DNA of 64,000 nt from Dermabacteraceae bacterium TAE3-ERU5 (GTDB lineage: Bacteria > Actinomycetota > Actinomycetes > Actinomycetales > Dermabacteraceae). The stretch's first letter is position 1; the number at the start of each line of letters is the position of its first letter. Made by a program: the position numbers and the translations under genes. Shown piece by piece: positions 1 to 64,000 of this stretch. Under the pieces are notes generated by a model, which saw nothing but the letters and a program-made list of their open reading frames with translations, searched no databases and was not told the DNA's origin. The stretch is taken from contig JAHUUK010000006.1 in NCBI GenBank assembly GCA_019218375.1, positions 62,001-126,000 of the forward strand. The letters run 5' to 3'.

Positions 1-321
1 TTTATTGTGGCAGGAGTCGTGGGATGCTTCCTTCTTGTAATTACGCGCAAAAGGACGGGCATTCTTCTTGCTGCACCACTCCAATTTTATGGTAAAATAA
101 GCTATTCGTTGTATATACAACATTACATCCCTGGATTGTTAATTATAAGATATTTTTATCCCATTTTGGGTCCGGTTCCGTCGCTTTTTATTGCCTTTGC
201 TGCAGTAACCTTTGCTGCTTATTTGCTCCACCTTGTTGGAGAGCGGTGGGCTAGTAAAAAATTCAGGAATTTTTTGCTGGAGCTCAGGTCTCATTTCGAT
301 ATCGTTAAGGGGGCTAAGTGA
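1..321 (+). CDS. Acyltransferase 3 family membrane protein, C-terminal fragment
   Basis: The reading frame is open from base 1, so the 5' end lies outside the window. About 106 residues remain. They contain hydrophobic helices and the segment GKISYSLYIQHYIP, which resembles the G-x-ISYSLYLWHWP stretch of acyltransferase-3 (OafA-like) proteins. These transfer acetyl or other acyl groups to surface polysaccharides at the membrane. The stop codon overlaps the GTG of the next glycosyltransferase by 4 bp, which indicates one operon. The sequence is AT-rich compared with DNA after about 1,390, which suggests horizontal acquisition. The family call rests on a short stretch. Confidence 0.7.
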   Translation, partial: FIVAGVVGCFLLVITRKRTGILLAAPLQFYGKISYSLYIQHYIPGLLIIRYFYPILGPVPSLFIAFAAVTFAAYLLHLVGERWASKKFRNFLLELRSHFDIVKGAK

Positions 322-1358
322 TAGCCATAGCTGCGAATAACGGTGACATTGGCGGTGGAGAGGTCATGCAAATCTCCATTGCGCGCGCTCTTTCTGGGGT
401 CGGCAAAGAGGTTTGTATAGTTGGGCCGGAGAACCCTGCGGGCCTAATCGCTTTCGCTAGAGAAGAAGGTTTTGAAACAGTTTCGCTCCCGGGTCGGGGG
501 AGAAAATCCTACATGCTGTCATTGCTTAAGTGGAGATTAAAAAATCTTGATCTACCCCTGTGGTGTAATGGTCTTGTTCCTTCTGCTGCAACTTCTGGTT
601 TGGGTGAGAGGATAGTGCATCTCCACAGGATTCCAGAAGGTCTGCAGAAAGGTGCAGAGATTGCAGCCAAGTTCAACTCCCTAGCTGTTCTAGTTCCGTC
701 ATATTACATGAAATCTGTTTTAGGAGAAGGAACTAGAGTGCTGGAAAACTGGACGGGGAATATTCCGTTTAGTTTTCGGGATTACGACTTCGCGACAAAA
801 GACGAAATTTGCGTGGGGTTTTTGGGTAGGGCAACGAGAGATAAAGGCCTGCATGTGTTAGCGAGGGCTGTTTATATTTTAAATCATTCTGGTCAGTATA
901 ATGATAGGCGGTATCGCCTAATTGTAGGTGGGGAGAGTAGGTTTGAGTCTCGTCGAGACGAACGAATAGTAGAGGAAGAGCTAGAGAGGGTTGCTGAATT
1001 TACAACCCGTCTTGGATGGGTTTCTAGAGAAGCTCTTTTTGTGCAGTCGGATTTAGCTGTATTCCCGTCAAGTTTTAACGAACCATTTGGTCTTGTGGCC
1101 GCTGAAGCCATGGCTTACGGCATCCCATTTGTTGTGTCTACTGCGGGAGGCTTGCCAGAGGTGGCTGGGGAAGACCACCCTTGGATATTTGCTAGAGACG
1201 ATGCCGAGGAGCTTGCAGATGTCATATATCGTCTTGCGGAATCTGATCCCAGTAGCTCCGTGAAAGCTTCTCGGAGGAGATGGGAGATAAAGTATTCTCC
1301 TGCAGCTGGCAGGGACAGAGTTAATGCGCTTTTAGGCAGTTTCGGTGGTGTCTTGTGA
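318..1358 (+). CDS. GT4-type glycosyltransferase
   Basis: This 346-residue protein has the two-domain layout of GT-B glycosyltransferases. The C-terminal half starts near residue 160 (EICVGFLGRATRDKGLHVLA). It carries the EX7E nucleotide-sugar motif in EPFGLVAAEAMAYGIPF near residues 255-275, followed by GGLPEV. It probably adds a sugar to a lipid-linked surface glycan in the cytoplasm; the sugar cannot be predicted. GTG was taken as start because it overlaps the upstream TGA (GTGA). The 3' end overlaps the next gene the same way. The whole gene is AT-rich with codon use unlike genes after 1,390. Confidence 0.85.
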   Translation: MIAIAANNGDIGGGEVMQISIARALSGVGKEVCIVGPENPAGLIAFAREEGFETVSLPGRGRKSYMLSLLKWRLKNLDLPLWCNGLVPSAATSGLGERIVHLHRIPEGLQKGAEIAAKFNSLAVLVPSYYMKSVLGEGTRVLENWTGNIPFSFRDYDFATKDEICVGFLGRATRDKGLHVLARAVYILNHSGQYNDRRYRLIVGGESRFESRRDERIVEEELERVAEFTTRLGWVSREALFVQSDLAVFPSSFNEPFGLVAAEAMAYGIPFVVSTAGGLPEVAGEDHPWIFARDDAEELADVIYRLAESDPSSSVKASRRRWEIKYSPAAGRDRVNALLGSFGGVL

Positions 1359-2311
1359 CTTTAAATGATTCTTTGGTCAGCGTTGTTGTTCCCTCCAGGG
1401 GCGGGGCGGCCACGCTGCCGCGCCTGTTTGACACTTTCGCGCAGCAAAACGATCCTAACTTCGAGGTAGTGGTGGTGCTCGACGGTGACATCGATGGCTC
1501 GCGCGCCATTGTGGATGCCGAGCAGCGCTTTAACGTGAGCGCCCTCGAATTTCCCGAAAATCGCGGCCGGGTAGCCGCCCTCAACGCCGGTTTTGCGCAG
1601 GCACGCGGAGAAATCTTGGTGCGTTGCGATGACGATTTGCTGCTACCGGCCGGGTTTATCGCCGCGCACCGCGCAGCGCACGCCAAGGCAGAAGCGGAAG
1701 GCCGCAGCGTGGGCGTGGTCGGCCCGACGTTTAACGTTTACGAAGACACGCCCTACGCCCGTGCCTACGGCCGCGGCACCGCGGATGCGGCTTTAGCGCA
1801 CGCTTACGCGCAAGGGTCAGAGACCGCGTGGCAGCTCTGGGCGGCCAACTGCTCCGAAACCAGGGACACCTTCGATGAGCTCGGGGGGTACGACACCGAT
1901 TACCGTCACTACGGCTGGGAAGACGTAGACCACGGCTACCGCGTTCATGCCTCGGGCCGGGAGATAGTGGTGTGTAAAGACGCCCAGGCAGATCACCTGG
2001 GGGCCGCTCCCGACACCCTTTCGCGCGCCCTACGGGCCTACCATTCCGGCGCCGCGCGGCACCTTTTCCTGGAAAAACATCCGCAATCCGGCCTTAAGGT
2101 AGCGAAGCCTGGTCCCGGCATCTGGGGGAGGGCGGTCGGAGTAACCGCCCGCCTGTTGAACGAGAAGGGCACCAAGGCGCTTAGCCGCGCCGTGGACGCC
2201 CTGCTACCGTTGCTCCCGGCCGCTATCGGGCGCAAAATGGTTGCTCTCACGGTGGAGGCCGCGGGACTGGCGGGTAACCGTCGGCCCAGCAATGTAAAGG
2301 AACGTTTCTAA
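1355..2311 (+). CDS. GT2-type glycosyltransferase
   Basis: A 318-residue GT-A enzyme. The N-terminus has the Rossmann-like start SVVVPSRGGAATLPRLFDTF, and the metal-binding acidic motif is RCDDDLLLP near residues 89-97. The later segment ELGGYDTDYRHYGWEDVDHG matches the GY-D-x-F-x-GWG/E-ED motif of galactosyltransferase-like GT2 proteins. It should act in the cytoplasm on a growing surface glycan. The start GTG overlaps the previous stop by 4 bp and the stop TAA overlaps the next ATG by one base. Base composition changes within the first dozen codons, from the AT-rich upstream genes to the GC-rich style of the chromosome. Confidence 0.88.
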   Translation: MTLNDSLVSVVVPSRGGAATLPRLFDTFAQQNDPNFEVVVVLDGDIDGSRAIVDAEQRFNVSALEFPENRGRVAALNAGFAQARGEILVRCDDDLLLPAGFIAAHRAAHAKAEAEGRSVGVVGPTFNVYEDTPYARAYGRGTADAALAHAYAQGSETAWQLWAANCSETRDTFDELGGYDTDYRHYGWEDVDHGYRVHASGREIVVCKDAQADHLGAAPDTLSRALRAYHSGAARHLFLEKHPQSGLKVAKPGPGIWGRAVGVTARLLNEKGTKALSRAVDALLPLLPAAIGRKMVALTVEAAGLAGNRRPSNVKERF

Positions 2312-3426
2312 TGCCCCGTATCGCGATAGCGCACGATTATTTGACGCAGCGCGGCGGCGCGGAACGCCTGGTGCTTTCGATCTGTCGGGCATTCCCCGAC
2401 GCAAAGCTGCACACGCTGTTTTACGAACCCGAGCAGACCTTCCCGGAATATCGCGATATTGACGTGGTGACCGGCCCCCTGAACGGCATTGCACCCCTGC
2501 GCCGTGACCCGCGCCTGGCCCTGCCGCTGCTGGCTCCGGCATCGCAAAGGATGCGCATTGATGCCGACCTGGTAATCGCCTCTTCTTCCGGCTGGGCACA
2601 CGCTTTCCCGAGCACCGGTAAGAAGCTGATTTACTGCCATTCCCCGGCGCGCTGGCTCTACCTGCCCGAGGACTACCTGGGCGATGCCGGTCCGCTCGAT
2701 CCGAAACGACTCGTGCTGACGCCCCTTGCGCCGCTGCTCAAGCGCTGGGATGGCCGCGCCGCGCAGCGGGCTGACGCCTACCTGGCTAACTCCAGCGTGG
2801 TGCGCCAGCGCATCGCGCGCATTTACGGGATCGATGCCCCGACGCTCTTCCCGCCGTTCTCCCCCTCCGTGGCGGAGGGAACCCAGGAAGAGGTCAGCCC
2901 CGAGGTCACCGAGTGGACCCGTAACGGCGGTTACCACCTGGTCGTATCCAGGCTGCAGCCCTATAAGAACGTCGATCGTGTGGCGGAGGCGTTCCGACAG
3001 ATGCCGCAAAAGCGCCTGCTGGTGATCGGCAAGGGGCCGCTCGGGGAACAGCTGCGCGCAGCAGCCCCCGACAACGTGCGTTACGCGGAAGGACTGAGCG
3101 ATGCCCAAATGCGCTGGGCGTACGCACACGCCAACGCCCTGATCGCGGCAAGCCACGAAGACTTTGGCCTGACCCCGCTGGAGGCCGGTAGCCACGGTAT
3201 TCCGACTCTGGCGCTGCACGCGGGCGGCTACCTGGATACCATCCGGGAGGGCGTGAACGGCCTGTTCTTCTCCGACTCCACCCCGGAGCTGATTCGGGAG
3301 GCAGTGGAAAGGGCCGACGTCAGCGAATGGTCAGAAGAGGCAATTCGCGCACACGTGGATGCCTTCACCGAAGATAAATTCATTGCCAGCCTGCGCGAGC
3401 ACGCAGACAGGGTATTAAACGCTTGA
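2311..3426 (+). CDS. GT4 family glycosyltransferase (mannosyltransferase-like)
   Basis: 371 residues. The N-terminal domain begins RIAIAHDYLTQRGGAERLVL and includes KLIYCHSPARWLY. The C-terminal domain includes YHLVVSRLQPYKNVDRVAEA and the donor-site motif EDFGLTPLEAGSHGIPTLA near residues 285-303. This arrangement is typical of WbaZ-like mannosyltransferases, although the actual sugar is inference. Its ATG shares one base with the preceding TAA, so translation is probably coupled. A 52-bp gap without an obvious terminator leads to the epimerase gene. Confidence 0.87.
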   Translation: MPRIAIAHDYLTQRGGAERLVLSICRAFPDAKLHTLFYEPEQTFPEYRDIDVVTGPLNGIAPLRRDPRLALPLLAPASQRMRIDADLVIASSSGWAHAFPSTGKKLIYCHSPARWLYLPEDYLGDAGPLDPKRLVLTPLAPLLKRWDGRAAQRADAYLANSSVVRQRIARIYGIDAPTLFPPFSPSVAEGTQEEVSPEVTEWTRNGGYHLVVSRLQPYKNVDRVAEAFRQMPQKRLLVIGKGPLGEQLRAAAPDNVRYAEGLSDAQMRWAYAHANALIAASHEDFGLTPLEAGSHGIPTLALHAGGYLDTIREGVNGLFFSDSTPELIREAVERADVSEWSEEAIRAHVDAFTEDKFIASLREHADRVLNA

Positions 3427-3478
3427 GCGTCCGGAGAGGGACGCCACGTAAGCAGATAGCAAAGTTAGGAAGATAGCG

Positions 3479-4504
3479 ATGACCGTTCTTATTACCGGCG
3501 GTGCGGGCTTCATTGGCCAGCATCTGGCAGCTCGCCTCAGCGAACGCGGCGTTGCCGTTACCGCACTAGATACCCTGGATGAGCAGGTGCACAGCGATCC
3601 GGAGGCTTCCAAGCGTCGCTTCCCCGGAGAGGTCGTGGTGGCCGACGTAGCAGACCCCGCCTCCTTCGCTCACTTCGACGACGCCGGCATCACCGCGGTG
3701 GTGCACCTGGCGGCGGAAACCGGCACCAGCCAGTCGATGTACGAGCAGGAACACTACCGCCGCGTAAACGTGGGCGGCACCGTGAACGCGGTTGAGGCCG
3801 CGCATCGCTGGGGCGTGCCGATCGTGGCGCTCAGCTCCCGCGCGGTTTACGGCGAAGGCGACCCGGTAAAGGCCACTACCGAAGACACCCCGCACCGCCC
3901 CCTGTCGGTGTACGGCGAAACCAAATCCGAGGGCGAAACCGCCGCTATCGAGGCTCTGCGGGGCGAAGTCCCCCTCACCATCATTCGCCCGCAGAACGTG
4001 ATCGGCCCCGGTCAGGCACTGCACAACCCCTACACCGGGGTGCTGTCGGCATTCCTGGCGAAGCTCAAGGCACACGAGCCCCTTACCGTTTACGGCACTG
4101 GCGAACAGACCCGCGACTTCGTGCACGTTAAGGACCTCGCGGCCCTGATCGACTGGGCGCTGTTCACGCCCATCGCAGACGAAAGCAACGTGCGCATCCT
4201 CAACTGCGGTAGCGGCGTGCGCATCACCCTCAACGACCTGGCGCGCTTCGCTGTCGCCGCCAGCCCGGACGGCCCCGTGGAAATCACCCACATCGAGGTC
4301 AAGCGCGCGGGCGACATCGATCACGCCCTGGCCGACATCACCCGCCTCAAGGAGCTTGGCGCCCCCGTGCCGCAGTGGCAGCCCGCGGATGCGGTGCGAG
4401 ACTTCATCCAGGCATCCTGGAACGATGAGGGCGCTGACCCCTCGGTCTGGGACAAGGCGCTCGACGAACTCGCGGAGCGGGGCCTGCTAGAGGGCGATAA
4501 GTGA
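3479..4504 (+). CDS. NAD-dependent epimerase/dehydratase (extended SDR)
   Basis: 341 residues with the NAD-binding GGAGFIGQHLA motif at the N-terminus, a Ser near residue 120 (VALSSRAVYGEGD) and the catalytic YGETK (YxxxK) near residues 142-146. The later IIRPQNVIGPGQ and DFVHVKDLA segments are typical of nucleotide-sugar epimerases and dehydratases. It probably makes or converts an activated sugar for the neighbouring glycosyltransferases; the substrate is not predictable. The stop overlaps the next GTG start by 4 bp. Confidence 0.88.
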   Translation: MTVLITGGAGFIGQHLAARLSERGVAVTALDTLDEQVHSDPEASKRRFPGEVVVADVADPASFAHFDDAGITAVVHLAAETGTSQSMYEQEHYRRVNVGGTVNAVEAAHRWGVPIVALSSRAVYGEGDPVKATTEDTPHRPLSVYGETKSEGETAAIEALRGEVPLTIIRPQNVIGPGQALHNPYTGVLSAFLAKLKAHEPLTVYGTGEQTRDFVHVKDLAALIDWALFTPIADESNVRILNCGSGVRITLNDLARFAVAASPDGPVEITHIEVKRAGDIDHALADITRLKELGAPVPQWQPADAVRDFIQASWNDEGADPSVWDKALDELAERGLLEGDK

Positions 4505-5508
4505 GCCAGCGCCACATTCTGCTCGTCTCTCCCGTCTTTCAGGGCTACTACCGTGGCATCGCCGCAGCCCTGGAGGAACTGGGATACCGGGTCACCACCC
4601 ACGTTTACGATCGGCCCGCCTCTTTCGCGGGCCGGCTCAAGAACAAGGCCCTGCACGAACTGCCCGAATGGTTGCGCCCGGAGGGGTTTGCGCAGCGGGT
4701 TACGCAGGAGGCGCTCGCCGTTTACCGCGAGGTGCGACCGGACGCCGTGATTACGGTGAAGGGCGATCAGCTCGGTGACGACTGGTGGTTCGCCCTCGAA
4801 GCGGACAAGACGCCGCGCGCGGTCTGGATGTACGACGAGCTGCGCCGGATGCGCTTCAGTGATGAACAGTGGGCGCACATGGGGCCCGTCTGCACCTATT
4901 CTTCGGAGGACGTTGCCACGCTTCGTGAACGCGGAATCGATGCCACCCATGTGCCGCTTGGCTTCGATACGCACCAGCAGATCGTGCCCAGCGAACGGGT
5001 GGACGCCCTGACTTTCATCGGCGCGCGTTACCCGAACCGGGAGCGGCTGCTGCAGGAGATTCACGGCATGGGCTGCCCTGTGCGGGCATACGGCCGACAG
5101 TGGTCGCGCCATCCCATCGACATCGCGCGTACCCGCGCGTTCGCGGATCCCGGCGTGCCCGCCGGGCGCGATGTGGAGCGAGGCGCCGCCTATGGCGTTA
5201 TGGCAGCTTCTCTGGCAACCCTCAACATCCACGGCGACCAGGACGGTTTCACCATGCGCACCTTCGAGGCCTGCGGCGTCGGCGCTGTGCAGATTGTGGA
5301 TCGTCCGGAAGTGAGTGCCTACTTCGAGCCTGGAAAAGAAATCCTGGTGGCTACTGACGCTGCGGAAATGGCCGAGGCCGCGGAGCGAGTGCGTACCGAC
5401 GCTAAGTTGGCTCAGAACATTCGCGCAGCGGGCAGGCGCAGGGCGTTAGCGGAACACACCCTGACCCATCGCCTGGGCAGTGTGGTGGCCAGGATCGCGA
5501 GTATCTAG
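4501..5508 (+). CDS. CgeB-like glycosyltransferase
   Basis: 335 residues. It resembles the CgeB / Glyco_trans_1_2 group of GT-B-like proteins. The N-terminal half begins HILLVSPVFQGYYRGIAAAL and includes RPDAVITVKGDQL. The C-terminal half includes DALTFIGARYPNRERLLQEI and the segment LNIHGDQDGFTMRTFEACGVGAVQIVD, where the family places its donor-site residues. It closes the first block of glycan genes and is followed immediately by a strong hairpin terminator. GTG start, coupled to the epimerase by a GTGA overlap. Confidence 0.8.
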   Translation: MSQRHILLVSPVFQGYYRGIAAALEELGYRVTTHVYDRPASFAGRLKNKALHELPEWLRPEGFAQRVTQEALAVYREVRPDAVITVKGDQLGDDWWFALEADKTPRAVWMYDELRRMRFSDEQWAHMGPVCTYSSEDVATLRERGIDATHVPLGFDTHQQIVPSERVDALTFIGARYPNRERLLQEIHGMGCPVRAYGRQWSRHPIDIARTRAFADPGVPAGRDVERGAAYGVMAASLATLNIHGDQDGFTMRTFEACGVGAVQIVDRPEVSAYFEPGKEILVATDAAEMAEAAERVRTDAKLAQNIRAAGRRRALAEHTLTHRLGSVVARIASI

Positions 5509-5520
5509 GCAGAAACAAAT

Positions 5521-5551
5521 AAAAGGGCACCCGCCTAGCGGGTGCCCTTTT
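5521..5551 (+). terminator. Rho-independent terminator after the first glycan operon
   Basis: A perfect 14-bp stem (5521-5534 with 5538-5551) with a three-base CTA loop, an A-run before it and a T-run at its 3' side. The A/T symmetry means it could work in both directions, also ending transcripts from the gene relic on the minus strand. Confidence 0.9.
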
Positions 5552-5565
5552 ATTTCGGGAAACGC

Positions 5566-5855
5566 TTACTTTTCTGCGTCCGCCGTAGCGGCTGCGATGG
5601 TGCCGTCCTCGTCCCAGGTTCGCCATTTGAGCGGTCGCACTTCCACCATCGGGCGGTCGCCTTGTACTCGATGCGCGCATCCGGTTTGCCGGAGCTGATG
5701 TTGCGCCACACGTCATGGATCTCTTCATCGCTTAGGCGGGAAGCCTTAGCCCAGTGCGGGGAGAACCAATCGAGGTCTCTCCGGTGAGGGCAGAAGATGC
5801 GGTTCCCTGGCGCACCTTGCGTGCCACCTGGATGGGGGGAACTGCTGCTGAGCAT
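5566..5855 (-). pseudogene. Frameshifted relic of an unknown gene
   Basis: Read on the minus strand, one frame gives protein-like sequence around DLDWFSPHWAKASRL and SDEEIHDVWRNISSGKPDARIEYK. At about 5660 the sensible reading shifts to another frame, giving DRPMVEVRPLKWRTWDEDG and ending AEK at a TAA (5566-5568). One extra C in the + strand at 5660-5661 would join the two parts. The 5' end is unclear; the ATG at 5855 is only the limit of the open frame. I do not recognise the family. It may be the tail of an older locus gene left behind by recombination. Confidence 0.5.
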
Positions 5856-6140
5856 CGGTTTTAAGGTTACTTGTCACGCTGTTGACGGAAAAGATTGGAA
5901 CTATTCGTACACTTTTCTACCTAGGCGATGCTGATATCAGTCAAGGGCGAAGCTTTGAAATGTGGGGCAGGTAAATGGAGTGTGGCACATTATTGCTCCG
6001 CATGGTGCCGGAAGCAGTGTGTTTCCGAGAAACTTAGGTGATGCCCCACGCCTCTCGCGGAGCAGAGACTTCATTCCAATGAGAGCGAGCCTCTGCTTTA
6101 CGGGTACCTAGCTATCCATACAGAAAGCGACACTTAGAAG
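5856..6140. other. Intergenic region before the ABC exporter
   Basis: No convincing gene is seen. The sequence is AT-rich relative to the flanks. Immediately before the exporter ATG there is GACACT (6129-6134) with a 6-nt gap, the same geometry as other start-site -10 boxes in this window, so the exporter may be leaderless. No good -35 is visible. Confidence 0.4.
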
Positions 6141-7958
6141 ATGACAGACAAAGTCAAGTCAGAGCTCAGCCTACGCGTAACACTGTCTCAGCTCAACCGG
6201 TTTTTCTCTCGCGGAGTAAAGATACGCTTGGCTCTGATTTCGCTATTCTCCATCGTGCTTGGCTTAATGGAAACTGCAGGCATTATGCTAGTTCTGCCTC
6301 TGGTAGACCTGGCGGTCGGTAAAAATACTTTGCCTGCGGTTGCTGCTGATATTGCTTCCGATTTGGGTCTTAACACTAATCGGAAGCTTGGGGTGGCATT
6401 GGTCTGTGCAGTAGTTGGAATATTTATACTAAAGGACCTTGGGAGTATCTGGTTTAACTGGTGGAAGTCGCGTTTCCTTGCTGTTCAGAGAGTGGAAACG
6501 CAGTACCGTATGATGGAAGGGTATATGTCCCTTCCCTGGCAGGAGTATCGCAAGTATTCCACTGCTGAAATAATACGTACGTTTCGTGACGCCGTGGATA
6601 GGCTTTATGGTTCTGTAGTTGGCGGCTTAATTAGTTTAGTTTCCGCTGTGTTTAGTGTTATCTCGATCTTTTTTGCGCTATTTTTCGCTATTCCTGTTCC
6701 CACCCTAGTAATCATGATTTATTTTTCCATAGGGGCGGGGTTTTACATGCGCTTTGTTCGTCCGCGCACAACGGGCGCGGGCGAGATGATTATGGAAGCT
6801 TCCGTGCAGAGCTATCTGAGTGCCCTGCATGGACTGGGAGCTTACAAGGAAATAACTCTACGGCATACAGAGAAATACTTCACCAAGAATTATAAAAGGG
6901 CTGCCATTAATGTTGCTGAGGCTGGCAGGGTTGCCGAATTTTATTCGGCCATCCCTAGGTTTCTTCTAGAGATTATCTTTATGTCTGCAGTTGGTTTACT
7001 GCTATTTTACATGTTTATCGTAGGCGATCAGGGGTCGGCTGTGGGGTCAATGGCGCTGTTGGTGGCTGCAGGCTTCCGGATCCTTCCGAATATCTCGGCA
7101 ATTATATCTGCTGTTAACAGTGTGCGTTTGGGGGCTGGCTCTCTTGATATTGTTTTCAAGGAATCTGCTGTCGCTACACGTAACTTGTTGCCGCAGCACA
7201 AAGAGTTGCGGCGGATGGAATATAGTAAGGAAATTTCCCTTCAGAATGTGCGTTTTGGTTATAGCGACTCTGATGGAGAGGTAGTCAAGGGAGTTAGCTT
7301 GAACATCCCCTACGGGAGTTCGGTAGCTTTTGTGGGCGGTTCTGGGGCCGGTAAAACTACCCTGGTAGATATCATCTTGGGGCTGCTCAGGCCAACTTCG
7401 GGGGTCGTACTGGTCGATGGCCAGGATATCTCCGACAACCCTCGTTCCTGGCAAGAAAATACCTCCATGGTTGCTCAGGATGTCTATGTTTCTGGTCGGT
7501 CAGTGCGCGAGAACATTATTTTTGATGAGCCGGTGGAATTGGCTGATCAAGAGCAGCTTAAAGCCACCGTGGAACGTGCTCAGCTTGCTGACTTGGTGGC
7601 TTCCCTGCCGGAAGGGCTGGACACTCTTTGTGGAGAGAGGGGAACGAGGCTCTCCGGTGGGCAGCGGCAGCGAATAGGCATCGCGCGCGCACTATACAGG
7701 AATCCGTCTCTTCTCGTTCTCGACGAAGCTACATCGGCACTTGACAATGAGACCGAAAAGAAGATCACAGATACCATTGATTCGTTGAGTGGTGGCGTCA
7801 CGGTAGTGGTTGTTGCGCACAGGCTTTCCACCGTTAAGAACGTTGATCAGGTGGTTTATCTGGAAAACGGTCAGATCGCGGGGATCGGGTCCTTCCGTGA
7901 GCTGCAAAAGACGAACGAAAAGTTTGCGCAGCTCGTGGCGCTCGGGAAGCTGGATTAG
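6141..7958 (+). CDS. ABC exporter, fused membrane and ATPase domains
   Basis: 605 residues. Residues about 30-340 form a six-helix exporter-type membrane domain. The ATPase domain follows, with Walker A GGSGAGKTT (about 399-407), signature LSGGQ (about 504-508) and Walker B SLLVLDEATSALD. The layout matches MsbA/PglK-like half-transporters. Beside a priming transferase and glycosyltransferases, flipping a lipid-linked oligosaccharide or exporting glycan is the likely job (inference). It would act as a homodimer in the plasma membrane. The gene is clearly AT-richer than both neighbours and sits next to a gene relic, which suggests transfer. Confidence 0.88.
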   Translation: MTDKVKSELSLRVTLSQLNRFFSRGVKIRLALISLFSIVLGLMETAGIMLVLPLVDLAVGKNTLPAVAADIASDLGLNTNRKLGVALVCAVVGIFILKDLGSIWFNWWKSRFLAVQRVETQYRMMEGYMSLPWQEYRKYSTAEIIRTFRDAVDRLYGSVVGGLISLVSAVFSVISIFFALFFAIPVPTLVIMIYFSIGAGFYMRFVRPRTTGAGEMIMEASVQSYLSALHGLGAYKEITLRHTEKYFTKNYKRAAINVAEAGRVAEFYSAIPRFLLEIIFMSAVGLLLFYMFIVGDQGSAVGSMALLVAAGFRILPNISAIISAVNSVRLGAGSLDIVFKESAVATRNLLPQHKELRRMEYSKEISLQNVRFGYSDSDGEVVKGVSLNIPYGSSVAFVGGSGAGKTTLVDIILGLLRPTSGVVLVDGQDISDNPRSWQENTSMVAQDVYVSGRSVRENIIFDEPVELADQEQLKATVERAQLADLVASLPEGLDTLCGERGTRLSGGQRQRIGIARALYRNPSLLVLDEATSALDNETEKKITDTIDSLSGGVTVVVVAHRLSTVKNVDQVVYLENGQIAGIGSFRELQKTNEKFAQLVALGKLD

Positions 7959-8110
7959 CTGGCACGGTCCTGTGAGAAGCCTGTGATAATGCGCCAATTA
8001 TCTTATTTTTCTAATTTGTAGAGCGCGCTTCGGATTATAGTACCCACAGGAAGACTACATAAAATAGCCAAAATCTCGGCTGATAAAGAAGTTTTGGGGA
8101 GGCTGCCCTA

Positions 8111-9622
8111 GTGAACGGGCCCGGTGATCGCGCAGATGCCGCATTGGCGCATGGAGCGCTGGCGATGCGCCGCAAGAGCCTGCGTCAGCGTTTTCCGTTG
8201 CGCACAACCGGGATCAGTGCTGCGCTGGTCTTGGCCGATGTATTGGTGTTGCTGGTAGTCACATGGATCGCTATATGGCTGCGGAGAATCATACCCTTCT
8301 TTGCCACGGGCGATAACTTCAACGTGATTCTGTACCAGGTGGGCCTTCTAACCTGCGTGGTCTGGGTAGTGGCGATAGCCATTTTCGATGGTTATTCGGC
8401 AAAACTGCTTGCGCACGGATTCGAGATCTACCGGTCTGTTTTTAATGCGTCCCTTCTCGCGGGGGGCGGCATCGGGGTTGTCTGCTACCTGGCCAGCTTC
8501 GAGCTTTCGCGCGCTTTTTACATCGCCCTTTTGATCATCGTGCCGCCCGCGCTGATGCTGGTCCGCCTGTGCGCCAGGGCTCTCCTGCACAGGATGCACC
8601 GTGCCGGGCGTGGGCTTTCCCGGGTAATGCTGGTCGGTGAACCGGGCGCGGTGAAAGAAATTGCCCTCACCCTGCAGCGCAACGACTGGCTTGGCTACGA
8701 CGTAATCGGCTACCTGAATCCGTACGTAGATAGCGATAACCCGGAAGGTTGCGAGGCCCTCGCCGGGGTGCCGTGCCTCGGTTCGGCGCATTCGCTTAGC
8801 GTGGCGTTGACCGATTACGATCCGCAGATCCTGCTGTTCACGGAGGGCGCTACGGAGTCCACCATCTCGTTCCGGCGCACCGCGTGGGAACTGGAAGACC
8901 AGGGCATTGACGTGGTCGTGGTGCCCGCTATGACCGAGATTTCCTCGGACCGCGTGGAGCTGCGCCCCGTTGCGGGCCTGCCGCTCATGCACCTGGAACT
9001 GCCGCGCACGATCGAAGCGGGGCGCTGGACCAAGCGCGCCTTCGACGTGGTGGTTGCCAGCGGTATTTTGCTGGTCCTTTCCCCGCTGTTGCTTGTAATC
9101 GCCCTGGTCATCAAACTGGGAGACGGTGGCCCTGTGCTGTTCAAACAGACCCGCGTCGGCCGCGACGGGGAAGAGTTCGGCTGCTTCAAGTTCCGTTCCA
9201 TGGTTCCTGACGCAGAGGAACGCCTGGCCGAGCTGGCTAAGGAAGCGCAGGACAAGGGTAACCTGGTCATGTTCAAGATGGCCGACGATCCGCGCATTAC
9301 CAAGGCTGGTAAGTTCCTGCGCCGCTTCAGCCTGGATGAATTCCCGCAGCTGATTAACGTGCTGCGCGGAGAGATGAGTCTGGTCGGGCCGCGCCCGGCG
9401 CTGCCCAAGGAAGTAGCCCTCTATGACGACATCGCCCGTCGGCGCCTTTCCGTGCGCCCGGGCATGACGGGGCTGTGGCAGGTGAGCGGACGCAGCGATC
9501 TTTCCTGGGAAGAAACGGTGCGCCTCGATCTCTACTACGTAGATAACTGGTCCTTCGTGCGTGATCTAGGCATTCTGGCCCAGACCGCAAACGCCATGGT
9601 TTCTTCTCGCGGAGCCTACTAG
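8111..9622 (+). CDS. Polyprenyl glycosylphosphotransferase (priming enzyme)
   Basis: 503 residues: N-terminal membrane helices, a Rossmann-like middle region (SRVMLVGEPGAVKEIAL) and a C-terminal bacterial sugar transferase domain from about residue 305 (KRAFDVVVASGILLVLSPL). Typical motifs follow: GPVLFKQTRVGRDG, FKFRSMV, SLDEFPQLINVLRGEMSLVG, PRP and RPGMTGLWQVSGRS. These WbaP-type enzymes move a sugar-1-phosphate from a UDP-sugar to undecaprenyl phosphate, the first step of glycan assembly. The GTG start is supported by GGGGAGG at 8096-8102. Two bases separate its stop from the VanZ-like gene. Confidence 0.92.
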   Translation: MNGPGDRADAALAHGALAMRRKSLRQRFPLRTTGISAALVLADVLVLLVVTWIAIWLRRIIPFFATGDNFNVILYQVGLLTCVVWVVAIAIFDGYSAKLLAHGFEIYRSVFNASLLAGGGIGVVCYLASFELSRAFYIALLIIVPPALMLVRLCARALLHRMHRAGRGLSRVMLVGEPGAVKEIALTLQRNDWLGYDVIGYLNPYVDSDNPEGCEALAGVPCLGSAHSLSVALTDYDPQILLFTEGATESTISFRRTAWELEDQGIDVVVVPAMTEISSDRVELRPVAGLPLMHLELPRTIEAGRWTKRAFDVVVASGILLVLSPLLLVIALVIKLGDGGPVLFKQTRVGRDGEEFGCFKFRSMVPDAEERLAELAKEAQDKGNLVMFKMADDPRITKAGKFLRRFSLDEFPQLINVLRGEMSLVGPRPALPKEVALYDDIARRRLSVRPGMTGLWQVSGRSDLSWEETVRLDLYYVDNWSFVRDLGILAQTANAMVSSRGAY

Positions 9623-9624
9623 CC

Positions 9625-10122
9625 ATGCCACGCTCAGGCCTGCCACGCAGGATAGCCCTGGCTGGTGCGGCTCTGAGCGGCACCGCAGGGTTCCTAATGG
9701 TTGCCTGGCCTAGCGGCTGGCAGATCAACCGTCTGGTGGTAAACCTTTACTTCGCTAGCGTCGGCAGGCTCGGGCTGATTCACGAAATAAGCATTGACCA
9801 GTTTGACGGTTTCCTAAACGTGGTGCTCTTTGCGTTGCCGTTTGCTTGCCTGGCCTTCGCCTACCCGAGCTACTGGTGGCTCCTCGTCGGCTTCTCCTTG
9901 ACCACGCTCGTGGAATCGCTGCAGTTCATATCGGAACTGCGCGACGGCAGCCCGGTAGACGTCATCACCAACACCCTCGGTACTTTTATCGGCGTAGCGA
10001 TAGGCTGCGAACTTTCCCGCCGATATTACGGGCGGCGCGACGCCAACGATCCCAGCGTTCATGACGCAGATCTTCCTCGGTCGGCACTCGACCCAAGCGG
10101 ATACGCAGATGGTCAGGGTTGA
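9625..10122 (+). CDS. VanZ-like membrane protein
   Basis: 165 residues with four or so hydrophobic helices. The segment DQFDGFLNVVLFALPFACL and the later SPVDVITNTLGTFIGVAIG match the D-x-x-x-N-x-x-x-F-x-P and D-x-x-x-N-x-x-G pattern of VanZ-like proteins. VanZ itself lowers teicoplanin sensitivity; the biochemical role of relatives is not established. It directly follows the priming transferase. The last 45 codons or so, a hydrophilic tail, lie antisense to the end of the convergent nucleotidyltransferase gene (137-bp overlap). Confidence 0.75.
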   Translation: MPRSGLPRRIALAGAALSGTAGFLMVAWPSGWQINRLVVNLYFASVGRLGLIHEISIDQFDGFLNVVLFALPFACLAFAYPSYWWLLVGFSLTTLVESLQFISELRDGSPVDVITNTLGTFIGVAIGCELSRRYYGRRDANDPSVHDADLPRSALDPSGYADGQG

Positions 10123-10852
10123 CGTGCAGCGCCTGCCAAAAAATGCGGGCTTTATTCCTGAAACCCCGCGCCTCCTGCAGGCGGGCGATCCATATTTCCG
10201 TGGGGTTGGCCCCCGCCGAAACGGCTTTCCACAGGCGGTAGCCGCGCTCTTCGCGCACGGTTTCGATCTGCCCAATGGCGGCCGCGAGCGCAACCTCCCC
10301 GCCCAGGGAAGAAGCGAAAGCGCGCAGCTGCTGCCTTTCGGAATCGTTCAGGTCCTCCCAGCAGGTGCGGACGTCGTGCACGGCCTTCCCCATCTGGTCG
10401 CGGGCCGCGTGGACCAGCAGCAGCAGCCTCTGTCCGTTGAGGGAGGGGCGGTAGCAGTCCCAGCCGCCAAGTTCGACCTTTTCGCGATCGCGCCAGAGCG
10501 CCGCAAAGGTGGTTGCGGGATCCCGGTCAATACCGGGGAAGGAACGGTGCACGTCTACGGTGCCCCACACCGAGTGGTAGTAGGTGGCCGCGTGCTGGAA
10601 GACGGATCCGTGCTTAAAGTGCGTGTAAAGCTCCCAGCCGTTCTCTTCCAGCGTGCGCAGGTAGGCCGACAGGTCTTCCGGGGCCACCAGCACATCGCTG
10701 TCGGTAGAGGCGGGGCGCCCTGCGGAAAGCTGCGGCGACAGGGTAATTCCCTTGATGTGCAGTACGCGCGCGCCGGAAAGATTTGCACAGTGCGTCAGCG
10801 CGGCATGGCAGAGCTGCAGTTGCGCAGGCACACCAATAGTCATCGAATCCAT
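9986..10852 (-). CDS. Nucleotidyltransferase-fold family protein (NTP_transf_5-like)
   Basis: 288 residues. The N-terminal third carries LHIKGITLSPQLSAGRPAST followed by DSDVLV (residues about 31-56). This fits the KG...(T/R)DxDhhh signature of the uncharacterised nucleotidyltransferase family NTP_transf_5, with D51 and D53 as candidate metal ligands. Members recur beside HPr-kinase-like and PqqD-like genes in glycan or peptide modification loci, as here. Its substrate is unknown. It is divergent from manA with only 43 bp between starts. The ATG at 10852 is used; the next in-frame ATG is at 10843. No clear ribosome site is visible. Confidence 0.72.
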   Translation of the reverse strand: MDSMTIGVPAQLQLCHAALTHCANLSGARVLHIKGITLSPQLSAGRPASTDSDVLVAPEDLSAYLRTLEENGWELYTHFKHGSVFQHAATYYHSVWGTVDVHRSFPGIDRDPATTFAALWRDREKVELGGWDCYRPSLNGQRLLLLVHAARDQMGKAVHDVRTCWEDLNDSERQQLRAFASSLGGEVALAAAIGQIETVREERGYRLWKAVSAGANPTEIWIARLQEARGFRNKARIFWQALHVNPDHLRIRLGRVPTEEDLRHERWDRWRRAARNIGGKVRSLSLRR

Positions 10853-10895
10853 GTTGGCATGGTACAGCCGTGCCGCCGGAAGGAGCTAAAAAAGC

Positions 10896-12107
10896 ATGTG
10901 GAGTATTGAGGGACAGCGCCAGTCCTATGCCTGGGGATCGCCTTCCGCGCTTCCCGAGTTTTTGGGCAGGGAAAGCGACGGCGCTCCCTTTGCGGAGCTT
11001 TGGTTCGGTGCGCACCCGATTGCCCCGGCCCAGGTGGAAACGGATGCCGGCTGGCAGCCGCTTGACCGCATGATCGCGGATAGGCCGCGCAGGATCTTGG
11101 GGGATGCCTCCCTGCGCAGGTTCGGCGCTACCCTGCCGTACCTGCTGAAGATGATCGCCCCCGCGCAGCCGCTTTCTTTGCAGGTGCACCCTTCTTTGGA
11201 CCTGGCGCGCGAGTCTTTCGATGCCGAAGAAGCGGCCGGGGTGCCGCTTTCCGCGGACGGGCGAAACTACCACGATGCTAACCATAAGCCGGAGATGGTT
11301 TACGCGCTGACCCGCTTTGAGGCACTCAGTGGCTTCCGCACGCCGCGCCGCGCGGCCTCGATTCTGGAGGGGCTGGGGACCGACCTGACGGATAGGCTGC
11401 ACGCCCTGTTGATCGAGCAGCCGAACGCGAACGGTATGCGCGCCGCCTTCCGGGCGCTATTTTCGCCGCACCTAGCCGATGCGCAGAACGTGGTGGAGCG
11501 GGTAGCCGCCGCGTGCGCGGAACGTTTAGCCTCCGGCAAGTCCCCGTCCCCGCGCATCGATGCGGTGGTCGGCTCGTTACATGCGCACTATCCGGGAGAC
11601 ACGGGTGTTTTGGCTGCTCTGCTGCTTAACCCGGTAACGCTCAATCCGGGCGAGGCGATGTTTGTGCCCGCCGGGGCGGTGCACTGCTACCTGTCGGGCC
11701 TGGGCGTAGAGATCATGGCTAATTCCGATAACGTGCTGCGCGCCGGGCTTACCAAGAAGCGCGTGGACACCGAGGAAATGCTGCGCTGCGTGAGCTGCGT
11801 AGCGGCTCCGCCCGTGCGTATCGCACCGGAAAAGGTGACCGACGCGACCGAGGTCTTTTACGTTCCCGTTGATGATTTTGAGCTGTCCGTAACCACCCTG
11901 GCGGATCCGCCCGGCATGTTCCAGCCGCACGAGAGAATCCCGGGCAGCGGCGCGCGTATTCTGCTGGCGCTGGACGGAGAGGTGATGGTGCAAACCGACC
12001 TTGGCCGCCGCCGGTTGCGTTCCGGGCAGGCGGTGCTGGTTTCCACCGAGGACGGCTCGGTGAGCGTCGGCGGCAATGGGCGCCTCGTACAGGCGAGCGT
12101 GGCATGA
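10896..12107 (+). CDS. manA: Mannose-6-phosphate isomerase, class I
   Basis: 403 residues. It converts fructose-6-phosphate and mannose-6-phosphate, supplying GDP-mannose for glycan synthesis. Zinc-site residues are visible: Q96 and H98 in LQVHPS, E133 in HKPEMVYAL and a His near 263 in VPAGAVHCYLSGLGVEI. The segment NSDNVLRAGLTKKRVD is characteristic of the family. A GGAAGGAG ribosome site lies at 10877-10884. It leads a tight operon; its TGA overlaps the ATG of the PqqD-like gene. Two glycosyltransferases upstream look mannose-specific, so a supply role is sensible. Confidence 0.95.
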   Translation: MWSIEGQRQSYAWGSPSALPEFLGRESDGAPFAELWFGAHPIAPAQVETDAGWQPLDRMIADRPRRILGDASLRRFGATLPYLLKMIAPAQPLSLQVHPSLDLARESFDAEEAAGVPLSADGRNYHDANHKPEMVYALTRFEALSGFRTPRRAASILEGLGTDLTDRLHALLIEQPNANGMRAAFRALFSPHLADAQNVVERVAAACAERLASGKSPSPRIDAVVGSLHAHYPGDTGVLAALLLNPVTLNPGEAMFVPAGAVHCYLSGLGVEIMANSDNVLRAGLTKKRVDTEEMLRCVSCVAAPPVRIAPEKVTDATEVFYVPVDDFELSVTTLADPPGMFQPHERIPGSGARILLALDGEVMVQTDLGRRRLRSGQAVLVSTEDGSVSVGGNGRLVQASVA

Positions 12108-12400
12108 GTATTCGCGTCCGGTTAGCTGAAACGGCCACCTACGCCGAAGACGGCGAGGGATACGCCTTCGGGGTGTTGCCTTCCGGTCCGGCTTTTCGCG
12201 TGCAGGGGCCGGGGGTGCTCTGGCTAGAGACCCTGCGCGATACCCGCAACGAATGGGCGAGCGTGGATTCCCTGCTGGATAAGATCTTGGCGCAGGAGCC
12301 GGAGGCCCCGGCCGACGCTAGGGAAATACTGCTTCACGAACTGGAAGTTCTGCGCGAACTGGGCGCCGTGGTAACAGATCAGATTCCCGCGGGAAAGTAG
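12104..12400 (+). CDS. PqqD-like small protein (RRE fold)
   Basis: 98 residues. The pattern FRVQGPGVLWLETLRD, then a helical stretch and ending LEVLRELGAVV, is that of PqqD-like proteins: short strands, an aromatic in a helix and a final (L/F)-x-x-L-x-x-x-G-h-(L/V). PqqD-type domains bind peptide leaders and hand them to modifying enzymes (RiPP recognition element). No precursor peptide is evident nearby, so its partner is unknown. It overlaps manA by 4 bp and precedes the MauE-thioredoxin gene by 9 bp. The family assignment is by pattern. Confidence 0.65.
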   Translation: MSIRVRLAETATYAEDGEGYAFGVLPSGPAFRVQGPGVLWLETLRDTRNEWASVDSLLDKILAQEPEAPADAREILLHELEVLRELGAVVTDQIPAGK

Positions 12401-12409
12401 AATAAAAAA

Positions 12410-13435
12410 GTGATACTTACTCAGGTTTCTGCCGTTGTTCTAGCGCTGGTACTACTGGTTGCTGCCGTTGGAAAACTGCAGGATAAGGACGCCGACGTGG
12501 CTCGGGAATGGAGCCAGTTCCGGGTACCCGCGCTGTTTAACGTGCGTTTTTTGCGTAGCGTGCACCCCTTTGTAGAAATAGCGATAGCGATTGGCCTGGT
12601 GGTTTTGCCCGGCCTGGTGCGGCTGCCGGTAGCGCTCGCGGCTGTCCTGCTGACCCTCGTTTATCTATTCTTTGTGGCCCGCTCCTACCTGATGCCGGAA
12701 GAAGTTACCTGCGCTTGCTTTGGCAGCGCGGAAACCACCGTGATCACCCTGGGCACGGTAGTGCGTAATTTGCTTCTGCTGGTTCTGGCGGCCTGCGCTT
12801 TCTGGGGTGCTGCGGTGAACGAACCGCCTGCGCTCTGGTTTAGCAACCCGGCCGCGGTGCTGGCTGCCCTGCTGGCTTTCGGCACCGGCTGGTTTAGCGC
12901 CGTGCGCACCCCGGAAACCGTGAAAGAAGTTACGCAGGTGCAGATGCCCTACGCAGACGAGGTGGAGGACGACGGCCTTTTGCCGTACGTGCGTACCTTC
13001 ACTCCGCCGCTGCGGGTGAAGAAGACCGACGGCACCGTGACCGATCTGGTTGAGCTTTCAAGTAAGCGGCCGCAGCTGCTGCTGGCACTTTCGCCGTCTT
13101 GCACCGGCTGCATGAAGATCGGCGCGCGCATCCCGGAGATCAGGGAGCGCCTGCCGCAGGTGGACGTTTCCTTCATTTCTTCCCTGGACCCGAACGAATT
13201 TCTGGATAAGCGCCCCGAGTGGGGGCCGCACGGCCTGCAGGACGTAGACCGCCTGGTGCTCCCCACGCTGCGCGTGGTCAGCGTTCCCACCGCGGTTTTG
13301 CTGGGGGCCGACGGCATGCTCGCGGCCGGTCCTACCCCCGGAGTTTCCGGCGTGATGGACCTGGTTGCCGACATAGAGGCGGAGCTGCGGGGAATGGATA
13401 TTCCGGTAGTTACCGATGGGGGTGATCGCGGATGA
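12410..13435 (+). CDS. MauE-like membrane protein fused to thioredoxin-like domain
   Basis: 341 residues. Residues 1-165 form a four-helix MauE/DoxX-type membrane domain with the cysteine motif CACFG at 101-105. Residues about 195-330 look like a TlpA/thioredoxin domain with CTGC at 231-234 (SPSCTGCMK) and a cis-Pro candidate in SVPTAVLL. The two Cys motifs suggest electron or disulfide relay across the membrane. In methylamine utilisation MauE is needed for maturation of a disulfide-rich enzyme subunit; the target here is unknown. The GTG at 12410 is the start; the stop overlaps the next ATG (ATGA). Confidence 0.75.
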   Translation: MILTQVSAVVLALVLLVAAVGKLQDKDADVAREWSQFRVPALFNVRFLRSVHPFVEIAIAIGLVVLPGLVRLPVALAAVLLTLVYLFFVARSYLMPEEVTCACFGSAETTVITLGTVVRNLLLLVLAACAFWGAAVNEPPALWFSNPAAVLAALLAFGTGWFSAVRTPETVKEVTQVQMPYADEVEDDGLLPYVRTFTPPLRVKKTDGTVTDLVELSSKRPQLLLALSPSCTGCMKIGARIPEIRERLPQVDVSFISSLDPNEFLDKRPEWGPHGLQDVDRLVLPTLRVVSVPTAVLLGADGMLAAGPTPGVSGVMDLVADIEAELRGMDIPVVTDGGDRG

Positions 13436-14502
13436 AAACGCTGCGTATTCGCGTGGTAGACACGCCGGTGGCCGTCCGGGTGGAGAACGAAGCGGTGGCG
13501 GAGCTGCTTGCTTCTTTGTGGGCACACGTGAGCGAAGCGGGGCTTTCCGAGCCCGCTGTCACAGTGGATATTCCCGAACAGGTTGTTGCCGGGCGCAGCG
13601 AAGCCGAAGCCGCCTACGCTGTGTCTTGTCTGGTGACGCGTGAGCTGATCGAGCATCACAGGGGCGGGTCTTTCCTGATGCTGCACGCTTCTGCCGTGGA
13701 ACTGGCTGGCCGCGCCGTGGTTTTTGTAGCCCCGTCGGGAACCGGGAAATCTACCGCCTCGGTCTACTGCGCGCAGCAGCCGGGGGGACGTTACATAACC
13801 GACGAAACGGTTTACATAGATACGGACACCCTGTTGGTTTACCCGTATCCAAAGCCTCTTTCGCGGGTGGTTTCGCAGTTCCCGCGGGTCAAGGTGGATC
13901 TTTCCGTTGCAGAGCTGGGCATGAGCCCGAGCGAGGGGCCGGTTCCGCTCGGCAAGATAGTGCAGTTGGTGCGCGATAAGAGCGATATTCGCCTGGAACA
14001 CCCCGGGGTAAGCGAAAGCCTGGGCATGGTAGCCCCCATGACCTCGGGGCTTTCCGACATGTCGGGTGGCGGACTGGCCAAACTTGCTAGCGTGCTAGAT
14101 GCCGTGGGCGGCCTCACCGTGGTGCACTACGAAGAATTTTCGGACTGCTACGAGCGCATAATGGCGGTTGCTCAGGCGCCCCGCGAAAAAACCTGGGAGC
14201 GGATGGCGATTTCTTCCGGTGATACGGAAACCGCGGATCTGAACGGCGGCAGCCTGCTGGCCGCACCGGTGCAAGACGCCTTGGAAACCGACGACTGCAT
14301 GGTGGTCTTGGCCGACAACATGGTTTACCGGCTAGACATGCTCACCGGTCTGGTTTGGAGCCTGCTAGACACCGCCAAAGGCACTTCTCTGCAGGAGCTG
14401 GAAAAGAAGGTGGTGGAGCTGATCGGTCCGCACCCCGACGCTGCCTTACTGGTTGGCCAGGCGTGCGATCGGTTGCGGGAAAACGGGCTGCTGATCGGCT
14501 AG
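13432..14502 (+). CDS. HPr-kinase-like protein with C-terminal PqqD-like domain
   Basis: 356 residues. H85 in FLMLHAS, then VVFVAPSGTGKSTAS (Walker A about 100-108) and YITDETVYID (123-130), match the HPr kinase/PEP carboxykinase-like P-loop fold. Residues about 284-356 form a second domain: VVLADNMVYRLDMLTGLVWS, a helix, then ending CDRLRENGLL. That is a PqqD-like pattern. No HPr or PTS genes are visible, so it is probably not a sugar-uptake regulator; HprK-related proteins in modification clusters phosphorylate peptides or other targets. It is the last gene of the manA operon, and its TAG overlaps the convergent phosphatase TAG within CTAG. Confidence 0.72.
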   Translation: MKTLRIRVVDTPVAVRVENEAVAELLASLWAHVSEAGLSEPAVTVDIPEQVVAGRSEAEAAYAVSCLVTRELIEHHRGGSFLMLHASAVELAGRAVVFVAPSGTGKSTASVYCAQQPGGRYITDETVYIDTDTLLVYPYPKPLSRVVSQFPRVKVDLSVAELGMSPSEGPVPLGKIVQLVRDKSDIRLEHPGVSESLGMVAPMTSGLSDMSGGGLAKLASVLDAVGGLTVVHYEEFSDCYERIMAVAQAPREKTWERMAISSGDTETADLNGGSLLAAPVQDALETDDCMVVLADNMVYRLDMLTGLVWSLLDTAKGTSLQELEKKVVELIGPHPDAALLVGQACDRLRENGLLIG

Positions 14503-15044
14503 GCGCTACGCCTGCGCCGCCCGCCGCCTCCTGGGGCGGTTAGCCACTGCACCAGCAGGGTCAGGTTTTCGTCGATGATGCGCGCAGCCTCTTCGGCCAC
14601 CTCCGGCCCCTGCCGGTAGGGGTCGGGTACGTCAGTGACGCTGCGCTGTTTTTGGCTTCTCACCCAGTCCCGCATGCTCGCCAGGGAAAACGGCTCGGCT
14701 TCGGGTAGGGACCGGGCTCCCGTGATGACCCCGATCTTCGCTGCGTATTCAGGCCAGTCCTCCAAAATACGCTGCCGCTGTTCCCAGGTGGCGGTAAGAA
14801 TCAAATCGGCTTCTTTACCTATCCGGGCGCTGAATTTACGCGCGCGAAATGCGCCGGGATCGAGGCCGTAGCGTGCGCATTCCGGCAGCATGATTTCGTT
14901 TACGCCCTGACCGACCAGCGCTAGGGTGCCCGCGGAAGAAACCTTTATACCGGGCACCTTGCTGAGCTTTTTCTCTAGCAGTAACTGAGCAAAAGGAGAA
15001 CGGCACACATTTCCGGTGCATACAGTAACGATTCTAAAAGACAT
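14499..15044 (-). CDS. Low-molecular-weight protein tyrosine phosphatase
   Basis: 181 residues. The phosphate-binding loop CTGNVCRS (C-x5-R-S) sits at residues 9-16 and the general-acid motif appears as DVPDPYR near residue 140. Such enzymes remove phosphate from tyrosines and in glycan loci (Wzb type) control polymerisation and export through a partner kinase; no BY-kinase gene is visible in this window. It is convergent with the HPr-kinase-like gene, sharing a CTAG stop overlap. The tail ends in an Arg-rich GGGRRRRSA. Confidence 0.9.
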   Translation of the reverse strand: MSFRIVTVCTGNVCRSPFAQLLLEKKLSKVPGIKVSSAGTLALVGQGVNEIMLPECARYGLDPGAFRARKFSARIGKEADLILTATWEQRQRILEDWPEYAAKIGVITGARSLPEAEPFSLASMRDWVRSQKQRSVTDVPDPYRQGPEVAEEAARIIDENLTLLVQWLTAPGGGGRRRRSA

Positions 15045-15408
15045 AGCAACTTATCTGATAGTGTTTTGGTGCGACGCTATATGGGCACATGATAGCATGT
15101 CCGGCTTTCATGGTTTGCGACGTGCGTGTTGGTTTTTGTTGCCAAGTCTTATTTGATCCGGGTTGGGTGATCTCGGCGCTAATTGCGGCTTGGTGTTAGC
15201 TTGTTTTATCTACTTGAACGGGAACCCTTTTATGCGGAATGGGTGCCCCTCCTTTGTTTTGTCTTTAAATCGATTTTTTTATTTGAGATTGTGGGTGCGT
15301 GTTTATTGGATTTCATAAATGACGCGAGGGGCCTTATCGCCATTTGGCTTATGTGTAAATGATCTGATTGTTCAGGCCGTCATTGATTCCGCCCCGCGGG
15401 AGGATTAG
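15045..15408. other. AT-rich intergenic region, no gene called
   Basis: About 360 bp clearly AT-richer than the flanks. It must contain the phosphatase promoter (minus strand). Short open frames of 27-37 codons exist on both strands but lack a convincing ribosome site or -10/start geometry. None looks like a modification-system precursor peptide. Confidence 0.5.
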
Positions 15409-16731
15409 TTAAGCCTGCCCGAGCCGCATCCAGGAGTCGCCCCGCGCGCGGTAGCCGAGCGTGAGGGCGCGGGTGCCGAGGAAAAGGGTGCTGTAGGCGA
15501 TCCACAGCCAGATCAGCCCGCTGGTGCCGCTTGCCCCGCCGTAGATGAGGGCGAACGCTCCCGGCATAAAAACGATCATGGTGAGGGCGCTGGCGCGGGC
15601 CAGGAAGGGGGCGTCTCCGGCCCCCATTAACACCCCGTCGAGCACGAACACGAAACCGGCGAGCGGCTGGGCGATCACGAGCACCAGCAGCACCGGCAGC
15701 AGCGCCTCCTGCACGGGGCGGTCGGGGCTGAACAGACCCGGCAGGGCGAAGCTGACGGTGAGCAGGACCAGCGCGGCAATCCCGCCGCCGCCGATGCCCC
15801 ACAGCATGAGCCGGTTCGTGGTGCGGCGCACCGCTGCCGCATTCCCCGCGCCGAGGAACTTTCCGGTCAGCGCCTGCCCGGCTATCGCCAGGGAATCCAG
15901 GGCCAGGGCGAAAAGGTTAAACACGCTCATCGCGACCTGGTGCGCGGCCAGCTCCACGCTGCCCAGGCGCAGCGCCACCACGGACATGGTGATCAGCACT
16001 ATGCGCAGGCTGATCGTGCGTACCAGTAGCGGCACGGAATCGCGCCAGGCCGACGTTAAATGCTCCAGGTGGGGCCTGAGCCTGGCTCCCGCGTGCCGGG
16101 CGGCCCGCACCACGATGAAGCCGAGGGTTAGCGCCATGCCCCACTGCACTAGCACGGTGCCGATGGCGCTGCCCGCTATGCCCAGCCCTGCGGGGAAAAC
16201 GAGGAGATAGTTCAGGGGCACGTTTAGCGCCGCACCGACGACCGAGACGAGTAGGGGAGTCAGCGTGTCCTGCAGCCCGCGCACCAGCCCCGTGGCCGCC
16301 AGCACCAGCAGCATGGCGGGCAATCCCAGGGCCGACACTCGCAGGTAGGTGACGGCTTCGGCCTTAACTTCCGGCCCTGCCCCGAACCAGCCGATGATGA
16401 CGTCGGCACCCAAACCGCACACCAGGGCACACAGGGACCCGATCAGCAGCGCCAGCCAGACCGCGTCCATGCCGCGCGAAAGCCCCAGGCGGGTTTCCCC
16501 GGCCCCGAGGGCACGGGAGACGGCGGCGGTGGTGGAATAGGCCAGGAACACAGACAGGCCGACCACGGTAGATAGCACCGTGGAGGCCAGGGCCAGCCCC
16601 GCGAGCGCGGGGGTGGAGACGTGGCCGACGATGGCGGTATCCGCCAGCAGGAACAGCGGCTCTGCGATCAGCGCCCCGAGGGCGGGGATTGCCAGGCGCA
16701 GGATTTCACGGTTTAGGTTCTGGTTGGGCAC
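15409..16731 (-). CDS. MATE family efflux transporter
   Basis: 440 residues with about 12 hydrophobic helices in two homologous halves. The start REILRLAIPALGALIAEPLF, the segment ADTAIVGHVSTPALAGLALA, and LAAHQVAMSVFNLFALALDS and AGQALTGKFLGAG are all typical of DinF-like MATE proteins. They export drugs or metabolites using an H+ or Na+ gradient. The GTG at 16731 is the start. The gene is divergent from the helical protein gene, 107 bp apart. The substrate is unknown. Confidence 0.93.
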   Translation of the reverse strand: MPNQNLNREILRLAIPALGALIAEPLFLLADTAIVGHVSTPALAGLALASTVLSTVVGLSVFLAYSTTAAVSRALGAGETRLGLSRGMDAVWLALLIGSLCALVCGLGADVIIGWFGAGPEVKAEAVTYLRVSALGLPAMLLVLAATGLVRGLQDTLTPLLVSVVGAALNVPLNYLLVFPAGLGIAGSAIGTVLVQWGMALTLGFIVVRAARHAGARLRPHLEHLTSAWRDSVPLLVRTISLRIVLITMSVVALRLGSVELAAHQVAMSVFNLFALALDSLAIAGQALTGKFLGAGNAAAVRRTTNRLMLWGIGGGGIAALVLLTVSFALPGLFSPDRPVQEALLPVLLVLVIAQPLAGFVFVLDGVLMGAGDAPFLARASALTMIVFMPGAFALIYGGASGTSGLIWLWIAYSTLFLGTRALTLGYRARGDSWMRLGQA

Positions 16732-16838
16732 GCGTTATTGTTTCGCGCGCACAGGCGGCGGGCAACCCCGCTGCCGCACAGGTAACGCGGTATATGACAC
16801 GGTATTCGTTAAGGCGGCTTTCGGGTACGGGACATAAA

Positions 16839-18470
16839 ATGTCTGCTGTGACGATCACCCAGGCGTTTGAGCTTCCCCGTTTTGACGGCAGTGGCGCGGT
16901 CACCGCGCAGCATTTGCCGACGCCCACGGAGATCGGACGCCTGCTTTCTCCCCGCAATGCGCCCAAGCCACCGGAGAACCTGGTGGCCGCCGCGCAGCGG
17001 CTCGCCGCCTGTGAGGCGATGGAGCAGGAAACGCTGGTGAAACAGCTCGCTGCCGAATGGTTGCCCGCCGCGCGGACGCTTTCCGACGCGGCCCCGGGGG
17101 ACGAGGTCTACGCGGCCAGCGAGGTGGTGCGCGCCGCGGTGGATGCGGGGCTGCTGCCGCTGGGATCGCTGGAAGACTTCCTGGTGCAGCACGGTTACGC
17201 GGAGCAGGCGAGCGTTGAATGCGATCTGCGCGAGGGCGTGGCCGACGCTGGCCCGCTGGCACTGGTGCTGCGGGCGCGCGGCAGCGAAGACTTGCGAGAG
17301 ATCGAGGCTGGCCTGGCGGCCCTGCCCGAGTGCGAAAAACGGCTGCTGGGGCCGTTGCCTAGGCTGCTCGCGGTGCGCCACATGATGGCACTGCTGGATG
17401 AGCCGACGGGAGACGAAATCTCGGGGGAGGCGCTCTCCACCGCAGATCTGGTGCTGGCCCGCCGCGACCTGACCCCGTTGGAACGCGCCTTTGGGCACGA
17501 AGCGATGACGTCGGCCATGATCGATACCGAACCCTACGCGGCGGTGCGGCACGCCTGCCTGGCGCTGCTGGGGGCACAGTCGTTCGCGGGGCTGGAGCTG
17601 CGCACCGAACTGTCGGTGCAGCTGCTCGATGCGCTGACGGCAGCCGAAATGCCGGATCATCTGGACACCGCCATCACGGCGCTGCGCGATCTGGCCGATG
17701 AACTTTCCGGGGAAATGCGCATCAACCTGTGCATGCGGCTTTCCTCCGCCTGCCTGGAGCTGGGCCGACGCGGTAACGCGGTGCGGTTCCTGCTGGCCGC
17801 GGCCGATACCGCGCGCCACCTTCCCGGCAGCGACTTCCACCGCGCCGAGCTGCACGCGCGCGTGCAGGCCGCGCGGCTGTTCCTCGATATGTCCCTGCCG
17901 GACCGCTGCGCGGCCACCTGCCGCACCGTGGTGCGCCGCGTGGAAAAGTCCCTCGAGCACGCCTGGGCGGGCTGGGAATACGCGGTGGAGTCCCTGGTGA
18001 TGCTGGTTATCTGCGAGGGTGCGGCGCTGCATGACGCCCCGCGTATTCCCTCTCCGGTGGACGGTTCGGGCCTGCCCTCGCGCGAGCGGCTGGCCACGCT
18101 GGTTTCCCACACCCGCCGCACCATCGAACGCGCACCTACCGCAATGGGGGAGAGGGCCCGATTTTGGGCGGTCTACCTGGACGATCGCTACGCCACCCTG
18201 CTAGCGATGAATGGCGACATGCGCGCGGCGCAGCGCTGCGCCAGGGCGGCGATTCGTGGCTGGGCGGCCCTGGGCGAGGACGGCCACAGGCACCGCCTGA
18301 GCGTGGACTACGCCTGCATGTTGGCCGACGGCGGCCAGGTGGAAAAGGCGCGTGAGCTGGTGGCAGATGAGATCGGCTGGCTTGCCGAGCAGGACGCCGA
18401 CGATTCCCACCTGGTGTCCCTCCTGGCTTCCTGGGACCGAGCTGGGCTGACTGGGATTGAGGCGGGCTGA
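16839..18470 (+). CDS. Unknown helical-repeat protein
   Basis: 543 residues using the ATG at 16839; the frame is open further upstream but that part runs into the MATE gene and reads poorly. I do not recognise a family. The protein is rich in Ala, Leu and Arg and looks all-helical. The segment INLCMRLSSACLELGRRGNA and the following helices resemble TPR-like pairs. It is soluble, with no signal peptide or membrane helix. A weak TACGGG lies 7 nt before the ATG. It is followed 82 bp later by dnaB, with no terminator seen. A scaffold or regulatory role would be a guess. Confidence 0.75.
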   Translation: MSAVTITQAFELPRFDGSGAVTAQHLPTPTEIGRLLSPRNAPKPPENLVAAAQRLAACEAMEQETLVKQLAAEWLPAARTLSDAAPGDEVYAASEVVRAAVDAGLLPLGSLEDFLVQHGYAEQASVECDLREGVADAGPLALVLRARGSEDLREIEAGLAALPECEKRLLGPLPRLLAVRHMMALLDEPTGDEISGEALSTADLVLARRDLTPLERAFGHEAMTSAMIDTEPYAAVRHACLALLGAQSFAGLELRTELSVQLLDALTAAEMPDHLDTAITALRDLADELSGEMRINLCMRLSSACLELGRRGNAVRFLLAAADTARHLPGSDFHRAELHARVQAARLFLDMSLPDRCAATCRTVVRRVEKSLEHAWAGWEYAVESLVMLVICEGAALHDAPRIPSPVDGSGLPSRERLATLVSHTRRTIERAPTAMGERARFWAVYLDDRYATLLAMNGDMRAAQRCARAAIRGWAALGEDGHRHRLSVDYACMLADGGQVEKARELVADEIGWLAEQDADDSHLVSLLASWDRAGLTGIEAG

Positions 18471-18540
18471 GCTGTAAACCCGCGCTTTGGCGGAGGCCGG
18501 TGTTTTCGCGTCGTCGGCACTAAAGCAGCGCTGCCGCCCC

Positions 18541-18546
18541 TAAACT
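18541..18546 (+). promoter_or_regulatory. -10 box of a leaderless dnaB transcript
   Basis: TAAACT with a 6-nt gap (GTTGGG) to the GTG at 18553. No Shine-Dalgarno is possible in that gap. No clear -35 is visible 17 bp upstream. Confidence 0.6.
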
Positions 18547-18552
18547 GTTGGG

Positions 18553-19932
18553 GTGAGCACCCAGGTTTATGAACCCAGCAATGATCGCGGCCTAGACCGC
18601 ACCCCACCGCAGGATCTGAATGCGGAGATGAGCGTGCTTGGCGGCATGATGCTTTCCAAGGATGCGATTGCGGACGTCGTGGAGCGGGTGCGCGCGAACG
18701 ACTTTTATCGGCCCGTCCACGAGATGATCTACGAGGCGATCATCGACCTGTACGGGCGCGGCGAACCCGCCGACCTGGTGACAGTTTCCGACGAACTTTC
18801 CAAGCGCGGTCAGCTGGCGCAGGTGGGTGGCGGCGCCTACCTGGCGGACCTGATCGACATGGTGCCGACCGCCGCCAACGCCGGTTTCTATGCCGACATT
18901 GTGGCGGAGCGTTCCACGCTGCGCCGTCTGGTCGAGGCCGGCACCCGCATCGTACAGCTCGGCTACGCGACCGATGGCGGCGAGGTGGACGCGGCGGTGA
19001 ACGAGGCGCAGGCACAGGTCTATGCCGTCACGGAACGCAACCAGTCGGAAGACTTCGTGCCCCTCGGTGACGTGCTGGACAGCACCGTGGACCTGATCGA
19101 GGCGACCCAGAACCGGGGCGGCCAGGTGACCGGCATCCCGACCGGCTTCGTGGAGTTCGACGAACTGACCCAGGGCCTGCACGGCGGCCAGATGGTGATT
19201 TTCGCGGGCCGTCCCGCGATGGGTAAGACCACCCTCGGCATGGACGTGCTGCGGTCGGCCTCGATCCACAACGGCATGACGTCGGTCATTTTCTCCCTGG
19301 AAATGGACCGCACCGAGATCACGATGCGTCTGCTGTCGGCAGAAGCCCAGGTGCCGATGAGCAGGATGCGCGACGGCTCCATGCAGGACCGCGACTGGCA
19401 GGCGGTCGCCAAGGCCATGGGGCGGATCACTAACGCGCCGCTGTTCATGGACGATTCCGCAAACATGACACTGATGGAGATTCGCGCGAAGTGCCGCCGC
19501 CTGAAGCAGAAGCACGATCTGAAGCTCGTGGTGATCGACTACCTGCAGCTGATGAGCTCGGGCAAACGGGTGGAATCCCGCCAGCAGGAGGTCAGCGAGT
19601 TCTCGCGTGCCCTGAAGCTGCTCGCGAAGGAGATCGACGTGCCCGTGGTGGCGATCTCGCAGCTGAACCGTGGCAACGAGCAGCGCACCGACAAGACGCC
19701 GATGATGAGCGACCTGCGCGAATCCGGTTCGATCGAGCAGGACGCCGACCTGATCGTGCTGATCCACCGCCCCGACTACTACGAGAAAGAGTCGGAGCGC
19801 GCGGGCGAGGCCGACCTGATCGTGGCCAAGCACCGTAACGGTGCCACCAAAACCATCCCGGTGGCGTTCGAGGGCCACTATTCACGCTTCCAAAACATGG
19901 CCGGCGGCCAGAGCGACGGCTTCGCGGGGTAA
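18553..19932 (+). CDS. dnaB: Replicative DNA helicase DnaB
   Basis: 459 residues. Residues about 18-115 form the N-terminal primase-interaction domain (PPQDLNAEMSVLGGMMLSKD). The RecA-like helicase domain follows with Walker A GRPAMGKTT at 219-227, Walker B LVVIDYLQLM, and SQLNRGNEQR with DLRESGSIEQDADLI. The hexamer unwinds DNA ahead of the replication fork. Length is normal and no intein is present. GTG was chosen because it sits exactly at a predicted transcription start. Confidence 0.97.
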   Translation: MSTQVYEPSNDRGLDRTPPQDLNAEMSVLGGMMLSKDAIADVVERVRANDFYRPVHEMIYEAIIDLYGRGEPADLVTVSDELSKRGQLAQVGGGAYLADLIDMVPTAANAGFYADIVAERSTLRRLVEAGTRIVQLGYATDGGEVDAAVNEAQAQVYAVTERNQSEDFVPLGDVLDSTVDLIEATQNRGGQVTGIPTGFVEFDELTQGLHGGQMVIFAGRPAMGKTTLGMDVLRSASIHNGMTSVIFSLEMDRTEITMRLLSAEAQVPMSRMRDGSMQDRDWQAVAKAMGRITNAPLFMDDSANMTLMEIRAKCRRLKQKHDLKLVVIDYLQLMSSGKRVESRQQEVSEFSRALKLLAKEIDVPVVAISQLNRGNEQRTDKTPMMSDLRESGSIEQDADLIVLIHRPDYYEKESERAGEADLIVAKHRNGATKTIPVAFEGHYSRFQNMAGGQSDGFAG

Positions 19933-19938
19933 TGCTGC

Positions 19939-20868
19939 CTAGGGCCAAAGATTTCCGGTGCGAATGCCCGAAGCGGGCACACCCAGATGGGTTATGGGAA
20001 TTGCAGGCACCTGTGGGTAGGCGCGAACAACAGCCGATAGCACCCGGTTGGCCCCCAATCCCAGCCGCTCCGAGAGGAACTGCAGAAGGGTTAGGTGTGC
20101 AAATGTCCTTTCCCAGCGGGATATTCCCGGCTGGAATAGGTCTGAGCAATCTGGATTAAGCGGGGAAGGAAGCTTGGGAGGCTTGGTGTGAACGCGGTTA
20201 AATAACCGACCGTGGTGAGCGCAGGTGTTGCGAATTGGATTCAGTGACCTCAACCAGCTGTGTAGCTAAGGTGAAGTAAGCCCGGTTCTTACCGCGATGG
20301 CGTCTTGGACACTACGGGGAGAGAAAGAGAAGAGGTAGGTGAGGGCGCCCCAGTCAAGAATTTCGGTAGCCGCCCAGATAGGGAGCTTGCCACCGTATTT
20401 CTGTTTGTGGTGTTTAACGAAATCCTCGCGGGATTTAGCGAGTTCAGAATTGTATCTACCAAGCCACCTTTGGTAGTCACCGCTATTTCTGGCCCTCGCA
20501 GACAGACGCGATGGATCTAGATGAATATAGGGATCGATAGTCCCTAGCTCATGCCCCAGAAGGGATCTGAGCGCTACCTCGACTCGGGTTAGCGCAGAAA
20601 AAGTTGCGGTTCGCAGCGCCTCGTCGAAACGATATAGGGCGAGCACATCTACGAATCTAGTACCGGGATAGAAGTCGTCCTGTCTGGCTGGTGTGGGGGT
20701 TCCCGAAGCAAACTTGCGAAATGGATACCAGTAACCGCTTAGCCGGTAGTAGCTAATCTGACGCAACGTTTCTAATGCCAGATTGCGGTTATCGATACAC
20801 ATGCCGCGGCCCTCAAGCTGAGCCAGTTGCTGTGCGTAGCTTTTATGCGGCTTGGTGCTGTTCGACAT
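19939..20868 (-). pseudogene. Abi_2-family abortive infection gene broken by an in-frame TAG
   Basis: The N-terminal 200 residues include KSYAQQLAQLEGRGM, LRQISYYRLSGYWYPFR, RFDEALRTATFSALTRVEVA and LPIWAATEILDWGALTYLFS, the usual Abi_2 (AbiD/AbiF) landmarks. The frame meets TAG (20268-20266) and then continues, in the same frame, to 19939 with LNPIRNTCAHHGRLFNR and AHLTLLQFLSERLGLG, the family's C-terminal part. RNTCAH fits the R-x4-H catalytic motif of HEPN ribonucleases, so the stop removes the active site. The full frame would be 309 codons. The tail is otherwise undamaged, so the stop is recent, suppressed or a sequencing error. Base use is less GC-rich than neighbours, suggesting acquisition. 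Confidence 0.85.
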
Positions 20869-20930
20869 CGAAACCCCAGAAAAATGATGACCGGCCCTGG
20901 ACCTACTGAGTAGGCGGAACCGGTCTTAGT
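20869..20930 (-). ncRNA. Structured leader RNA upstream of the Abi_2 gene
   Basis: Transcribed from about 20930 toward the Abi_2 start. It contains GACCGG (20925-20920) pairing with CCGGTC (20894-20889). Inside is the hairpin CCTAC-TCA-GTAGG (20914-20902), and T5 follows soon after. An alternative pairing joins GGACTACT at the 5' end with AGTAGGTCC. This could be an attenuator or a small antitoxin-like RNA for the downstream toxin; both are inference. Confidence 0.45.
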
Positions 20931-20936
20931 AGTCCC

Positions 20937-20965
20937 AGCCTATGAGCGTTTGGTGTTACTGACAA
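20937..20965 (-). promoter_or_regulatory. Strong promoter driving the Abi_2 leader
   Basis: On the minus strand, TTGTCA (20965-20960), exactly 17 bp, then TAGGCT (20942-20937). This is one of the best -35/-10 pairs in the window. The start site would fall near 20930, giving a leader of about 60 nt. GGGG just before the ATG could serve as ribosome site. Confidence 0.75.
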
Positions 20966-21053
20966 TAGTGTTTTGCGATATGTGGCGAAAGCGGCGCCTG
21001 GATCCTGGGGATAACTGCTTCTCTTAACGCGGGGCCTGGGTAGGTGGTCCGCC

Positions 21054-23312
21054 CTAACGCCCCAGGCGGCGGCGCGCCCCCGCGGCCAGCCGCTTCAGCT
21101 GCGGCAGAAATGCTAGGCGGTTTGTCTCGTCCCGCACTTCGTCCAGCTGCCTGCGCACCTCGGCCAGCTCACCCAGCACCCGGTCCAGCTTTTCGCTGCC
21201 CTCGCGCTGCGCACGCTGCACCTCCAGGTTCACGGTGCGGGCGATGAACATGGGCAGTCCCAGACCGTTGTCGGCCACCCACTTACGGAAATGCGCCTCC
21301 CGCAGCTGCGCGTCATACAGGGCGTGGCCGCGCGCGTCCGCATACATGGAGTTGCTGCCGGTGCCGGTGGCTTCGGGGCGGTGGCGCCAATGCGCGAGCG
21401 GACGCTCCAGCCAGCCCACGGGTGCGGCCTGAAGCAGGCGCAGATAGAACTCGTAGTCACCCACCACCGGCAGGTCCTCGCGGTAGCCGCCGATCAGCTC
21501 GTGCACCTCACGCCGATAAAGCACGGAGATCGGCACCATGCGATTAACGGTCATGAAGTCGGTCAGGTGCATACCGGGCAGTTCGCCCCAATGCTCGTGG
21601 CGCTCATATTCGATGTATTCGCTGCCGACCAGGCGTTCCTTCACCAGCATGACCCGACAGGCTACGGCCTGGGTGCCGGGGTGGGCATCCAGGTAATCGC
21701 CGGTTTCCTGCAGGAAGGTCGGCTCCCAGGTGTCGTCATCGTCGTGGACTACCAGATAGGGGGCGCTGGTCTGCGCAATGCCGGCATTGGAGGCGGCCTC
21801 CATGCCGGTGCTTTCTTCCCGGTTGAGCACGCGACAGCGGCCCGCCAGGCGCTTCTCATAGGGAGCGAGCACGCGCTCCACCTCGGTCGGGTCCCCGCCA
21901 TCGTTCACCACGACAAGCTCCCAGGACTGGCTGGTCTGCGCGAGCACGTCCCGCACCGCCCTATCCAGCAGCAGCGGCCGGTTGCGGGTGCGCATGACGA
22001 TGCCGACCTTCGGCTTACTGGCACCCGCCGTGTAGGGGGCGAGGGCCTGCGCGGCCTCGCCGCTAAAACGCGGCGTTACCGCGACCGGCTGGCTTACCGC
22101 CCGCGCGGCGTCGCTCGCGGGGGCAGCCCCGGATAGGGTGGCCGACACCGCATCCCACCAGGCGTTAGCCTCGGCGCGGCGCTGTCTGCCGGTGGCGGCG
22201 ATGCGTTCACGTTCCGCGTCGGCTGAGGCGAGGAACTCGCGCAGGTAGGCGTCGCGCGCCACGGGGTCACGCCAGATGGTGGCAAAGGGCAGCGCCCCGC
22301 CGCTCAGGCCCCAGTTGCGCAGTGCGCCGTCGATGCGGCTGAAATGGTATTCCCCGAGAGTCACCGGGACAACGCTGCAGCCGGATGCCAGGGAGAACAC
22401 GACGGGATGGAAACGGGTCGTGACCACGTAGCGCGCGTTCACGGTGCGCTGGGCGGAAGGCCGCGCCAGCTCGATGGGGCGCTGCACGGAGGGGTTGCGC
22501 ATGAGCGCCGCGACCTTGGCGTGTACCTGCACATCGGAACCGCCCGTGTCGGGGTCGGCCATGTGCGGCACGAACTCGACCGCCGCACCGGTAGTATCGG
22601 CCACCGCGTCGATCAGATCGGCCATCACCCGCACGTAGTCTTCCTGCGGGAACGGGTAGCCGACGCTGCCCAGGGTGACGCTGACGAGGTTTTGTTTTTC
22701 CGCGTCGTAATCGAGGCCGAACACGTTCGCGTCGTCGATGATCTGGTGCATTGCGGGGTGCTCGGGGCAGAGGGAACGCGCCAGGGCGTAGCTATCGGCA
22801 TCCCGCACACCAACCAGTGTGCAGATCTTCAGCAGTTCGGCCAGGTTTGCGCGGTCGGTCAGCGACAGGTGCGGGCCGATGCTCTGCCCGCTCAACACCA
22901 CGGGTTTGCCCAGGTGGTGCGCGATAAGGCCGGTGGCGATGCGTTCGTAAAGCAGCCAGCCGTAGGTTGAGTTAAGGCTGCCGCCGCCGCCGATCACCAG
23001 CGCGTCCATGCCGCGCATTTCCTCGATGAAGTTAAACAGCTTGTCCTCGGCGGGTAGAGCATCGCGCTCGCCGGCCAGCACCCGGCGTACCTCGTCCAGG
23101 TAGCGTTCGCGGTCTTCCTCAGGCCAGGGGAAGGTCAGCGCGGGCAGCGAGACGGCGGGAGCGCTGCCGCCGGGGCCGTACTTTTCGCGGCGTGAGATCG
23201 GGATAGCGTCATGCCCGCGCTCGCGCAGGGCGTCCAGGGTGGCGTGGGTGATCGCTTCGTCGCCCACGTGGTAAACCGTCTGGTCGGTGTCGCAGAGAAC
23301 AGCTATCTTCAC
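21054..23312 (-). CDS. Polysaccharide pyruvyltransferase - GT2 glycosyltransferase fusion
   Basis: 752 residues. Residues 1 to about 390 match polysaccharide pyruvyltransferases: KIAVLCDTDQTVYHVGDEAI, ALVIGGGGSLNSTYGWLLYE, GKPVVLSGQSIGPHLS and RYVVTTRFHPVVFSL. Residues about 415-650 form a GT2 domain: KVGIVMRTRNRPLLLDRAVR, VVHDDDDTWEP (metal motif) and GGYREDLPVVGDYEFYLRL. A helical tail with coiled-coil character follows (LDRVLGELAEVRRQLDEVRD). One chain may add a sugar and a pyruvate ketal to a cell-wall polymer. GTG start; AAAGGGG lies about 10 nt upstream. Confidence 0.88.
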   Translation of the reverse strand: MKIAVLCDTDQTVYHVGDEAITHATLDALRERGHDAIPISRREKYGPGGSAPAVSLPALTFPWPEEDRERYLDEVRRVLAGERDALPAEDKLFNFIEEMRGMDALVIGGGGSLNSTYGWLLYERIATGLIAHHLGKPVVLSGQSIGPHLSLTDRANLAELLKICTLVGVRDADSYALARSLCPEHPAMHQIIDDANVFGLDYDAEKQNLVSVTLGSVGYPFPQEDYVRVMADLIDAVADTTGAAVEFVPHMADPDTGGSDVQVHAKVAALMRNPSVQRPIELARPSAQRTVNARYVVTTRFHPVVFSLASGCSVVPVTLGEYHFSRIDGALRNWGLSGGALPFATIWRDPVARDAYLREFLASADAERERIAATGRQRRAEANAWWDAVSATLSGAAPASDAARAVSQPVAVTPRFSGEAAQALAPYTAGASKPKVGIVMRTRNRPLLLDRAVRDVLAQTSQSWELVVVNDGGDPTEVERVLAPYEKRLAGRCRVLNREESTGMEAASNAGIAQTSAPYLVVHDDDDTWEPTFLQETGDYLDAHPGTQAVACRVMLVKERLVGSEYIEYERHEHWGELPGMHLTDFMTVNRMVPISVLYRREVHELIGGYREDLPVVGDYEFYLRLLQAAPVGWLERPLAHWRHRPEATGTGSNSMYADARGHALYDAQLREAHFRKWVADNGLGLPMFIARTVNLEVQRAQREGSEKLDRVLGELAEVRRQLDEVRDETNRLAFLPQLKRLAAGARRRLGR

Positions 23313-23414
23313 GTTACTCAGCCCCTTTAGCTATGTGCCTTCCCTGATTCTGCCTTGTGACAGGGGGTAGGCCAAACACTGGGCGGGTGTGTCCCGACGT
23401 TTCGGCGGCCGCCT

Positions 23415-23549
23415 TAACGCCTGGGTGCACTAAACGTTGGTAATCCCCGCCCCCTAACGTTTGGGTGCACTAAACGCTGTGAAAACGCGGTTTAACCCCC
23501 ACAAAGTGCACCCAAACGTAAGGGGCAGCAGAAAGTGCACCCAAACGTA
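23415..23549. repeat. 135-bp symmetric repeat, copy 1
   Basis: Two direct copies of a unit with core TGGGTGCACTAA start at 23415 and 23455. Two inverted copies (AAAGTGCACCCAAACGTA) start at 23503 and 23532. The transcript could fold into a long nested hairpin. Copy 2 at 43730-43864 has the same length and identical internal spacings (40, 48 and 29 bp). The element lies in the gap between two minus-strand genes and contains no ORF of note. It resembles REP/BIME-like or MITE-like elements but has no recognised name. Confidence 0.85.
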
Positions 23550-23571
23550 GCCTGGCGCGGGAGAGATAAAA

Positions 23572-23604
23572 GAGGGGGGGGCGAGGCCAGCGGCCCCGCC
23601 CCTC
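23572..23604 (-). terminator. Terminator of the aldo/keto reductase gene
   Basis: On the minus strand a G/C-rich hairpin with one mismatch (arms 23578-23588 and 23592-23602, loop AGC by the pairing seen) is followed by CTCTTTTATC. It lies about 55 bp past the reductase stop. Confidence 0.55.
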
Positions 23605-23658
23605 AGAGCGTATTTCCGGGCGGTTATTTTCGCCCGACGCAAACGTTTAGCGCCAACC

Positions 23659-24663
23659 TCAGCAGAGGCGGCCCTCCGGCGAAACGGTCTTGGCCGGATC
23701 GCGCTCGATTACGCCCTCCAGGGCCTTATCAATCGCGGCCAGCGCGTCGGCGTCCAGCTTCACGTCCAGCGCCTTCACGTTCTCCTCCACCTGCTCGGGG
23801 CGGGAGGCGCCGATGATGGCCGCCGCGACGTTGTCGTTCGCCAGCACCCAGGCGATCGCGAGCTGCGCCATCGATACGCCGAGGCCCTCCGCGACCGGCA
23901 CCAGGTTCTGCACGGCCGTCAGGGTTTCGTCGTTCATCCAGCGGGCGATCATGTCCTTGCCGCCCTTTTCATCGGTGGCGCGAGAGCCTTCCGGCAGCGG
24001 CTGACCCGGACGGTACTTCCCGGTCAGCACGCCCTGCGCAACGGGCGACCAAACGATCTGGGACAGGCCCAGCTCCTCGCAGGTCGGCACAACCTCGTCC
24101 TCGATGACTCGCCACAGGGCGGAATACTGCGGCTGGTTAGAAATGAGCTGGAAGCCCATCTCGCGCGCCAGCTTGTGGCCCTCACGGATCTGTTCGGCGG
24201 TCCATTCGGAAACGCCGATGTAGAGGGCCTTGCCCTGGCGCACGATGTCAGCGAACGCCTGCATGGTTTCCTCGAGCGGGGTTTCGTAGTCGAAACGGTG
24301 GGCCTGGTAGAGGTCCACGTAGTCGGTGCCGAGGCGGCGCAGCGAAGCGTTCATCGACTCCATGATGTGCTTGCGGGAGAGGCCGGTATCGTTCGGTCCC
24401 TTCGGGCCGGTCGGCCAGTAAACCTTGGTGAAGATTTCCAGGCTTTCCCGACGTTCGCCGCGCAGGGCCTCGCCGAGCACGCTTTCCGCGACCGTGTTGG
24501 CGTACACGTCGGCCGTATCGAACGAGGTGATACCGGCGTCGAGGGCGGCCCGCACACAGCGATGTGCACGTTCGTTCTCGACCTGGGAGCCGTGCGTCAG
24601 CCAGTTCCCGTAGGTGATTGCGCTGATCTTGAGTCCACTGTTACCCAAATACCTGTGTTCCAT
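23659..24663 (-). CDS. Aldo/keto reductase (YghZ / Kv-beta-like)
   Basis: 334 residues forming one TIM-barrel. It starts MEHRYLGNSGLKISAITYG, with the catalytic Asp/Tyr segment AGITSFDTADVYANTVAES, Lys in EIFTKVYWP and His in LYQAHRFD. The C-terminal NADPH-binding part includes VAAAIIGASRPEQVEENV. It reduces carbonyls with NADPH; the substrate is unknown. It shares a symmetric 17-bp intergenic promoter with the Nudix gene. Confidence 0.92.
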   Translation of the reverse strand: MEHRYLGNSGLKISAITYGNWLTHGSQVENERAHRCVRAALDAGITSFDTADVYANTVAESVLGEALRGERRESLEIFTKVYWPTGPKGPNDTGLSRKHIMESMNASLRRLGTDYVDLYQAHRFDYETPLEETMQAFADIVRQGKALYIGVSEWTAEQIREGHKLAREMGFQLISNQPQYSALWRVIEDEVVPTCEELGLSQIVWSPVAQGVLTGKYRPGQPLPEGSRATDEKGGKDMIARWMNDETLTAVQNLVPVAEGLGVSMAQLAIAWVLANDNVAAAIIGASRPEQVEENVKALDVKLDADALAAIDKALEGVIERDPAKTVSPEGRLC

Positions 24664-24680
24664 ACCGCTAGGCTAACTCC
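24664..24680. promoter_or_regulatory. Symmetric bidirectional promoter for two leaderless genes
   Basis: Only 17 bp separate two divergent start codons. On the + strand TAGGCT (24669-24674) ends 6 nt before ATG 24681. On the minus strand TAGCCT (24675-24670) ends 6 nt before ATG 24663. The two -10 boxes overlap as near mirror images. No room exists for ribosome sites. No convincing -35 is seen on either side. Confidence 0.7.
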
Positions 24681-25169
24681 ATGAGCACTGGAGCGCAGGT
24701 GAATGGCGATTATGGCCTCCCCAAGGAGCTGGACTACAGCGAGTACGACACCCGGCTCGCGTCCTACCTGGTGCTGACGCGCGGTGACGAGGTGCTGCTG
24801 AGCCACTGGACAGACGGCCCGCGCCCCCTGTGGACCATGCCGGGCGGTGGCACCGACCTGGGGGAGAGCCTCGAGGATGGTGCGGTACGTGAGGTCTGGG
24901 AAGAAACGGGCTATCGGGCCCGGACGGGCAGGCTGCTCGCGGTCGATACCTTCGAGGTTCCCGCCGAGGAGCGTTTCCACAACCCGCGCGGGGTGCCGCT
25001 GCGCTGCGTGCGGGTGATCTACGCGGGAGAGATCGTGGACGGGCAGCTGCGCCGCGAAGAAAACGGTTCCACCGACGAGGCCCGCTGGTTCCCGTTAGCG
25101 CAGGTAGCGGAGCTGGACCGGGTCCCCCTGGTTGATATTTCGCTGCGCGCTGCGGGGCTGCTTCCCTGA
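24681..25169 (+). CDS. Nudix hydrolase
   Basis: 162 residues with a full Nudix box in GGGTDLGESLEDGAVREVWEE followed by TGYRA (residues about 54-79; G-x5-E-x7-REVWEETG). Nudix enzymes hydrolyse nucleoside diphosphates linked to another group; the substrate cannot be told. The ATG sits at the predicted transcription start, so the mRNA is probably leaderless. Confidence 0.92.
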   Translation: MSTGAQVNGDYGLPKELDYSEYDTRLASYLVLTRGDEVLLSHWTDGPRPLWTMPGGGTDLGESLEDGAVREVWEETGYRARTGRLLAVDTFEVPAEERFHNPRGVPLRCVRVIYAGEIVDGQLRREENGSTDEARWFPLAQVAELDRVPLVDISLRAAGLLP

Positions 25170-25201
25170 CTAGAACCCGTGTAAGCCTCCCCGCTAAGGG
25201 G

Positions 25202-25230
25202 TTGAGCACCGGCGCGCCCGCCCCTAGGCT
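25202..25230 (+). promoter_or_regulatory. Promoter of the 177-residue unknown gene
   Basis: TTGAGC (25202-25207), 17 bp, TAGGCT (25225-25230). Transcription would start near 25237, leaving a short leader with GAAGGAC about 10 nt before the ATG. Confidence 0.65.
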
Positions 25231-25267
25231 GGCAGGCGAGACCCGCCAGTAGCGAAGGACGAAAAAC

Positions 25268-25801
25268 ATGCCCCTCCACCTCGATGCCCGCCTCCGCGCC
25301 GGGGACGATCCCGCCTCCGCCAACGTGCTCGGCACCCTGCTGCAAGAACGCGGGCTAACCGGCCGCTCCTTCAACAACGGGCTGCTGCGTTTCCACAACG
25401 CGGCATCGGGACAGGCCGCCGTGCAGGCGGTCGCGCCCCGGCTCGGCATGGATAGCGCCGACGTCACCCCCGTCGCCTTCGACTGGCTCGGCAGGCAGCT
25501 TGTCGCCGTAGATCGGGACGGCGAGAGCCTGGCCCTGCTGGTGGACGGCGCGCGCGAGAGCGTGGATGAACTGTGCACCGTCCCGCAGCTGTTCAGCCTG
25601 CTCAGCCACGAAGAGGTAGACGAGGTGTTCGCGGGCACCGCGTTCACCATGTGGCGCGCCAGCAACGAGGTGGATGCCCTGCCGTTCAGCGACTGCGTCG
25701 CGTTCATTACCCCGCTCAACCGGGGCGGCGAGGACTCGCTGGCGAACACCCGCCAGGAGGCCGTGGCCGACTACTGGCAGCGCCTCAACACCGCCGCATA
25801 G
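25268..25801 (+). CDS. Hypothetical protein, 177 residues
   Basis: I do not recognise it with confidence. The segment VTPVAFDWLGRQLVAVDRDG, followed by ESLALLVDGARESVDEL and a final helical part, recalls SMI1/Tdi1-like or DUF1851-type proteins, which are often immunity proteins or enzyme-associated; this is weak. It is soluble with no signal peptide. GAAGGAC upstream supports the ATG. It converges with the next unknown gene. Confidence 0.75.
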   Translation: MPLHLDARLRAGDDPASANVLGTLLQERGLTGRSFNNGLLRFHNAASGQAAVQAVAPRLGMDSADVTPVAFDWLGRQLVAVDRDGESLALLVDGARESVDELCTVPQLFSLLSHEEVDEVFAGTAFTMWRASNEVDALPFSDCVAFITPLNRGGEDSLANTRQEAVADYWQRLNTAA

Positions 25802-25833
25802 GCCGCCCAAACGGGGCCGGGAACTAGCCCGGC

Positions 25834-26661
25834 CTACCAGCCGTCGCCGTCCTGTCGGACCGGCTTCGCGCTCACCCATTCCAGGTACTGGTCCATGACC
25901 GGGCCTTCGTCACGCAGCACCAGCCAGGGCTGCATCGTGAGCGCCACGTTACCCAGCTCCCGCACCAAAACCGGGTGGCGCAGCGACTCCTGCAAAACGT
26001 TGCCGCCGTGGTCATAGAGATACCAGTCGCCGCTCACGGAGGCGCGCAGCACTTCTCCCAGCAGGCGTTCCAGCACGGGCGGTATCTCGTCACGCACCCG
26101 GCCGCTACTATCGCGGCGCAGCAGTTCGATCAGCTCCACCGCTCGCAGCTTGGTTTGCGCATCGGCGCTCGCCGAGGCTCCCGCGAGGGCGGCCCTCTGC
26201 TCGTCATCCAGCAGTTCGGCTAGCTGCGCGAGCTGCTCGTCGGTCTCCTCCAGCCACCGGGTCAGCAGCGGGTTCAGGTCGTGCACGGAAGCCGACGGGA
26301 ACTCGTCGGCCAGCCTGCGCAGCCACCAGCTCCAGGTCTTGCCCAGGCGTTCTTCGGCGCTGGCGCGCAGCAGCGCATAGGGTTCCAGGAAGCGCCCGGC
26401 GAACAGCACCACGCGCCCGCCCTGCCATTCCCAGGCGGGCCCGCCCTGCGGATCGTCCAGGGGGAGGGCGTTGCCCGGTTCGTCGGCCCATTCCCCGGCC
26501 ATGCGGTGCGCCACGACGCCCCCGATAGCGTTCACGTATTCGTCGCGTACCCGCGCGGGCGCGTCGGCCACCGCCTCGGCGGAGGCGAACGCGTTCAGCG
26601 CCAGATCCTGAATCTGATCTAGTGCGCTGTAGGTGCCGGGGGGCGCGGTGATAGGAAGCAT
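25834..26661 (-). CDS. Hypothetical protein, 275 residues
   Basis: Unrecognised. It is acidic and helical, rich in Trp (WSWWLRRLADEFP, GDWYLYDHGGNVL), without membrane segments. The frame is open to 26763, but the ATG at 26661 (MLPITAPPGTYSALDQI) was preferred. The longer form would run through the intergenic region of the divergent kinase, and a GGGGG stretch lies about 10 nt upstream of 26661. Neighbours are a Ser/Thr kinase and another unknown gene, so a signalling link is possible but unproven. Confidence 0.7.
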   Translation of the reverse strand: MLPITAPPGTYSALDQIQDLALNAFASAEAVADAPARVRDEYVNAIGGVVAHRMAGEWADEPGNALPLDDPQGGPAWEWQGGRVVLFAGRFLEPYALLRASAEERLGKTWSWWLRRLADEFPSASVHDLNPLLTRWLEETDEQLAQLAELLDDEQRAALAGASASADAQTKLRAVELIELLRRDSSGRVRDEIPPVLERLLGEVLRASVSGDWYLYDHGGNVLQESLRHPVLVRELGNVALTMQPWLVLRDEGPVMDQYLEWVSAKPVRQDGDGW

Positions 26662-26751
26662 CAGGAATTTTCCCCCATTGCGGGCGCGGGCGTCATTGCT
26701 TGGCTCTCCTGGGGTTTGTGGATAACTTTCGGGGAGGGGAAAAATCCCCCT

Positions 26752-26757
26752 TACCAT
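26752..26757 (+). promoter_or_regulatory. -10 box for the kinase gene
   Basis: TACCAT, with 7 nt to ATG 26765. There is no space for a Shine-Dalgarno, so a leaderless transcript is likely. Confidence 0.5.
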
Positions 26758-26764
26758 CACCATT

Positions 26765-27844
26765 ATGGCCGACCCGATCGCTCAGCGTTTCGCTTTTTTG
26801 GATGTTGTTGCCCGTGGCGGGGCAGCTACCGTCTGGCGGGCGCACGATACGCGAGAAAACATTTTGTGCGCCCTCAAGGTGATGCGGCAGCGCGACGCGA
26901 ACGATCTGCTGCGGGCCGCCCGGGAAACGGCGGCCGCCTTCGCTCACCCGCGCGCGGCGGCGCCCTACGCCTGGACCGCGAACGACGCAGAAGTGGCGCT
27001 CGCCCTGCCGCTGATCACCGGGGGCAACCTGGCGGGTGCGCTGCGCCGCGCAGGAGGGCTCGGGGTGGGGCAGACGGCGCAGCTTTTAGCGCAGCTGCTG
27101 GATGTGCTGGGAGCGGTGCACGCGGCGGGCTGGGTGCACCGGGACGTGAAGCCCGCGAACCTGCTGCTGCGGGAGGGGATGCGGCTGGATCTGGTGCTGG
27201 CCGACTTCGGGCTGGCGCAAAAGTGCGGTGAAGACAGGCTGACCCGTCACGGACACATCAACGGCACCCCCGGCTACGTGGCACCGGAAGCCTACCTGGG
27301 CGATCCGCCCCGGCCCGCCCACGATCTGTACGCGGCGGGAGTCACCGCGCTGGTGGCGCTGTCTCCCGGCGTGCGCCTGGCCGACAGGGACGGCGAGGCG
27401 GCTCGCCGCGCCGCCGAGCGGGGGCCGCTGCCGCTTAGGGAGGTGCTGCGTGGCCTGGTGTCGGCGCATCCCGCCGAGCGCGTCGCCGCAGCGCGCTGCG
27501 CCCCCGCGCTGCTGGCCTCTGCCTGCGGTGATGCGGCCAGCGAGTATCGGGTGCCCTGCGTGCTAACGCCCCCGCCCGCACGCTACCGAGGGCTTTCGCT
27601 AACAGTGCCGAGCAGGTTAAACAGGGAAACCGGTGGGACGCGGCGGGAGGGCGAAGCCTCCCTGCGGGCTACCGTGGCAGGCGGCGCGCCGCCGCTGTCG
27701 GACGCGGCGCGGCAAGACGGCGCGGGCACGCAAAAGCTCGCCGCCCTCGCGCTCTTGCGGGAAGAAAACAGCGCCGCCCGCCGAGCCCTGGCAAAAACCA
27801 GAAGGCTGGCGGGCGGCGGCGGGAAAATCAGTCGCTTAGCGTGA
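26765..27844 (+). CDS. Ser/Thr protein kinase (Hanks type)
   Basis: 359 residues. Kinase landmarks are K38 (ALKVM), HRDVKPAN with catalytic D127, DFG at 147-149 and GTPGYVAPEA (APE at 173-175). The glycine-rich loop is ARGGAATVWRA. The C-lobe is short and the remaining 110 residues or so are low-complexity, rich in Ala, Arg and Gly. There is no transmembrane helix or PASTA repeat, so it is a soluble kinase rather than PknB. The 3' end overlaps the convergent serine hydrolase by 17 bp. Targets are unknown. Confidence 0.9.
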   Translation: MADPIAQRFAFLDVVARGGAATVWRAHDTRENILCALKVMRQRDANDLLRAARETAAAFAHPRAAAPYAWTANDAEVALALPLITGGNLAGALRRAGGLGVGQTAQLLAQLLDVLGAVHAAGWVHRDVKPANLLLREGMRLDLVLADFGLAQKCGEDRLTRHGHINGTPGYVAPEAYLGDPPRPAHDLYAAGVTALVALSPGVRLADRDGEAARRAAERGPLPLREVLRGLVSAHPAERVAAARCAPALLASACGDAASEYRVPCVLTPPPARYRGLSLTVPSRLNRETGGTRREGEASLRATVAGGAPPLSDAARQDGAGTQKLAALALLREENSAARRALAKTRRLAGGGGKISRLA

Positions 27845-29312
27845 TCAGCGTCAGGCTCTGCATGAGCGGCTGCACCCGCGGGTCCATCAGCAGGTGCACG
27901 CGCAGTCCAGGCTTGTCCGCGACGCGCGGGAAGTCCCAGCGCACCTCGAACGGCGTCAGCACCGTCGGCTCCGGCCACTCCCCGTCCAGGCTTACCCCGG
28001 TGCGTTCCTCTGCCACGGCGCGGCGGCGCATGCGTTCCTCGCGCGAAACATCCAGGTCCATGTTGTCGGAGAACCATTCGTCGGCCACCGCCGCATCGCC
28101 GCTGCGCAGGTAGGCGATGGCCGCGGCCATGCCGCGCTTGGTGCCCTCCGCGAGAGGCAGACCGGCGCTGCCCCGCAGCTGGCCCTCCTGGCGCAGCACC
28201 TCAAGCACCTCGTAGGAAAGCTTCGGGGCCGGGGCGTACTTCGAGTTCGCCAGGACGATCACGCCGATGCCGCTATCGCGATGCCAACACATGAAGGAAC
28301 CGAAACCGGGGTAGCCGCCGGAGTGGGAGATCACGCCGCCGAGCAGCGGGAATTCCTCCACTACCAAGCCCATGCCGTACGCGCGCAGCCGATCGAACTG
28401 GCCCTCGCGGGTAACCGGGGTGCGCTGCAGGCGATACCCCTGCTGCATTTCCCGGCGGGAGGCGCGCGAAAGCAGCTTCGCGTAGCCCGCATCCTCGTGT
28501 TCGGAGGTGGCCGCGTTCGCGCTAGAGAGGAAGCGCACCCAGCGGGATACGTCGGCCACGGTGGAATAGAGGCCCGCCATCGCCCCGTAAACGCCGGGGG
28601 AATCGAACTCGACCGGCTCAAAACGCAGGGCGTCCTCGCGCTCGTTGAGGCGGTGGCCCGTGACGATGCGCTCGGGGTCCAGCCCGGTGCGCTCGTAGTC
28701 GGTGTCGTTCATGCCGAGCGGGCGCAGGAAGCTTTCCCGCACGTAATCCTCGTAGCCGACCCCGGCGACCTCGCCGATCACCTGGCCGAGCATGACGTAG
28801 GAGGCGTTGGAATACTCGAACGCGGTGCCGGGAACGCTCATGAACCCCAGCCCGCCGGCGATCATTTCGCGGAAAGCCTGAGCGGTCATCGCCTCCTGGC
28901 GATCGCCCCACGGATTATCCGTGACCAGGCCCGCGCTCATCGTCAGCAGCAGGCGCAGCGTCAGGGCGGGGGAGTCCTCGCTCGGCAGCGCGAGGGTGCC
29001 GACCTCCGGCAGGTAGTTGGAAACCGGATCGTCCAGGCGCAGGCGGCCCTCGTCGCGCAGCTTCAGAATCGAGGCCGCGATGAATGACTTAGACATCGAC
29101 GCGATACGGGATATCGAATCTTTCCCCGGCACGAAAGCGCCAGCCGCGGGCTCTCCCGCTACCAGCTGCGAGTGGCCCGCGCCGCCGCTGTGCAGCAGGG
29201 AACCGTCGGCCCCCACCACGCCGTAGGCTAGGCCGCTGGTGGCATGGGAGGAAACAGCCTCCCGAAACAGTGCATCGATACGTTCGCTGATCTCCGGGGA
29301 AAGTTCACTCAT
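27828..29312 (-). CDS. Serine hydrolase, class C beta-lactamase / PBP4-like
   Basis: 494 residues. The S-x-x-K nucleophile motif is SMSK (S72-K75) and the second motif Y-x-N is YSN in FEYSNASYVMLGQVIG. The GGVISHSGGYPGFGS segment supplies the H-x-G-like third motif. This fold includes esterases, D-aminopeptidases and beta-lactamases, so resistance should not be assumed. No signal peptide is evident. Its ATG overlaps the stop of the SWIM gene (ATGA). TATCCT also lies 7 nt upstream, so it may have its own leaderless start. Confidence 0.88.
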   Translation of the reverse strand: MSELSPEISERIDALFREAVSSHATSGLAYGVVGADGSLLHSGGAGHSQLVAGEPAAGAFVPGKDSISRIASMSKSFIAASILKLRDEGRLRLDDPVSNYLPEVGTLALPSEDSPALTLRLLLTMSAGLVTDNPWGDRQEAMTAQAFREMIAGGLGFMSVPGTAFEYSNASYVMLGQVIGEVAGVGYEDYVRESFLRPLGMNDTDYERTGLDPERIVTGHRLNEREDALRFEPVEFDSPGVYGAMAGLYSTVADVSRWVRFLSSANAATSEHEDAGYAKLLSRASRREMQQGYRLQRTPVTREGQFDRLRAYGMGLVVEEFPLLGGVISHSGGYPGFGSFMCWHRDSGIGVIVLANSKYAPAPKLSYEVLEVLRQEGQLRGSAGLPLAEGTKRGMAAAIAYLRSGDAAVADEWFSDNMDLDVSREERMRRRAVAEERTGVSLDGEWPEPTVLTPFEVRWDFPRVADKPGLRVHLLMDPRVQPLMQSLTLITLSD

Positions 29313-29899
29313 GCCTCCCAGGATATGCCGCGCCCCGTGTAGAAACGCGCAAACACGTCTGCCTGCTGCTCGCCCAGCGCTCCCGCCAGGTGCCGGGCAT
29401 CAACCAGTTCGGGGGCGAAACGAAGCGCGGGAGCGGGGGCGTCCGCCGTGGCTACCTCTTCCGCACCCAGGCCGCGCAGTGTGAACAGGTGGGTGGGGTC
29501 GGCGTCTACCGCCTCCACCAGCACGTAGCAGAGCGCGGCAACGTGCCGACAGGGGCCGGGCCACTCGGAGCAGGAACAGGAAAACGATATTTCGGTTACC
29601 GACTCCGGCACCAGCGGCGCCGCTTCGCGCGGCAGTTCCCCGGAAGCGGCGCGGGCCAGCAGCGCGGCCCCTCCCTCCGGCGCGGGCAGCGACGTAAAAG
29701 AAACCTCCGCGGTGAAACCCGAAACCTCGCCCACCGCCCGCAGCGGGAGCGGGGTGAGAGAGGCGACGGTGCCCGCCCGCGCGTCGGCCTTGCCGCGCCG
29801 CACCCCCTCTGCCCCGAGCAGTAGCTCCAGGCGTTCGCGCAGCGCCACCGCCCACCAGTTAGTGCCGACGCCGCCGCGCTTGCTGCGCAAAAGAATCAT
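29309..29899 (-). CDS. SWIM zinc-finger protein
   Basis: 196 residues. The C-x-C-x6-C-x-H motif of SWIM domains is C108, C110, C117, H119 (SCSCSEWPGPCRH). SWIM proteins beside SNF2 helicases are a recurrent bacterial pairing; the zinc finger probably contacts DNA or the helicase. ATG 29899 was chosen because it forms an ATGA overlap with the end of the helicase gene; the open frame upstream is antisense-like extension. It is the middle gene of a three-gene coupled operon. Confidence 0.85.
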   Translation of the reverse strand: MILLRSKRGGVGTNWWAVALRERLELLLGAEGVRRGKADARAGTVASLTPLPLRAVGEVSGFTAEVSFTSLPAPEGGAALLARAASGELPREAAPLVPESVTEISFSCSCSEWPGPCRHVAALCYVLVEAVDADPTHLFTLRGLGAEEVATADAPAPALRFAPELVDARHLAGALGEQQADVFARFYTGRGISWEA

Positions 29900-32898
29900 G
29901 CGATCTTCCCCCGATCCAGGGCGAACACTTCCGCGAGGCGTTCGCTTGGCAGCTGGGCAAGCCAGTTCTCCCCGCTGCGCACCGTCATTTCGGCCAGCTC
30001 CGCCTTGCCGGTGAGCACGTCGTCGATCTTTTCCTCGACCGTGCCCGCGCTGACCAGCTTGCGCACCTGCACGTTGCGTGTCTGACCGATCCGGTAGGCG
30101 CGGTCCGTAGCCTGATTTTCCACCGCCGGGTTCCACCAGCGATCCAGGTGAATGACGTGGTTAGCGCGCGTCAGGGTCAGGCCCGTGCCGCCCGCTTTCA
30201 AGCTCAGTAGGAGCGTGCCCGGCCCGTTGCCGCTGCGCTGGAAGTCCGCCACCATCGCGTCACGTTCGTCCTTGCTGCTACCGCCGTGCAGGAAGGGCAC
30301 GGCGAGGCCGTGCCGCTCCTGCCAGTAGCCGCGCATCATCTGCCCGAACGTCGTGAACTGGGTGAACAGCAGCACCCTTTCCCCGGCGGCGAAAATGTTT
30401 TCCAATAGGTCATCCACCAGGGCGATCTTCCCGGAACGGTGGCTGCCGTCGGCCGCCAGTATCGGGGAACCGTCGCCCAGATAGTGCGCGGGATGGTTAC
30501 ACACCTGCTTGAGCCTGGTCAGCGCGCCAACCACGGCGGCGCGGCGCTGGGCCGGTTCGCTGCCGTCCAGTTCGATCAGCATTTCTTTCACGATCGCCTC
30601 GTAGAGCGCGGCCTGCTCCGGGGTCAGGCTGGCGCTGAGCGTCATCTCCTGCTTCTCGGGCAGGTCGGAAATGATGCTGCGATCAGTTTTCAGGCGGCGC
30701 AGAATAAACGGGCCGGTCACGCGCTGGAGGCGCGCCAGGGCGGCCTCATCCCGCTGCTTCTCGATGGGGTTCGCCAGGGACTCCGCGAAGCTTGCGGCGT
30801 CCCCGAGTAGGCCGGGATTGACCGTTTCCATCAGCGAATGCAGGTCCTGCAAGCGGTTTTCCACGGGAGTGCCGGTGAGCGCGATTTTGGTTTCGGCGGG
30901 TAGTTCCTTGGCAGCGCGCGAAACTGCGGTGCCGGGATTCTTTAGGTGCTGCGCCTCGTCGAAAACCACCCTGCGCCAGGGAGTCTGCGAGAGCAGGGGC
31001 AGGTCCCTGGCCAGCAGGGAATAGGTGCTCACCACCAGGTCGGCCCCCTCCCAGGCGGAGGGATCGCTGCCGCGCTGTGGGCCGTGATGGATGTGGCAGC
31101 GCAGGTGCGGGGCGAAGCGCGCCGCCTCCCGCTGCCAGTTCCCCGCCAGGGACATGGGGGCGATCAGCAGCGTCGGGCCCACCTCGTGCGGGGTGGAGGC
31201 ACCGGAATCTGCGTCGGAATCTGTGCTCGGCTCCCGTTCGTGGCAGAGCAGGGCCAGCAGCTGAATGGTCTTGCCGAGGCCCATGTCGTCGGCCAGGATC
31301 GTGCCCCAGCCGGTGTAATCGCGCGCGGCCAGCCAGGAAACGCCCCGTTCCTGATAGGGCCGCAGGGTTGCGTGTAGGGTGCGGGGGTGAATCGGGGCGG
31401 GTTCTCCCGGCAGGGCCGACGCGCTCCCGCGTGCGGCAGCGTCGTCTACCCGCGCCGCGCCGTCTTCCGTGACCGACACGGGGGGAGCGAAGTCCACCCC
31501 GGACGCCTCGCGCGACGCCATGACGGCGAACAGTTCGCGCAGGGGGCGCGTCCCGCCGCGCGCCGCGCGCTCCAGGAAGCGGCTGGCCGCGCGCAGGGTC
31601 GCACCGTCTAGGCGCACCCAGCGCCCGCGCAGATAAACCAGCTCCGCCTGCTCCTCCTTGAGCTGGGCGATCTCCTCCTCGGTAAGCTGCGTCTCGCCCA
31701 CCGAAACGCCCCAGTCGAAACGGGCCATGGCCTGCACGCCGATACCGCTTTGGCTGCCCTCTTCGTCGCTCTTTGCCTCCTGCACCTCGGCGCGCAGACG
31801 CACCGGGGTTTTCGTCCAGTCCCTGGGCAGCATGACCGCTATCCCGCCCGCCTCCAGGCGTTCGGCCTGTTTTTCCAGGAACGTGCTGGCCTGCGGCAGG
31901 GTAAGGAAGAAGGCGAGCGTTTCCTCGCGCAGCCGGGCACCGTGCAGCCCCGGTGCCAGCCGCAGCACGTCGCCCACCAGGGAGGCCGCCGCGGCGGCGG
32001 TGATGTCTCCCGCGGCGCGCACGTCGGCCAGGGGATGCACCGTGCCGGAACGCTGGCGCAGGCATACTTCGAGCGGCCAAAGGCCGTCCCCGCCCGGCTC
32101 GCTCAGGCGTACCAGCGGTGCTTCTCCGCCCTCCAGCAGGGTTACGGGATGGGCGGCGGCGATCATTTCCGACAGTGCCAGCTGCGCCCGGTGGGCGGCG
32201 GGAACGTCGCTCTCCCAAACGTCGTCGTCCCCGCTCAGCGCAGCGAGCAGGGGAAAGGGGGGTGCGGGCGCTTCGTGCTCGGCGAAGCGGGCGAAAGCGC
32301 GCCTCGCTTCGGCGTCCAGCACGCGCAGGGAAATGCGGGAGGAAGCCAGTTCGCTGTCCGTGCCTGGCGCGGGCACCCAGGAGAGGCGGTGCAGGCCCAG
32401 GGTGGGTGCGGCGGTGCCGATCTCGATATGGGGCACCACTAGCCGCTTCTTCACGGCGGTCCGGGACCGCGCGAGCGCCCTTACACCGCGCACCAGTTCG
32501 GCGGTCGCGTAAAGCTCGGGTCCCAGTTCGCAGCCCTGCCCCTGCTCGCTGAGCGCATCTAGGTGCGCGCACAGCGCCGGGGGAAAGTCTGCCCCGGAGC
32601 GCAGAGCGGGGGCGGGGATGCCCGCCGCGTCGGCCATGGCCTGCGCGCTTAAACCGAGGAAGGCCACAAATTGCGAGGGAGCGAGGGGCAGCGCGGGAAC
32701 CCGGCGGCCAGCCGGTTTCTCCAGCGTGACGCGGGTGCGCAGCGGCCCGGTGAAGTCAGCCGCCCTGCCCAGCGGCGTGTCCGCCAGGAAGTCCAGGCTA
32801 GTAACCGCCCGGGAACGGCCATCGCCAACGCTTTCGCGCGCCCACAGGGCAGCCCCGGTAGCGCCGTGGGGGCATAGGTGGAGGCGGCGGATAGGCAT
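29896..32898 (-). CDS. SNF2-family DEAD/DEAH-box helicase
   Basis: 1000 residues. The N-terminal 480 or so are family-specific. The helicase core follows: ADDMGLGKTIQLLALL (Walker A), TLLIAPMSLAGNW, FDEAQHLKNPGT (DEAQ box), ALTGTPVENR, then the second lobe with VLLFTQFTTFG, LLLSLKAGGTGLTLT and DRAYRIGQTRNV (motif VI). It is an ATP-driven DNA translocase like RapA/HepA-type proteins with a SWIM partner. Its role in repair or remodelling is inference. Start ATG at a predicted leaderless site. Confidence 0.93.
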   Translation of the reverse strand: MPIRRLHLCPHGATGAALWARESVGDGRSRAVTSLDFLADTPLGRAADFTGPLRTRVTLEKPAGRRVPALPLAPSQFVAFLGLSAQAMADAAGIPAPALRSGADFPPALCAHLDALSEQGQGCELGPELYATAELVRGVRALARSRTAVKKRLVVPHIEIGTAAPTLGLHRLSWVPAPGTDSELASSRISLRVLDAEARRAFARFAEHEAPAPPFPLLAALSGDDDVWESDVPAAHRAQLALSEMIAAAHPVTLLEGGEAPLVRLSEPGGDGLWPLEVCLRQRSGTVHPLADVRAAGDITAAAAASLVGDVLRLAPGLHGARLREETLAFFLTLPQASTFLEKQAERLEAGGIAVMLPRDWTKTPVRLRAEVQEAKSDEEGSQSGIGVQAMARFDWGVSVGETQLTEEEIAQLKEEQAELVYLRGRWVRLDGATLRAASRFLERAARGGTRPLRELFAVMASREASGVDFAPPVSVTEDGAARVDDAAARGSASALPGEPAPIHPRTLHATLRPYQERGVSWLAARDYTGWGTILADDMGLGKTIQLLALLCHEREPSTDSDADSGASTPHEVGPTLLIAPMSLAGNWQREAARFAPHLRCHIHHGPQRGSDPSAWEGADLVVSTYSLLARDLPLLSQTPWRRVVFDEAQHLKNPGTAVSRAAKELPAETKIALTGTPVENRLQDLHSLMETVNPGLLGDAASFAESLANPIEKQRDEAALARLQRVTGPFILRRLKTDRSIISDLPEKQEMTLSASLTPEQAALYEAIVKEMLIELDGSEPAQRRAAVVGALTRLKQVCNHPAHYLGDGSPILAADGSHRSGKIALVDDLLENIFAAGERVLLFTQFTTFGQMMRGYWQERHGLAVPFLHGGSSKDERDAMVADFQRSGNGPGTLLLSLKAGGTGLTLTRANHVIHLDRWWNPAVENQATDRAYRIGQTRNVQVRKLVSAGTVEEKIDDVLTGKAELAEMTVRSGENWLAQLPSERLAEVFALDRGKIA

Positions 32899-32904
32899 AC
32901 CCCA

Positions 32905-32910
32905 AGGGTA
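32905..32910 (-). promoter_or_regulatory. -10 box of the SNF2 operon
   Basis: Minus-strand TACCCT, then TGGGGT (6 nt), then ATG 32898. It fits the leaderless geometry repeated across the window. Confidence 0.6.
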
Positions 32911-32944
32911 GTGGCAGCGGCAGACACCTTTCGCGGGTGCGTGC

Positions 32945-33571
32945 TCAGATGCCGATTACCGTGACGTCGCTCGAAGGGTCGTAGCGGTAGCCGCGGCCAC
33001 GCACGGTGCTGATCAGCTCGCGGTAGGTTCCCAGCTTGGCGCGCAGGCGGCGAATGTGCACGTCTATCGTGCGGATGCCGACGCTGGTGTCGGCGCCCTG
33101 CCAAACGTTGGCGAGGATGTCCTCGCGGCTCACCGTGCTGCGGGCGTTGCGCAGCAGGAACGCGAGGATCTCGAATTCCTTGTGGGCCAGGTTTACGGGG
33201 GCGCCGCTCAAGCGCACGCGACGCCCGGTGAAGTCGATGACCAGGGAATCTTCCGGCGCTGTCAGCGGCGATCCCGGCACGCGCGCCAGCGCCTGCTGGC
33301 TGTGGGCGTAGCGGCGCGCGGCATCGAGTCGCGCCGGGGCGTTCGGAGAAACAACTCCCTGCGTGCGGTTGTTGAACACACGGGCTGCGGGGAGGGTGCC
33401 GAAGCGGCGGGCCGCCTGGCCGCGCACGGCGGCGGCGAATTCGGCAACCGATTTTTCAGATACCCCGGCGGGCAGGTTCAGCGTCAGGCTGATCGTGACC
33501 TGCTGGGTGGCCTGTTCACGGCCGGGAAGAACGGGGGTGTTGCGGCGATTGTAGAGGGGGGCGATGCTCAT
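32945..33571 (-). CDS. Winged-helix DNA-binding protein without receiver domain
   Basis: 208 residues. The C-terminal 95 or so form an OmpR/PhoB-type winged helix: LVIDFTGRRVRLSGAPVNLA, EFEILAFLLRNARSTVSRED, IRTIDVHIRRLRAKLG and STVRGRGYRYDP. The N-terminal half lacks the Asp pocket of response regulators and has an unrelated segment (ISLTLNLPAGVSEKSVAEFA). It is therefore probably controlled by something other than phosphorylation. AAGGACA precedes the ATG. A possible 31-codon leaderless ORF lies in its 5' leader. Confidence 0.85.
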   Translation of the reverse strand: MSIAPLYNRRNTPVLPGREQATQQVTISLTLNLPAGVSEKSVAEFAAAVRGQAARRFGTLPAARVFNNRTQGVVSPNAPARLDAARRYAHSQQALARVPGSPLTAPEDSLVIDFTGRRVRLSGAPVNLAHKEFEILAFLLRNARSTVSREDILANVWQGADTSVGIRTIDVHIRRLRAKLGTYRELISTVRGRGYRYDPSSDVTVIGI

Positions 33572-33658
33572 GATTTGTCCTTGGCTGTAGCGCTTAATTG
33601 CTTGTAAGCGGGAGCCCGCGCCGGGGGCCGACTCCTGTCAGCCGCCCCTGGGTACGCT

Positions 33659-33754
33659 TCAGAGACTGAGCTGACGCTGCATCATGTGCATCGGCATGCC
33701 AAACCACATGCCCGCGTAGGCGGACATGGTGTGGTGCTGGTGGCATGCGAACAT
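33659..33754 (-). CDS. Candidate 31-residue Met/His-rich leaderless peptide
   Basis: ATG (33754) to TGA (33659). The peptide has one Cys, four His and seven Met in 31 residues, beginning MFACHQHHTM and containing GMWFGMPMHMM. TATGCT lies 7 nt before the ATG, exactly the leaderless pattern of larger genes here. Such composition suggests metal (for example copper) binding, or a leader peptide sensing Met or His supply. It ends 87 bp before the winged-helix gene on the same strand, so it may be a regulatory upstream ORF. No family is known to me. Confidence 0.5.
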   Translation of the reverse strand: MFACHQHHTMSAYAGMWFGMPMHMMQRQLSL

Positions 33755-33761
33755 GGGTCTA

Positions 33762-33767
33762 AGCATA
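33762..33767 (-). promoter_or_regulatory. -10 box before the Met/His-rich peptide
   Basis: Minus-strand TATGCT followed by TAGACCC and the ATG at 33754. No good -35 is seen. Confidence 0.5.
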
Positions 33768-33820
33768 CGTATTGCTACGCGAAACCTCTACTTCGCACCA
33801 AGAATGTGAGCCGGGAGACA

Positions 33821-33856
33821 CTGAGGGGCCGACGCTCATTCGCGTCGGCCCCTCAG
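33821..33856 (-). terminator. Hairpin after upp
   Basis: Perfect 15-bp stem (33821-33835 with 33842-33856) and 6-nt loop, 22 bp past the upp stop. No T-run follows on the minus strand, so it may be a processing or Rho-assisted end. The + side has GTTTT shortly after it. Confidence 0.6.
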
Positions 33857-33877
33857 GAACGTTTTAGCAGGTGGTGG

Positions 33878-34516
33878 TTAGTCGACCACGCCGAAAAGAC
33901 GGTCGCCCGCATCGCCCAGACCGGGCACGATGTAGCTCTTTTCGTTCAGCTTCTCGTCGATCGCGGCGGTCACCACGGTGACGTCCAGATCGGGATCGAG
34001 GGCATCCTCGAGCGCCTTCAGGCCCTCCGGGGCGCAGAGCAGGGTCACGCAGGTGATGTCGCGCGCGCCGCGCTCGAACAGGTAGTTCACGCTCGCGATC
34101 AGGGTGTGGCCGGTGGCCAGCATCGGATCGAGCACGAAGCACTGGCGCCCGGTGAGGTCCTCGGGCAAACGGTTCGCGTAGGTGGTGACCTCCAGGGTCT
34201 CCTCGTTACGCGCCATGCCGAGGAATCCCACCTCGGCGGTCGGCAGCAGGCGGGTCATGCCGTCCAACATGCCCAGGCCCGCGCGCAGAATCGGCACGAC
34301 CATCGGCTTCGGGTTGGTCAGCTTCGTGCCCAGCATCGGGGCCACCGGGGTGTTGATTTCTTCCCGGGCCACGGCAACGTTGCGAGTTGCCTCGTAGGCA
34401 AGCAGCGTCACCAGCTCGTCCGCGAGCTGGCGGAAAGTGGAGGAATGGGTGTTGCGATCGCGCAGCACGGTGAGTTTGTGGGCTACCAGGGGATGATCAA
34501 GAGCAATGACTCGCAT
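33878..34516 (-). CDS. upp: Uracil phosphoribosyltransferase
   Basis: 212 residues, normal length. It starts [20 protein letters not shown], with [17 protein letters not shown], the PRPP-binding loop [15 protein letters not shown] and the uracil-site segment [16 protein letters not shown] near the C-terminus. It salvages uracil to UMP using PRPP. It is divergent from tadA; both starts appear leaderless. Confidence 0.97.
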
Positions 34517-34544
34517 ACCCATGAATCTACCCGACAATAGAGGG
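34517..34544. promoter_or_regulatory. Divergent promoters of upp and tadA
   Basis: On the minus strand TAGATT (34529-34524) is 7 nt from ATG 34516. On the + strand GACAAT (34533-34538) is 6 nt from GTG 34545. The 28-bp gap has no ribosome site for either gene. The two -10 boxes do not overlap, unlike the symmetric cases at 24.7 and 42.5 kb. Confidence 0.55.
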
Positions 34545-35123
34545 GTGGATTCAAACAAACGGCCCTTAGACGCCGCGACGCTGGATGAGGCGATGCGCCA
34601 GGCCCTGGCGCAGGCGCGCCTGGCCGCCGGGATGGATGGGCAAAACCCGCAGGTTGAAGCGAACATCGGGGCCGACTGGCAGAGCGTGCACGAACAGGCG
34701 CGCGGGGACATCCCCATCGGCGCGGTGATTTTAGATGAGGAAGCTAACGTGATCGCGGCGGCCGGAAACCGGCGGGAGTCGGAACAGGACCCGACCGCGC
34801 ACGCCGAAATCCTGGCACTGCGGCAGGCGGCGGCGCAGCGGGGGCGCTGGAACCTGAGCGGCTGCACCCTGGTGGTGACGTTAGAGCCGTGCACGATGTG
34901 CGCCGGGGCGATAGTGCTGTCTCGCATAGACACCGTTGTGATCGGTGCCATGGACCCCAAGGCGGGGGCTGCGGGGAGCCTCTTTAACCTGCTCGCCGAG
35001 CCTCGTCTGAATCACCAAACAGAGGTAATTAGCGGTGTACGCGGCGAAGAATGCGCCTTAGTGCTGAAAGACTTTTTTGCCCAGTTACGCAAACGCCGCG
35101 GCAGAAAAAACCGCCCCGCATAA
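34545..35123 (+). CDS. tadA: tRNA-adenosine deaminase
   Basis: 192 residues with the zinc-dependent deaminase motifs: [11 protein letters not shown] (HAE) and [10 protein letters not shown] (PCxxC). The [14 protein letters not shown] segment and the upp neighbour favour TadA, which makes inosine-34 in tRNA-Arg(ACG). An N-terminal extension of about 35 residues precedes the deaminase core. The GTG at 34545 was preferred over an in-frame ATG at 34506, which lies inside upp, because of the GACAAT box 6 nt before it. Confidence 0.9.
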
Positions 35124-35201
35124 AGGGTTCTTAGTGAAAAAGATAAAGAAATATGAACGTCCCGTGTGACTGCACGCCCTAGGCGCGGTTTACTTAGATA
35201 C

Positions 35202-36239
35202 GTGATCAAGCTACGAGACGTAACCAAGGTATTCCCCGCGGTCGCCGGTAAGGGTGCTCAGCCCACCGGCGCGCAGGTGGTTGCCCTGGACGGCATCAAC
35301 CTGAGCGTCGGGGAGGGCCGTATCCACGGCATCGTCGGCCGTTCCGGTGCCGGTAAGTCCACGCTTATCCGCTGCCTGACCGGGCTGGAGAAACCTACCT
35401 CCGGCGAGGTTTGGATCGGGGACACGCAGATTAGCGCCCTGGACGGGGCGAAATTGCGCGCGGCCCGCCGCAGCATCGGATTCGTTTTCCAGCACGCGAA
35501 CCTGCTCGATTCCCGCACCGCGGCCGAGAACATCGCCCACCCGCTGGACATCATCGGCGTAAAGGGCGAAGAAAAGCGCCGCCGGGTCGCGGAACTGGTG
35601 GAACTGGTGGGCCTGAGCGGCAGGGAGAACAACTATCCGGCGCAGCTTTCGGGCGGCCAGATTCAGCGCGTCGGCATCGCCCGCGCGCTCGCCGCCAGCC
35701 CGGACGTGCTGCTGTGCGATGAGCCGACCAGCGCGCTCGATCCCTCCACCACCCGCCAGATTCTTTCCCTAATTCGCAGCCTGCGGGACAAATTAGGAAT
35801 TACCGTGCTGCTTATTACGCACGAAATGAGCGTTGTGCGGGAAATCTGTGACGAAGTAACGCTGCTGGCAGAGGGCAAGATATTGCAAAGCGGCGACCTT
35901 TTGCAGGTGGCCACCGATACGCGCGGCCCGCTGTATGCGGAACTTATTCCGCTGCCGCCGCCCCCCACCGGCCTGAACGCCGTGATGGTGAACTGCGATT
36001 ACGGTGATTCGCCCACCATCTCCACGAGCGAAGACCTGGTGCGTCTGGCCGCCGAATACGAGGCTCACGCCACCATCGTGGCCGGTACCATCGAAACCCT
36101 CGGTGGTAGGCAGGTGGGTCGCGTGCAGCTCGCCCTGCGTAACTACAACAACGAGCCGATTAGCCGAGAAGGCTTCAATCGCTTCCTGCGCCAGCTCGAA
36201 GAGTCCGGCGTGGTGGCGAAGGAGGCGGCATTCCTGTGA
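35202..36239 (+). CDS. metN: Methionine ABC transporter, ATP-binding protein
   Basis: 345 residues. ATPase motifs: GRSGAGKSTLIRCLTGLEKP (Walker A), LSGGQIQRVGIARAL (signature) and VLLCDEPTSALDPSTT (Walker B). A C-terminal regulatory ACT-like (NIL) domain starts near residue 265 and in MetN relatives binds methionine to inhibit transport. The GTG at 35202 (VIKLRDVTKVF) is the likely start; another GTG at 35166 is possible. It is coupled to metI by a 4-bp overlap. Confidence 0.92.
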   Translation: MIKLRDVTKVFPAVAGKGAQPTGAQVVALDGINLSVGEGRIHGIVGRSGAGKSTLIRCLTGLEKPTSGEVWIGDTQISALDGAKLRAARRSIGFVFQHANLLDSRTAAENIAHPLDIIGVKGEEKRRRVAELVELVGLSGRENNYPAQLSGGQIQRVGIARALAASPDVLLCDEPTSALDPSTTRQILSLIRSLRDKLGITVLLITHEMSVVREICDEVTLLAEGKILQSGDLLQVATDTRGPLYAELIPLPPPPTGLNAVMVNCDYGDSPTISTSEDLVRLAAEYEAHATIVAGTIETLGGRQVGRVQLALRNYNNEPISREGFNRFLRQLEESGVVAKEAAFL

Positions 36240-36943
36240 ATATCACCGAGATCCTGACCGAATGGCTCGCGAACCCGATCTTCCATCGCTGGCGCGACGG
36301 CCTGTGGGATAACACCCTGATCACCCTCTACATGACCTTCGGGTGTATGTTCCTGACGGTGCTGCTGGGCACCCCGCTGGGCGTGTTCCTGTTCGAAGCC
36401 GCTGGCTCGCGCAGCCGCCTGGTACGCGCCATTCATAGCGTCACCGGTTTCGTGGTGAACGTGGTGCGTTCGTTCCCGTTCATCATCCTGATCATCGCGC
36501 TGATCCCCTTCACCAGGGAACTGATCGGCCGCTCCACCGGACCGAACGCCGCCATGCTGGCGCTGGTCGTGTCGGCCGTGCCGTTCTTTGCGCGGCTGGT
36601 GGAAGTGAACCTGCGCGACATCCCGCACGGCAAGATCGAGGCCGCGCTGATGATGGGCGCGAGCCGCTGGCAGATCGTGCGCCAGGTGCTGATCCCCGAG
36701 GCGCTGCCCGGCCTGATCGGCTCCATCACCACCACGACCATCGCCGTCGTCGGCTACACCGCCATGGCGGGTACCGTGGGCGGCAAGGGGCTGGGCGACC
36801 TCGCTTTCCGCCTCGGCTACGGAGGCTACGACAACGGCGTGACCGTTGCGGCCGTAATCATGCTGCTGATCATCGTCATTGCGATCCAGATGCTCGGTGA
36901 CCGAATGTCCAGGGCGGTAGACCACCGCGCGGGCGGCAAGTAA
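36236..36943 (+). CDS. metI: Methionine ABC transporter, permease
   Basis: 235 residues with about five membrane helices and the ATPase-contact (EAA) motif in KIEAALMMGASRWQIVRQVL and IPEALPGLIGS. Length and order match MetI. It acts as a dimer in the plasma membrane with MetN. GTG start overlapping the metN TGA. Confidence 0.93.
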   Translation: MNITEILTEWLANPIFHRWRDGLWDNTLITLYMTFGCMFLTVLLGTPLGVFLFEAAGSRSRLVRAIHSVTGFVVNVVRSFPFIILIIALIPFTRELIGRSTGPNAAMLALVVSAVPFFARLVEVNLRDIPHGKIEAALMMGASRWQIVRQVLIPEALPGLIGSITTTTIAVVGYTAMAGTVGGKGLGDLAFRLGYGGYDNGVTVAAVIMLLIIVIAIQMLGDRMSRAVDHRAGGK

Positions 36944-37024
36944 GCCCGCATCGCCTACCGCCGTAAGCAAACGCAGCAAGCAAAAGCCCCAATTCGCAGA
37001 CTTTAATTTTTCGAGGAGACAGTC

Positions 37025-37873
37025 ATGTCCGTTTTCACCCGCCGTACCCTGCTCACCGCCGCCAGCACCCTGGTTGCCGCCTCCACCCTCGCCGCCTGCG
37101 GTGGCGAAAAGGAAAAGGGTGGCCCCAAGGCCGACGCTAATGGCGTTACCACCATCAACGTGGGCGCTACCCCGAAGCCGCACGCAGAGATCCTGAAGTT
37201 CATCCAGGAAAACCTGGCTAAGGATGCGGGGCTGGACATCGTAGTTACCGAGTACACCGACTATCAGATCCCCAACCAGGCTCTGAAGGACGGCGACATC
37301 GACGCTAACTACTACCAGACCATTCCGTTCCTGGAGGAGCAGAAGAAGGCCAAGGGCTACAAGTTCGTGCCCCTTGCCCCGGTGCACGTCGAACCGCTCG
37401 GCCTGTACTCCAAGAACTTCAAGAACGTTGCTGACCTGCCCGAGGGCGGCGAGATCGCGATCCCGAACGATCCGACCAACCGTGGCCGCGCCATCGCGCT
37501 GCTGGTTGCCAACAAGCTGGTGGGCGTGACCGAGGGCGTGGATCCGCGCTCCGCCAAGGTGGCCGACGTGACCGTGAACCCCAAGAACTTCAAGATCACC
37601 GAGGTTGATGCTCCGCTGATTCCGCGCGCGCTGGGTGACTTCGCGGCGGGCGTCATCAACGGCAACTACGCCATCGAGGCGGGCCTGAACCCGGCCAAGG
37701 ATTCGCTGGTGCTCGAATCGGCAGAGAACAACCCGAACGCCAACCTGCTGGTGGTGCGCGAGGGCGACGAAAACAACCCGGCGATCCAGAAGCTCGAGAA
37801 GCTGCTGCACTCCGAGCAGGTCAAGAAGTTCATCAACGACAACTACGAGGGCGCGGTAATCCCGGCTTTCTAA
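37025..37873 (+). CDS. metQ: Methionine-binding lipoprotein
   Basis: 282 residues. A twin-Arg-like start (TRRTLLTAAST) and the lipobox LAAC at C25 give a lipid anchor. The NlpA/MetQ core follows: TTINVGATPKPHAEILKFIQ, YQTIPFLEEQKK and LALAPVHVEPLGLYSKN-like sequence. It captures extracellular methionine for MetNI. GAGGAGA lies about 7 nt before the ATG. Confidence 0.94.
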   Translation: MSVFTRRTLLTAASTLVAASTLAACGGEKEKGGPKADANGVTTINVGATPKPHAEILKFIQENLAKDAGLDIVVTEYTDYQIPNQALKDGDIDANYYQTIPFLEEQKKAKGYKFVPLAPVHVEPLGLYSKNFKNVADLPEGGEIAIPNDPTNRGRAIALLVANKLVGVTEGVDPRSAKVADVTVNPKNFKITEVDAPLIPRALGDFAAGVINGNYAIEAGLNPAKDSLVLESAENNPNANLLVVREGDENNPAIQKLEKLLHSEQVKKFINDNYEGAVIPAF

Positions 37874-37916
37874 ACTGAACGGCCAGCGCATGAGGGCCGA
37901 GCAAAACACTTAGACG

Positions 37917-37960
37917 GGTGCGGGACCGCCCTCCCTAGTGGAGGCGGTCCCGCACCTTTT
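37917..37960 (+). terminator. Terminator of metNIQ
   Basis: 14-bp stem (37917-37930 with 37943-37956) followed by TTTT, about 45 bp after the metQ stop. Confidence 0.88.
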
Positions 37961-38025
37961 GTGTCAGACTCGCAGCGTACGCCGGGCCTGCCCTGGTACG
38001 CCGACAACTACGGGAGGGCGGCAAC

Positions 38026-39105
38026 ATGTTCCTTGGCTGGCGGGAAATCCGCAACGCCCCCGGACGCTACCTGGGGCTACTCAGCCTCATCGCGCTAATC
38101 AGCTACCTGGTGTTCTTCCTGACCGGCCTGGCCTACGGGCTGGCGCAGGCGAACCGCAGCGCCCTGGACGCGCTCGGGGTGCGCGGCATGGTCATCTCCG
38201 AATACGCGAACTCCTCGCTGTCGGCCTCGCGTATCCAGGTGAGCGAAACAAACCTGCGCACCCCGGCGGGCGACGCCCCGCTGCAACCCCTGAGAATCAC
38301 GCAGGCGGTGGCGAGTACCGGCGGGGAGGACTCAGGGCAGGACCCCGTGACCGTGGCGCTGCTAGCGACCGTGCCCGGCTCGGTGCTGCGCCCCGCTCCG
38401 CTCACGGGCCGCGCCCCAGAAAGTGCCGACGAGGTGCTGGCGGCGGACTCCCTGCGCACCCGCTACGGCGTGAAACTGGGGGACACCTTGCGGCTGAAAC
38501 AGTCAGATACCGACCTGCGCGTGGTCGGCTTCGCCCCCGCGCTCAGCTATTCGGTAACGCCCGTGCTCTACATCGACCTGAGCGCCGACGAAACGGCGGG
38601 CAAGGCCCCGCTGAGCGCAATCGCGGTGCTCCCCACAGCCGCGCAGGGTGAAGTGGATGCCCTGGCGAACCAGGCCGACTACACCTACCTGCCGCTGAAA
38701 GACGTGATCTGGGCGCTGCCCGGCTACGCCGCCCAGGTCTACACGTTCTCCCTGATGATCGGGTTCCTGGTGCTGATCTGCGCGATCGTGATCGGAATCT
38801 TCATGTACATCATCACCATGCAAAAGCGGCCCGTGTTCGGGGTGCTGAAAGCGCAGGGGGTGGCCAGCGGCTACATCGCCCGCGCGGTGCTGACCCAGAC
38901 AGTGCTGGTCGCCGGGGCGGGAATAGCGGTGGGGGCACTGCTCACGGCGGGATCGGCCCTGATCCTGCCGGACGCCGTGCCCTACGTCGCTAACTGGCCG
39001 TTCACGGCGGCGGTAGCAGCCGCGATCTTCCTGGTGGCCTGCATTGGCGCCCAGGCATCCGTCTGGCAGGTGGCGAAAATCGATCCGTTGGAGGCGATGC
39101 GCTGA
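38026..39105 (+). CDS. ABC transporter permease, FtsX/MacB type
   Basis: 359 residues. One N-terminal membrane helix, an extracytoplasmic domain of about 200 residues and three C-terminal helices ([33 protein letters not shown], ending [14 protein letters not shown]). This is the FtsX-like layout of MacB/LolC-type mechanotransmission transporters. The partner ATPase follows, sharing one base (TGATG). GGGAGG supports the ATG. The substrate is unknown. Confidence 0.88.
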
Positions 39106-39797
39106 TGGCAGGGAAAGAAACACGGGTGGCTACTCCCGCCGTGCGCGTCAGCGGCGTAAGCAAACGCTTCCGGGACGGCGGTACCCACATCGAGGCGCTC
39201 AAACCCACCAGCTTCACCCTGCAACGCGGCGAGTTCGTCGCGGTGATAGGCCCCTCCGGTTCCGGCAAATCCACCCTGCTCACGCTGCTGGGAGGGCTGC
39301 AAACCCCCAGCGCGGGCAGCGTAGAAATTGCAGGAGCGGACACCAGCGCGCTGAGCGGGCGGGAACTGGTGCGGCTGCGCCGCGAAAAGATCGGCTTCGT
39401 GCTGCAAGCCGCGAATCTGGTGCCCTACCTGCGGGTGCGCGAACAGCTGGAACTGGCCGACCGGGTGTGCGGGCGCGGCTTTGACCGGCAGCGCGCCGAA
39501 GCCCTGGCCGATGAGCTAAACATGCGGGAGAAAATGTCGGCCTTCCCCGGCGATCTTTCCGGCGGCGAACGCCAGCGCGCCGCGATCATGCGCGCGCTCT
39601 ACCCGCGCCCGGCCCTGCTGCTGGCCGACGAACCCACGGCCTCCCTCGACTCGGCGCGCGCGTTCTCGGTGGTGGAGATCCTGGCGCAAGAGGCGCACCG
39701 GGAAAACGTCACCGTGGTGATGGTGACCCACGACGAACGCATGTTGCCCTACTGCGACCGGGTGCTGCGTATAGAGGACGGCGTGCTCAGCGAATAG
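39105..39797 (+). CDS. ABC transporter ATP-binding protein (LolD/MacB type)
   Basis: 230 residues with [20 protein letters not shown] (Walker A), [15 protein letters not shown] (signature) and [14 protein letters not shown] (Walker B) followed by [14 protein letters not shown]. It powers the FtsX-type permease upstream. Normal length for the group. Confidence 0.94.
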
Positions 39798-39847
39798 CGC
39801 TGCCCGCAGGATTGGCTGCACTGTAGAACGGAAAGAAAATATCCCCT

Positions 39848-40333
39848 ATGAGCAAAGATAGGCGTCGGCTATGTACGCGTGAGTTCGTGGTGTTTCTGCT
39901 TCTCACGCTACTGTTTTCCACCGCTGCGGTACTAATAGGAAGATACCTAATCCTGGAGGCTGACGCAGTTCAGGCTTCGCGCTACGACGGGCTGCATCGG
40001 GCCAGGTACATCACCAACGGTAGGGCTGCGCCTATAGTGGGCCCGCTCCTGCTCAGTTTTTGGCTGGGTATCGTCTGTTACGGCTTCTGCCACGCAGATT
40101 ACATGCGCAGGTGTTACCCCTATCTGGTTACAGCGCTGCTCCTCCCGTTTCCTGTTGCCGGTCTCATGCTACTTAGCGCGGATAGGGACCTGCCCGTGTT
40201 TGCGAACCTGCTGCGCGGGCTGACGGAGGATACTGGAACGGTAGCGCTGCTCACCGTTGCGGGCTTTGCCTATGCTGTGCTCAATGTTTTCGTATTTGTT
40301 TCCGCAGTAAATTTTCTAGACGACAAGAAGTGA
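39848..40333 (+). CDS. Hypothetical membrane protein, 161 residues
   Basis: Four predicted membrane helices: REFVVFLLLTLLFSTAAVLI, VGPLLLSFWLGIVCYGFCHA, YLVTALLLPFPVAGLMLL and VALLTVAGFAYAVLNVFVFV. It starts with a basic cytoplasmic tip (MSKDRRRL) and ends DDKK. No family recognised. The region before it is less GC-rich. It may be cotranscribed with the ABC pair 50 bp upstream. Confidence 0.75.
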   Translation: MSKDRRRLCTREFVVFLLLTLLFSTAAVLIGRYLILEADAVQASRYDGLHRARYITNGRAAPIVGPLLLSFWLGIVCYGFCHADYMRRCYPYLVTALLLPFPVAGLMLLSADRDLPVFANLLRGLTEDTGTVALLTVAGFAYAVLNVFVFVSAVNFLDDKK

Positions 40334-40362
40334 GGGCCGGGGAACAAATCGTTCCCCGGCCC
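40334..40362. terminator. Convergent hairpin terminator
   Basis: 12-bp stem GGGCCGGGGAAC (40334-40345) with 40351-40362 and a 5-nt loop, lying between two convergent genes. No strong T-run on either side. Confidence 0.65.
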
Positions 40363-40383
40363 CGCAACTTACGCCCTAACTAT

Positions 40384-42492
40384 TTACGCGGGCTTCTCGG
40401 TCGCACCGATCTGATCCAGCATGAACGCCAGCTGGTCGGCGCGCTGCTCCCACTTGTTGTAGCGGCCGCTGCGGCCGCCGTGGCCCGCCACCATCTCGCA
40501 ACGGAAGATGATCGGGCGCTCCGCCTGATCGCTCGTCACCGTTTCGCGCAGGCGCGCCACCCACTTCGCGGGCTCCACGTAGAACACGCGAATGTCGTTC
40601 AGCGAGGTAGCTGCCATGATCGCCGGGTATTCGACCGGGCGGATGTTCTCCACCGGCGAATACTCCTTCATGTAGCGGTACACCTCCGGGTCGGCCAGCG
40701 GGTTGCCCCACTCCTCCCATTCGCCCACGGTCAGCGGCAGGGACGGATCCAGGATCGTGTTCAGCGCGTCCACGAATGGCACCTGGGCCAGCACGGCGCG
40801 GAAAGCCTCGGGAGCCAGGTTGGTTACCGCGCCCATCAGCAGACCGCCCGCGCTGCCGCCCTCGGCGGCCAGGCGGCCCTGCTGCACCAGGCCGGTCTCG
40901 AACAGGTGGTGGGCGCACGCCACGAAGTCGCTGAAGGTGTTCTTCTTGTTCAGCAGCTTGCCGCCCTCGTACCAATCGCGGCCCATCTCGCCACCGCCGC
41001 GCACGTGCGCGATAGCGAACACCACGCCGCGATCCAGCAGGGGCAGGCGCATGGCGCTGAACGACGGGTCAATCGAGATCTCGTAAGAACCGTAACCGTA
41101 CAGGTAGCCGGGGTTCGTGCCGTCCGGCTGCACGTCGCGGCGGTGCGCCACCGACAGCGGGATACGGGTGCCGTCGGCCGCCGTCGCCCATTCGCGGCGC
41201 TCAACGTAGAGGCTCGGATCGTAACCCGGCACCTCGGTCTGCTTCAGCACCTCAACCCCGTGGCTAGCCAGCGCAACCTCGCACACCGTGTCCGGGGTGA
41301 GCAGGCTCGTACGGGTGAAACGCACGGTCTCGGTCTCGTAGTTGTAGTTGCTGGCCAGCTCCAGGGTGTCCAGTTCGCCGGTGCGGGGCACGTCCCACAG
41401 CGCCGACGTATCCCACTTACCCTCGCGGCGCGGCAGCACCCGCAGGGACGACAGCCCGCCGGAACGCAGCTGCACCACGGCGGCGTCGGCAAAAGCCGCC
41501 ACGTACATCAGGCGCTCGCCGTCGCCCGCCTCGAACAGCGGCTCCCACTCGCCGCCGGTGACGGGGGCGTGCGAAAGCGCAAAGCCACGGTTGTCGGCGT
41601 TGTGCACGATCAGCAGCTCATCGCCCGCCACCTCAACCGTGTACTCCAGGCCGGGGCGGCGCGGCTGCACGCAGCGCGGCTTCGCGTCGGGCTCGGTGAG
41701 GGACAGCAGGTGGCACTCGGTGGAGGTGGTGGAAACCGTCTCGATCACCAGGTACTTGCCGTCGCGGGAGGTGGAGAAGTAAACGCCGAAGCTCTCGTTC
41801 TCGTCCTCGAACACCAGGCGGTCCTCGTCCGCCGAGGTGCCGACGCGGTGCGCCCACACCTGGTGCTGCCGCCAGGCGTCATTCACGCGGGCATAGAAAA
41901 CCGTGGTTTCGTCGGCGCTAAACGCGATACCGGAGCCGGTCTCGCGCACGGCATCGTCGATAACCTCGCCGCTTTCCACATCCAGCACGCGCAGGTCGTA
42001 GCGTTCGCCGCCGCTGGTGTCCACGCCGTAGGCGAGCAGCCGCTGGCTGGGGGAGGGCTGGATACCGTTCAGTTGGAAGAACTGCTCGCCCTCGGCCAGC
42101 TTCGGGCAGTCGAGCAGCATCTGTTCGCCCTCGAGCATGACGCCCGGCTGCGGCACGGGGCGCTCGCCGTTGTTCTTCACGCGGGAGAAGGTCGGGTAGT
42201 TTTCGCCCTCTGCGGTGCGGGTGATGTACCACCAGTCGCCGCGCAGGGAGGGAACCGACATGTCGGTTTCCTTCGTGTAGCCGCGGATCTCCTCCACGAT
42301 CGCCTCGCGCACGGCACCCAGGTGGGCGGTGCGGGCGTCGGCGTAAGCGTTTTCTGCCTCCAGGTGGGCGATTACCTCGGGCAGGTTTTTATCGCGCAGC
42401 CAGTCGTAGTCATCGCTGGTGGTGTCGCCGTGATGGGTGCGTGTGATGGGACGCTTTTCCGGTACCGGGGGAGTCGCAGTCGTATTCTTCAT
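40384..42492 (-). CDS. ptrB: Oligopeptidase B (S9A prolyl oligopeptidase family)
   Basis: 702 residues. An N-terminal beta-propeller is followed by the alpha/beta-hydrolase domain. The nucleophile elbow is EGGSAGGLLMG (GGSAGG). The catalytic Asp is probably in VNVLDPSLPL-like sequence (ILDPSLPLTVGEWEEWGNP is seen) and the His in AGHGGRSGRYNKWEQ. FAIAHVRGGGEMGRDWYEGG is family-typical. It cleaves short peptides after basic residues in the cytoplasm. It shares a symmetric promoter with plsC. Confidence 0.93.
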   Translation of the reverse strand: MKNTTATPPVPEKRPITRTHHGDTTSDDYDWLRDKNLPEVIAHLEAENAYADARTAHLGAVREAIVEEIRGYTKETDMSVPSLRGDWWYITRTAEGENYPTFSRVKNNGERPVPQPGVMLEGEQMLLDCPKLAEGEQFFQLNGIQPSPSQRLLAYGVDTSGGERYDLRVLDVESGEVIDDAVRETGSGIAFSADETTVFYARVNDAWRQHQVWAHRVGTSADEDRLVFEDENESFGVYFSTSRDGKYLVIETVSTTSTECHLLSLTEPDAKPRCVQPRRPGLEYTVEVAGDELLIVHNADNRGFALSHAPVTGGEWEPLFEAGDGERLMYVAAFADAAVVQLRSGGLSSLRVLPRREGKWDTSALWDVPRTGELDTLELASNYNYETETVRFTRTSLLTPDTVCEVALASHGVEVLKQTEVPGYDPSLYVERREWATAADGTRIPLSVAHRRDVQPDGTNPGYLYGYGSYEISIDPSFSAMRLPLLDRGVVFAIAHVRGGGEMGRDWYEGGKLLNKKNTFSDFVACAHHLFETGLVQQGRLAAEGGSAGGLLMGAVTNLAPEAFRAVLAQVPFVDALNTILDPSLPLTVGEWEEWGNPLADPEVYRYMKEYSPVENIRPVEYPAIMAATSLNDIRVFYVEPAKWVARLRETVTSDQAERPIIFRCEMVAGHGGRSGRYNKWEQRADQLAFMLDQIGATEKPA

Positions 42493-42514
42493 GCGCTAAG
42501 CCTAGGCTTATCCC
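42493..42514. promoter_or_regulatory. Symmetric bidirectional promoter, ptrB / plsC
   Basis: The palindrome AGCCTAGGCT carries TAGGCT on both strands: 42503-42508 on +, 6 nt before GTG 42515, and 42504-42499 on -, 6 nt before ATG 42492. The -10 boxes overlap by two bases. Neither gene has room for a ribosome site. Confidence 0.75.
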
Positions 42515-43330
42515 GTGGAATACCGCCAGAACGAGATTGTTTACCGAGGGATAGTTCGCCTCGGCCAGGGCCTCATCGCGCTGCTGCGCGCCAGGGTCAA
42601 TTACGACGGCCTGCAAAACCTGCCGCCGGACACCCCCGCGGGTGAAAAACGGCGCTGGTTCAGGAAAGCCACCCCCGGCACGTCGGCGGTAATCGCGATC
42701 AGCCACACCTCCCTGCTCGATTTCGTGTTTGCGCAGTGGACCATCTACCGCGCCCAGGGCACCCACGTGCGCTACATGATCGCCCTCAAATGGGCCAACA
42801 ACGAATTCATGCGGGCCATCAACGGCTGGTGCGGGCACATCCCCGTGAACCGGGCTGCGGGCGCCGCCGCCTACCAGGACGCGAAGGCAAAGCTGGAGCG
42901 CGGGGAATGGGTCGGCATCTTCCCGGAAGGCTCGCGCAACCGGGCCATTAGGCCGCATCGGCTGCGCACCGGCGCGGTGCGTCTGGCGCAGGAAACCGGC
43001 TCTCCCGTGGTGCCGGTGGCCGTGTTCGGTGGGCAGCGCATCCTCGGCGGCGGCGCACGCTTTAAGCTACGAAACCTCTGGCGGGCGCCCGTATCCGTGG
43101 TGATCGGCGTACCGCTGTACGTCGGCCCGGAAGAGGACGTGCAGGAGGCCAACGCGCGCCTGCAGCAGGCGCTTTCCGACACGGTGGACAGGGCGATCGA
43201 TCTCTTCCCGGCCGAGATTCCGCCCGGCGCGGTTTGGATGCCCGCCGACAGGGGCGGTAGCGCCCCCACCGTGGCCGAGGCCGAAGCGGCCTGGGAGGCG
43301 CGGCGGGCCGAACGCGAAAAGCTGGGCTAA
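42515..43330 (+). CDS. 1-acylglycerol-3-phosphate acyltransferase (PlsC-like)
   Basis: 271 residues. The catalytic H-x4-D is HTSLLD in AIAISHTSLLDFVFAQ, and the glycerol-phosphate motif is GIFPEGSRN. It should acylate lysophosphatidic acid at the membrane in phospholipid synthesis. The start is unusual in having the GTG directly at the predicted transcription start. A basic C-terminal tail follows (AWEARRAEREKLG). Confidence 0.9.
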   Translation: MEYRQNEIVYRGIVRLGQGLIALLRARVNYDGLQNLPPDTPAGEKRRWFRKATPGTSAVIAISHTSLLDFVFAQWTIYRAQGTHVRYMIALKWANNEFMRAINGWCGHIPVNRAAGAAAYQDAKAKLERGEWVGIFPEGSRNRAIRPHRLRTGAVRLAQETGSPVVPVAVFGGQRILGGGARFKLRNLWRAPVSVVIGVPLYVGPEEDVQEANARLQQALSDTVDRAIDLFPAEIPPGAVWMPADRGGSAPTVAEAEAAWEARRAEREKLG

Positions 43331-43485
43331 GGGGCGGAAAGGCCGTGCCAGGTGCGGCGCTCACCCCCGGCGTTTCCCACGCGCGGATACAGCGTGCGTA
43401 GATAAACGCCGAGCGCGGGCGGTGAGTTCTCTCGCACCTGATGCCCGCACCTGATACCCAGGTGGCGCTGCGCGGCGGCTTTCGC

Positions 43486-43491
43486 TAAAGT
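43486..43491 (+). promoter_or_regulatory. -10 box of the tRNA-Ser gene
   Basis: TAAAGT with 7 nt to the first base of the mature tRNA at 43499, implying almost no 5' leader. Confidence 0.5.
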
Positions 43492-43498
43492 AGATCAC

Positions 43499-43589
43499 GG
43501 TAGCGTGTCCGAGCGGCCGAAGGTGCAACACTCGAAATGTTGTGTACGGTAACCCCGTACCGCGGGTTCAAATCCCGCCGCTACCGCCA
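43499..43589 (+). tRNA. tRNA-Ser (anticodon CGA)
   Basis: Acceptor stem GGTAGCG (43499-43505) with CGCTACC (43579-43585), discriminator G, encoded CCA (43587-43589). Anticodon loop CTCGAAA gives CGA, reading UCG. A long variable arm (class II, as in tRNA-Ser) and the T-arm GCGGGTTCAAATCCCGC are present. Confidence 0.96.
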
Positions 43590-43593
43590 GAAG

Positions 43594-43625
43594 AAATCCC
43601 CCGGAGGAAACTCCGGGGGATTTTT
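43594..43625 (+). terminator. Terminator of tRNA-Ser
   Basis: 13-bp stem (43594-43606 with 43611-43623), GAAA tetraloop and a T-run, directly after the CCA. Its ATCCCCCGGAG core recurs in the hairpin at 43919-43958. Confidence 0.92.
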
Positions 43626-43729
43626 CTATGCCCAAGCCGGGGCCTATCCCGGGGGCCTTTCCAGGAGGTGTTGCCAGGTGGGGTGATGCCAGGGGGCTTT
43701 CCCAGGGGGAGTTGCCTTGTGCGAAGGCA

Positions 43730-43864
43730 TAACGCCTGGGTGCACTAACCGCTGGTAACTCCCACCCCCTGACGCCTGGGTGCACTAACCGCTGTTAAAA
43801 GGGGTTTTAACCCACCGAAAGTGCCCCCAAACGTAAGGCGCAGCCAAAAGTGCACCCAAACGTT
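43730..43864. repeat. 135-bp symmetric repeat, copy 2
   Basis: Direct units start at 43730 and 43770 (core CGCCTGGGTGCACTAACCG) and inverted units at 43818 and 43847 (AAAGTGCMCCCAAACGT, one base variant). Spacing is identical to copy 1 although the sequences between differ by several substitutions. It sits in a 370-bp gene-free region between tRNA-Ser and csbD. The stretch 43626-43729 between the terminator and the repeat shows nothing else recognisable. Confidence 0.85.
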
Positions 43865-43918
43865 AAGCGGGTGAGCGGCGGCTTCCTTGGGGGTGAACAA
43901 AAACGTAGGCCCCGAACA

Positions 43919-43958
43919 AAAACGTATCCCCCGGAGTTTCCTCCGGGGGATACGTTTT
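43919..43958. terminator. Strong bidirectional hairpin after csbD
   Basis: Perfect 18-bp stem (43919-43936 with 43941-43958), TTTC loop, A-run before and T-run after. It lies 26 bp past the csbD stop on the minus strand. A tandem GAACAAAAACGTA (near 43895 and 43914) borders it on the left. Confidence 0.88.
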
Positions 43959-43983
43959 AGCTTTTAGGCGAGAACGCTCGCTG

Positions 43984-44181
43984 TTACTTGCCGGTGAGGC
44001 CGTCGGCTACGTTCTTGGCTGCGTCCTTGACGTCCTCGACGCCCTGCTTAACGCCGGACTCGGCCTGCTCGGCAACGCCCTCGGCCTGGAGCTTTTCGTT
44101 GTCGGTTACCTTGCCGAAAGCTTCCTTGGCCTTGCCAGCGAGCTCTTCGGCCTTGTTCTTGATCTTGTCTTCGAGACCCAT
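43984..44181 (-). CDS. CsbD-family stress protein
   Basis: 65 residues, highly charged and helical: MGLEDKIKNKAEELAGKAKE, then LQAEGVAEQAESGVKQ. This matches the small CsbD-like proteins induced by general stress in many bacteria; the molecular role is not established. GAAAGGAG lies about 8 nt upstream of the ATG. Monocistronic, ended by the hairpin at 43919-43958. Confidence 0.92.
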   Translation of the reverse strand: MGLEDKIKNKAEELAGKAKEAFGKVTDNEKLQAEGVAEQAESGVKQGVEDVKDAAKNVADGLTGK

Positions 44182-44382
44182 GTCGGGCTCCTTTCGTAGA
44201 CGGATTTTCAGTGTGACACGAAGAAGCCCCCGATGCCAGAGAATATTGCTACTGGTGAAACAAAGATTTCATAAACGTGCGATGTTTCGCTCTCAGCGTT
44301 CACCGGGCCGCCCGACCTGCGGGTAAGCGGCTCTAACCGTCTAACATGGAGTTCCTAACCCATAGTGCTAAAGGGAGATCCC

Positions 44383-45180
44383 ATGGTTAACGTTGCTTTG
44401 TCTATCGCCGGCTCGGAAGCGAGCGGCGGAGCCGGTGCGCAGACCGACATCAAGACTTTCCACCAGCTGGGCACCTTCGGTGCCACCGCGCTCACCTGCA
44501 TCGTTTCCTTCGATCCGAAGAACGATTGGGGCCACCGCTTCGTGCCGGTCGAGCCGCAGGTAATCGCCGACCAGATCGAGGCGGCCACCGCGGTGCACGA
44601 CATCGACACGGTGAAGATCGGCATGCTGGGGACCCCCGCCACGATTGAGACTGTGGCCGAGGCGCTTAAGGCAGGCAACTTCAAGAACGTCGTGGTTGAT
44701 CCCGTACTGATCTGCAAGGGCCAGGAGGCGGGCGCCGCGCTGGACACCGATAACGCACTGAAGGAAAAGGTGCTGCCGTACGCCACCGTTATTACCCCGA
44801 ACGTGTTCGAAGCCTCCGCCCTTTCCGGTGTTGAGGTGACCGACCTCGACTCCCTCAAGGAGGCGGCGAAGGTAATCCACGAGCGTTCCGGTGCGGCAGT
44901 GGTTGCTAAGGGCGGCGCGGTCCTGCCGGGCGATCAGGCGATCGACGTGCTCTACGACGGCGAGGAATACACCGAATACGCCAGCCCCAAGATAGGCGAA
45001 CGCTACGTTTCCGGCGCGGGCTGCACCCTGGCTGCGGCAATCACCGCCGAGCTGGCCAAGGGCGCGAGCGTGCGCGATGCCGTGGCGGTAGCCAAGCGCG
45101 TCGTGACCTCCGCGATCGAAAATCGCGTTACCCCCCACACCCCGTTTGACGAGGTTTACCAGGGCGAATACCGCGGCTAA
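44383..45180 (+). CDS. pdxK: Pyridoxal/pyridoxine kinase, ThiD-like type
   Basis: 265 residues of the ribokinase-like fold: ALSIAGSEASGGAGAQTDIK, VKIGMLGTPATIETVAEAL, VVDPVLICKGQEAG, ITPNVFEASALSGV and the anion-hole motif SGAGCTLAAAITAEL. These resemble the ThiD-like PdxK of Firmicutes, phosphorylating B6 vitamers; hydroxymethylpyrimidine kinase (thiD) is the alternative. ATG 44383 has AAAGGGAG at 44370-44377, so the GTG at 44365 is unlikely. Confidence 0.85.
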   Translation: MVNVALSIAGSEASGGAGAQTDIKTFHQLGTFGATALTCIVSFDPKNDWGHRFVPVEPQVIADQIEAATAVHDIDTVKIGMLGTPATIETVAEALKAGNFKNVVVDPVLICKGQEAGAALDTDNALKEKVLPYATVITPNVFEASALSGVEVTDLDSLKEAAKVIHERSGAAVVAKGGAVLPGDQAIDVLYDGEEYTEYASPKIGERYVSGAGCTLAAAITAELAKGASVRDAVAVAKRVVTSAIENRVTPHTPFDEVYQGEYRG

Positions 45181-45192
45181 GACTTTTAGGCA

Positions 45193-45223
45193 GGGCGGGT
45201 GTCGGATGTTCCGACACCCGCCC
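45193..45223 (+). terminator. Hairpin after pdxK
   Basis: 13-bp perfect stem GGGCGGGTGTCGG (45193-45205 with 45211-45223), loop ATGTT, 12 bp after the pdxK stop; no T-run. Confidence 0.65.
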
Positions 45224-45334
45224 ACCGCTAATCAGACCAGATAAAACTATGCGGCGAGGACGCCGGCCCAGACATGGCACGGTGTGTTTGCACGTTCGTA
45301 ACCTGGGCCTCCCCGCCGGTTAACTAGAGACCTA

Positions 45335-45340
45335 TAGGTT
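45335..45340 (+). promoter_or_regulatory. -10 box of the ugp-type operon
   Basis: TAGGTT with 7 nt to GTG 45348; leaderless geometry. No clear -35. Confidence 0.5.
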
Positions 45341-45347
45341 CAACTTC

Positions 45348-46247
45348 GTGAGTTCAACGAACACAGCGTTAACCCGGCTGCGGCACTGGGGGTTCTTCCT
45401 CCTGCTGTTGCTGCCCAACCTGGCACTACTGACGGTATTCACCTACCGCCCGCTGCTGGACGATATCCGCCTCTCCTTCTTCGACTGGAACATTTCTTCC
45501 GCTAATTCCGAGTTCGTCGGGACGGCTAATTACAGGGAATGGTGGAGCCGCCCGGATAGTTGGCAGATAGTCGGCAACACGGTCATCTTTACCGTCTGCG
45601 CGGTAGTTGGCTGCATGCTGCTGGGCCTGGCGCTGGCGATCCTGTTGGATCAGAAACTAAAGGGCCGTAACGCGGTGCGTTCCGCGATCTTCGCCCCGTT
45701 CGTGCTTTCGGGCGCGGCGGTCGGCATCGCCTTCCAGTTCCTTTTTGATCCGACATTCGGCATGATCCAGGACCTGCTCGGCAAGCTCGGTATCGAGTCG
45801 CCCGATTTTTACGAAAAGCCCGGCTGGGCTCTGTTCATGCTCACGGTGACCTACATCTGGAAGAACGTCGGCTACAGCTTCGTGATCTACCTGGCGGCCC
45901 TGCAGGGCGTGCGCCAGGACCTCTACGAGGCGGCGGCCATCGATTCGGCCTCCACCTGGACCACGTTCACTAAGATCACGCTGCCGCAGCTGCGGCCCAC
46001 CACGTTCTTCCTTTCCATCACCGTCATGCTCGGCTCCCTGCAGGTGTTCGACATGATCAACGTGATGACCCGGGGCGGCCCGCAGAATACGGGCACGACC
46101 ACCATGATCTACCAGGTCTATCAGGAAACTTTCGTTAATCAGCGCGCCGGGTACGGGGCCACGGTAGCCACCATTATGTTCCTGGTGCTGCTCGTGATCA
46201 CCATCGTCCAGGTGCGGGTCATGGACAGGGACGGGGCGGGGGCCTAA
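45348..46247 (+). CDS. ugpA: Sugar-phosphate ABC transporter permease (UgpA-like)
   Basis: 299 residues with six membrane helices. The EAA loop motif is YEAAAIDSASTWTTFTKITL followed by PQLRPTTFF. RPLLDDIRLSFFDWN and GTANYREWW are typical of MalF/UgpA permeases. The identity of the whole system as glycerol-3-phosphate type rests on the binding protein. Stop overlaps the next ATG by one base. Confidence 0.82.
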   Translation: MSSTNTALTRLRHWGFFLLLLLPNLALLTVFTYRPLLDDIRLSFFDWNISSANSEFVGTANYREWWSRPDSWQIVGNTVIFTVCAVVGCMLLGLALAILLDQKLKGRNAVRSAIFAPFVLSGAAVGIAFQFLFDPTFGMIQDLLGKLGIESPDFYEKPGWALFMLTVTYIWKNVGYSFVIYLAALQGVRQDLYEAAAIDSASTWTTFTKITLPQLRPTTFFLSITVMLGSLQVFDMINVMTRGGPQNTGTTTMIYQVYQETFVNQRAGYGATVATIMFLVLLVITIVQVRVMDRDGAGA

Positions 46248-47068
46248 TGCTACGCAAAATTATCGGTTACACCGGCCTGATCGTCGCCTCCCTGATAGTG
46301 GGCCTGCCCCTGCTGTGGATACTCGTGGCCAGTCTAAAAACCAAGCCCGACATCTACACGATCCCCGTCACCTGGGTTCCCGATCCCGTGACGCTGGATA
46401 ACTACAACGAGCTCTTTGGCCGGGTGCCTTTCGCCACCTACCTGCGCAACTCCCTGATCATCGCGGGCAGCCTGACCGCCATCAAGGTGGTGCTGGGGGT
46501 GCTGAGCGCCTACGCCCTGGTGTTTTCCGAGGTGCCCCGCAAGGTTAAAAACATTGTTTTCATGGTGATCGTGGCGGCCCTGCTGATCCCGAACCAGGTC
46601 ACGGTGATCTCCAACTATGCGCTGGTTGCGCAGCTCGGTTGGCGAAACACTTTCATCGGCATCATCGTGCCGCTGGCCGGCGTCGCTTTCGGCACCTTCC
46701 TGATGCGTAACCACTTCCTAAGCCTGCCCAGCGAGGTGATCGAGGCGGCCCGGATGGACGCGGCCAGCCCCGCCACCCTGCTTTTGCGGGTGGTTCTGCC
46801 GATGAGCTGGCCCACCCTGGTGGCGTTCGTGTTAATCACCCTGGTCAATGAATGGAACGAGTACCTGTGGCCGTTCCTGATGTCCGACCAGGCCGACACC
46901 GCGCCTCTCCCGATCGGTCTGACCCTGCTGCAAAACAACGAGGGGCTCTCCAACTGGGGACCCGTCATGGCGGGCACGCTCGTCACCATGCTGCCGGTTT
47001 TGATCGTGTTCCTGATCCTGCAAAAACCCATGATTAAGGGCCTCACTTCCGGGGCTGTCAAAGGCTAA
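46247..47068 (+). CDS. ugpE: Sugar-phosphate ABC transporter permease (UgpE-like)
   Basis: 273 residues, six membrane helices. EAA motif IEAARMDAASPATLLLRVVL then PMSWPTLVAF. NSLIIAGSLTAIKVVLGVLS and NEWNEYLWPFLMSDQ are characteristic of MalG/UgpE permeases. It forms a heterodimer with UgpA. Confidence 0.82.
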   Translation: MLRKIIGYTGLIVASLIVGLPLLWILVASLKTKPDIYTIPVTWVPDPVTLDNYNELFGRVPFATYLRNSLIIAGSLTAIKVVLGVLSAYALVFSEVPRKVKNIVFMVIVAALLIPNQVTVISNYALVAQLGWRNTFIGIIVPLAGVAFGTFLMRNHFLSLPSEVIEAARMDAASPATLLLRVVLPMSWPTLVAFVLITLVNEWNEYLWPFLMSDQADTAPLPIGLTLLQNNEGLSNWGPVMAGTLVTMLPVLIVFLILQKPMIKGLTSGAVKG

Positions 47069-47104
47069 GAACTTCCCTTCCCCTCATATACAAGGAGAAC
47101 AAAA

Positions 47105-48400
47105 ATGACCCGTCCCGTTTCCCGTCGCGCCCTGCTGGGCATGGGAGCGCTCTCCCTCACCCTCGCGGGCTGCGCAGGCACCGGCGGCAGCACCTCCGGC
47201 GGAGGTTCCGACGACAACACCCTGCAGTTCTGGTCGAACCACCCCGGCACCTCCAAGGCTCTCGAGCAGGAGCTGATCGCGGGCTTCGAGAAGCAGTCCG
47301 ACGGCGTCAAGGTACAGCTGATTGACGGCGGTAAGGATTACGAAGAGGTAGCGCAGAAATTCAACGCCGCGCTTTCCGGCGGTCAGCTTCCCGACATCGT
47401 GGTGGTTTCCGATACCACCTGGTTCAACTTTGCGCTTAACGGCCAGCTCACACCGCTGGAGGACCTCTACCAGAAGGCCGGCGTGAACGCGGACGACTAC
47501 GTCAAGCCCCTCTACGCCGATTACGACTACAACGGCAAGCACTACGCCCTGCCCTACTCCCGTTCCACCCCGCTGTTCTACTACAACAAGGACCTGTGGC
47601 AGAAGGCCGGTCTGCCCGACCGTGGCCCCGAGTCCTGGGAAGAAATGCGGGAATGGGCCGGTGTGCTCAAGTCCAAGGCGGGCGTCAACCTGGGCGTTGT
47701 GACCGCGAACGGCGCTAACTACCTGGACTGGATCTTCCAGGGCGTGGTGTGGTCGTTCGGCGGCGCCATGTCCAAGGGCTTCACCCCTACCTTCAACGAC
47801 CCGAAGACCCTGCACGCCGCGGAGTTCCTGCAGGAGTTTAAGAAGTCGGGCCTGTTCGACGTCACCAACGATCCCGGCCCGGTGTTCGCCGCAGGCCAGG
47901 CCGCCGCCACCGCGCAGTCCACCGGCTCCCTCAAGGGCCTGCTGGAGGCTACCAACGGCAAGTTCGAGCTGGGCACCGCATTCATGCCCGGCCCGAAGGG
48001 CGAATCCTGCCCGGCCGGTGGCGCGGGGCTGGCGATCCCGGCCGGTATCTCCGAAGAACGCAAGATCAAAGCGCTCAAGGCGATCGAGTTCCTGACCAAC
48101 ACCGAATCGACGAGCACCTTCGCGCGCGGCACCGGTTACATGCCGGTGCGCACGTCGGCCCTCGAATCCGAGTCGATCAAGCAGTACCTGACCGAGGTGC
48201 CGCAGGCACAGACCGCGCTCGAGCAGCTGCCGTTCACGAAGCCGCAGGACGCGGCCCGCGTATTCGTTGCCGGTGGCGGCAAGCAGATCGGCGGCGCGCT
48301 CGACAAGATCGTGCAGGGGCAGAGCGCCACCGAGGTGTTCGGGCAGCTCCAGACCTGGATGGAGCCGAAGCTCGCGGTACTGGAAAAGAAGGCTAAGTAA
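47105..48400 (+). CDS. ugpB: Solute-binding lipoprotein (UgpB-like)
   Basis: 431 residues. Signal sequence with lipobox LAGC (C22). The mature part has LQFWSNHPGTSKALEQELI, GGQLPDIVVVSDTTWF and YSRSTPLFYYNKDLW, with AGLPDRGPESWEEM. These resemble UgpB, the glycerol-3-phosphate / glycerophosphodiester binding protein. The nearby glp genes support this, but a sugar ligand is possible. AAGGAGA supports the ATG. Confidence 0.8.
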   Translation: MTRPVSRRALLGMGALSLTLAGCAGTGGSTSGGGSDDNTLQFWSNHPGTSKALEQELIAGFEKQSDGVKVQLIDGGKDYEEVAQKFNAALSGGQLPDIVVVSDTTWFNFALNGQLTPLEDLYQKAGVNADDYVKPLYADYDYNGKHYALPYSRSTPLFYYNKDLWQKAGLPDRGPESWEEMREWAGVLKSKAGVNLGVVTANGANYLDWIFQGVVWSFGGAMSKGFTPTFNDPKTLHAAEFLQEFKKSGLFDVTNDPGPVFAAGQAAATAQSTGSLKGLLEATNGKFELGTAFMPGPKGESCPAGGAGLAIPAGISEERKIKALKAIEFLTNTESTSTFARGTGYMPVRTSALESESIKQYLTEVPQAQTALEQLPFTKPQDAARVFVAGGGKQIGGALDKIVQGQSATEVFGQLQTWMEPKLAVLEKKAK

Positions 48401-48403
48401 AAC

Positions 48404-49513
48404 ATGGCGGCAGTGACCTACGAGGGGGCTACCCTCACCTACCCCGGCAGTTCCAAACCGGCGGTGTCCGGGCTTGATCTGCACGTGTCCGACGGTGAGT
48501 TTTTGGTGCTGGTCGGCCCGTCCGGCAGCGGCAAATCCACCGCGCTACGGATGCTGGCGGGGCTGGAAAAGGTGACCGACGGGCGGATCTTGATCGGGGA
48601 GAGGGACGTTTCGCACGTTTCCCCCAAGGACAGGGACGTAGCGATGGTTTTCCAGAGCTACGCCCTCTACCCGAACATGACCGTGCGCGAAAACATGGGG
48701 TTCGCGCTGCGTAACATCGGTACTCCCCGCGCAGAGATCCACGAACGGGTCACCGAGGCGGCCCGGATCCTGCACCTGGATGGACTGCTGGAACGCAAAC
48801 CGAAGGCCCTCTCGGGAGGTCAGCGCCAGCGTGTGGCGATGGGGCGCGCCATCGTGCGCCGCCCCGCCGTGTTCTGCATGGACGAACCGCTCTCGAACCT
48901 GGATGCGAAACTGCGCGTTTCCACCAGGGCGGAGATCGCGGCCCTGCAGCGCAGGCTCGGCACCACCACCGTCTACGTCACCCACGACCAGGTGGAGGCG
49001 ATGACGATGGGGCACCGGGTGGCGGTGCTTTCCGACGGTGTGCTGCAGCAGGTGGCGACACCCGAGGAGCTGTACCTGAACCCGGTGAACCTGTTCGTAG
49101 CCACCTTTATGGGCTCCCCGGCGATGAACCTGCTAACCGCGCCTGTCAGCGGTGATCGCGCGGTGCTGGCCCCCGGCGTGGAACTGGAGGTGCCGCGTGC
49201 GGCCCTCAATTCCCTCACTGGCGGCGAGATCGTGGCGGGTATCCGCTCCGAGGAGTGGGAACTGTGTGCTCCCGGTACCGACGGCGCGATCACTCTGCAG
49301 GTGCAGCAGGTGGAGGCGCTCGGCTCCGAATCGTTCGCCTACTGCCACCCCGTCGGCCTGCACGCCAGCGTTTCCACCGCGGCCCCGCTGGTAGTGGTGC
49401 GCCTGGATCGCCGCGTCAGCACCCGTCCGGAGGAGACCCTGACGGTGCAGCCCAGCCTGGAAGACGTGCGCTGGTTCGATCCGCGTACGGGAGTAGCGCT
49501 GCCGCGCGCATAA
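48404..49513 (+). CDS. ugpC: ABC transporter ATP-binding protein (UgpC/MsmK type)
   Basis: 369 residues: [20 protein letters not shown] (Walker A), LSGGQRQRVAMGRAI (signature), VFCMDEPLSNLDAKLR (Walker B) and YVTHDQVEAMTMG. A C-terminal TOBE/regulatory domain runs from about residue 240. Three bases after ugpB. It energises UgpAE. Confidence 0.88.
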   Translation: MAAVTYEGATLTYPGSSKPAVSGLDLHVSDGEFLVLVGPSGSGKSTALRMLAGLEKVTDGRILIGERDVSHVSPKDRDVAMVFQSYALYPNMTVRENMGFALRNIGTPRAEIHERVTEAARILHLDGLLERKPKALSGGQRQRVAMGRAIVRRPAVFCMDEPLSNLDAKLRVSTRAEIAALQRRLGTTTVYVTHDQVEAMTMGHRVAVLSDGVLQQVATPEELYLNPVNLFVATFMGSPAMNLLTAPVSGDRAVLAPGVELEVPRAALNSLTGGEIVAGIRSEEWELCAPGTDGAITLQVQQVEALGSESFAYCHPVGLHASVSTAAPLVVVRLDRRVSTRPEETLTVQPSLEDVRWFDPRTGVALPRA

Positions 49514-49521
49514 ATCCTGCT

Positions 49522-49563
49522 GCCCGTGTGCCCGCCCGACTTCGCGTTGGGCGGCGCACGGGC
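49522..49563 (+). terminator. Hairpin between ugpC and fdhD
   Basis: Outer stem GCCCGTG (49522-49528) with CACGGGC (49557-49563) plus an inner GCCCGCCC/GGGCGGC pairing. TAGGGT (49565-49570) directly after it, 7 nt before the fdhD ATG, looks like the -10 of the next transcript. Confidence 0.6.
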
Positions 49564-49577
49564 ATAGGGTTGTTTAC

Positions 49578-50486
49578 ATGGGTCGTATCACGCAATCGCG
49601 CAAGATAACTTCCGTCCGTATCCGGGACGGCCGCCTCTACCACGCCGAAAAACCGGATCTGGTGGCGGTTGAGGAACCGCTTGACGTCCGCCTGAACGGC
49701 AAAGAGCTAACCCTCACGATGCGCACCCCCGGTAATGATGTGGAGCTGGTGCACGGTTTTCTGCACGCGGAGGGCCTGATCCGTAGCCGCGAGGACGTGC
49801 TGGAGGCCCGCTACTGCGACGGCGCTGTGGTGGAGGACGATTCCGGTTTTGCCCGCAACACCTACAACGTAATGAACGTAAAGACCCGCGATGCGCGGGT
49901 CATGCCCCTGGCTATCCGCCAGTTCACCCAGACTTCCGCCTGCGGCGTCTGCGGTAAGGCCAGCATTGATGCCGTGGTCACCAAGGGGCGCTTCCCGATT
50001 ACCGACGACTGGCGGGTGGATCCGGCCACGATATTTCGCGCTGTCAGCCAGATTTCCTCCGGCCAGCAGGTTTTCTCTAAGACCGGCGGCGTGCACGCGG
50101 CAGCGCTTGCCACCCGCGACGGCAGGGTGCTGGTGGTGCGGGAGGACGTCGGCCGACACAACGCGGTAGACAAGGTGATCGGCTGGGCCATCGCCGAGGA
50201 TCTGCTACCCCTGAGCGAACACATGCTTATCGTTTCCTCCCGCGCCAGCTTCGAGATTACGCAGAAGGCCTACATGGCGGGCATCCCCCTGCTGGTGTGC
50301 GTCTCCGCCCCCAGCTCGCTCGCGCTGGATACCGCCGAGAGGGTGGGCATGAGCGTGTGCGCATTCACCCGCGTTGCGGGAGAGGGCGATGCGGCTAAGA
50401 AGCGCGGGGGAGACGCCCCCGGCGACGGCCGCATGAACGTCTACACCCACCCGCAGCGGCTGGACCTCTCCGGCAGCGAGTCCTAG
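49578..50486 (+). CDS. fdhD: Formate dehydrogenase sulfurtransferase FdhD
   Basis: 302 residues. The key CxxC loop is SACGVCGKASID; other family parts are PGNDVELVHGFLHAEGLI, KTGGVHAAALA, REDVGRHNAVDKVIGWA and SSRASFEITQKA. FdhD passes sulfur to the molybdenum cofactor of formate dehydrogenase-type enzymes; the likely client is the oxidoreductase at 56.5-58.8 kb. Leaderless start is likely. Its TAG overlaps that of the convergent regulator within CTAG. Confidence 0.95.
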   Translation: MGRITQSRKITSVRIRDGRLYHAEKPDLVAVEEPLDVRLNGKELTLTMRTPGNDVELVHGFLHAEGLIRSREDVLEARYCDGAVVEDDSGFARNTYNVMNVKTRDARVMPLAIRQFTQTSACGVCGKASIDAVVTKGRFPITDDWRVDPATIFRAVSQISSGQQVFSKTGGVHAAALATRDGRVLVVREDVGRHNAVDKVIGWAIAEDLLPLSEHMLIVSSRASFEITQKAYMAGIPLLVCVSAPSSLALDTAERVGMSVCAFTRVAGEGDAAKKRGGDAPGDGRMNVYTHPQRLDLSGSES

Positions 50487-51457
50487 CGCCCCGCCTCCGC
50501 ACCGCAGCGCGCCAGCATTTCCTGCGCCGTGGCATCGTCCACCACCAGATCGGTCGCGGTGCCCGCGTGCAGGGCAGCGCGCAGGGCAGCGGCCTTGTCT
50601 ATGCCCGACACAACCAGTAGCCGCCGTGGGATCTGCGCCAGGTCTGCCGGGCTGGGGCCCGAGCAGCGCCGGTTCATCTCGATGTCTTGCCAGCTTCCGT
50701 CCTCGCGCAAGAAGCGCGTGCAGACGTCCCCGACCACGCCCTGTTCACGCAGCCGGGCGATGTCGCTACTTTCCAGGTAGCCGGACGAATACACCTGCGA
50801 GGGCACGCCCGCAGAGAACGTGCCTGCGCCGAATATCGCCAGCGAAGCCTCGGCCTGCAGTTCCAGCACGCGCAGCGTGGAGCGTTCCCGCCAGAGCCAT
50901 TCCCTGGTGTTTACGTGATCGAAGAAAGCGGGCACCACGAAGTGGTGCACCTCCGCCTCCAACGCGCGCCCGAACTGGGAAAGCACAGCGGAAGCGTGGC
51001 CCATTCCGCCGCCCGCCGTGTTCACGGCGCCGTTGAGCTGCACCACTTTGATGCCGCTCGGCGGTTTCGGGGTGAGCTGGCGCGCCACCGCCGCCATGGT
51101 GGTTCCCCAGGCCACTCCCACCACGGTTTGCGGGCGGGTTATTTTCTCTACCCGCTTTGCTGCCACCTGCGCCACCAGGTTCATGCGTTCGCGTTCGCTG
51201 GCGGCCGGGTTCACCTGCACCACGTTGGCGCAGACTCCGAAGCGCTCACGTATTTCTGCCTCCAGCACCGCGGGAGAAAGCCGGGGCGGATAGAGCGAAA
51301 TGGTCACCAGACCACGGTCCCGCGCATGAGCGAGGAGACGGGATACGGTGGAGCGGGAGGTGCGCAAACGGGAGGAAATCGCCTCCATCGTCGCACCCTC
51401 TTCGTAATACATTTGTGCAGCCTGAAAGGCTTTCTGGTCCCTATTTGCGCCGTCCAC
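50483..51457 (-). CDS. SorC-family transcriptional regulator
   Basis: 324 residues using GTG 51457. The helix-turn-helix is YYEEGATMEAISSRLRTSRS followed by TVSRLLAHARDRG. The sugar-phosphate-sensing domain includes VGVAWGTTMAAVAR and VVQLNGAVN. SorC regulators respond to phosphorylated sugars or polyols. Divergent from glpD, it is the obvious candidate regulator of the glycerol genes (inference). An upstream ATG at 51493 is in frame, but it would make an unusually long tip and overlap a palindrome, while AACAAT lies 6 nt before the GTG. Confidence 0.85.
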   Translation of the reverse strand: MDGANRDQKAFQAAQMYYEEGATMEAISSRLRTSRSTVSRLLAHARDRGLVTISLYPPRLSPAVLEAEIRERFGVCANVVQVNPAASERERMNLVAQVAAKRVEKITRPQTVVGVAWGTTMAAVARQLTPKPPSGIKVVQLNGAVNTAGGGMGHASAVLSQFGRALEAEVHHFVVPAFFDHVNTREWLWRERSTLRVLELQAEASLAIFGAGTFSAGVPSQVYSSGYLESSDIARLREQGVVGDVCTRFLREDGSWQDIEMNRRCSGPSPADLAQIPRRLLVVSGIDKAAALRAALHAGTATDLVVDDATAQEMLARCGAEAGR

Positions 51458-51476
51458 GCCATAATTGTTGCACGAA

Positions 51477-51492
51477 TGTTCATATTGAAGCA
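51477..51492. promoter_or_regulatory. Candidate operator between the SorC regulator and glpD
   Basis: Near-palindrome TGTTCA-TAT-TGAAGCA. It lies just upstream of the preferred regulator start and about 95 bp before glpD, placed to control both directions. A second inverted repeat, GGGAC-GAAA-GTCCC, is at 51517-51530. Confidence 0.4.
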
Positions 51493-51584
51493 TTTTGTTC
51501 GCGGCTCCTGCACGATGGGACGAAAGTCCCGCGATCTGACGACGTGCCCGCCGTGGACCGCTTCACCGTTGAAGGAGGAATACC

Positions 51585-53297
51585 GTGTCGGAAAAAGCCA
51601 CCCTATCCGTTAAGACCCGTCACCAGGATCTAGAAACCCTCGCTGCAACCAGCGCCGAGAGTCCGCTAGACGTACTGGTAGTGGGCGGTGGCGTGACCGG
51701 CGCGGGGGCTGCTTTCGACGCTTCTCTGCGCGGTCTGAGCACCGGCATCGTCGAGGCCCGCGACTGGGCCTGCGGCACCTCCTCCCGCTCCTCGAAGCTG
51801 ATGCACGGCGGCCTGCGCTACCTGGAAATGCTCGACTTCAAGCTGGTGGCCGAGGCGCTGAAGGAACGCGACCTGCTGATCCGCCGCACTGCGCCGCACA
51901 TGGTGAAGCCGATCTCCTTCGTGTTCCCGTTCGCGCGCCCCGTCTTTGACCGTGCGTTCATCGGCTCCGGCGTCATGCTCTACGACATGATGGCGCTCCG
52001 CCCCGGCGTGAAGCGCGCCGTGCCGATGCACCGCCACCACACCAAAAAGACCCTGGCCAAGCGCTTCCCCGGCCTTGACCTGGACACCATGGCGGGGGCA
52101 CTCGAATACTATGACGCGCAGATGGACGACGCGCGCTTCGTCGAGGTGCTGGTGCGCAGCGCCCGCGAACACGGTGCGGCCTGCGCGAACTACACCAGGG
52201 TCACCGGCTACCTGCACGAGGGCCGCAGGGTAGTCGGCGTTAAGGTGCGTGACGAAGAAAGCGGCAACGAATTCCCGATCTACGCCCGCTGCACCATCCT
52301 GGCCGGTGGTGTCTGGACGGAAGAACAGCAGAAGCTGGCAGAAGCCGACGCGGGGCTGAAGGTGCTCGCCTCCAAGGGTGTGCACCTGACGGTAGCCAAG
52401 GACAAGATCCCAGCCGAGGCCGGGGTCGGCATCATCACCAAGACCGAAAAGTCCGTGCTGTTCGTGATCCCGTGGGACGAATACTGGATCATCGGCACCA
52501 CCGACACCCCCTGGAAGGAAGACGTGGCAAGCCCGGTCGCCACCGGCGCGGACCTCGACTACATCCTGGAGCACGCGAACGCCGTCCTCAGCAGCAAGCT
52601 GACCCGTGACGACGTGATCGGCGTCTATGCCGGGCTGCGCCCCCTGCTGCAGCCCGTCGGCAAAGACTCCGGGGCCTCCACCAAGGTTTCGCGCGAACAC
52701 ACCGTGATGGAGGTCGAGCCGGGCCTGTCGGCCATCGCCGGCGGCAAGTACACGACCTACCGCGTGATGGCGGAGGACGTAGTGGACTTCGCTATCCGCG
52801 ACACCTTCGCGGACCGCGCCTGCCTCACCGAATCGGTGCCCGTCCTGGGCGCGCAGGGGCTGGGCGAGGTCACGGCGCGTGCCGACGAAATCATGGCCCG
52901 CTACGGCTTCGACCGGGTGCGCTTCGATCGCCTGATCATGCGTTACGGTTCGCTTCTGCCGCAGCTGCTGGAAATGATCGACGCGGACGAGCAGCTGGGC
53001 AAACCGCTGGCAAAGGCACCCCGCTACCTGCGGGCCGAGGCCCTCTACGCGGCCCGCTACGAGGGGGCGCTGCACCTGGAGGACCTCATGGAACGCCGGA
53101 TGCGCCTCAATTACGAAGTGTCCGACCGCGGCGCCGGTGCCGCCGAGGAAGTTTCGCACCTGGTTGCGGAAGAACTCGGCTGGGACGACGCCCGTCGGCA
53201 GGAAGAACTCGAGCTGTTCCGGGCGCACGTTGCCGGACAGCTCGCGGCGGAACAGACCGCCACAGATGCCGCAGCAGTGCAGGGGCTTAGCGCCTGA
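51585..53297 (+). CDS. glpD: Glycerol-3-phosphate dehydrogenase, FAD-dependent
   Basis: 570 residues. FAD-binding VLVVGGGVTGAGAAFDASLR at about 29-48, then GTSSRSSKLMHGGLRYLE (GlpD signature), YYDAQMDDARFVEVLV, and IGTTDTPW with YAGLRPLLQP. The C-terminal cap domain follows. It oxidises glycerol-3-phosphate to dihydroxyacetone phosphate and feeds electrons to quinone at the membrane. GAAGGAGG before the GTG is strong. First gene of the glpD-glpF-glpK run. Confidence 0.96.
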   Translation: MSEKATLSVKTRHQDLETLAATSAESPLDVLVVGGGVTGAGAAFDASLRGLSTGIVEARDWACGTSSRSSKLMHGGLRYLEMLDFKLVAEALKERDLLIRRTAPHMVKPISFVFPFARPVFDRAFIGSGVMLYDMMALRPGVKRAVPMHRHHTKKTLAKRFPGLDLDTMAGALEYYDAQMDDARFVEVLVRSAREHGAACANYTRVTGYLHEGRRVVGVKVRDEESGNEFPIYARCTILAGGVWTEEQQKLAEADAGLKVLASKGVHLTVAKDKIPAEAGVGIITKTEKSVLFVIPWDEYWIIGTTDTPWKEDVASPVATGADLDYILEHANAVLSSKLTRDDVIGVYAGLRPLLQPVGKDSGASTKVSREHTVMEVEPGLSAIAGGKYTTYRVMAEDVVDFAIRDTFADRACLTESVPVLGAQGLGEVTARADEIMARYGFDRVRFDRLIMRYGSLLPQLLEMIDADEQLGKPLAKAPRYLRAEALYAARYEGALHLEDLMERRMRLNYEVSDRGAGAAEEVSHLVAEELGWDDARRQEELELFRAHVAGQLAAEQTATDAAAVQGLSA

Positions 53298-53353
53298 AAA
53301 AGCTAAGCGCCTAACTCTGCTTAACCGGTGAGGGCATATCCCCCACCGGAACC

Positions 53354-53383
53354 CCGTCGGGGTGCGCAGATGCGCCCCGACGG
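53354..53383 (+). promoter_or_regulatory. Intercistronic hairpin glpD-glpF
   Basis: CCGTCGGG pairs with CCCGACGG, plus GCGC/GCGC inside with a two-base bulge and an AGAT loop. There is no T-run, so it may protect or process mRNA, or partly terminate, setting glpD versus glpFK levels. Confidence 0.5.
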
Positions 53384-53469
53384 TGGCCAAGCGCCAAAAA
53401 TGGCCCGTCTACCCCTATCCAACCTGCGGGCCACATATCCCTTACCTAAACTCAACGAGGAGAAATCGC

Positions 53470-54225
53470 GTGGTTGCAACAATTTTCTTGCATGAAATCG
53501 CGGGTACCGCGATGCTGCTGCTGCTCGGCGGCGGCGTGGTAGCAAACGTCATTTTGACCAAGACGAAGGGAAACGGCGGCGGCTGGCTGCTAATTAACTT
53601 CGGTTGGGGCCTTGCCGTGTTTGCGGGTGTTTACGTCGCCTACGCCTCCGGCGCGCACCTGAACCCGGCCGTCACCTTCGGCCTGCTGGCGAACGGGAGC
53701 GACCTGTTCGGCGGCAACCCCGACCTGGGTATTCCCGCGGTTCCCGCCACCGCAGGCAACGTGGCGGCATACCTGGTGGCGCAGCTCATCGGCGCTTTCC
53801 TCGGTGCCGTGCTGGCCTGGCTGTGCTACAAGAACCACTTCGATCAGGAAACCAACGCTGGCACCATTCTCGGCGTGTTCTCCACCGGCCCGGAGATCCG
53901 TAACTACGGCTGGAACTTCCTCACCGAGGTTGTGGCTACCTTCGTGCTGGTGTTCGTGATCTTGCAGTTCGGCAAGACCCCGTCGGGCATGGGTCCGCTG
54001 CCGGTGGCGCTGCTCGTGGTTGGTATCGGTGCCAGCCTGGGTGGCCCGACCGGATACGCCATTAACCCGGCCCGTGACCTCGGCCCCCGTATCGCCCACC
54101 AGATTCTGCCGATCCCGCACAAGGGCGGCTCCGACTGGGCCTACTCGTGGGTGCCGATCGTCGGCCCCCTCGTAGGCGGTGTGCTGGCTGGCCTGGCAGC
54201 GAAGCTCTACACGACGTTCATCTAA
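53470..54225 (+). CDS. glpF: Glycerol facilitator (aquaglyceroporin)
   Basis: 251 residues, six helices and two half-helices. NPA motifs are SGAHLNPAVTFG and GYAINPARDLGPR. The longer spacing and the D after NPAR indicate a glycerol channel rather than a water-only aquaporin. The GTG at 53470 (VVATIFLHEIAGTAML) is chosen because of GAGGAGA about 7 nt upstream; the open frame before it is non-coding in character. Confidence 0.95.
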   Translation: MVATIFLHEIAGTAMLLLLGGGVVANVILTKTKGNGGGWLLINFGWGLAVFAGVYVAYASGAHLNPAVTFGLLANGSDLFGGNPDLGIPAVPATAGNVAAYLVAQLIGAFLGAVLAWLCYKNHFDQETNAGTILGVFSTGPEIRNYGWNFLTEVVATFVLVFVILQFGKTPSGMGPLPVALLVVGIGASLGGPTGYAINPARDLGPRIAHQILPIPHKGGSDWAYSWVPIVGPLVGGVLAGLAAKLYTTFI

Positions 54226-54258
54226 AAACGGCAAAAGCTCGATACCGAAGGAGTCATC

Positions 54259-55794
54259 ATGAGCAACACCCCCATGTACGTTATGGCGATCGACCAGGGC
54301 ACCACGTCCACCCGCGCCATCATCTTCGACCACGCGGGCAAGATCGTCGCCACCGGCCAGAAGGAACACCAGCAGATCTTCCCGAAGTCCGGCTGGGTTG
54401 AGCACGATCCGCTGGAAATCTGGCGCAACACCCGCTCCGTGGTTGGCGAGGCGCTCAGCGAGGCGGAAATCAACCGCCACCAGCTCGCCGCAGTCGGCAT
54501 CACCAACCAGCGGGAAACCGCCGTGGTTTGGGACAAGACCACCGGCGAACCTGTCTACAACGCCATCGTTTGGCAGGACACCCGCACCCAGAAGATCTGC
54601 AACGAACTGGCTGGTGACGAGGGCGCTGACAAGTACAAGCAGCGCGTCGGCCTGCCGCTGGCCACCTACTTCTCCGGCCCCAAGATCAAGTGGATCCTCG
54701 ACAACGTTGAGGGCGCACGGGAAAAGGCCGAGGCGGGCGATCTGCTCTTCGGCAACACCGACTCCTGGCTGGTCTGGAACCTGACCGGCGGTGTTAACGG
54801 CGGCGTGCACGTCACCGACGTCACCAACGCCTCGCGCACCATGCTGATGAACATCGACACCCTCGACTGGAACGAAGAAATTTGTGCCGACATGTCGATC
54901 CCGGTTTCGATGCTGCCCGAGATCAAGTCCTCCTCCGAGGTCTACGGTTACGGCCGCAAGCAGGGTCTGCTGATCGACACCCCGATCGCGGGCATCCTGG
55001 GCGACCAGCAGGCCGCCACCTTCGGCCAGGCCTGCTTCGAAAAGGGCATGGCTAAGAACACCTACGGCACCGGCAACTTCATGCTGATCAACACCGGCGA
55101 GGAGCTGGTGCACAGCGAGAACGGCCTGCTCACCACCGTCTGCTACAAGATCGGTGACAACAAGCCGGTGTACGCGCTCGAAGGCTCCGTGGCCGTTACC
55201 GGCTCGCTCGTGCAGTGGGTGCGCGACAACCTGGGCCTCATCAAGGATGCCCCGGAAATCGAGAAGCTCGCCAAGCAGGTGGACGATAACGGCGGCTGCT
55301 TCGTGGTTCCCGCGTTCTCCGGCCTGTTCGCTCCCTACTGGAAGTCGGACGCGCGTGGCACCATCGTCGGCCTGACCCGGTACGTGAACAAGAACCACAT
55401 CGCTCGCGCCACCCTGGAGGCCACCGCTTTCCAGTCGCGCGACCTGCTCGATGCGATGAACGCCGACTCCGGTGTGGCGCTCACCGAGCTGAAGGTAGAC
55501 GGCGGCATGGTCAAGAACGAAACCCTCATGCAGTTCCAGGCCGACATCCTGGGCGTGCCGGTGGTGCGGCCGGAGGTCATCGAAACCACCGCGCTCGGTG
55601 CGGCCTACGCCGCGGGTATCGCGGTCGGATTCTGGAACGGTGAACAGGACGTTATCGACAACTGGTCCGAGGACAAGCGCTGGGAGCCGAACATGGACGA
55701 GGAAACGCGCGAGCGTTACCACCGCCTGTGGAAGAAGGCTGTCGAGCGTTCCTTCGACTGGATGGACGAGGACGTAGAGGAGCTTTACGGCTGA
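54259..55794 (+). CDS. glpK: Glycerol kinase
   Basis: 511 residues, normal length. [67 protein letters not shown] and [13 protein letters not shown] are all FGGY/GlpK signatures. It traps incoming glycerol as glycerol-3-phosphate for GlpD. GAAGGAG lies about 7 nt before the ATG. Terminated by the hairpin at 55847. Confidence 0.98.
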
Positions 55795-55846
55795 TAGCCG
55801 AAAAGGTTTCGTACCCCTCTGGGGAGATGGGGAACGGATAAAGAGC

Positions 55847-55877
55847 GAGGGCGGTGCGCCAACGGCGCACCGCCCTC
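55847..55877. terminator. Terminator between glpK and the cupin gene
   Basis: Perfect 14-bp stem (55847-55860 with 55864-55877), AAC loop, followed by TGCTTT; lies between convergent genes and can serve both. Confidence 0.8.
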
Positions 55878-55896
55878 TGCTTTGGTGTGCGGAGGC

Positions 55897-56292
55897 TTAG
55901 TGGCGTTCCCCGGTCAGCATGAACAGCTGCAGCACGTTACGCTCGGGCGCGTCCTGCGGGCAGTCCACCCGGTGCACCACCATGTCTTTCAGGTGTAACA
56001 CGCTGCCCGCCGTGAGCCGGTAGGTCTGGCCGTCGCAGCCAAAATCGAGTATTCCCTCGATGCACTGCACCATGATCGGGTGCGCGGCCCGGTGGTCGGC
56101 CAGCTCCTGGCCGGGGGAGAACGTGAACACGATCAGATTCGCGCCGTCTGCCTTGAGCAGCCGCTTTACGCCGGGCAGGTTTTCGCGCGGCGCGGGAGCG
56201 TCGGCCACCGTATCCACCAGGGAAAGCGCGCCGCCGTGCGGGTCTACTTCCGGGGCGCCGAACGTGTCTGGCCTGTTGATGGGGGTTTCCAT
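55897..56292 (-). CDS. Cupin-domain protein
   Basis: 131 residues, single cupin barrel. Motif 1 is seen as GQELADHRAAHPIMVQCIEG and motif 2 around LKDMVVHRVDCPQDAP. Two or three His are in metal-binding positions (H67/H71-like and the later H). Similar small cupins buffer or sense metabolites; the ligand is unknown. It might be cotranscribed with the oxidoreductase upstream on the same strand, but a strong hairpin separates them. Confidence 0.82.
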   Translation of the reverse strand: METPINRPDTFGAPEVDPHGGALSLVDTVADAPAPRENLPGVKRLLKADGANLIVFTFSPGQELADHRAAHPIMVQCIEGILDFGCDGQTYRLTAGSVLHLKDMVVHRVDCPQDAPERNVLQLFMLTGERH

Positions 56293-56401
56293 GCCTGATC
56301 TGCCTGCTTTCGCTCGGATTCATGCGGGGCTTTCGGGGTTTCTTGCCCGTGCCAGTATCGCCGTACGCGGCTGGGATTTACTAGGGCGCTACTACGTATA
56401 A
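56291..56401 (+). CDS. Possible 36-residue ORF
   Basis: ATG 56291 overlaps the cupin start codon on the other strand (CATG). It reads MPDLPAFARIHAGLSGFLAR and ends GRYYV. No ribosome site or -10 box at the right place supports it. Listed only because nothing else explains the 110 bp between the cupin gene and the hairpin. Confidence 0.15.
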   Translation: MPDLPAFARIHAGLSGFLARASIAVRGWDLLGRYYV

Positions 56402-56445
56402 AGGCCGGGCCCCGGAAGCAATCGCTGCCTCCGGGGCCCGGCCTT
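56401..56445 (-). terminator. Terminator of the FdhF/YdeP-type gene
   Basis: 16-bp perfect stem AAGGCCGGGCCCCGGA (56401-56416) with 56430-56445, extended by AGCA/TGCC-like imperfect pairing. On the minus strand it ends CCTTTATACG. Confidence 0.8.
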
Positions 56446-56461
56446 CTCGGTTATTTACGCC

Positions 56462-58780
56462 TTAGCGCAGCGGAACCGGACCGGTGTGGGTGGTCGGGGT
56501 AACGCGGATGCGTACCGACTTGTAAACCGGGGTGTTGGAGACCTCTGCCACCTGGCGGTTGTGCACCAGCACGTTCGCCTCGGGGAAGTAGGCCAGGGCG
56601 CATTCCTTCGCGGTGTTGTACTCGACGACGCGGAACGCGACGGCCTTGTGCTCTTCACCGTCGTACTCGGAGGTGATGTCTACGATCTGGCCGTTGCGCA
56701 GGCCCAGACGTGCGATGTCCTCCGGGTTGATGAAGATGACGCGGCGACCCTCGTGGATACCGCGGTAGCGGTCGTCCAGGCCGTAAATGGTCGAGTTGAA
56801 CTGGTCGTGCGAACGGGAGATCTGCAGCAGCAGCTGATCCTCTTCCAGTTCGATTCGCTCCAGGGGAGACGCGGTGAAGTTCGCCTTGCCGTTCTCGGTG
56901 GCGAAGGTACGCGAATCGCGAGGACCGTTCGGCAGCTGGAAGCCGCCGGGGATGTTGATGCGCTCGTTGAAGTTATCGAAGCCGGGGATCACGTGCTCGA
57001 TGTGGTTACGTACCACGTCGTAGTCGTGCTCCATCGCGTCCCAGTCGATCTTCGGGTTGCGCGGGAAGGTGCGCTTAGCGATACCGGCGATGATGGCGGG
57101 CTGGGAACGCAGCTCGCGGGAGGCCGGCTTGAGGCGACCCTGCGAGGCGTGCACCATCGACATCGAGTCCTCGACGGTTAGGCGCTGCGGCTTGCCGCCG
57201 GTCATGTCCAGTTCGGTACGGCCGAGCACGGGCAGGATCAGCGAAATCTTGCCGGGAGCGGCATGGGTGCCGTTCAGCTTGGTAGAAACGTAAACGGTCA
57301 TGTCGCAGTTGCGCAGCGCGTCCTCGGTGTAGTCCGAGTCGCCGGTAACACGCGCGAAGTTGCCGCCCATCTGCAGGAAGAACTTTGCCTTGCCTTCGTG
57401 CATGGCGCGGACAGCCTCAATGGTGTCGACGCCGTGTTCGCGCGGGCACTCCATGCCGAACTCTTCGTCCATGGCCTTCAGGAAGGCTTCCTTGGGGCGT
57501 TCGGTGATGCCCTGGGTGCGGTCGCCCTGCACGTTCGAGTGGCCGCGTACGGGGCACAGGCCCGCACCGGGACGACCGATGTTGCCGGTCATCAGCAGCA
57601 GGTTCACGACCTCCTGAATGGTGGCCACGGCCTGCTTGTGCTGGGTGATGCCGAGTGCCCAGCAGACGATTACCGACTTGGCGTCGATCACCATCTGCGC
57701 AACCTTCTCGATCTGCGCCTTCTCGATACCGGTCTGGTAGAGGATGTCGTCCCAGCTGATGCTTTCGAGGTTTGCCTTCATTTCCTCGAAGCCCGCCGTG
57801 TATTCGTCGATGAACGCCTTATCCAGGTGGCCGCGCTCGATCAGGATCTTGTTGACACCCATGAAGAACGCGAGGTCGCCCGCGAGGCGGATGTGCACGA
57901 ACTCGTCGGCCAGGCGCTGGCCCTCGCCGAGCACGTCTACCGGGCTCTGCGGGTCCTTGAAGCGCATCAGGCCCGCTTCGTAGAGCGGGTTGATGGCGAC
58001 GATCTTGCCGCCGTTCTTCTTCTGCTCAGCGAGCGAAGCGAGCATGCGGGGGTGGTTGGTGCCCGGGTTCTGGCCAGCCACGATCAGCAGATCGGCAGTC
58101 TGCACGTCGTCCAGGGTGACGGTGCCCTTACCGACACCGACGGTCGGGTTCATGGCCGAACCGGAGGATTCGTGGCACATGTTCGCGCAGTCGGGCAGGT
58201 TGTTGGTGCCGAGCTGGCGCGCGAACAGCTGCAACATGAACGCGGTCTCGTTTTCGACACGGCCCGAGGTGTAGAAAATCGCCTCATCGGGGTGGTCGAG
58301 GGAGTTGAGCTTGTCAGCAATCAGACCGAAAGCCTCTTCCCAGGTGATGGGGTCGTAGTGGTCGGAGCCGTCGCGACGCACCATCGGGTGGGTCAGGCGG
58401 CCCTGTTCACCCAGCCAGAAATCGGACTTTTCGTGCAACTCGGAGATCGAGTGCTTGGCGAAGAACTCCGGCGGTACGCGGCGCAGGGTGGCTTCGTCGG
58501 CCACGGCCTTCGCGCCGTTCTCGCAGAAAGCGATGGTCTTACGAATGTCGGGGTCTTCGTCGGGCCAAGCGCAGGACTGGCAGTCGAAGCCATTGTGCTG
58601 GTTCACGCGAAGCAGGGTCTGCGCGGTGCGCTTGGGGCCCATCTGCTCCAGGCCGACCTTGATTGCGTTCAGGCCAGCGGGCAGACCGGTAGCCCAGGTT
58701 TCGGGCTTTTTAATCTTTAGGTCGCGATCGCCCTTATCGACCTTCGGTGCGGGGCGTGCGATGAACGAATCAAGGGCCAT
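56462..58780 (-). CDS. FdhF/YdeP-family molybdopterin oxidoreductase
   Basis: 772 residues. An N-terminal CxxC pair is in FDCQSCAWPDEDPD. The molybdenum-site region reads NMCHESSGSAMN, with Cys as likely ligand. VAGQNPGTNHPRML, CPVRGHSNVQGDRTQG and the C-terminal cofactor domain (LLLQISRSHDQFNSTIYG) follow. YdeP-type enzymes resemble formate dehydrogenase H but their substrate is unsettled. FdhD in the window fits a sulfurated cofactor. The ATG at 58780 sits 7 nt from AAAGG; ATG 58783 and a longer frame to 58840 are less likely. Confidence 0.9.
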   Translation of the reverse strand: MALDSFIARPAPKVDKGDRDLKIKKPETWATGLPAGLNAIKVGLEQMGPKRTAQTLLRVNQHNGFDCQSCAWPDEDPDIRKTIAFCENGAKAVADEATLRRVPPEFFAKHSISELHEKSDFWLGEQGRLTHPMVRRDGSDHYDPITWEEAFGLIADKLNSLDHPDEAIFYTSGRVENETAFMLQLFARQLGTNNLPDCANMCHESSGSAMNPTVGVGKGTVTLDDVQTADLLIVAGQNPGTNHPRMLASLAEQKKNGGKIVAINPLYEAGLMRFKDPQSPVDVLGEGQRLADEFVHIRLAGDLAFFMGVNKILIERGHLDKAFIDEYTAGFEEMKANLESISWDDILYQTGIEKAQIEKVAQMVIDAKSVIVCWALGITQHKQAVATIQEVVNLLLMTGNIGRPGAGLCPVRGHSNVQGDRTQGITERPKEAFLKAMDEEFGMECPREHGVDTIEAVRAMHEGKAKFFLQMGGNFARVTGDSDYTEDALRNCDMTVYVSTKLNGTHAAPGKISLILPVLGRTELDMTGGKPQRLTVEDSMSMVHASQGRLKPASRELRSQPAIIAGIAKRTFPRNPKIDWDAMEHDYDVVRNHIEHVIPGFDNFNERINIPGGFQLPNGPRDSRTFATENGKANFTASPLERIELEEDQLLLQISRSHDQFNSTIYGLDDRYRGIHEGRRVIFINPEDIARLGLRNGQIVDITSEYDGEEHKAVAFRVVEYNTAKECALAYFPEANVLVHNRQVAEVSNTPVYKSVRIRVTPTTHTGPVPLR

Positions 58781-58998
58781 CATTGAACCTTTCTCATGAC
58801 AAATACGTATTCGTACACATTGTTTCATGTGCGTCAGCAAAAGGTGGCCAAAATGGCTGCATCCGGGAAGATGCGCACTTGCGGGAACTTTTTATCCGTA
58901 TATGAGGCGTGACCTTGGGGGCTCGTTTGGGGCAGGAGCCGAAATAAATAAAAAAGAAAGGGTGTCCTAAGTAATTCTACAAAGGTTTATATTGCCGC
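58781..58998. other. Intergenic region between the oxidoreductase and the GT2 gene
   Basis: AT-rich. The minus strand has AATACGTATT (58802-58811 area) followed by GTAC, a short palindromic stretch that could be an operator for the oxidoreductase. No gene is seen. Confidence 0.4.
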
Positions 58999-59004
58999 TA
59001 TTCT
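58999..59004 (+). promoter_or_regulatory. -10 box of the GT2 gene
   Basis: TATTCT with 6 nt (GGATGG) to GTG 59011. Leaderless geometry; no convincing -35. Confidence 0.55.
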
Positions 59005-59010
59005 GGATGG

Positions 59011-60048
59011 GTGACGATTAATCGCCCCCTGCTCAGTTTTGTCGTGCCTTGCTATAACTCGGCAGGCTATATGGCGCGCTGCCTAGACAGCCTGCTGACC
59101 CCGGACGCCGCCGCGGGAGAGATCGAAGTGATCGTGGTGGATGACGGCTCCGCTGACGCCACCCCGGAAGTGGGTGCCGACTACGTGAAGCGCCATCCGG
59201 GAATCGTGCGGCTGGTGCGACAGGAGAACGGCGGCCACGGCGCGGCGGTAAACACAGGTATCGCGCACGCCAGCGGTGAATACCTGAAGGTTGTGGACAG
59301 CGACGACTGGCTGGATGCGACCGCGCTGCGGGTGCTGCTGCGCAACATTCGTAACTGGTGCGCTGCGGGGGAGGCTCCCGACGTCATCGTCAGTCACTAC
59401 TGCTACGAAAACGTGGCGCGGAAAAAGCCCCGCGTGGTCAGCTATCGCCGCTTTATTCCCAGGGGCAAGATCTGCACCTGGGACGATCTGGGCAACCCCG
59501 GCATCGGCCGCTACCTGGTAATGCATTCGCTGACCTACCGGCTAGACGTGCTGCGCAGCAGCGGTCTGGAACTGCCCCGCCACACGTTCTACGTGGACAA
59601 CCTGGTGGCCACGGTGCCGCTGATGCACACCCGCACGCTCGCCTACCTGGATATCGACCTCTACCGCTACTACATCGGGCGCGAGGACCAGTCGGTTAAC
59701 GAAAAGGTGATGATCTCGCGCATGCCCCAGCAGCTGCGCGTGAATCGCCTAATGGCCGAGCAGCTGCAGGTAGGGGAGATCGCTTCTGCCCGTCTGCGCT
59801 CCTACATCCTGCACTACCTATCGATCACCACAACCATTTCGCTCATGGTGGCGCTGCTTTCGCCGGAACCGGACGCGCCGCAGCAAAGCAAACGGCTGCT
59901 GGCCGACATCGCCAGGGTAAACCCGGAGGCATACCGCGCTTTCAAGCGCACGCCGATGGCGCTGCTATTCGGCCTTCCCGGCAGGCTCGGCAGCATCGTC
60001 CCCCGCGGGCTCTACCTCGTCCTGCGCCGCTTCGTCGGCTTCAACTAG
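59011..60048 (+). CDS. GT2-type glycosyltransferase
   Basis: 345 residues. LLSFVVPCYNSAGYMARCLD, EVIVVDDGSADATPEV, ENGGHGAAVNTGIAHASGEY and the metal motif VVDSDDWLD are classic GT-A features. The C-terminal part has KRLLADIARVNPEAY and a basic end (RGLYLVLRRFVGFN). No other glycan gene is adjacent, so its acceptor is open. The 3' end overlaps the convergent YhgE-type gene by 84 bp. Confidence 0.9.
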   Translation: MTINRPLLSFVVPCYNSAGYMARCLDSLLTPDAAAGEIEVIVVDDGSADATPEVGADYVKRHPGIVRLVRQENGGHGAAVNTGIAHASGEYLKVVDSDDWLDATALRVLLRNIRNWCAAGEAPDVIVSHYCYENVARKKPRVVSYRRFIPRGKICTWDDLGNPGIGRYLVMHSLTYRLDVLRSSGLELPRHTFYVDNLVATVPLMHTRTLAYLDIDLYRYYIGREDQSVNEKVMISRMPQQLRVNRLMAEQLQVGEIASARLRSYILHYLSITTTISLMVALLSPEPDAPQQSKRLLADIARVNPEAYRAFKRTPMALLFGLPGRLGSIVPRGLYLVLRRFVGFN

Positions 60049-62964
60049 GTCGTTCTCTTCCCGATCCGCCGCGCCGTCGGCTTCATCGACCGCCAATGTC
60101 TCCGCTTCGCCTTCCCGACGTGATGCCGCGAGGCGCAGCCGCACCCTGCTGCCGATCAGGGAAAGCATGAGGGCCACCAGGAACCAGATAGCCATTTCCG
60201 TGAAGTCCGCCTGCGGGTTGATCCAGCCGCCGCCGATGGCACCGCGGAAAGCATTCACCGTGTGGCTGATCGGCAGGTACGGGTGCACAGCCTGAATGAA
60301 CGACGGGGCGGTGCCGATCGGATAGGTGCCTCCGGCACCGGCCACCTGCAGCGCTACCAGGCACAGGCCGATGAACTTGCCGACGGGGCCAAACACGGCG
60401 CTCAAACCGTGGTTTACACCCACGAAGACGATGGAGGTCGCTATCGCGATCAGGTAGAACAGCTCCAGGTGCTTGATTGGCATGCCGATCACGTAGTGAA
60501 TGATGCTCGCCGCCACCAGGGCCTGCGCCACGCCTAGCGCGTAGGCGGGGAGCAGCCCGCCAGCGGTGACCCGCCAGAAGGGCAGGCCGCGCTCGATGGC
60601 CCGCTCGCTGAACGGCGGCATCATCAGGAAGATCGCCATGCCGCCGATCCACAGGGAGAGCGAGGTGAACAGGGGAGCCAGGCCCTGCCCGAACGTGTTG
60701 AGGTGGTGTTCGCGCGCGAAGTTGGAATCCACCGGTTCGCTCGCCACGTTGCTCAGGTGCTGCTGTTCCCTGGCGCTGTAGCTGGGCACGCGGTCCTTTG
60801 CTTCGTCCAGGCCGTTTGCCAGTTCTTCCGCGCCCTCGTCCAGGCGGTGGGCGCCGCTGTTTAGCTTCTCCGCGCCATCGCGCAGCCGGTCTGCGCCGGA
60901 ATTAAGTTTCTTGGCGCCGTCGGCCAGGCGTCCCGCTCCCGCTTCAGCCTGCCCGGTGCCGTCAGCCAGTTTGCGCGCCCCGGCAGCGAGCTGGTGCGCC
61001 CCGGAATTTGCGCGTTCAGTCCCGTTAGCCAGTTGCTGCGCTCCCTCATCCAGCTGCACGCTGGCCTGCGCCAGCCGCCGGTTACCGTCGGCAACCTGCT
61101 CGCTACCTGCGGCAACCCGGTGCGCGCCGTCGTTTAGGAGCTCGATTCCGGCAAGCGCCTGCCGGGCCTTTTCATAGGCCTGCGGCGCCATGCGCAGCGC
61201 CTCCTGCACGCGGGCGTCCACCTCGTCGATGCGCTGATTCAGTGTGTCCCGCGCGGGCTGGAGGGAGGCGGCGTCAGAGACAAGGGAACGCCAGTCCTTG
61301 GCAAGCTTCGCCGTATCGTCGGCTATCTTCTGGGTAGGCTCCACCAGCGCGGAAACCACCCGGTCGGCACGTTCGGCATCTTTCGCGATGCCTTCTGTCT
61401 CGTTGGCTACCCGATCGGCGCGCGGCTTTGCTGCGCTGGCGGTCTTGGCGATGTTCTCGCGCAGGTAGCGGGAGTCGTCGCTGGCCTGGGCGGAGGCTTG
61501 CGCGCTTTCGTGGGCGGCTTGGCTGCTGCCGCGCAACGCCTTTGCGGCGTCGGCGCGGGAGGCCAGCTCTGCGCAGAACTCATCGCTCGCGCCGGATGCC
61601 TGGCACCTGGCCGACAGTGCCCCTAGTTTTTCGCTCTCCGTACCGGCTTCGCGTGCTGTCTGCGCGCTTTTTTCGGCCGCCGTGCGAGCCGCTTCGCTGC
61701 GTGCGGTTTCCTTTTCGCCTAGCTGCTGCGCATCCTTATCTATGGCGCCGACTGCCGCCGCCACCGCGTGCGCGTCATCCGCGCGCTGCCGCGTGCGTTC
61801 CGCGAGGGAATTGGTCAGCTGGCTGGCTGCGGCCACTTCCTTAGCGTGCCGCTGGGCGTTCGCCGCCGCCCCCTCAACGAGGGCCGTGCCGGGGGTGTAG
61901 TTATCGACGATGCGGTGGGCGATCTGGGCCTGCCTCTCCGCCGCCTCGCGCAACCGGGCGCTGGATTCGATCACTCGCGCCTCGGTGATGCCGTGCTCCT
62001 TGGCCACGTTGGCGAGTTTGTCGGCCTCCCCCTGAAGTTTTTGGGTGCCTTCCGCTACCTGCCGGGAACCTGCGGAAACCTTTTGCGCGCCATCGCTTAG
62101 CTGGTGGCTCTTGTCGTTTAGGGTGGCGGTGCCGTCGGCCAGTTTGCGTGCCCCGCTGTTCAGCTTCGCGGTGCCGTCGCTGAGCTGCCCGGCGGCTCCC
62201 GCCAAGCGGTCTGCGCCGGTGTTGATCTGCCCCAGCGCCACCACCAGTGTGTAGCTGCCGTTGCTGAGCTGCCCGGTGGCGTCGCTTAGTTTGCGGGTTC
62301 CCGCGAGTGATTTTTCGGTGCCATCGGCCAGTTTGCCGGAGCCGTCGGCCAGTTCCCCGGCCCCGTTCGCGGCTTTATCCAGGCCGTCGTGCATGTCGGT
62401 AAAGCCGATGTAGATGTTGTCCAGATACTCCTCTAGCACCGACTTATTGAGGGATGCCTGCAACTTAGCTGCGATGGACTTCGTGAAGTTGCCGCCCACG
62501 TAGTTCACGGAGTCGTTGGTCAGCACCGTGAGCAGGGCGGGAGCCGAGGTGAGAACGTTACTGGCCGACATCGAGGTGGCGTCCTTGGAGAATCCCTTGG
62601 GAACCTCGATTACGGCTGCGTAGGTGCCGTCGGCCAGGCCCGCGCGAGCCTCGGCCGGGCTGACGCTGTGCCAGCGGTAGTTGTTGTTGGCGGTGGAATC
62701 CAACAGCTTCTTTTGGAACTCTTCACCAATGTTTACATGGCGAGTGTTGCCGTCGGGTCCTTCCACGTTCGCGCCCGCGTCTTCGTTCACGATCGCGGCC
62801 TGCACGTGGTGCAGGTTTCCGGTGGGATCGTAGAAAGACCAGATCATCAGTCCCGAATAGATGATGGGGACGAGCGATAGCCCGAGGATGAAAATCGGGC
62901 TGATGCGCTGCCACCACTCGCGCGGTACCGCGGTGCGCGGCTTACCGGAGGAATCCTGAAGCAT
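59965..62964 (-). CDS. YhgE/Pip-family membrane protein
   Basis: 999 residues. One N-terminal membrane helix (SPIFILGLSLVPIIYSGLMI) is followed by a conserved extracytoplasmic part (VNEDAGANVEGPDGN, GTYAAVIEVPKGFSKDA). Then come about 550 residues of helical heptad-like repeats (LADGTxKL, LNSGAxRL) and five membrane helices after residue 760. The tail is acidic. This is the phage-infection-protein layout, related to ABC-2 permeases; some relatives serve as phage or secretion receptors, but the native role is unclear. ATG 62964 was preferred to 62970 because TACTGT lies 7 nt upstream of it. Confidence 0.88.
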   Translation of the reverse strand: MLQDSSGKPRTAVPREWWQRISPIFILGLSLVPIIYSGLMIWSFYDPTGNLHHVQAAIVNEDAGANVEGPDGNTRHVNIGEEFQKKLLDSTANNNYRWHSVSPAEARAGLADGTYAAVIEVPKGFSKDATSMSASNVLTSAPALLTVLTNDSVNYVGGNFTKSIAAKLQASLNKSVLEEYLDNIYIGFTDMHDGLDKAANGAGELADGSGKLADGTEKSLAGTRKLSDATGQLSNGSYTLVVALGQINTGADRLAGAAGQLSDGTAKLNSGARKLADGTATLNDKSHQLSDGAQKVSAGSRQVAEGTQKLQGEADKLANVAKEHGITEARVIESSARLREAAERQAQIAHRIVDNYTPGTALVEGAAANAQRHAKEVAAASQLTNSLAERTRQRADDAHAVAAAVGAIDKDAQQLGEKETARSEAARTAAEKSAQTAREAGTESEKLGALSARCQASGASDEFCAELASRADAAKALRGSSQAAHESAQASAQASDDSRYLRENIAKTASAAKPRADRVANETEGIAKDAERADRVVSALVEPTQKIADDTAKLAKDWRSLVSDAASLQPARDTLNQRIDEVDARVQEALRMAPQAYEKARQALAGIELLNDGAHRVAAGSEQVADGNRRLAQASVQLDEGAQQLANGTERANSGAHQLAAGARKLADGTGQAEAGAGRLADGAKKLNSGADRLRDGAEKLNSGAHRLDEGAEELANGLDEAKDRVPSYSAREQQHLSNVASEPVDSNFAREHHLNTFGQGLAPLFTSLSLWIGGMAIFLMMPPFSERAIERGLPFWRVTAGGLLPAYALGVAQALVAASIIHYVIGMPIKHLELFYLIAIATSIVFVGVNHGLSAVFGPVGKFIGLCLVALQVAGAGGTYPIGTAPSFIQAVHPYLPISHTVNAFRGAIGGGWINPQADFTEMAIWFLVALMLSLIGSRVRLRLAASRREGEAETLAVDEADGAADREENDLVEADEAAQDEVEPAGDDAAEPAGKAE

Positions 62965-62971
62965 AAGCATT

Positions 62972-63033
62972 ACAGTACGAACGCGTATTCAATACGTCAA
63001 TGTATTGAAAAGCCTCGTGGTGCATCGTACAGT
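62972..63033. promoter_or_regulatory. Overlapping divergent promoters with TetR operator
   Basis: Minus strand: TTGACG (63000-62995), 17 bp, TACTGT (62977-62972), 7 nt to ATG 62964. Plus strand: TTGAAA (63005-63010), 17 bp, TACAGT (63028-63033), 7 nt to ATG 63041. Between them a perfect inverted repeat TTCAATAC-N6-GTATTGAA (62988-63009) covers both -35 elements. An internal GTATTCAATAC (62985-62995) adds a third half-site. Confidence 0.85.
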
Positions 63034-63040
63034 TGTCGGC

Positions 63041-63688
63041 ATGAGTGCAGCCCCCGCCCGAAAGGAAGCCCCTTTGCGTCGCCGTAAAGTGACGCGTGAA
63101 CTGCTGCTAGCGGCAGCCCGGAGGCGCATCGCCGCGCACGGCATAGCGGGTGTGACCGCGCAGGAAATATGCACCGAGGCCGGGTATACGCGCGGCGCTT
63201 TCTATTCCAACTTCCGGGACATGGAAGAACTGGTCGAGGCCGTGGTGGCCGCCGAACTGCGGGAATCCAGCGAACAAATCAAGGTGATCGCAAGCCAGAA
63301 ACCCGCGGAGGTAGCGGTCGGGGCCGGGCCGCGCGAATGTATAGAGCGGATCCTGGCCGACGTCATGGTGCTGATCCCGCGCCGCCGGGCAGCCTTCTTG
63401 GCCAGACAGGAACTTGAGCTGCACCTGATGCGTGACCCTGCGCGCGCCCAGCCCTGGCTGGAGGCGTGGACCGACTTTCGCGGCGTCGTAGGCCAGGCGG
63501 TAGTAGAGGGGCTAAAAAACATCGGGCGCGAACTTACGCTCGCGCCCGATGATGTTGCGGATCTAATCCTGGGGCTTACCGACCAACACCTGCGCGCCGC
63601 GATGCTCGAGGGCCGCGATGAGCGCAGCCTGGCAGCGCTGAGGTCGGTGCTGACGGATCTTTTCCTGGCGGTTTCCCGCGAGGAGTAG
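63041..63688 (+). CDS. TetR-family transcriptional regulator
   Basis: 215 residues. The N-terminal HTH is VTRELLLAAARRRIAAHGIA, GVTAQEICTEAGYTRGAFYSNF; a helical ligand-binding domain follows. It very probably represses itself and the divergent YhgE-type gene through the inverted repeat between them. The ATG at 63041 is chosen over 63005 because the promoter places the transcript start there. Confidence 0.92.
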   Translation: MSAAPARKEAPLRRRKVTRELLLAAARRRIAAHGIAGVTAQEICTEAGYTRGAFYSNFRDMEELVEAVVAAELRESSEQIKVIASQKPAEVAVGAGPRECIERILADVMVLIPRRRAAFLARQELELHLMRDPARAQPWLEAWTDFRGVVGQAVVEGLKNIGRELTLAPDDVADLILGLTDQHLRAAMLEGRDERSLAALRSVLTDLFLAVSREE

Positions 63689-63690
63689 CT

Positions 63691-64000
63691 TTAGCCCTCC
63701 TGGTTTTCGCCCTCGTAACGGGGCGCCGAATCGTCGCGGTTTTCAGCGTGACGGCGGGCCTGCTGGTGCTGCACGTAGCGCAGGCGTTCCTGCGCATCCG
63801 CGTCGCGCTCCCCGCGTTCCACGGCCTGGGCCTGTAGAAGGGTGTTGCGGATTTCTTCGCTGAGATTACCCAGCGCGCCAGGATTGGAGGGCAGGTAAAG
63901 CACGTTCGAACGGCCGTTGCGGGCGATGTCCTGCATGGCGTCGAAGTACTGGGTCATCAGTAGCAGCTGCTCCGCGGTGTGTTCGATACCGGCCTGGCGC
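63691..64000 (-). CDS. SPFH/band-7 (stomatin-like) protein, C-terminal fragment
   Basis: The frame stays open to the end of the window, so the N-terminal part is missing. The visible 102 residues include EHTAEQLLLMTQYFDAMQDI and NVLYLPSNPGALGNLSEEIR, matching the end of the SPFH domain of stomatin/QmcA-like membrane scaffold proteins, then a hydrophilic charged tail. It ends two bases from the TetR stop (convergent). Confidence 0.82.
   Translation of the reverse strand, partial: RQAGIEHTAEQLLLMTQYFDAMQDIARNGRSNVLYLPSNPGALGNLSEEIRNTLLQAQAVERGERDADAQERLRYVQHQQARRHAENRDDSAPRYEGENQEG

Follow-up and report, generated by a model that had tools for sequence, protein, structure and literature searches.

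A conserved kinase, PqqD-like and nucleotidyltransferase cassette of actinobacterial exopolysaccharide loci co-occurs with an N-terminal Tat-type tag on exported proteins

The window, i.e. the whole 64,000-nucleotide stretch of Dermabacteraceae bacterium TAE3-ERU5 analysed here, carries five genes (9986-14502) that close an exopolysaccharide locus, encoding an NTP_transf_5 nucleotidyltransferase, ManA, a PqqD-like protein, a MauE-thioredoxin fusion and an HprK-like protein (Table 1). An earlier note on this DNA had recognised four gene types around manA, and profile scores together with the predicted HprK fold confirmed both the genes and their coordinates. The spacing also bears out the translational coupling with manA that had been claimed: the PqqD-like gene overlaps manA by 4 nt (ATGA), the MauE gene starts 9 nt past the PqqD-like gene, and the HprK-like and MauE genes again overlap by 4 nt. 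The NTP_transf_5 gene is divergent from manA, with a gap of 43 nt, and has an antisense overlap of 137 nt with the VanZ-like gene.

Table 1. Cassette genes and neighbouring genes in the window
Feature	Coordinates	Strand	Basis and remarks
PglK/MsbA-like ABC exporter of the glycan locus	6141..7958	+	PF00005 112.9 vs 25; PglK model 294 bits, under its cut-off; neighbour
Priming glycosylphosphotransferase of the exopolysaccharide locus	8111..9622	+	TIGR03025 408 vs 295; syntenic; neighbour
VanZ-like membrane protein	9625..10122	+	PF04892 39 vs 30.1; neighbour
NTP_transf_5 nucleotidyltransferase, 288 aa	9986..10852	-	PF14907 54.9 bits vs cut-off 31.2; core enzyme
ManA, mannose-6-phosphate isomerase	10896..12107	+	TIGR00218 228.7 vs cut-off 116.2; synteny
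PqqD-like (RRE-type) protein, free-standing, 98 aa	12104..12400	+	Homologues match PF05402; homology to HprK-like C-terminal domain; position in relatives
MauE-thioredoxin fusion, membrane thiol-redox protein	12410..13435	+	PF07291 61.9 vs cut-off 27; accessory
HprK-like kinase with C-terminal PqqD-like (RRE) domain (~14254-14499)	13432..14502	+	Conserved P-loop and active-site residues, predicted fold; core enzyme
LMW-PTP phosphatase, convergent with the HprK gene	14499..15044	-	PF01451 61.9 vs 23.2

The nucleotidyltransferase exceeds the PF14907 gathering threshold and has the NTase DxD...D motif, its catalytic carboxylates D51, D53 and D100 being invariant in 37 homologues. Its AF2 model (pLDDT 93) has the NTase fold, with structural matches to MenT1, LnuA, ANT(2'') and FKRP. 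For the window's PqqD-like and HprK-like proteins no Pfam or NCBIfam model matched above its curated cut-off, so we relied on homologue sets, profile-profile comparison and structure instead. The HprK-like protein scored 42.2 bits against TIGR04352 (HprK_rel_A), below the curated cut-off of 200, and 17 of 20 homologues match this model at E<=0.01. Its P-loop (G103, G105, K106) and the residues H85, D124, E125, K141 and R181 are conserved among homologues, and the fold predicted by the AF2 model (pLDDT 92.4) is that of PEPCK/HprK (Foldseek: PEPCK 3.7e-6, HprK/P 3.7e-4). Judged by modelled fold, P-loop and catalytic acid pair, it is an HprK/PEPCK-fold kinase. PDB sequence searches with the HprK-like and NTP_transf_5 profiles gave chance P-loop matches or none. 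The domain calls, on whose passing of profile thresholds the earlier note had let its proposal depend, thus hold for PF14907 and PF07291 but not at curated stringency for the HprK-like protein, nor for the window's PqqD-like protein.

PF05402 is matched by 6 of 11 aligned PqqD-like homologues (E<=1; best 7.7e-7), whereas the window copy itself matches no model and a PF05402 search of its own genome gave no match. A second PqqD-like (RRE) domain, absent from the earlier account, forms the C-terminal end of the HprK-like protein, and the free-standing protein is homologous to it (hhalign 96.5%, E 7.5e-10). In the MauE-thioredoxin protein the CxCFG and CxxC motifs are invariant, and the cysteines of the C-terminal domain, C231 and C234, are unchanged in 11 homologues.

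An HprK-like homologue is present in 17 of the 36 genomes of the window's family, and most of the loci in those 17 genomes keep the order priming transferase, VanZ-like, NTP_transf_5, ManA, PqqD, HprK, together with MauE-Trx and LMW-PTP. This recurrence indicates that the cassette is not a chance arrangement. It is conserved in Dermabacteraceae and occurs in a NTP_transf_5/PqqD-like/HprK-like form in other Actinomycetota; in distant relatives the PqqD-like gene lies directly 3' of NTP_transf_5. The neighbourhood comparison therefore upholds the idea of a conserved modification-type unit beside priming transferases, recurring in the exopolysaccharide loci of relatives and not restricted to this strain. 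The membrane redox protein and coupled isomerase proposed as actinobacterial additions are both present, but manA, whose position beside the cassette is conserved in Dermabacteraceae, lies outside the widespread core, and 22 of 40 tag-bearing genomes have the accessory MauE-Trx (association with the tag described below: Fisher 7e-15). In another genus LMW-PTP and HprK are fused (L102:8104-9567; PF01451 52.1 vs 23.2).

The earlier note had seen no precursor peptide, and our search near the cassette in relatives likewise found no shared peptide gene; the small ORFs nearby turned out to be phosphatases, RRE proteins or tagged exoproteins. The candidate substrates are instead whole exported proteins, some 150-500 aa long, with a common Tat-type tag of constant length at the N-terminus: S-RR-x4-G-x-A-W-x2-P-x8-P-A-x-A-x-S. 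Eight of them are encoded in this genome, all away from the cassette, and in relatives they often lie beside it. Read from a profile of 67 tags and from 40 tags of independent genomes, the tags fit Tat signal peptides by their S/T-RR motif, hydrophobic stretch and AxA site. The residues R, R, W, P, P and S were each found in 40/40 of the independent tags, with positions 16 and 18 varying. The near-invariant Ser lies two residues past the predicted cleavage site, is shifted by one or missing in 7/65 tags, and marks the point immediately after which conservation ends; it could instead reflect signal-peptidase specificity, a comparison for which few ordinary Tat signals were available as controls. 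An LPXTG tail was found in 0/80 tagged proteins, and weak C-terminal hydrophobic tails in at most 2/80. One tagged protein carries an NF033766 choice-of-anchor G domain (135 bits vs 45). Our literature search on the tag motif, or on an HprK-related kinase with exosortase or exopolysaccharide, found no paper in the literature collection searched.

Tag and cassette co-occur at the genome level. Among 218 genomes of the order, 36 have both, one has the cassette only, four have the tag only (G004, G011 and G132, with G067 borderline) and 177 have neither (Fisher 1.7e-35; genus-stratified exact P 4.4e-10). Genes of the two are also close to each other, with 48 of 145 tags lying <=10 kb from a cassette gene where 1.5 were expected, and relatives have HprK-PqqD-tag arrays of five to seven genes; tags adjoin HprK-PqqD in several families. 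The presence of an HprK-like protein alone is a weaker predictor of the tag, because a permissive profile search matches P-loops in 207/218 genomes and four tag-free genomes have strong homologues; G136, G188 and G212 are tag-free genomes with HprK-like homologues and no NTP_transf_5. The tag is not a general actinobacterial Tat signal, being present in 8/317 genomes of a phylum sample.

Close relatives are non-independent samples, and the tag and the cassette might be unrelated traits that mark the same clades. We regard this as highly improbable, since both are patchy within genera and yet still matched (g15: six both, one tag only, seven neither; g33: four both, five neither; g11: three both, four neither), as the stratified test reflects. 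Moreover, the tag was found in 31 of 33 further genomes from several orders, including Propionibacteriaceae and Marmoricola, that had been selected by NTP_transf_5 alone, compared with the 8/317 of the phylum sample, and the physical linkage argues in the same direction. That the cassette is nearly confined to tag-bearing actinobacteria suggests an undescribed marking, modifying or anchoring of surface proteins.

Our main reading, to which we give a probability slightly better than even (about 0.55), is that the cassette encodes the enzymes of a system that modifies exoproteins in a tag-directed manner. The cassette and tag are conserved, co-occur across genomes and often lie close together, active-site residues are intact and the RRE modules are homologous; from these we infer binding of the tag and action of the enzymes on the tagged proteins. 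The substrates would be full-length secreted proteins, and the two PqqD-like modules, one partnering NTP_transf_5 and the other joined to the HprK-like kinase or next to it, would recognise the tag in the way that RREs recognise RiPP leader peptides. The kinase would phosphorylate a residue with a hydroxyl group, the best candidate being the near-invariant Ser past the predicted signal-peptidase site, and NTP_transf_5 might add a sugar or (sugar-)nucleotide onto that phosphate, in the cytoplasm and ahead of Tat export of the folded protein. Signal peptidase would then cut off the tag, and the modified N-terminus may attach the protein, which otherwise has no anchor, to the polysaccharide made by the locus. 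LMW-PTP could remove phosphate and MauE-Trx could act in thiol redox outside the membrane, both as accessories. Against this reading stand the few genomes with a tag or a cassette alone, the distance of all eight tags from the cassette in this genome, the tags whose Ser is displaced or absent, and the HprK-like homologues of tag-free genomes that lack NTP_transf_5. More tentatively, the tag might be an N-terminal sorting or modification box at which RRE-enzymes first phosphorylate the new N-terminal Ser and next add a sugar or nucleotide, anchoring the protein to exopolysaccharide in Actinomycetota as a serine counterpart of the lipobox. The earlier proposal that phosphorylation or nucleotidylation of a carrier is tied to glycan export is compatible with the chemistry envisaged here, but the data favour tagged exoproteins over a carrier.

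The co-occurrence and proximity data would also fit an export chaperone or control system, in which PqqD-like modules hold the Tat signal until folding, kinase, phosphatase and nucleotidyltransferase regulate the chaperone or the Tat docking step, and the mature protein stays unmodified. A reference quoted in PMC7470986 assigns PqqD a role as peptide chaperone, the conserved portion is the signal itself, ending right past the Ser, and the HprK-like kinase occurs paired with LMW-PTP, even as a fusion. Nonetheless, two catalytic enzymes each with an RRE and a near-invariant Ser past the cleavage site favour covalent modification, and the fixed tag length exceeds what Tat needs, so that we consider such a system rather unlikely.

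The enzymes might also modify the polysaccharide, a lipid-linked precursor or an undetected small peptide, with the tagged exoproteins co-residing because they bind that glycan. The cassette is always sited in exopolysaccharide loci, tags are unlinked to the locus in the window's genome, and the NTP_transf_5 fold also resembles that of FKRP, which transfers ribitol-phosphate to glycan. RRE domains, however, imply a peptide substrate, tags adjoin HprK-PqqD in several families, and for a small peptide no conserved gene was seen near the cassette. Furthermore, most genomes with such a locus but without the cassette are tag-free: a Wzz/tyrosine-kinase gene of such loci is present in 127 genomes, which divide into 35 with both cassette and tag, one with the cassette only, two with the tag only and 89 with neither. 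This explanation thus appears unlikely. With 90 of the 127 genomes tag-free, the tag is not a marker of exopolysaccharide loci in general.

The uncharacterised cassette thereby gains concrete candidate substrates in the form of named proteins. If the main reading is true, secreted proteins undergo leader-directed, RiPP-like chemistry as whole, folded molecules. Actinomycetota (including Rothia, Cutibacterium, Actinomyces, Micrococcus and Brachybacterium relatives) would then possess a tag for surface proteins that goes unrecognised by the Pfam and NCBIfam libraries searched.

Among the closest known sets is the HPr-rel-A trio (TIGR04352), which has a proteobacterial setting and consists of the same three protein kinds, with a homologous HprK-like region. 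The likeness noted earlier thus holds for composition, a PqqD-like protein and a nucleotidyltransferase being encoded next to the kinase here too, but the kinase score places it outside the curated family. Further differences are the RRE at the C-terminal end of the kinase here, a separate RRE for the nucleotidyltransferase and the link of the unit to an N-terminal Tat tag. The modification model follows a precedent in lasso peptides, where HprK homologues phosphorylate a Ser of the precursors and, in pseudomycoidin, the phosphate is then extended with hexoses by a nucleotidyltransferase (PMC8498205). The common logic with such phosphorylated or phosphoglycosylated peptides (paeninodin, pseudomycoidin) is an HprK-homologue kinase, a nucleotidyltransferase and an RRE acting on a ribosomal substrate (PMC8498205), whereas the likely substrates here are not short peptides, and the lasso B2 transglutaminase-like protease (PF13471) was not found in the whole genome. 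PEP-CTERM/exosortase, LPXTG/sortase and the bacterial lipobox resemble our system in that a single short sorting tag recurs on many unrelated exoproteins and co-occurs with a dedicated gene set, but the tag here is N-terminal and Tat-type, the gene set comprises a kinase and a nucleotidyltransferase with no transpeptidase, and the tagged proteins lack the LPXTG signal of sortase substrates. Glycan transfer onto an actinobacterial surface protein is also known from the LcpA/GspA system, in which, to our knowledge, no RRE, HprK-like or NTP_transf_5 protein is involved and in which GspA, unlike the tagged proteins, is a cell-wall-anchored (sortase) protein. There, Actinomyces oris LcpA glycosylates the surface protein GspA (PMC6381275). 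LCP genes lie close to the cassette in seven loci.

The genes that the earlier note had assembled into a cassette are present where it located them, and the finding is real and of more interest than that note had it. Exported proteins starting with a SRRTVAKGAAWAVPA...APAxAxS type motif were repeatedly found in the cassette neighbourhoods of relatives, and the association of the cassette with this N-terminal Tat-type tag (RR-x4-GxAW-x2-P-x8-PAxA-x-S) is solid. When 218 genomes sampled from the order were scored for NTP_transf_5 of this type and for the tag, 37 had the former, 40 the latter, 36 both and 177 neither (Fisher P = 1.7e-35; 4.4e-10 when the exact test is stratified by genus, which takes out between-genus inheritance; both values ignore residual relatedness and are orders of magnitude). 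In an independent set, picked solely for encoding an NTP_transf_5 relative, the tag occurred in 31 of 33 genomes, among them Tessaracoccus, Granulicoccus, Propionibacterium, Cutibacterium porci and Marmoricola, the two negatives being metagenome-assembled genomes; a phylum-wide sample gave 8/317, with borderline matches outside the order. Furthermore, for 48 of the 145 tags listed from cassette genomes, a cassette gene is no more than 10 kb away (1.5 expected). The exopolysaccharide locus itself could be thought to explain the tag pattern, but among the 218 genomes 127 have the tyrosine-kinase/Wzz gene that belongs to loci of this kind and 90 of these are tag-free, and this explanation was therefore ruled out. 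We put the probability of a functional link between cassette and tag at about 0.9. A literature search for the tag motif strings or for HPr-rel-A, the trio named in the earlier note, found no mention, with subscription journals largely outside its coverage.

In Brachybacterium-group loci (L029-L033, L037, L039), tagged proteins are encoded close to HprK-like or NTP_transf_5 genes, and in another family (L098, L099, L102, L113, L114) arrays of ~5-7 such genes directly follow HprK-PqqD. The genome containing the window (1.9 Mb) encodes eight tagged proteins, every one away from the cassette. Outside the tag these proteins are mostly unrelated to one another and have almost no Pfam or NCBIfam matches, one being a choice-of-anchor G protein; among 80 of them, LPXTG was found in none and a weak hydrophobic tail in two. 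One cassette genome also carries, on larger proteins, tag variants in which the Trp is replaced (RRQVLIGSAIAVPA...PARATS).

A constant number of residues separates RR from the terminal Ser. All 40 tags from independently chosen genomes have the two Arg, the Trp, the two Pro and the Ser (40/40 for each), a collection made with the full tag model and thus biased toward Ser. With a truncated model ending ahead of the tag's second half, 58 of 65 matches from other loci had Ser at that position, most exceptions having a Ser one or two positions off. This Ser is +2 from the expected AxA cleavage site in P-A-x-A-x-S; its flanks are variable, and conservation ends directly past it.

An HprK-like homologue was found in 17 of the 36 searched genomes of the window organism's family, and most of these loci keep the order priming transferase, VanZ-like, NTP_transf_5 (reverse), ManA, PqqD-like and HprK-like, with MauE-Trx and LMW-PTP nearby. 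In distant actinobacteria the core is reduced to NTP_transf_5 directly followed by a PqqD-like gene, together with an HprK-like gene whose PqqD-like domain is fused or adjacent, usually in polysaccharide loci, which marks ManA as a neighbour at the level of the family. The neighbouring LMW-PTP is linked to the system by a phosphatase-HprK-like fusion in one genus. MauE-Trx occurs without NTP_transf_5 in five genomes of the genus of the Brachybacterium loci (G004, G011, G009, G017, G019), and because two of them, G004 and G011, still have tagged proteins, it may serve these too.

The HprK-like protein has a confidently predicted PEPCK/HprK fold (pLDDT 92.4) with conserved P-loop and catalytic acids. 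Its final 80 residues are predicted to form strands and then three helices, and they share homology with the free-standing PqqD-like protein (hhalign 96.5%, E 7.5e-10). PF05402 matches in 6 of 11 members of the latter's family, though not in the window copy, lend support to assigning this family to PqqD. NTP_transf_5 has a confidently predicted nucleotidyltransferase fold (pLDDT 93), nearest to MenT1, LnuA, ANT(2'') and FKRP, with D51, D53 and D100 invariant among 37 homologues.

RRE domains act by binding the leader peptide of a ribosomally made substrate (PMC7470986). In lasso precursors the C-terminal Ser is phosphorylated by a homologue of HprK, and for pseudomycoidin the phosphate then receives one or two hexoses through a nucleotidyltransferase (both PMC8498205). 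By analogy, the tag would be a leader that two RREs present to the kinase and the nucleotidyltransferase, with its near-invariant Ser as the best candidate site. Covalent modification of the tagged proteins seems rather probable; by which exact chemistry and at which residue is a tentative hypothesis. Since Tat exports folded proteins, an ATP-dependent modification in the cytoplasm before export would be coherent. Cassette location, the presence in seven loci of LCP ligase genes no more than 10 kb away from a cassette gene, and the precedent of protein glycosylation by A. oris LcpA (PMC6381275) suggest that tagged proteins may be linked to glycan. The signal peptidase I encoded beside the cassette in some loci may be dedicated to cleaving the tag.

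Coordinates of features in the window (no prefix) and in loci of relatives or flanking sequence (L numbers)
Feature	Position	Strand	Remark
NTP_transf_5 gene	9986-10852	minus	divergent from manA, 43 nt upstream of it
VanZ-like/NTP_transf_5 antisense overlap	9986-10122		137 nt
Intergenic stretch	5509-6140		
Intergenic stretch	15045-15408		
Additional gene in congener G001	L028:5050-5862		
NeuB-domain protein fused to CBS and TIM-barrel domains, and adjoining CMP-sugar cytidylyltransferase	L027:14717-16966 and 13949-14656		~3.0-6.1 kb before window position 1
Signal peptidase I gene	L104:11952-12632		11 nt from cassette gene
Signal peptidase I gene	L119:13227-13937		6 nt from cassette gene
Signal peptidase I gene	L183:3844-4563		1260 nt from cassette gene
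LMW-PTP-HprK-like fusion	L102:8104-9567		PF01451 52.1 > 23.2
Tag variants, Trp replaced	L103:5937-7283 and 7530-9389		

Within the cassette, the PqqD-like gene shares 4 nt (ATGA) with manA and ends 9 nt before MauE-Trx, which overlaps the HprK-like gene by 4 nt. Antisense overlaps similar to that of the VanZ-like and NTP_transf_5 genes recur in several relatives. A priming glycosylphosphotransferase, a PglK/MsbA-like ABC exporter and glycosyltransferases are encoded 5' of the cassette, and a fused Wzz/tyrosine kinase, a NeuB-domain protein and a CMP-sugar cytidylyltransferase outside the window edge; the last two adjoin, and the glycan of the locus is probably of the nonulosonic (sialic-type) acid type. 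Two intergenic stretches of the window are unlike those of the congener: G001 has no gap before the ABC exporter corresponding to the first, and an additional gene replaces the second.
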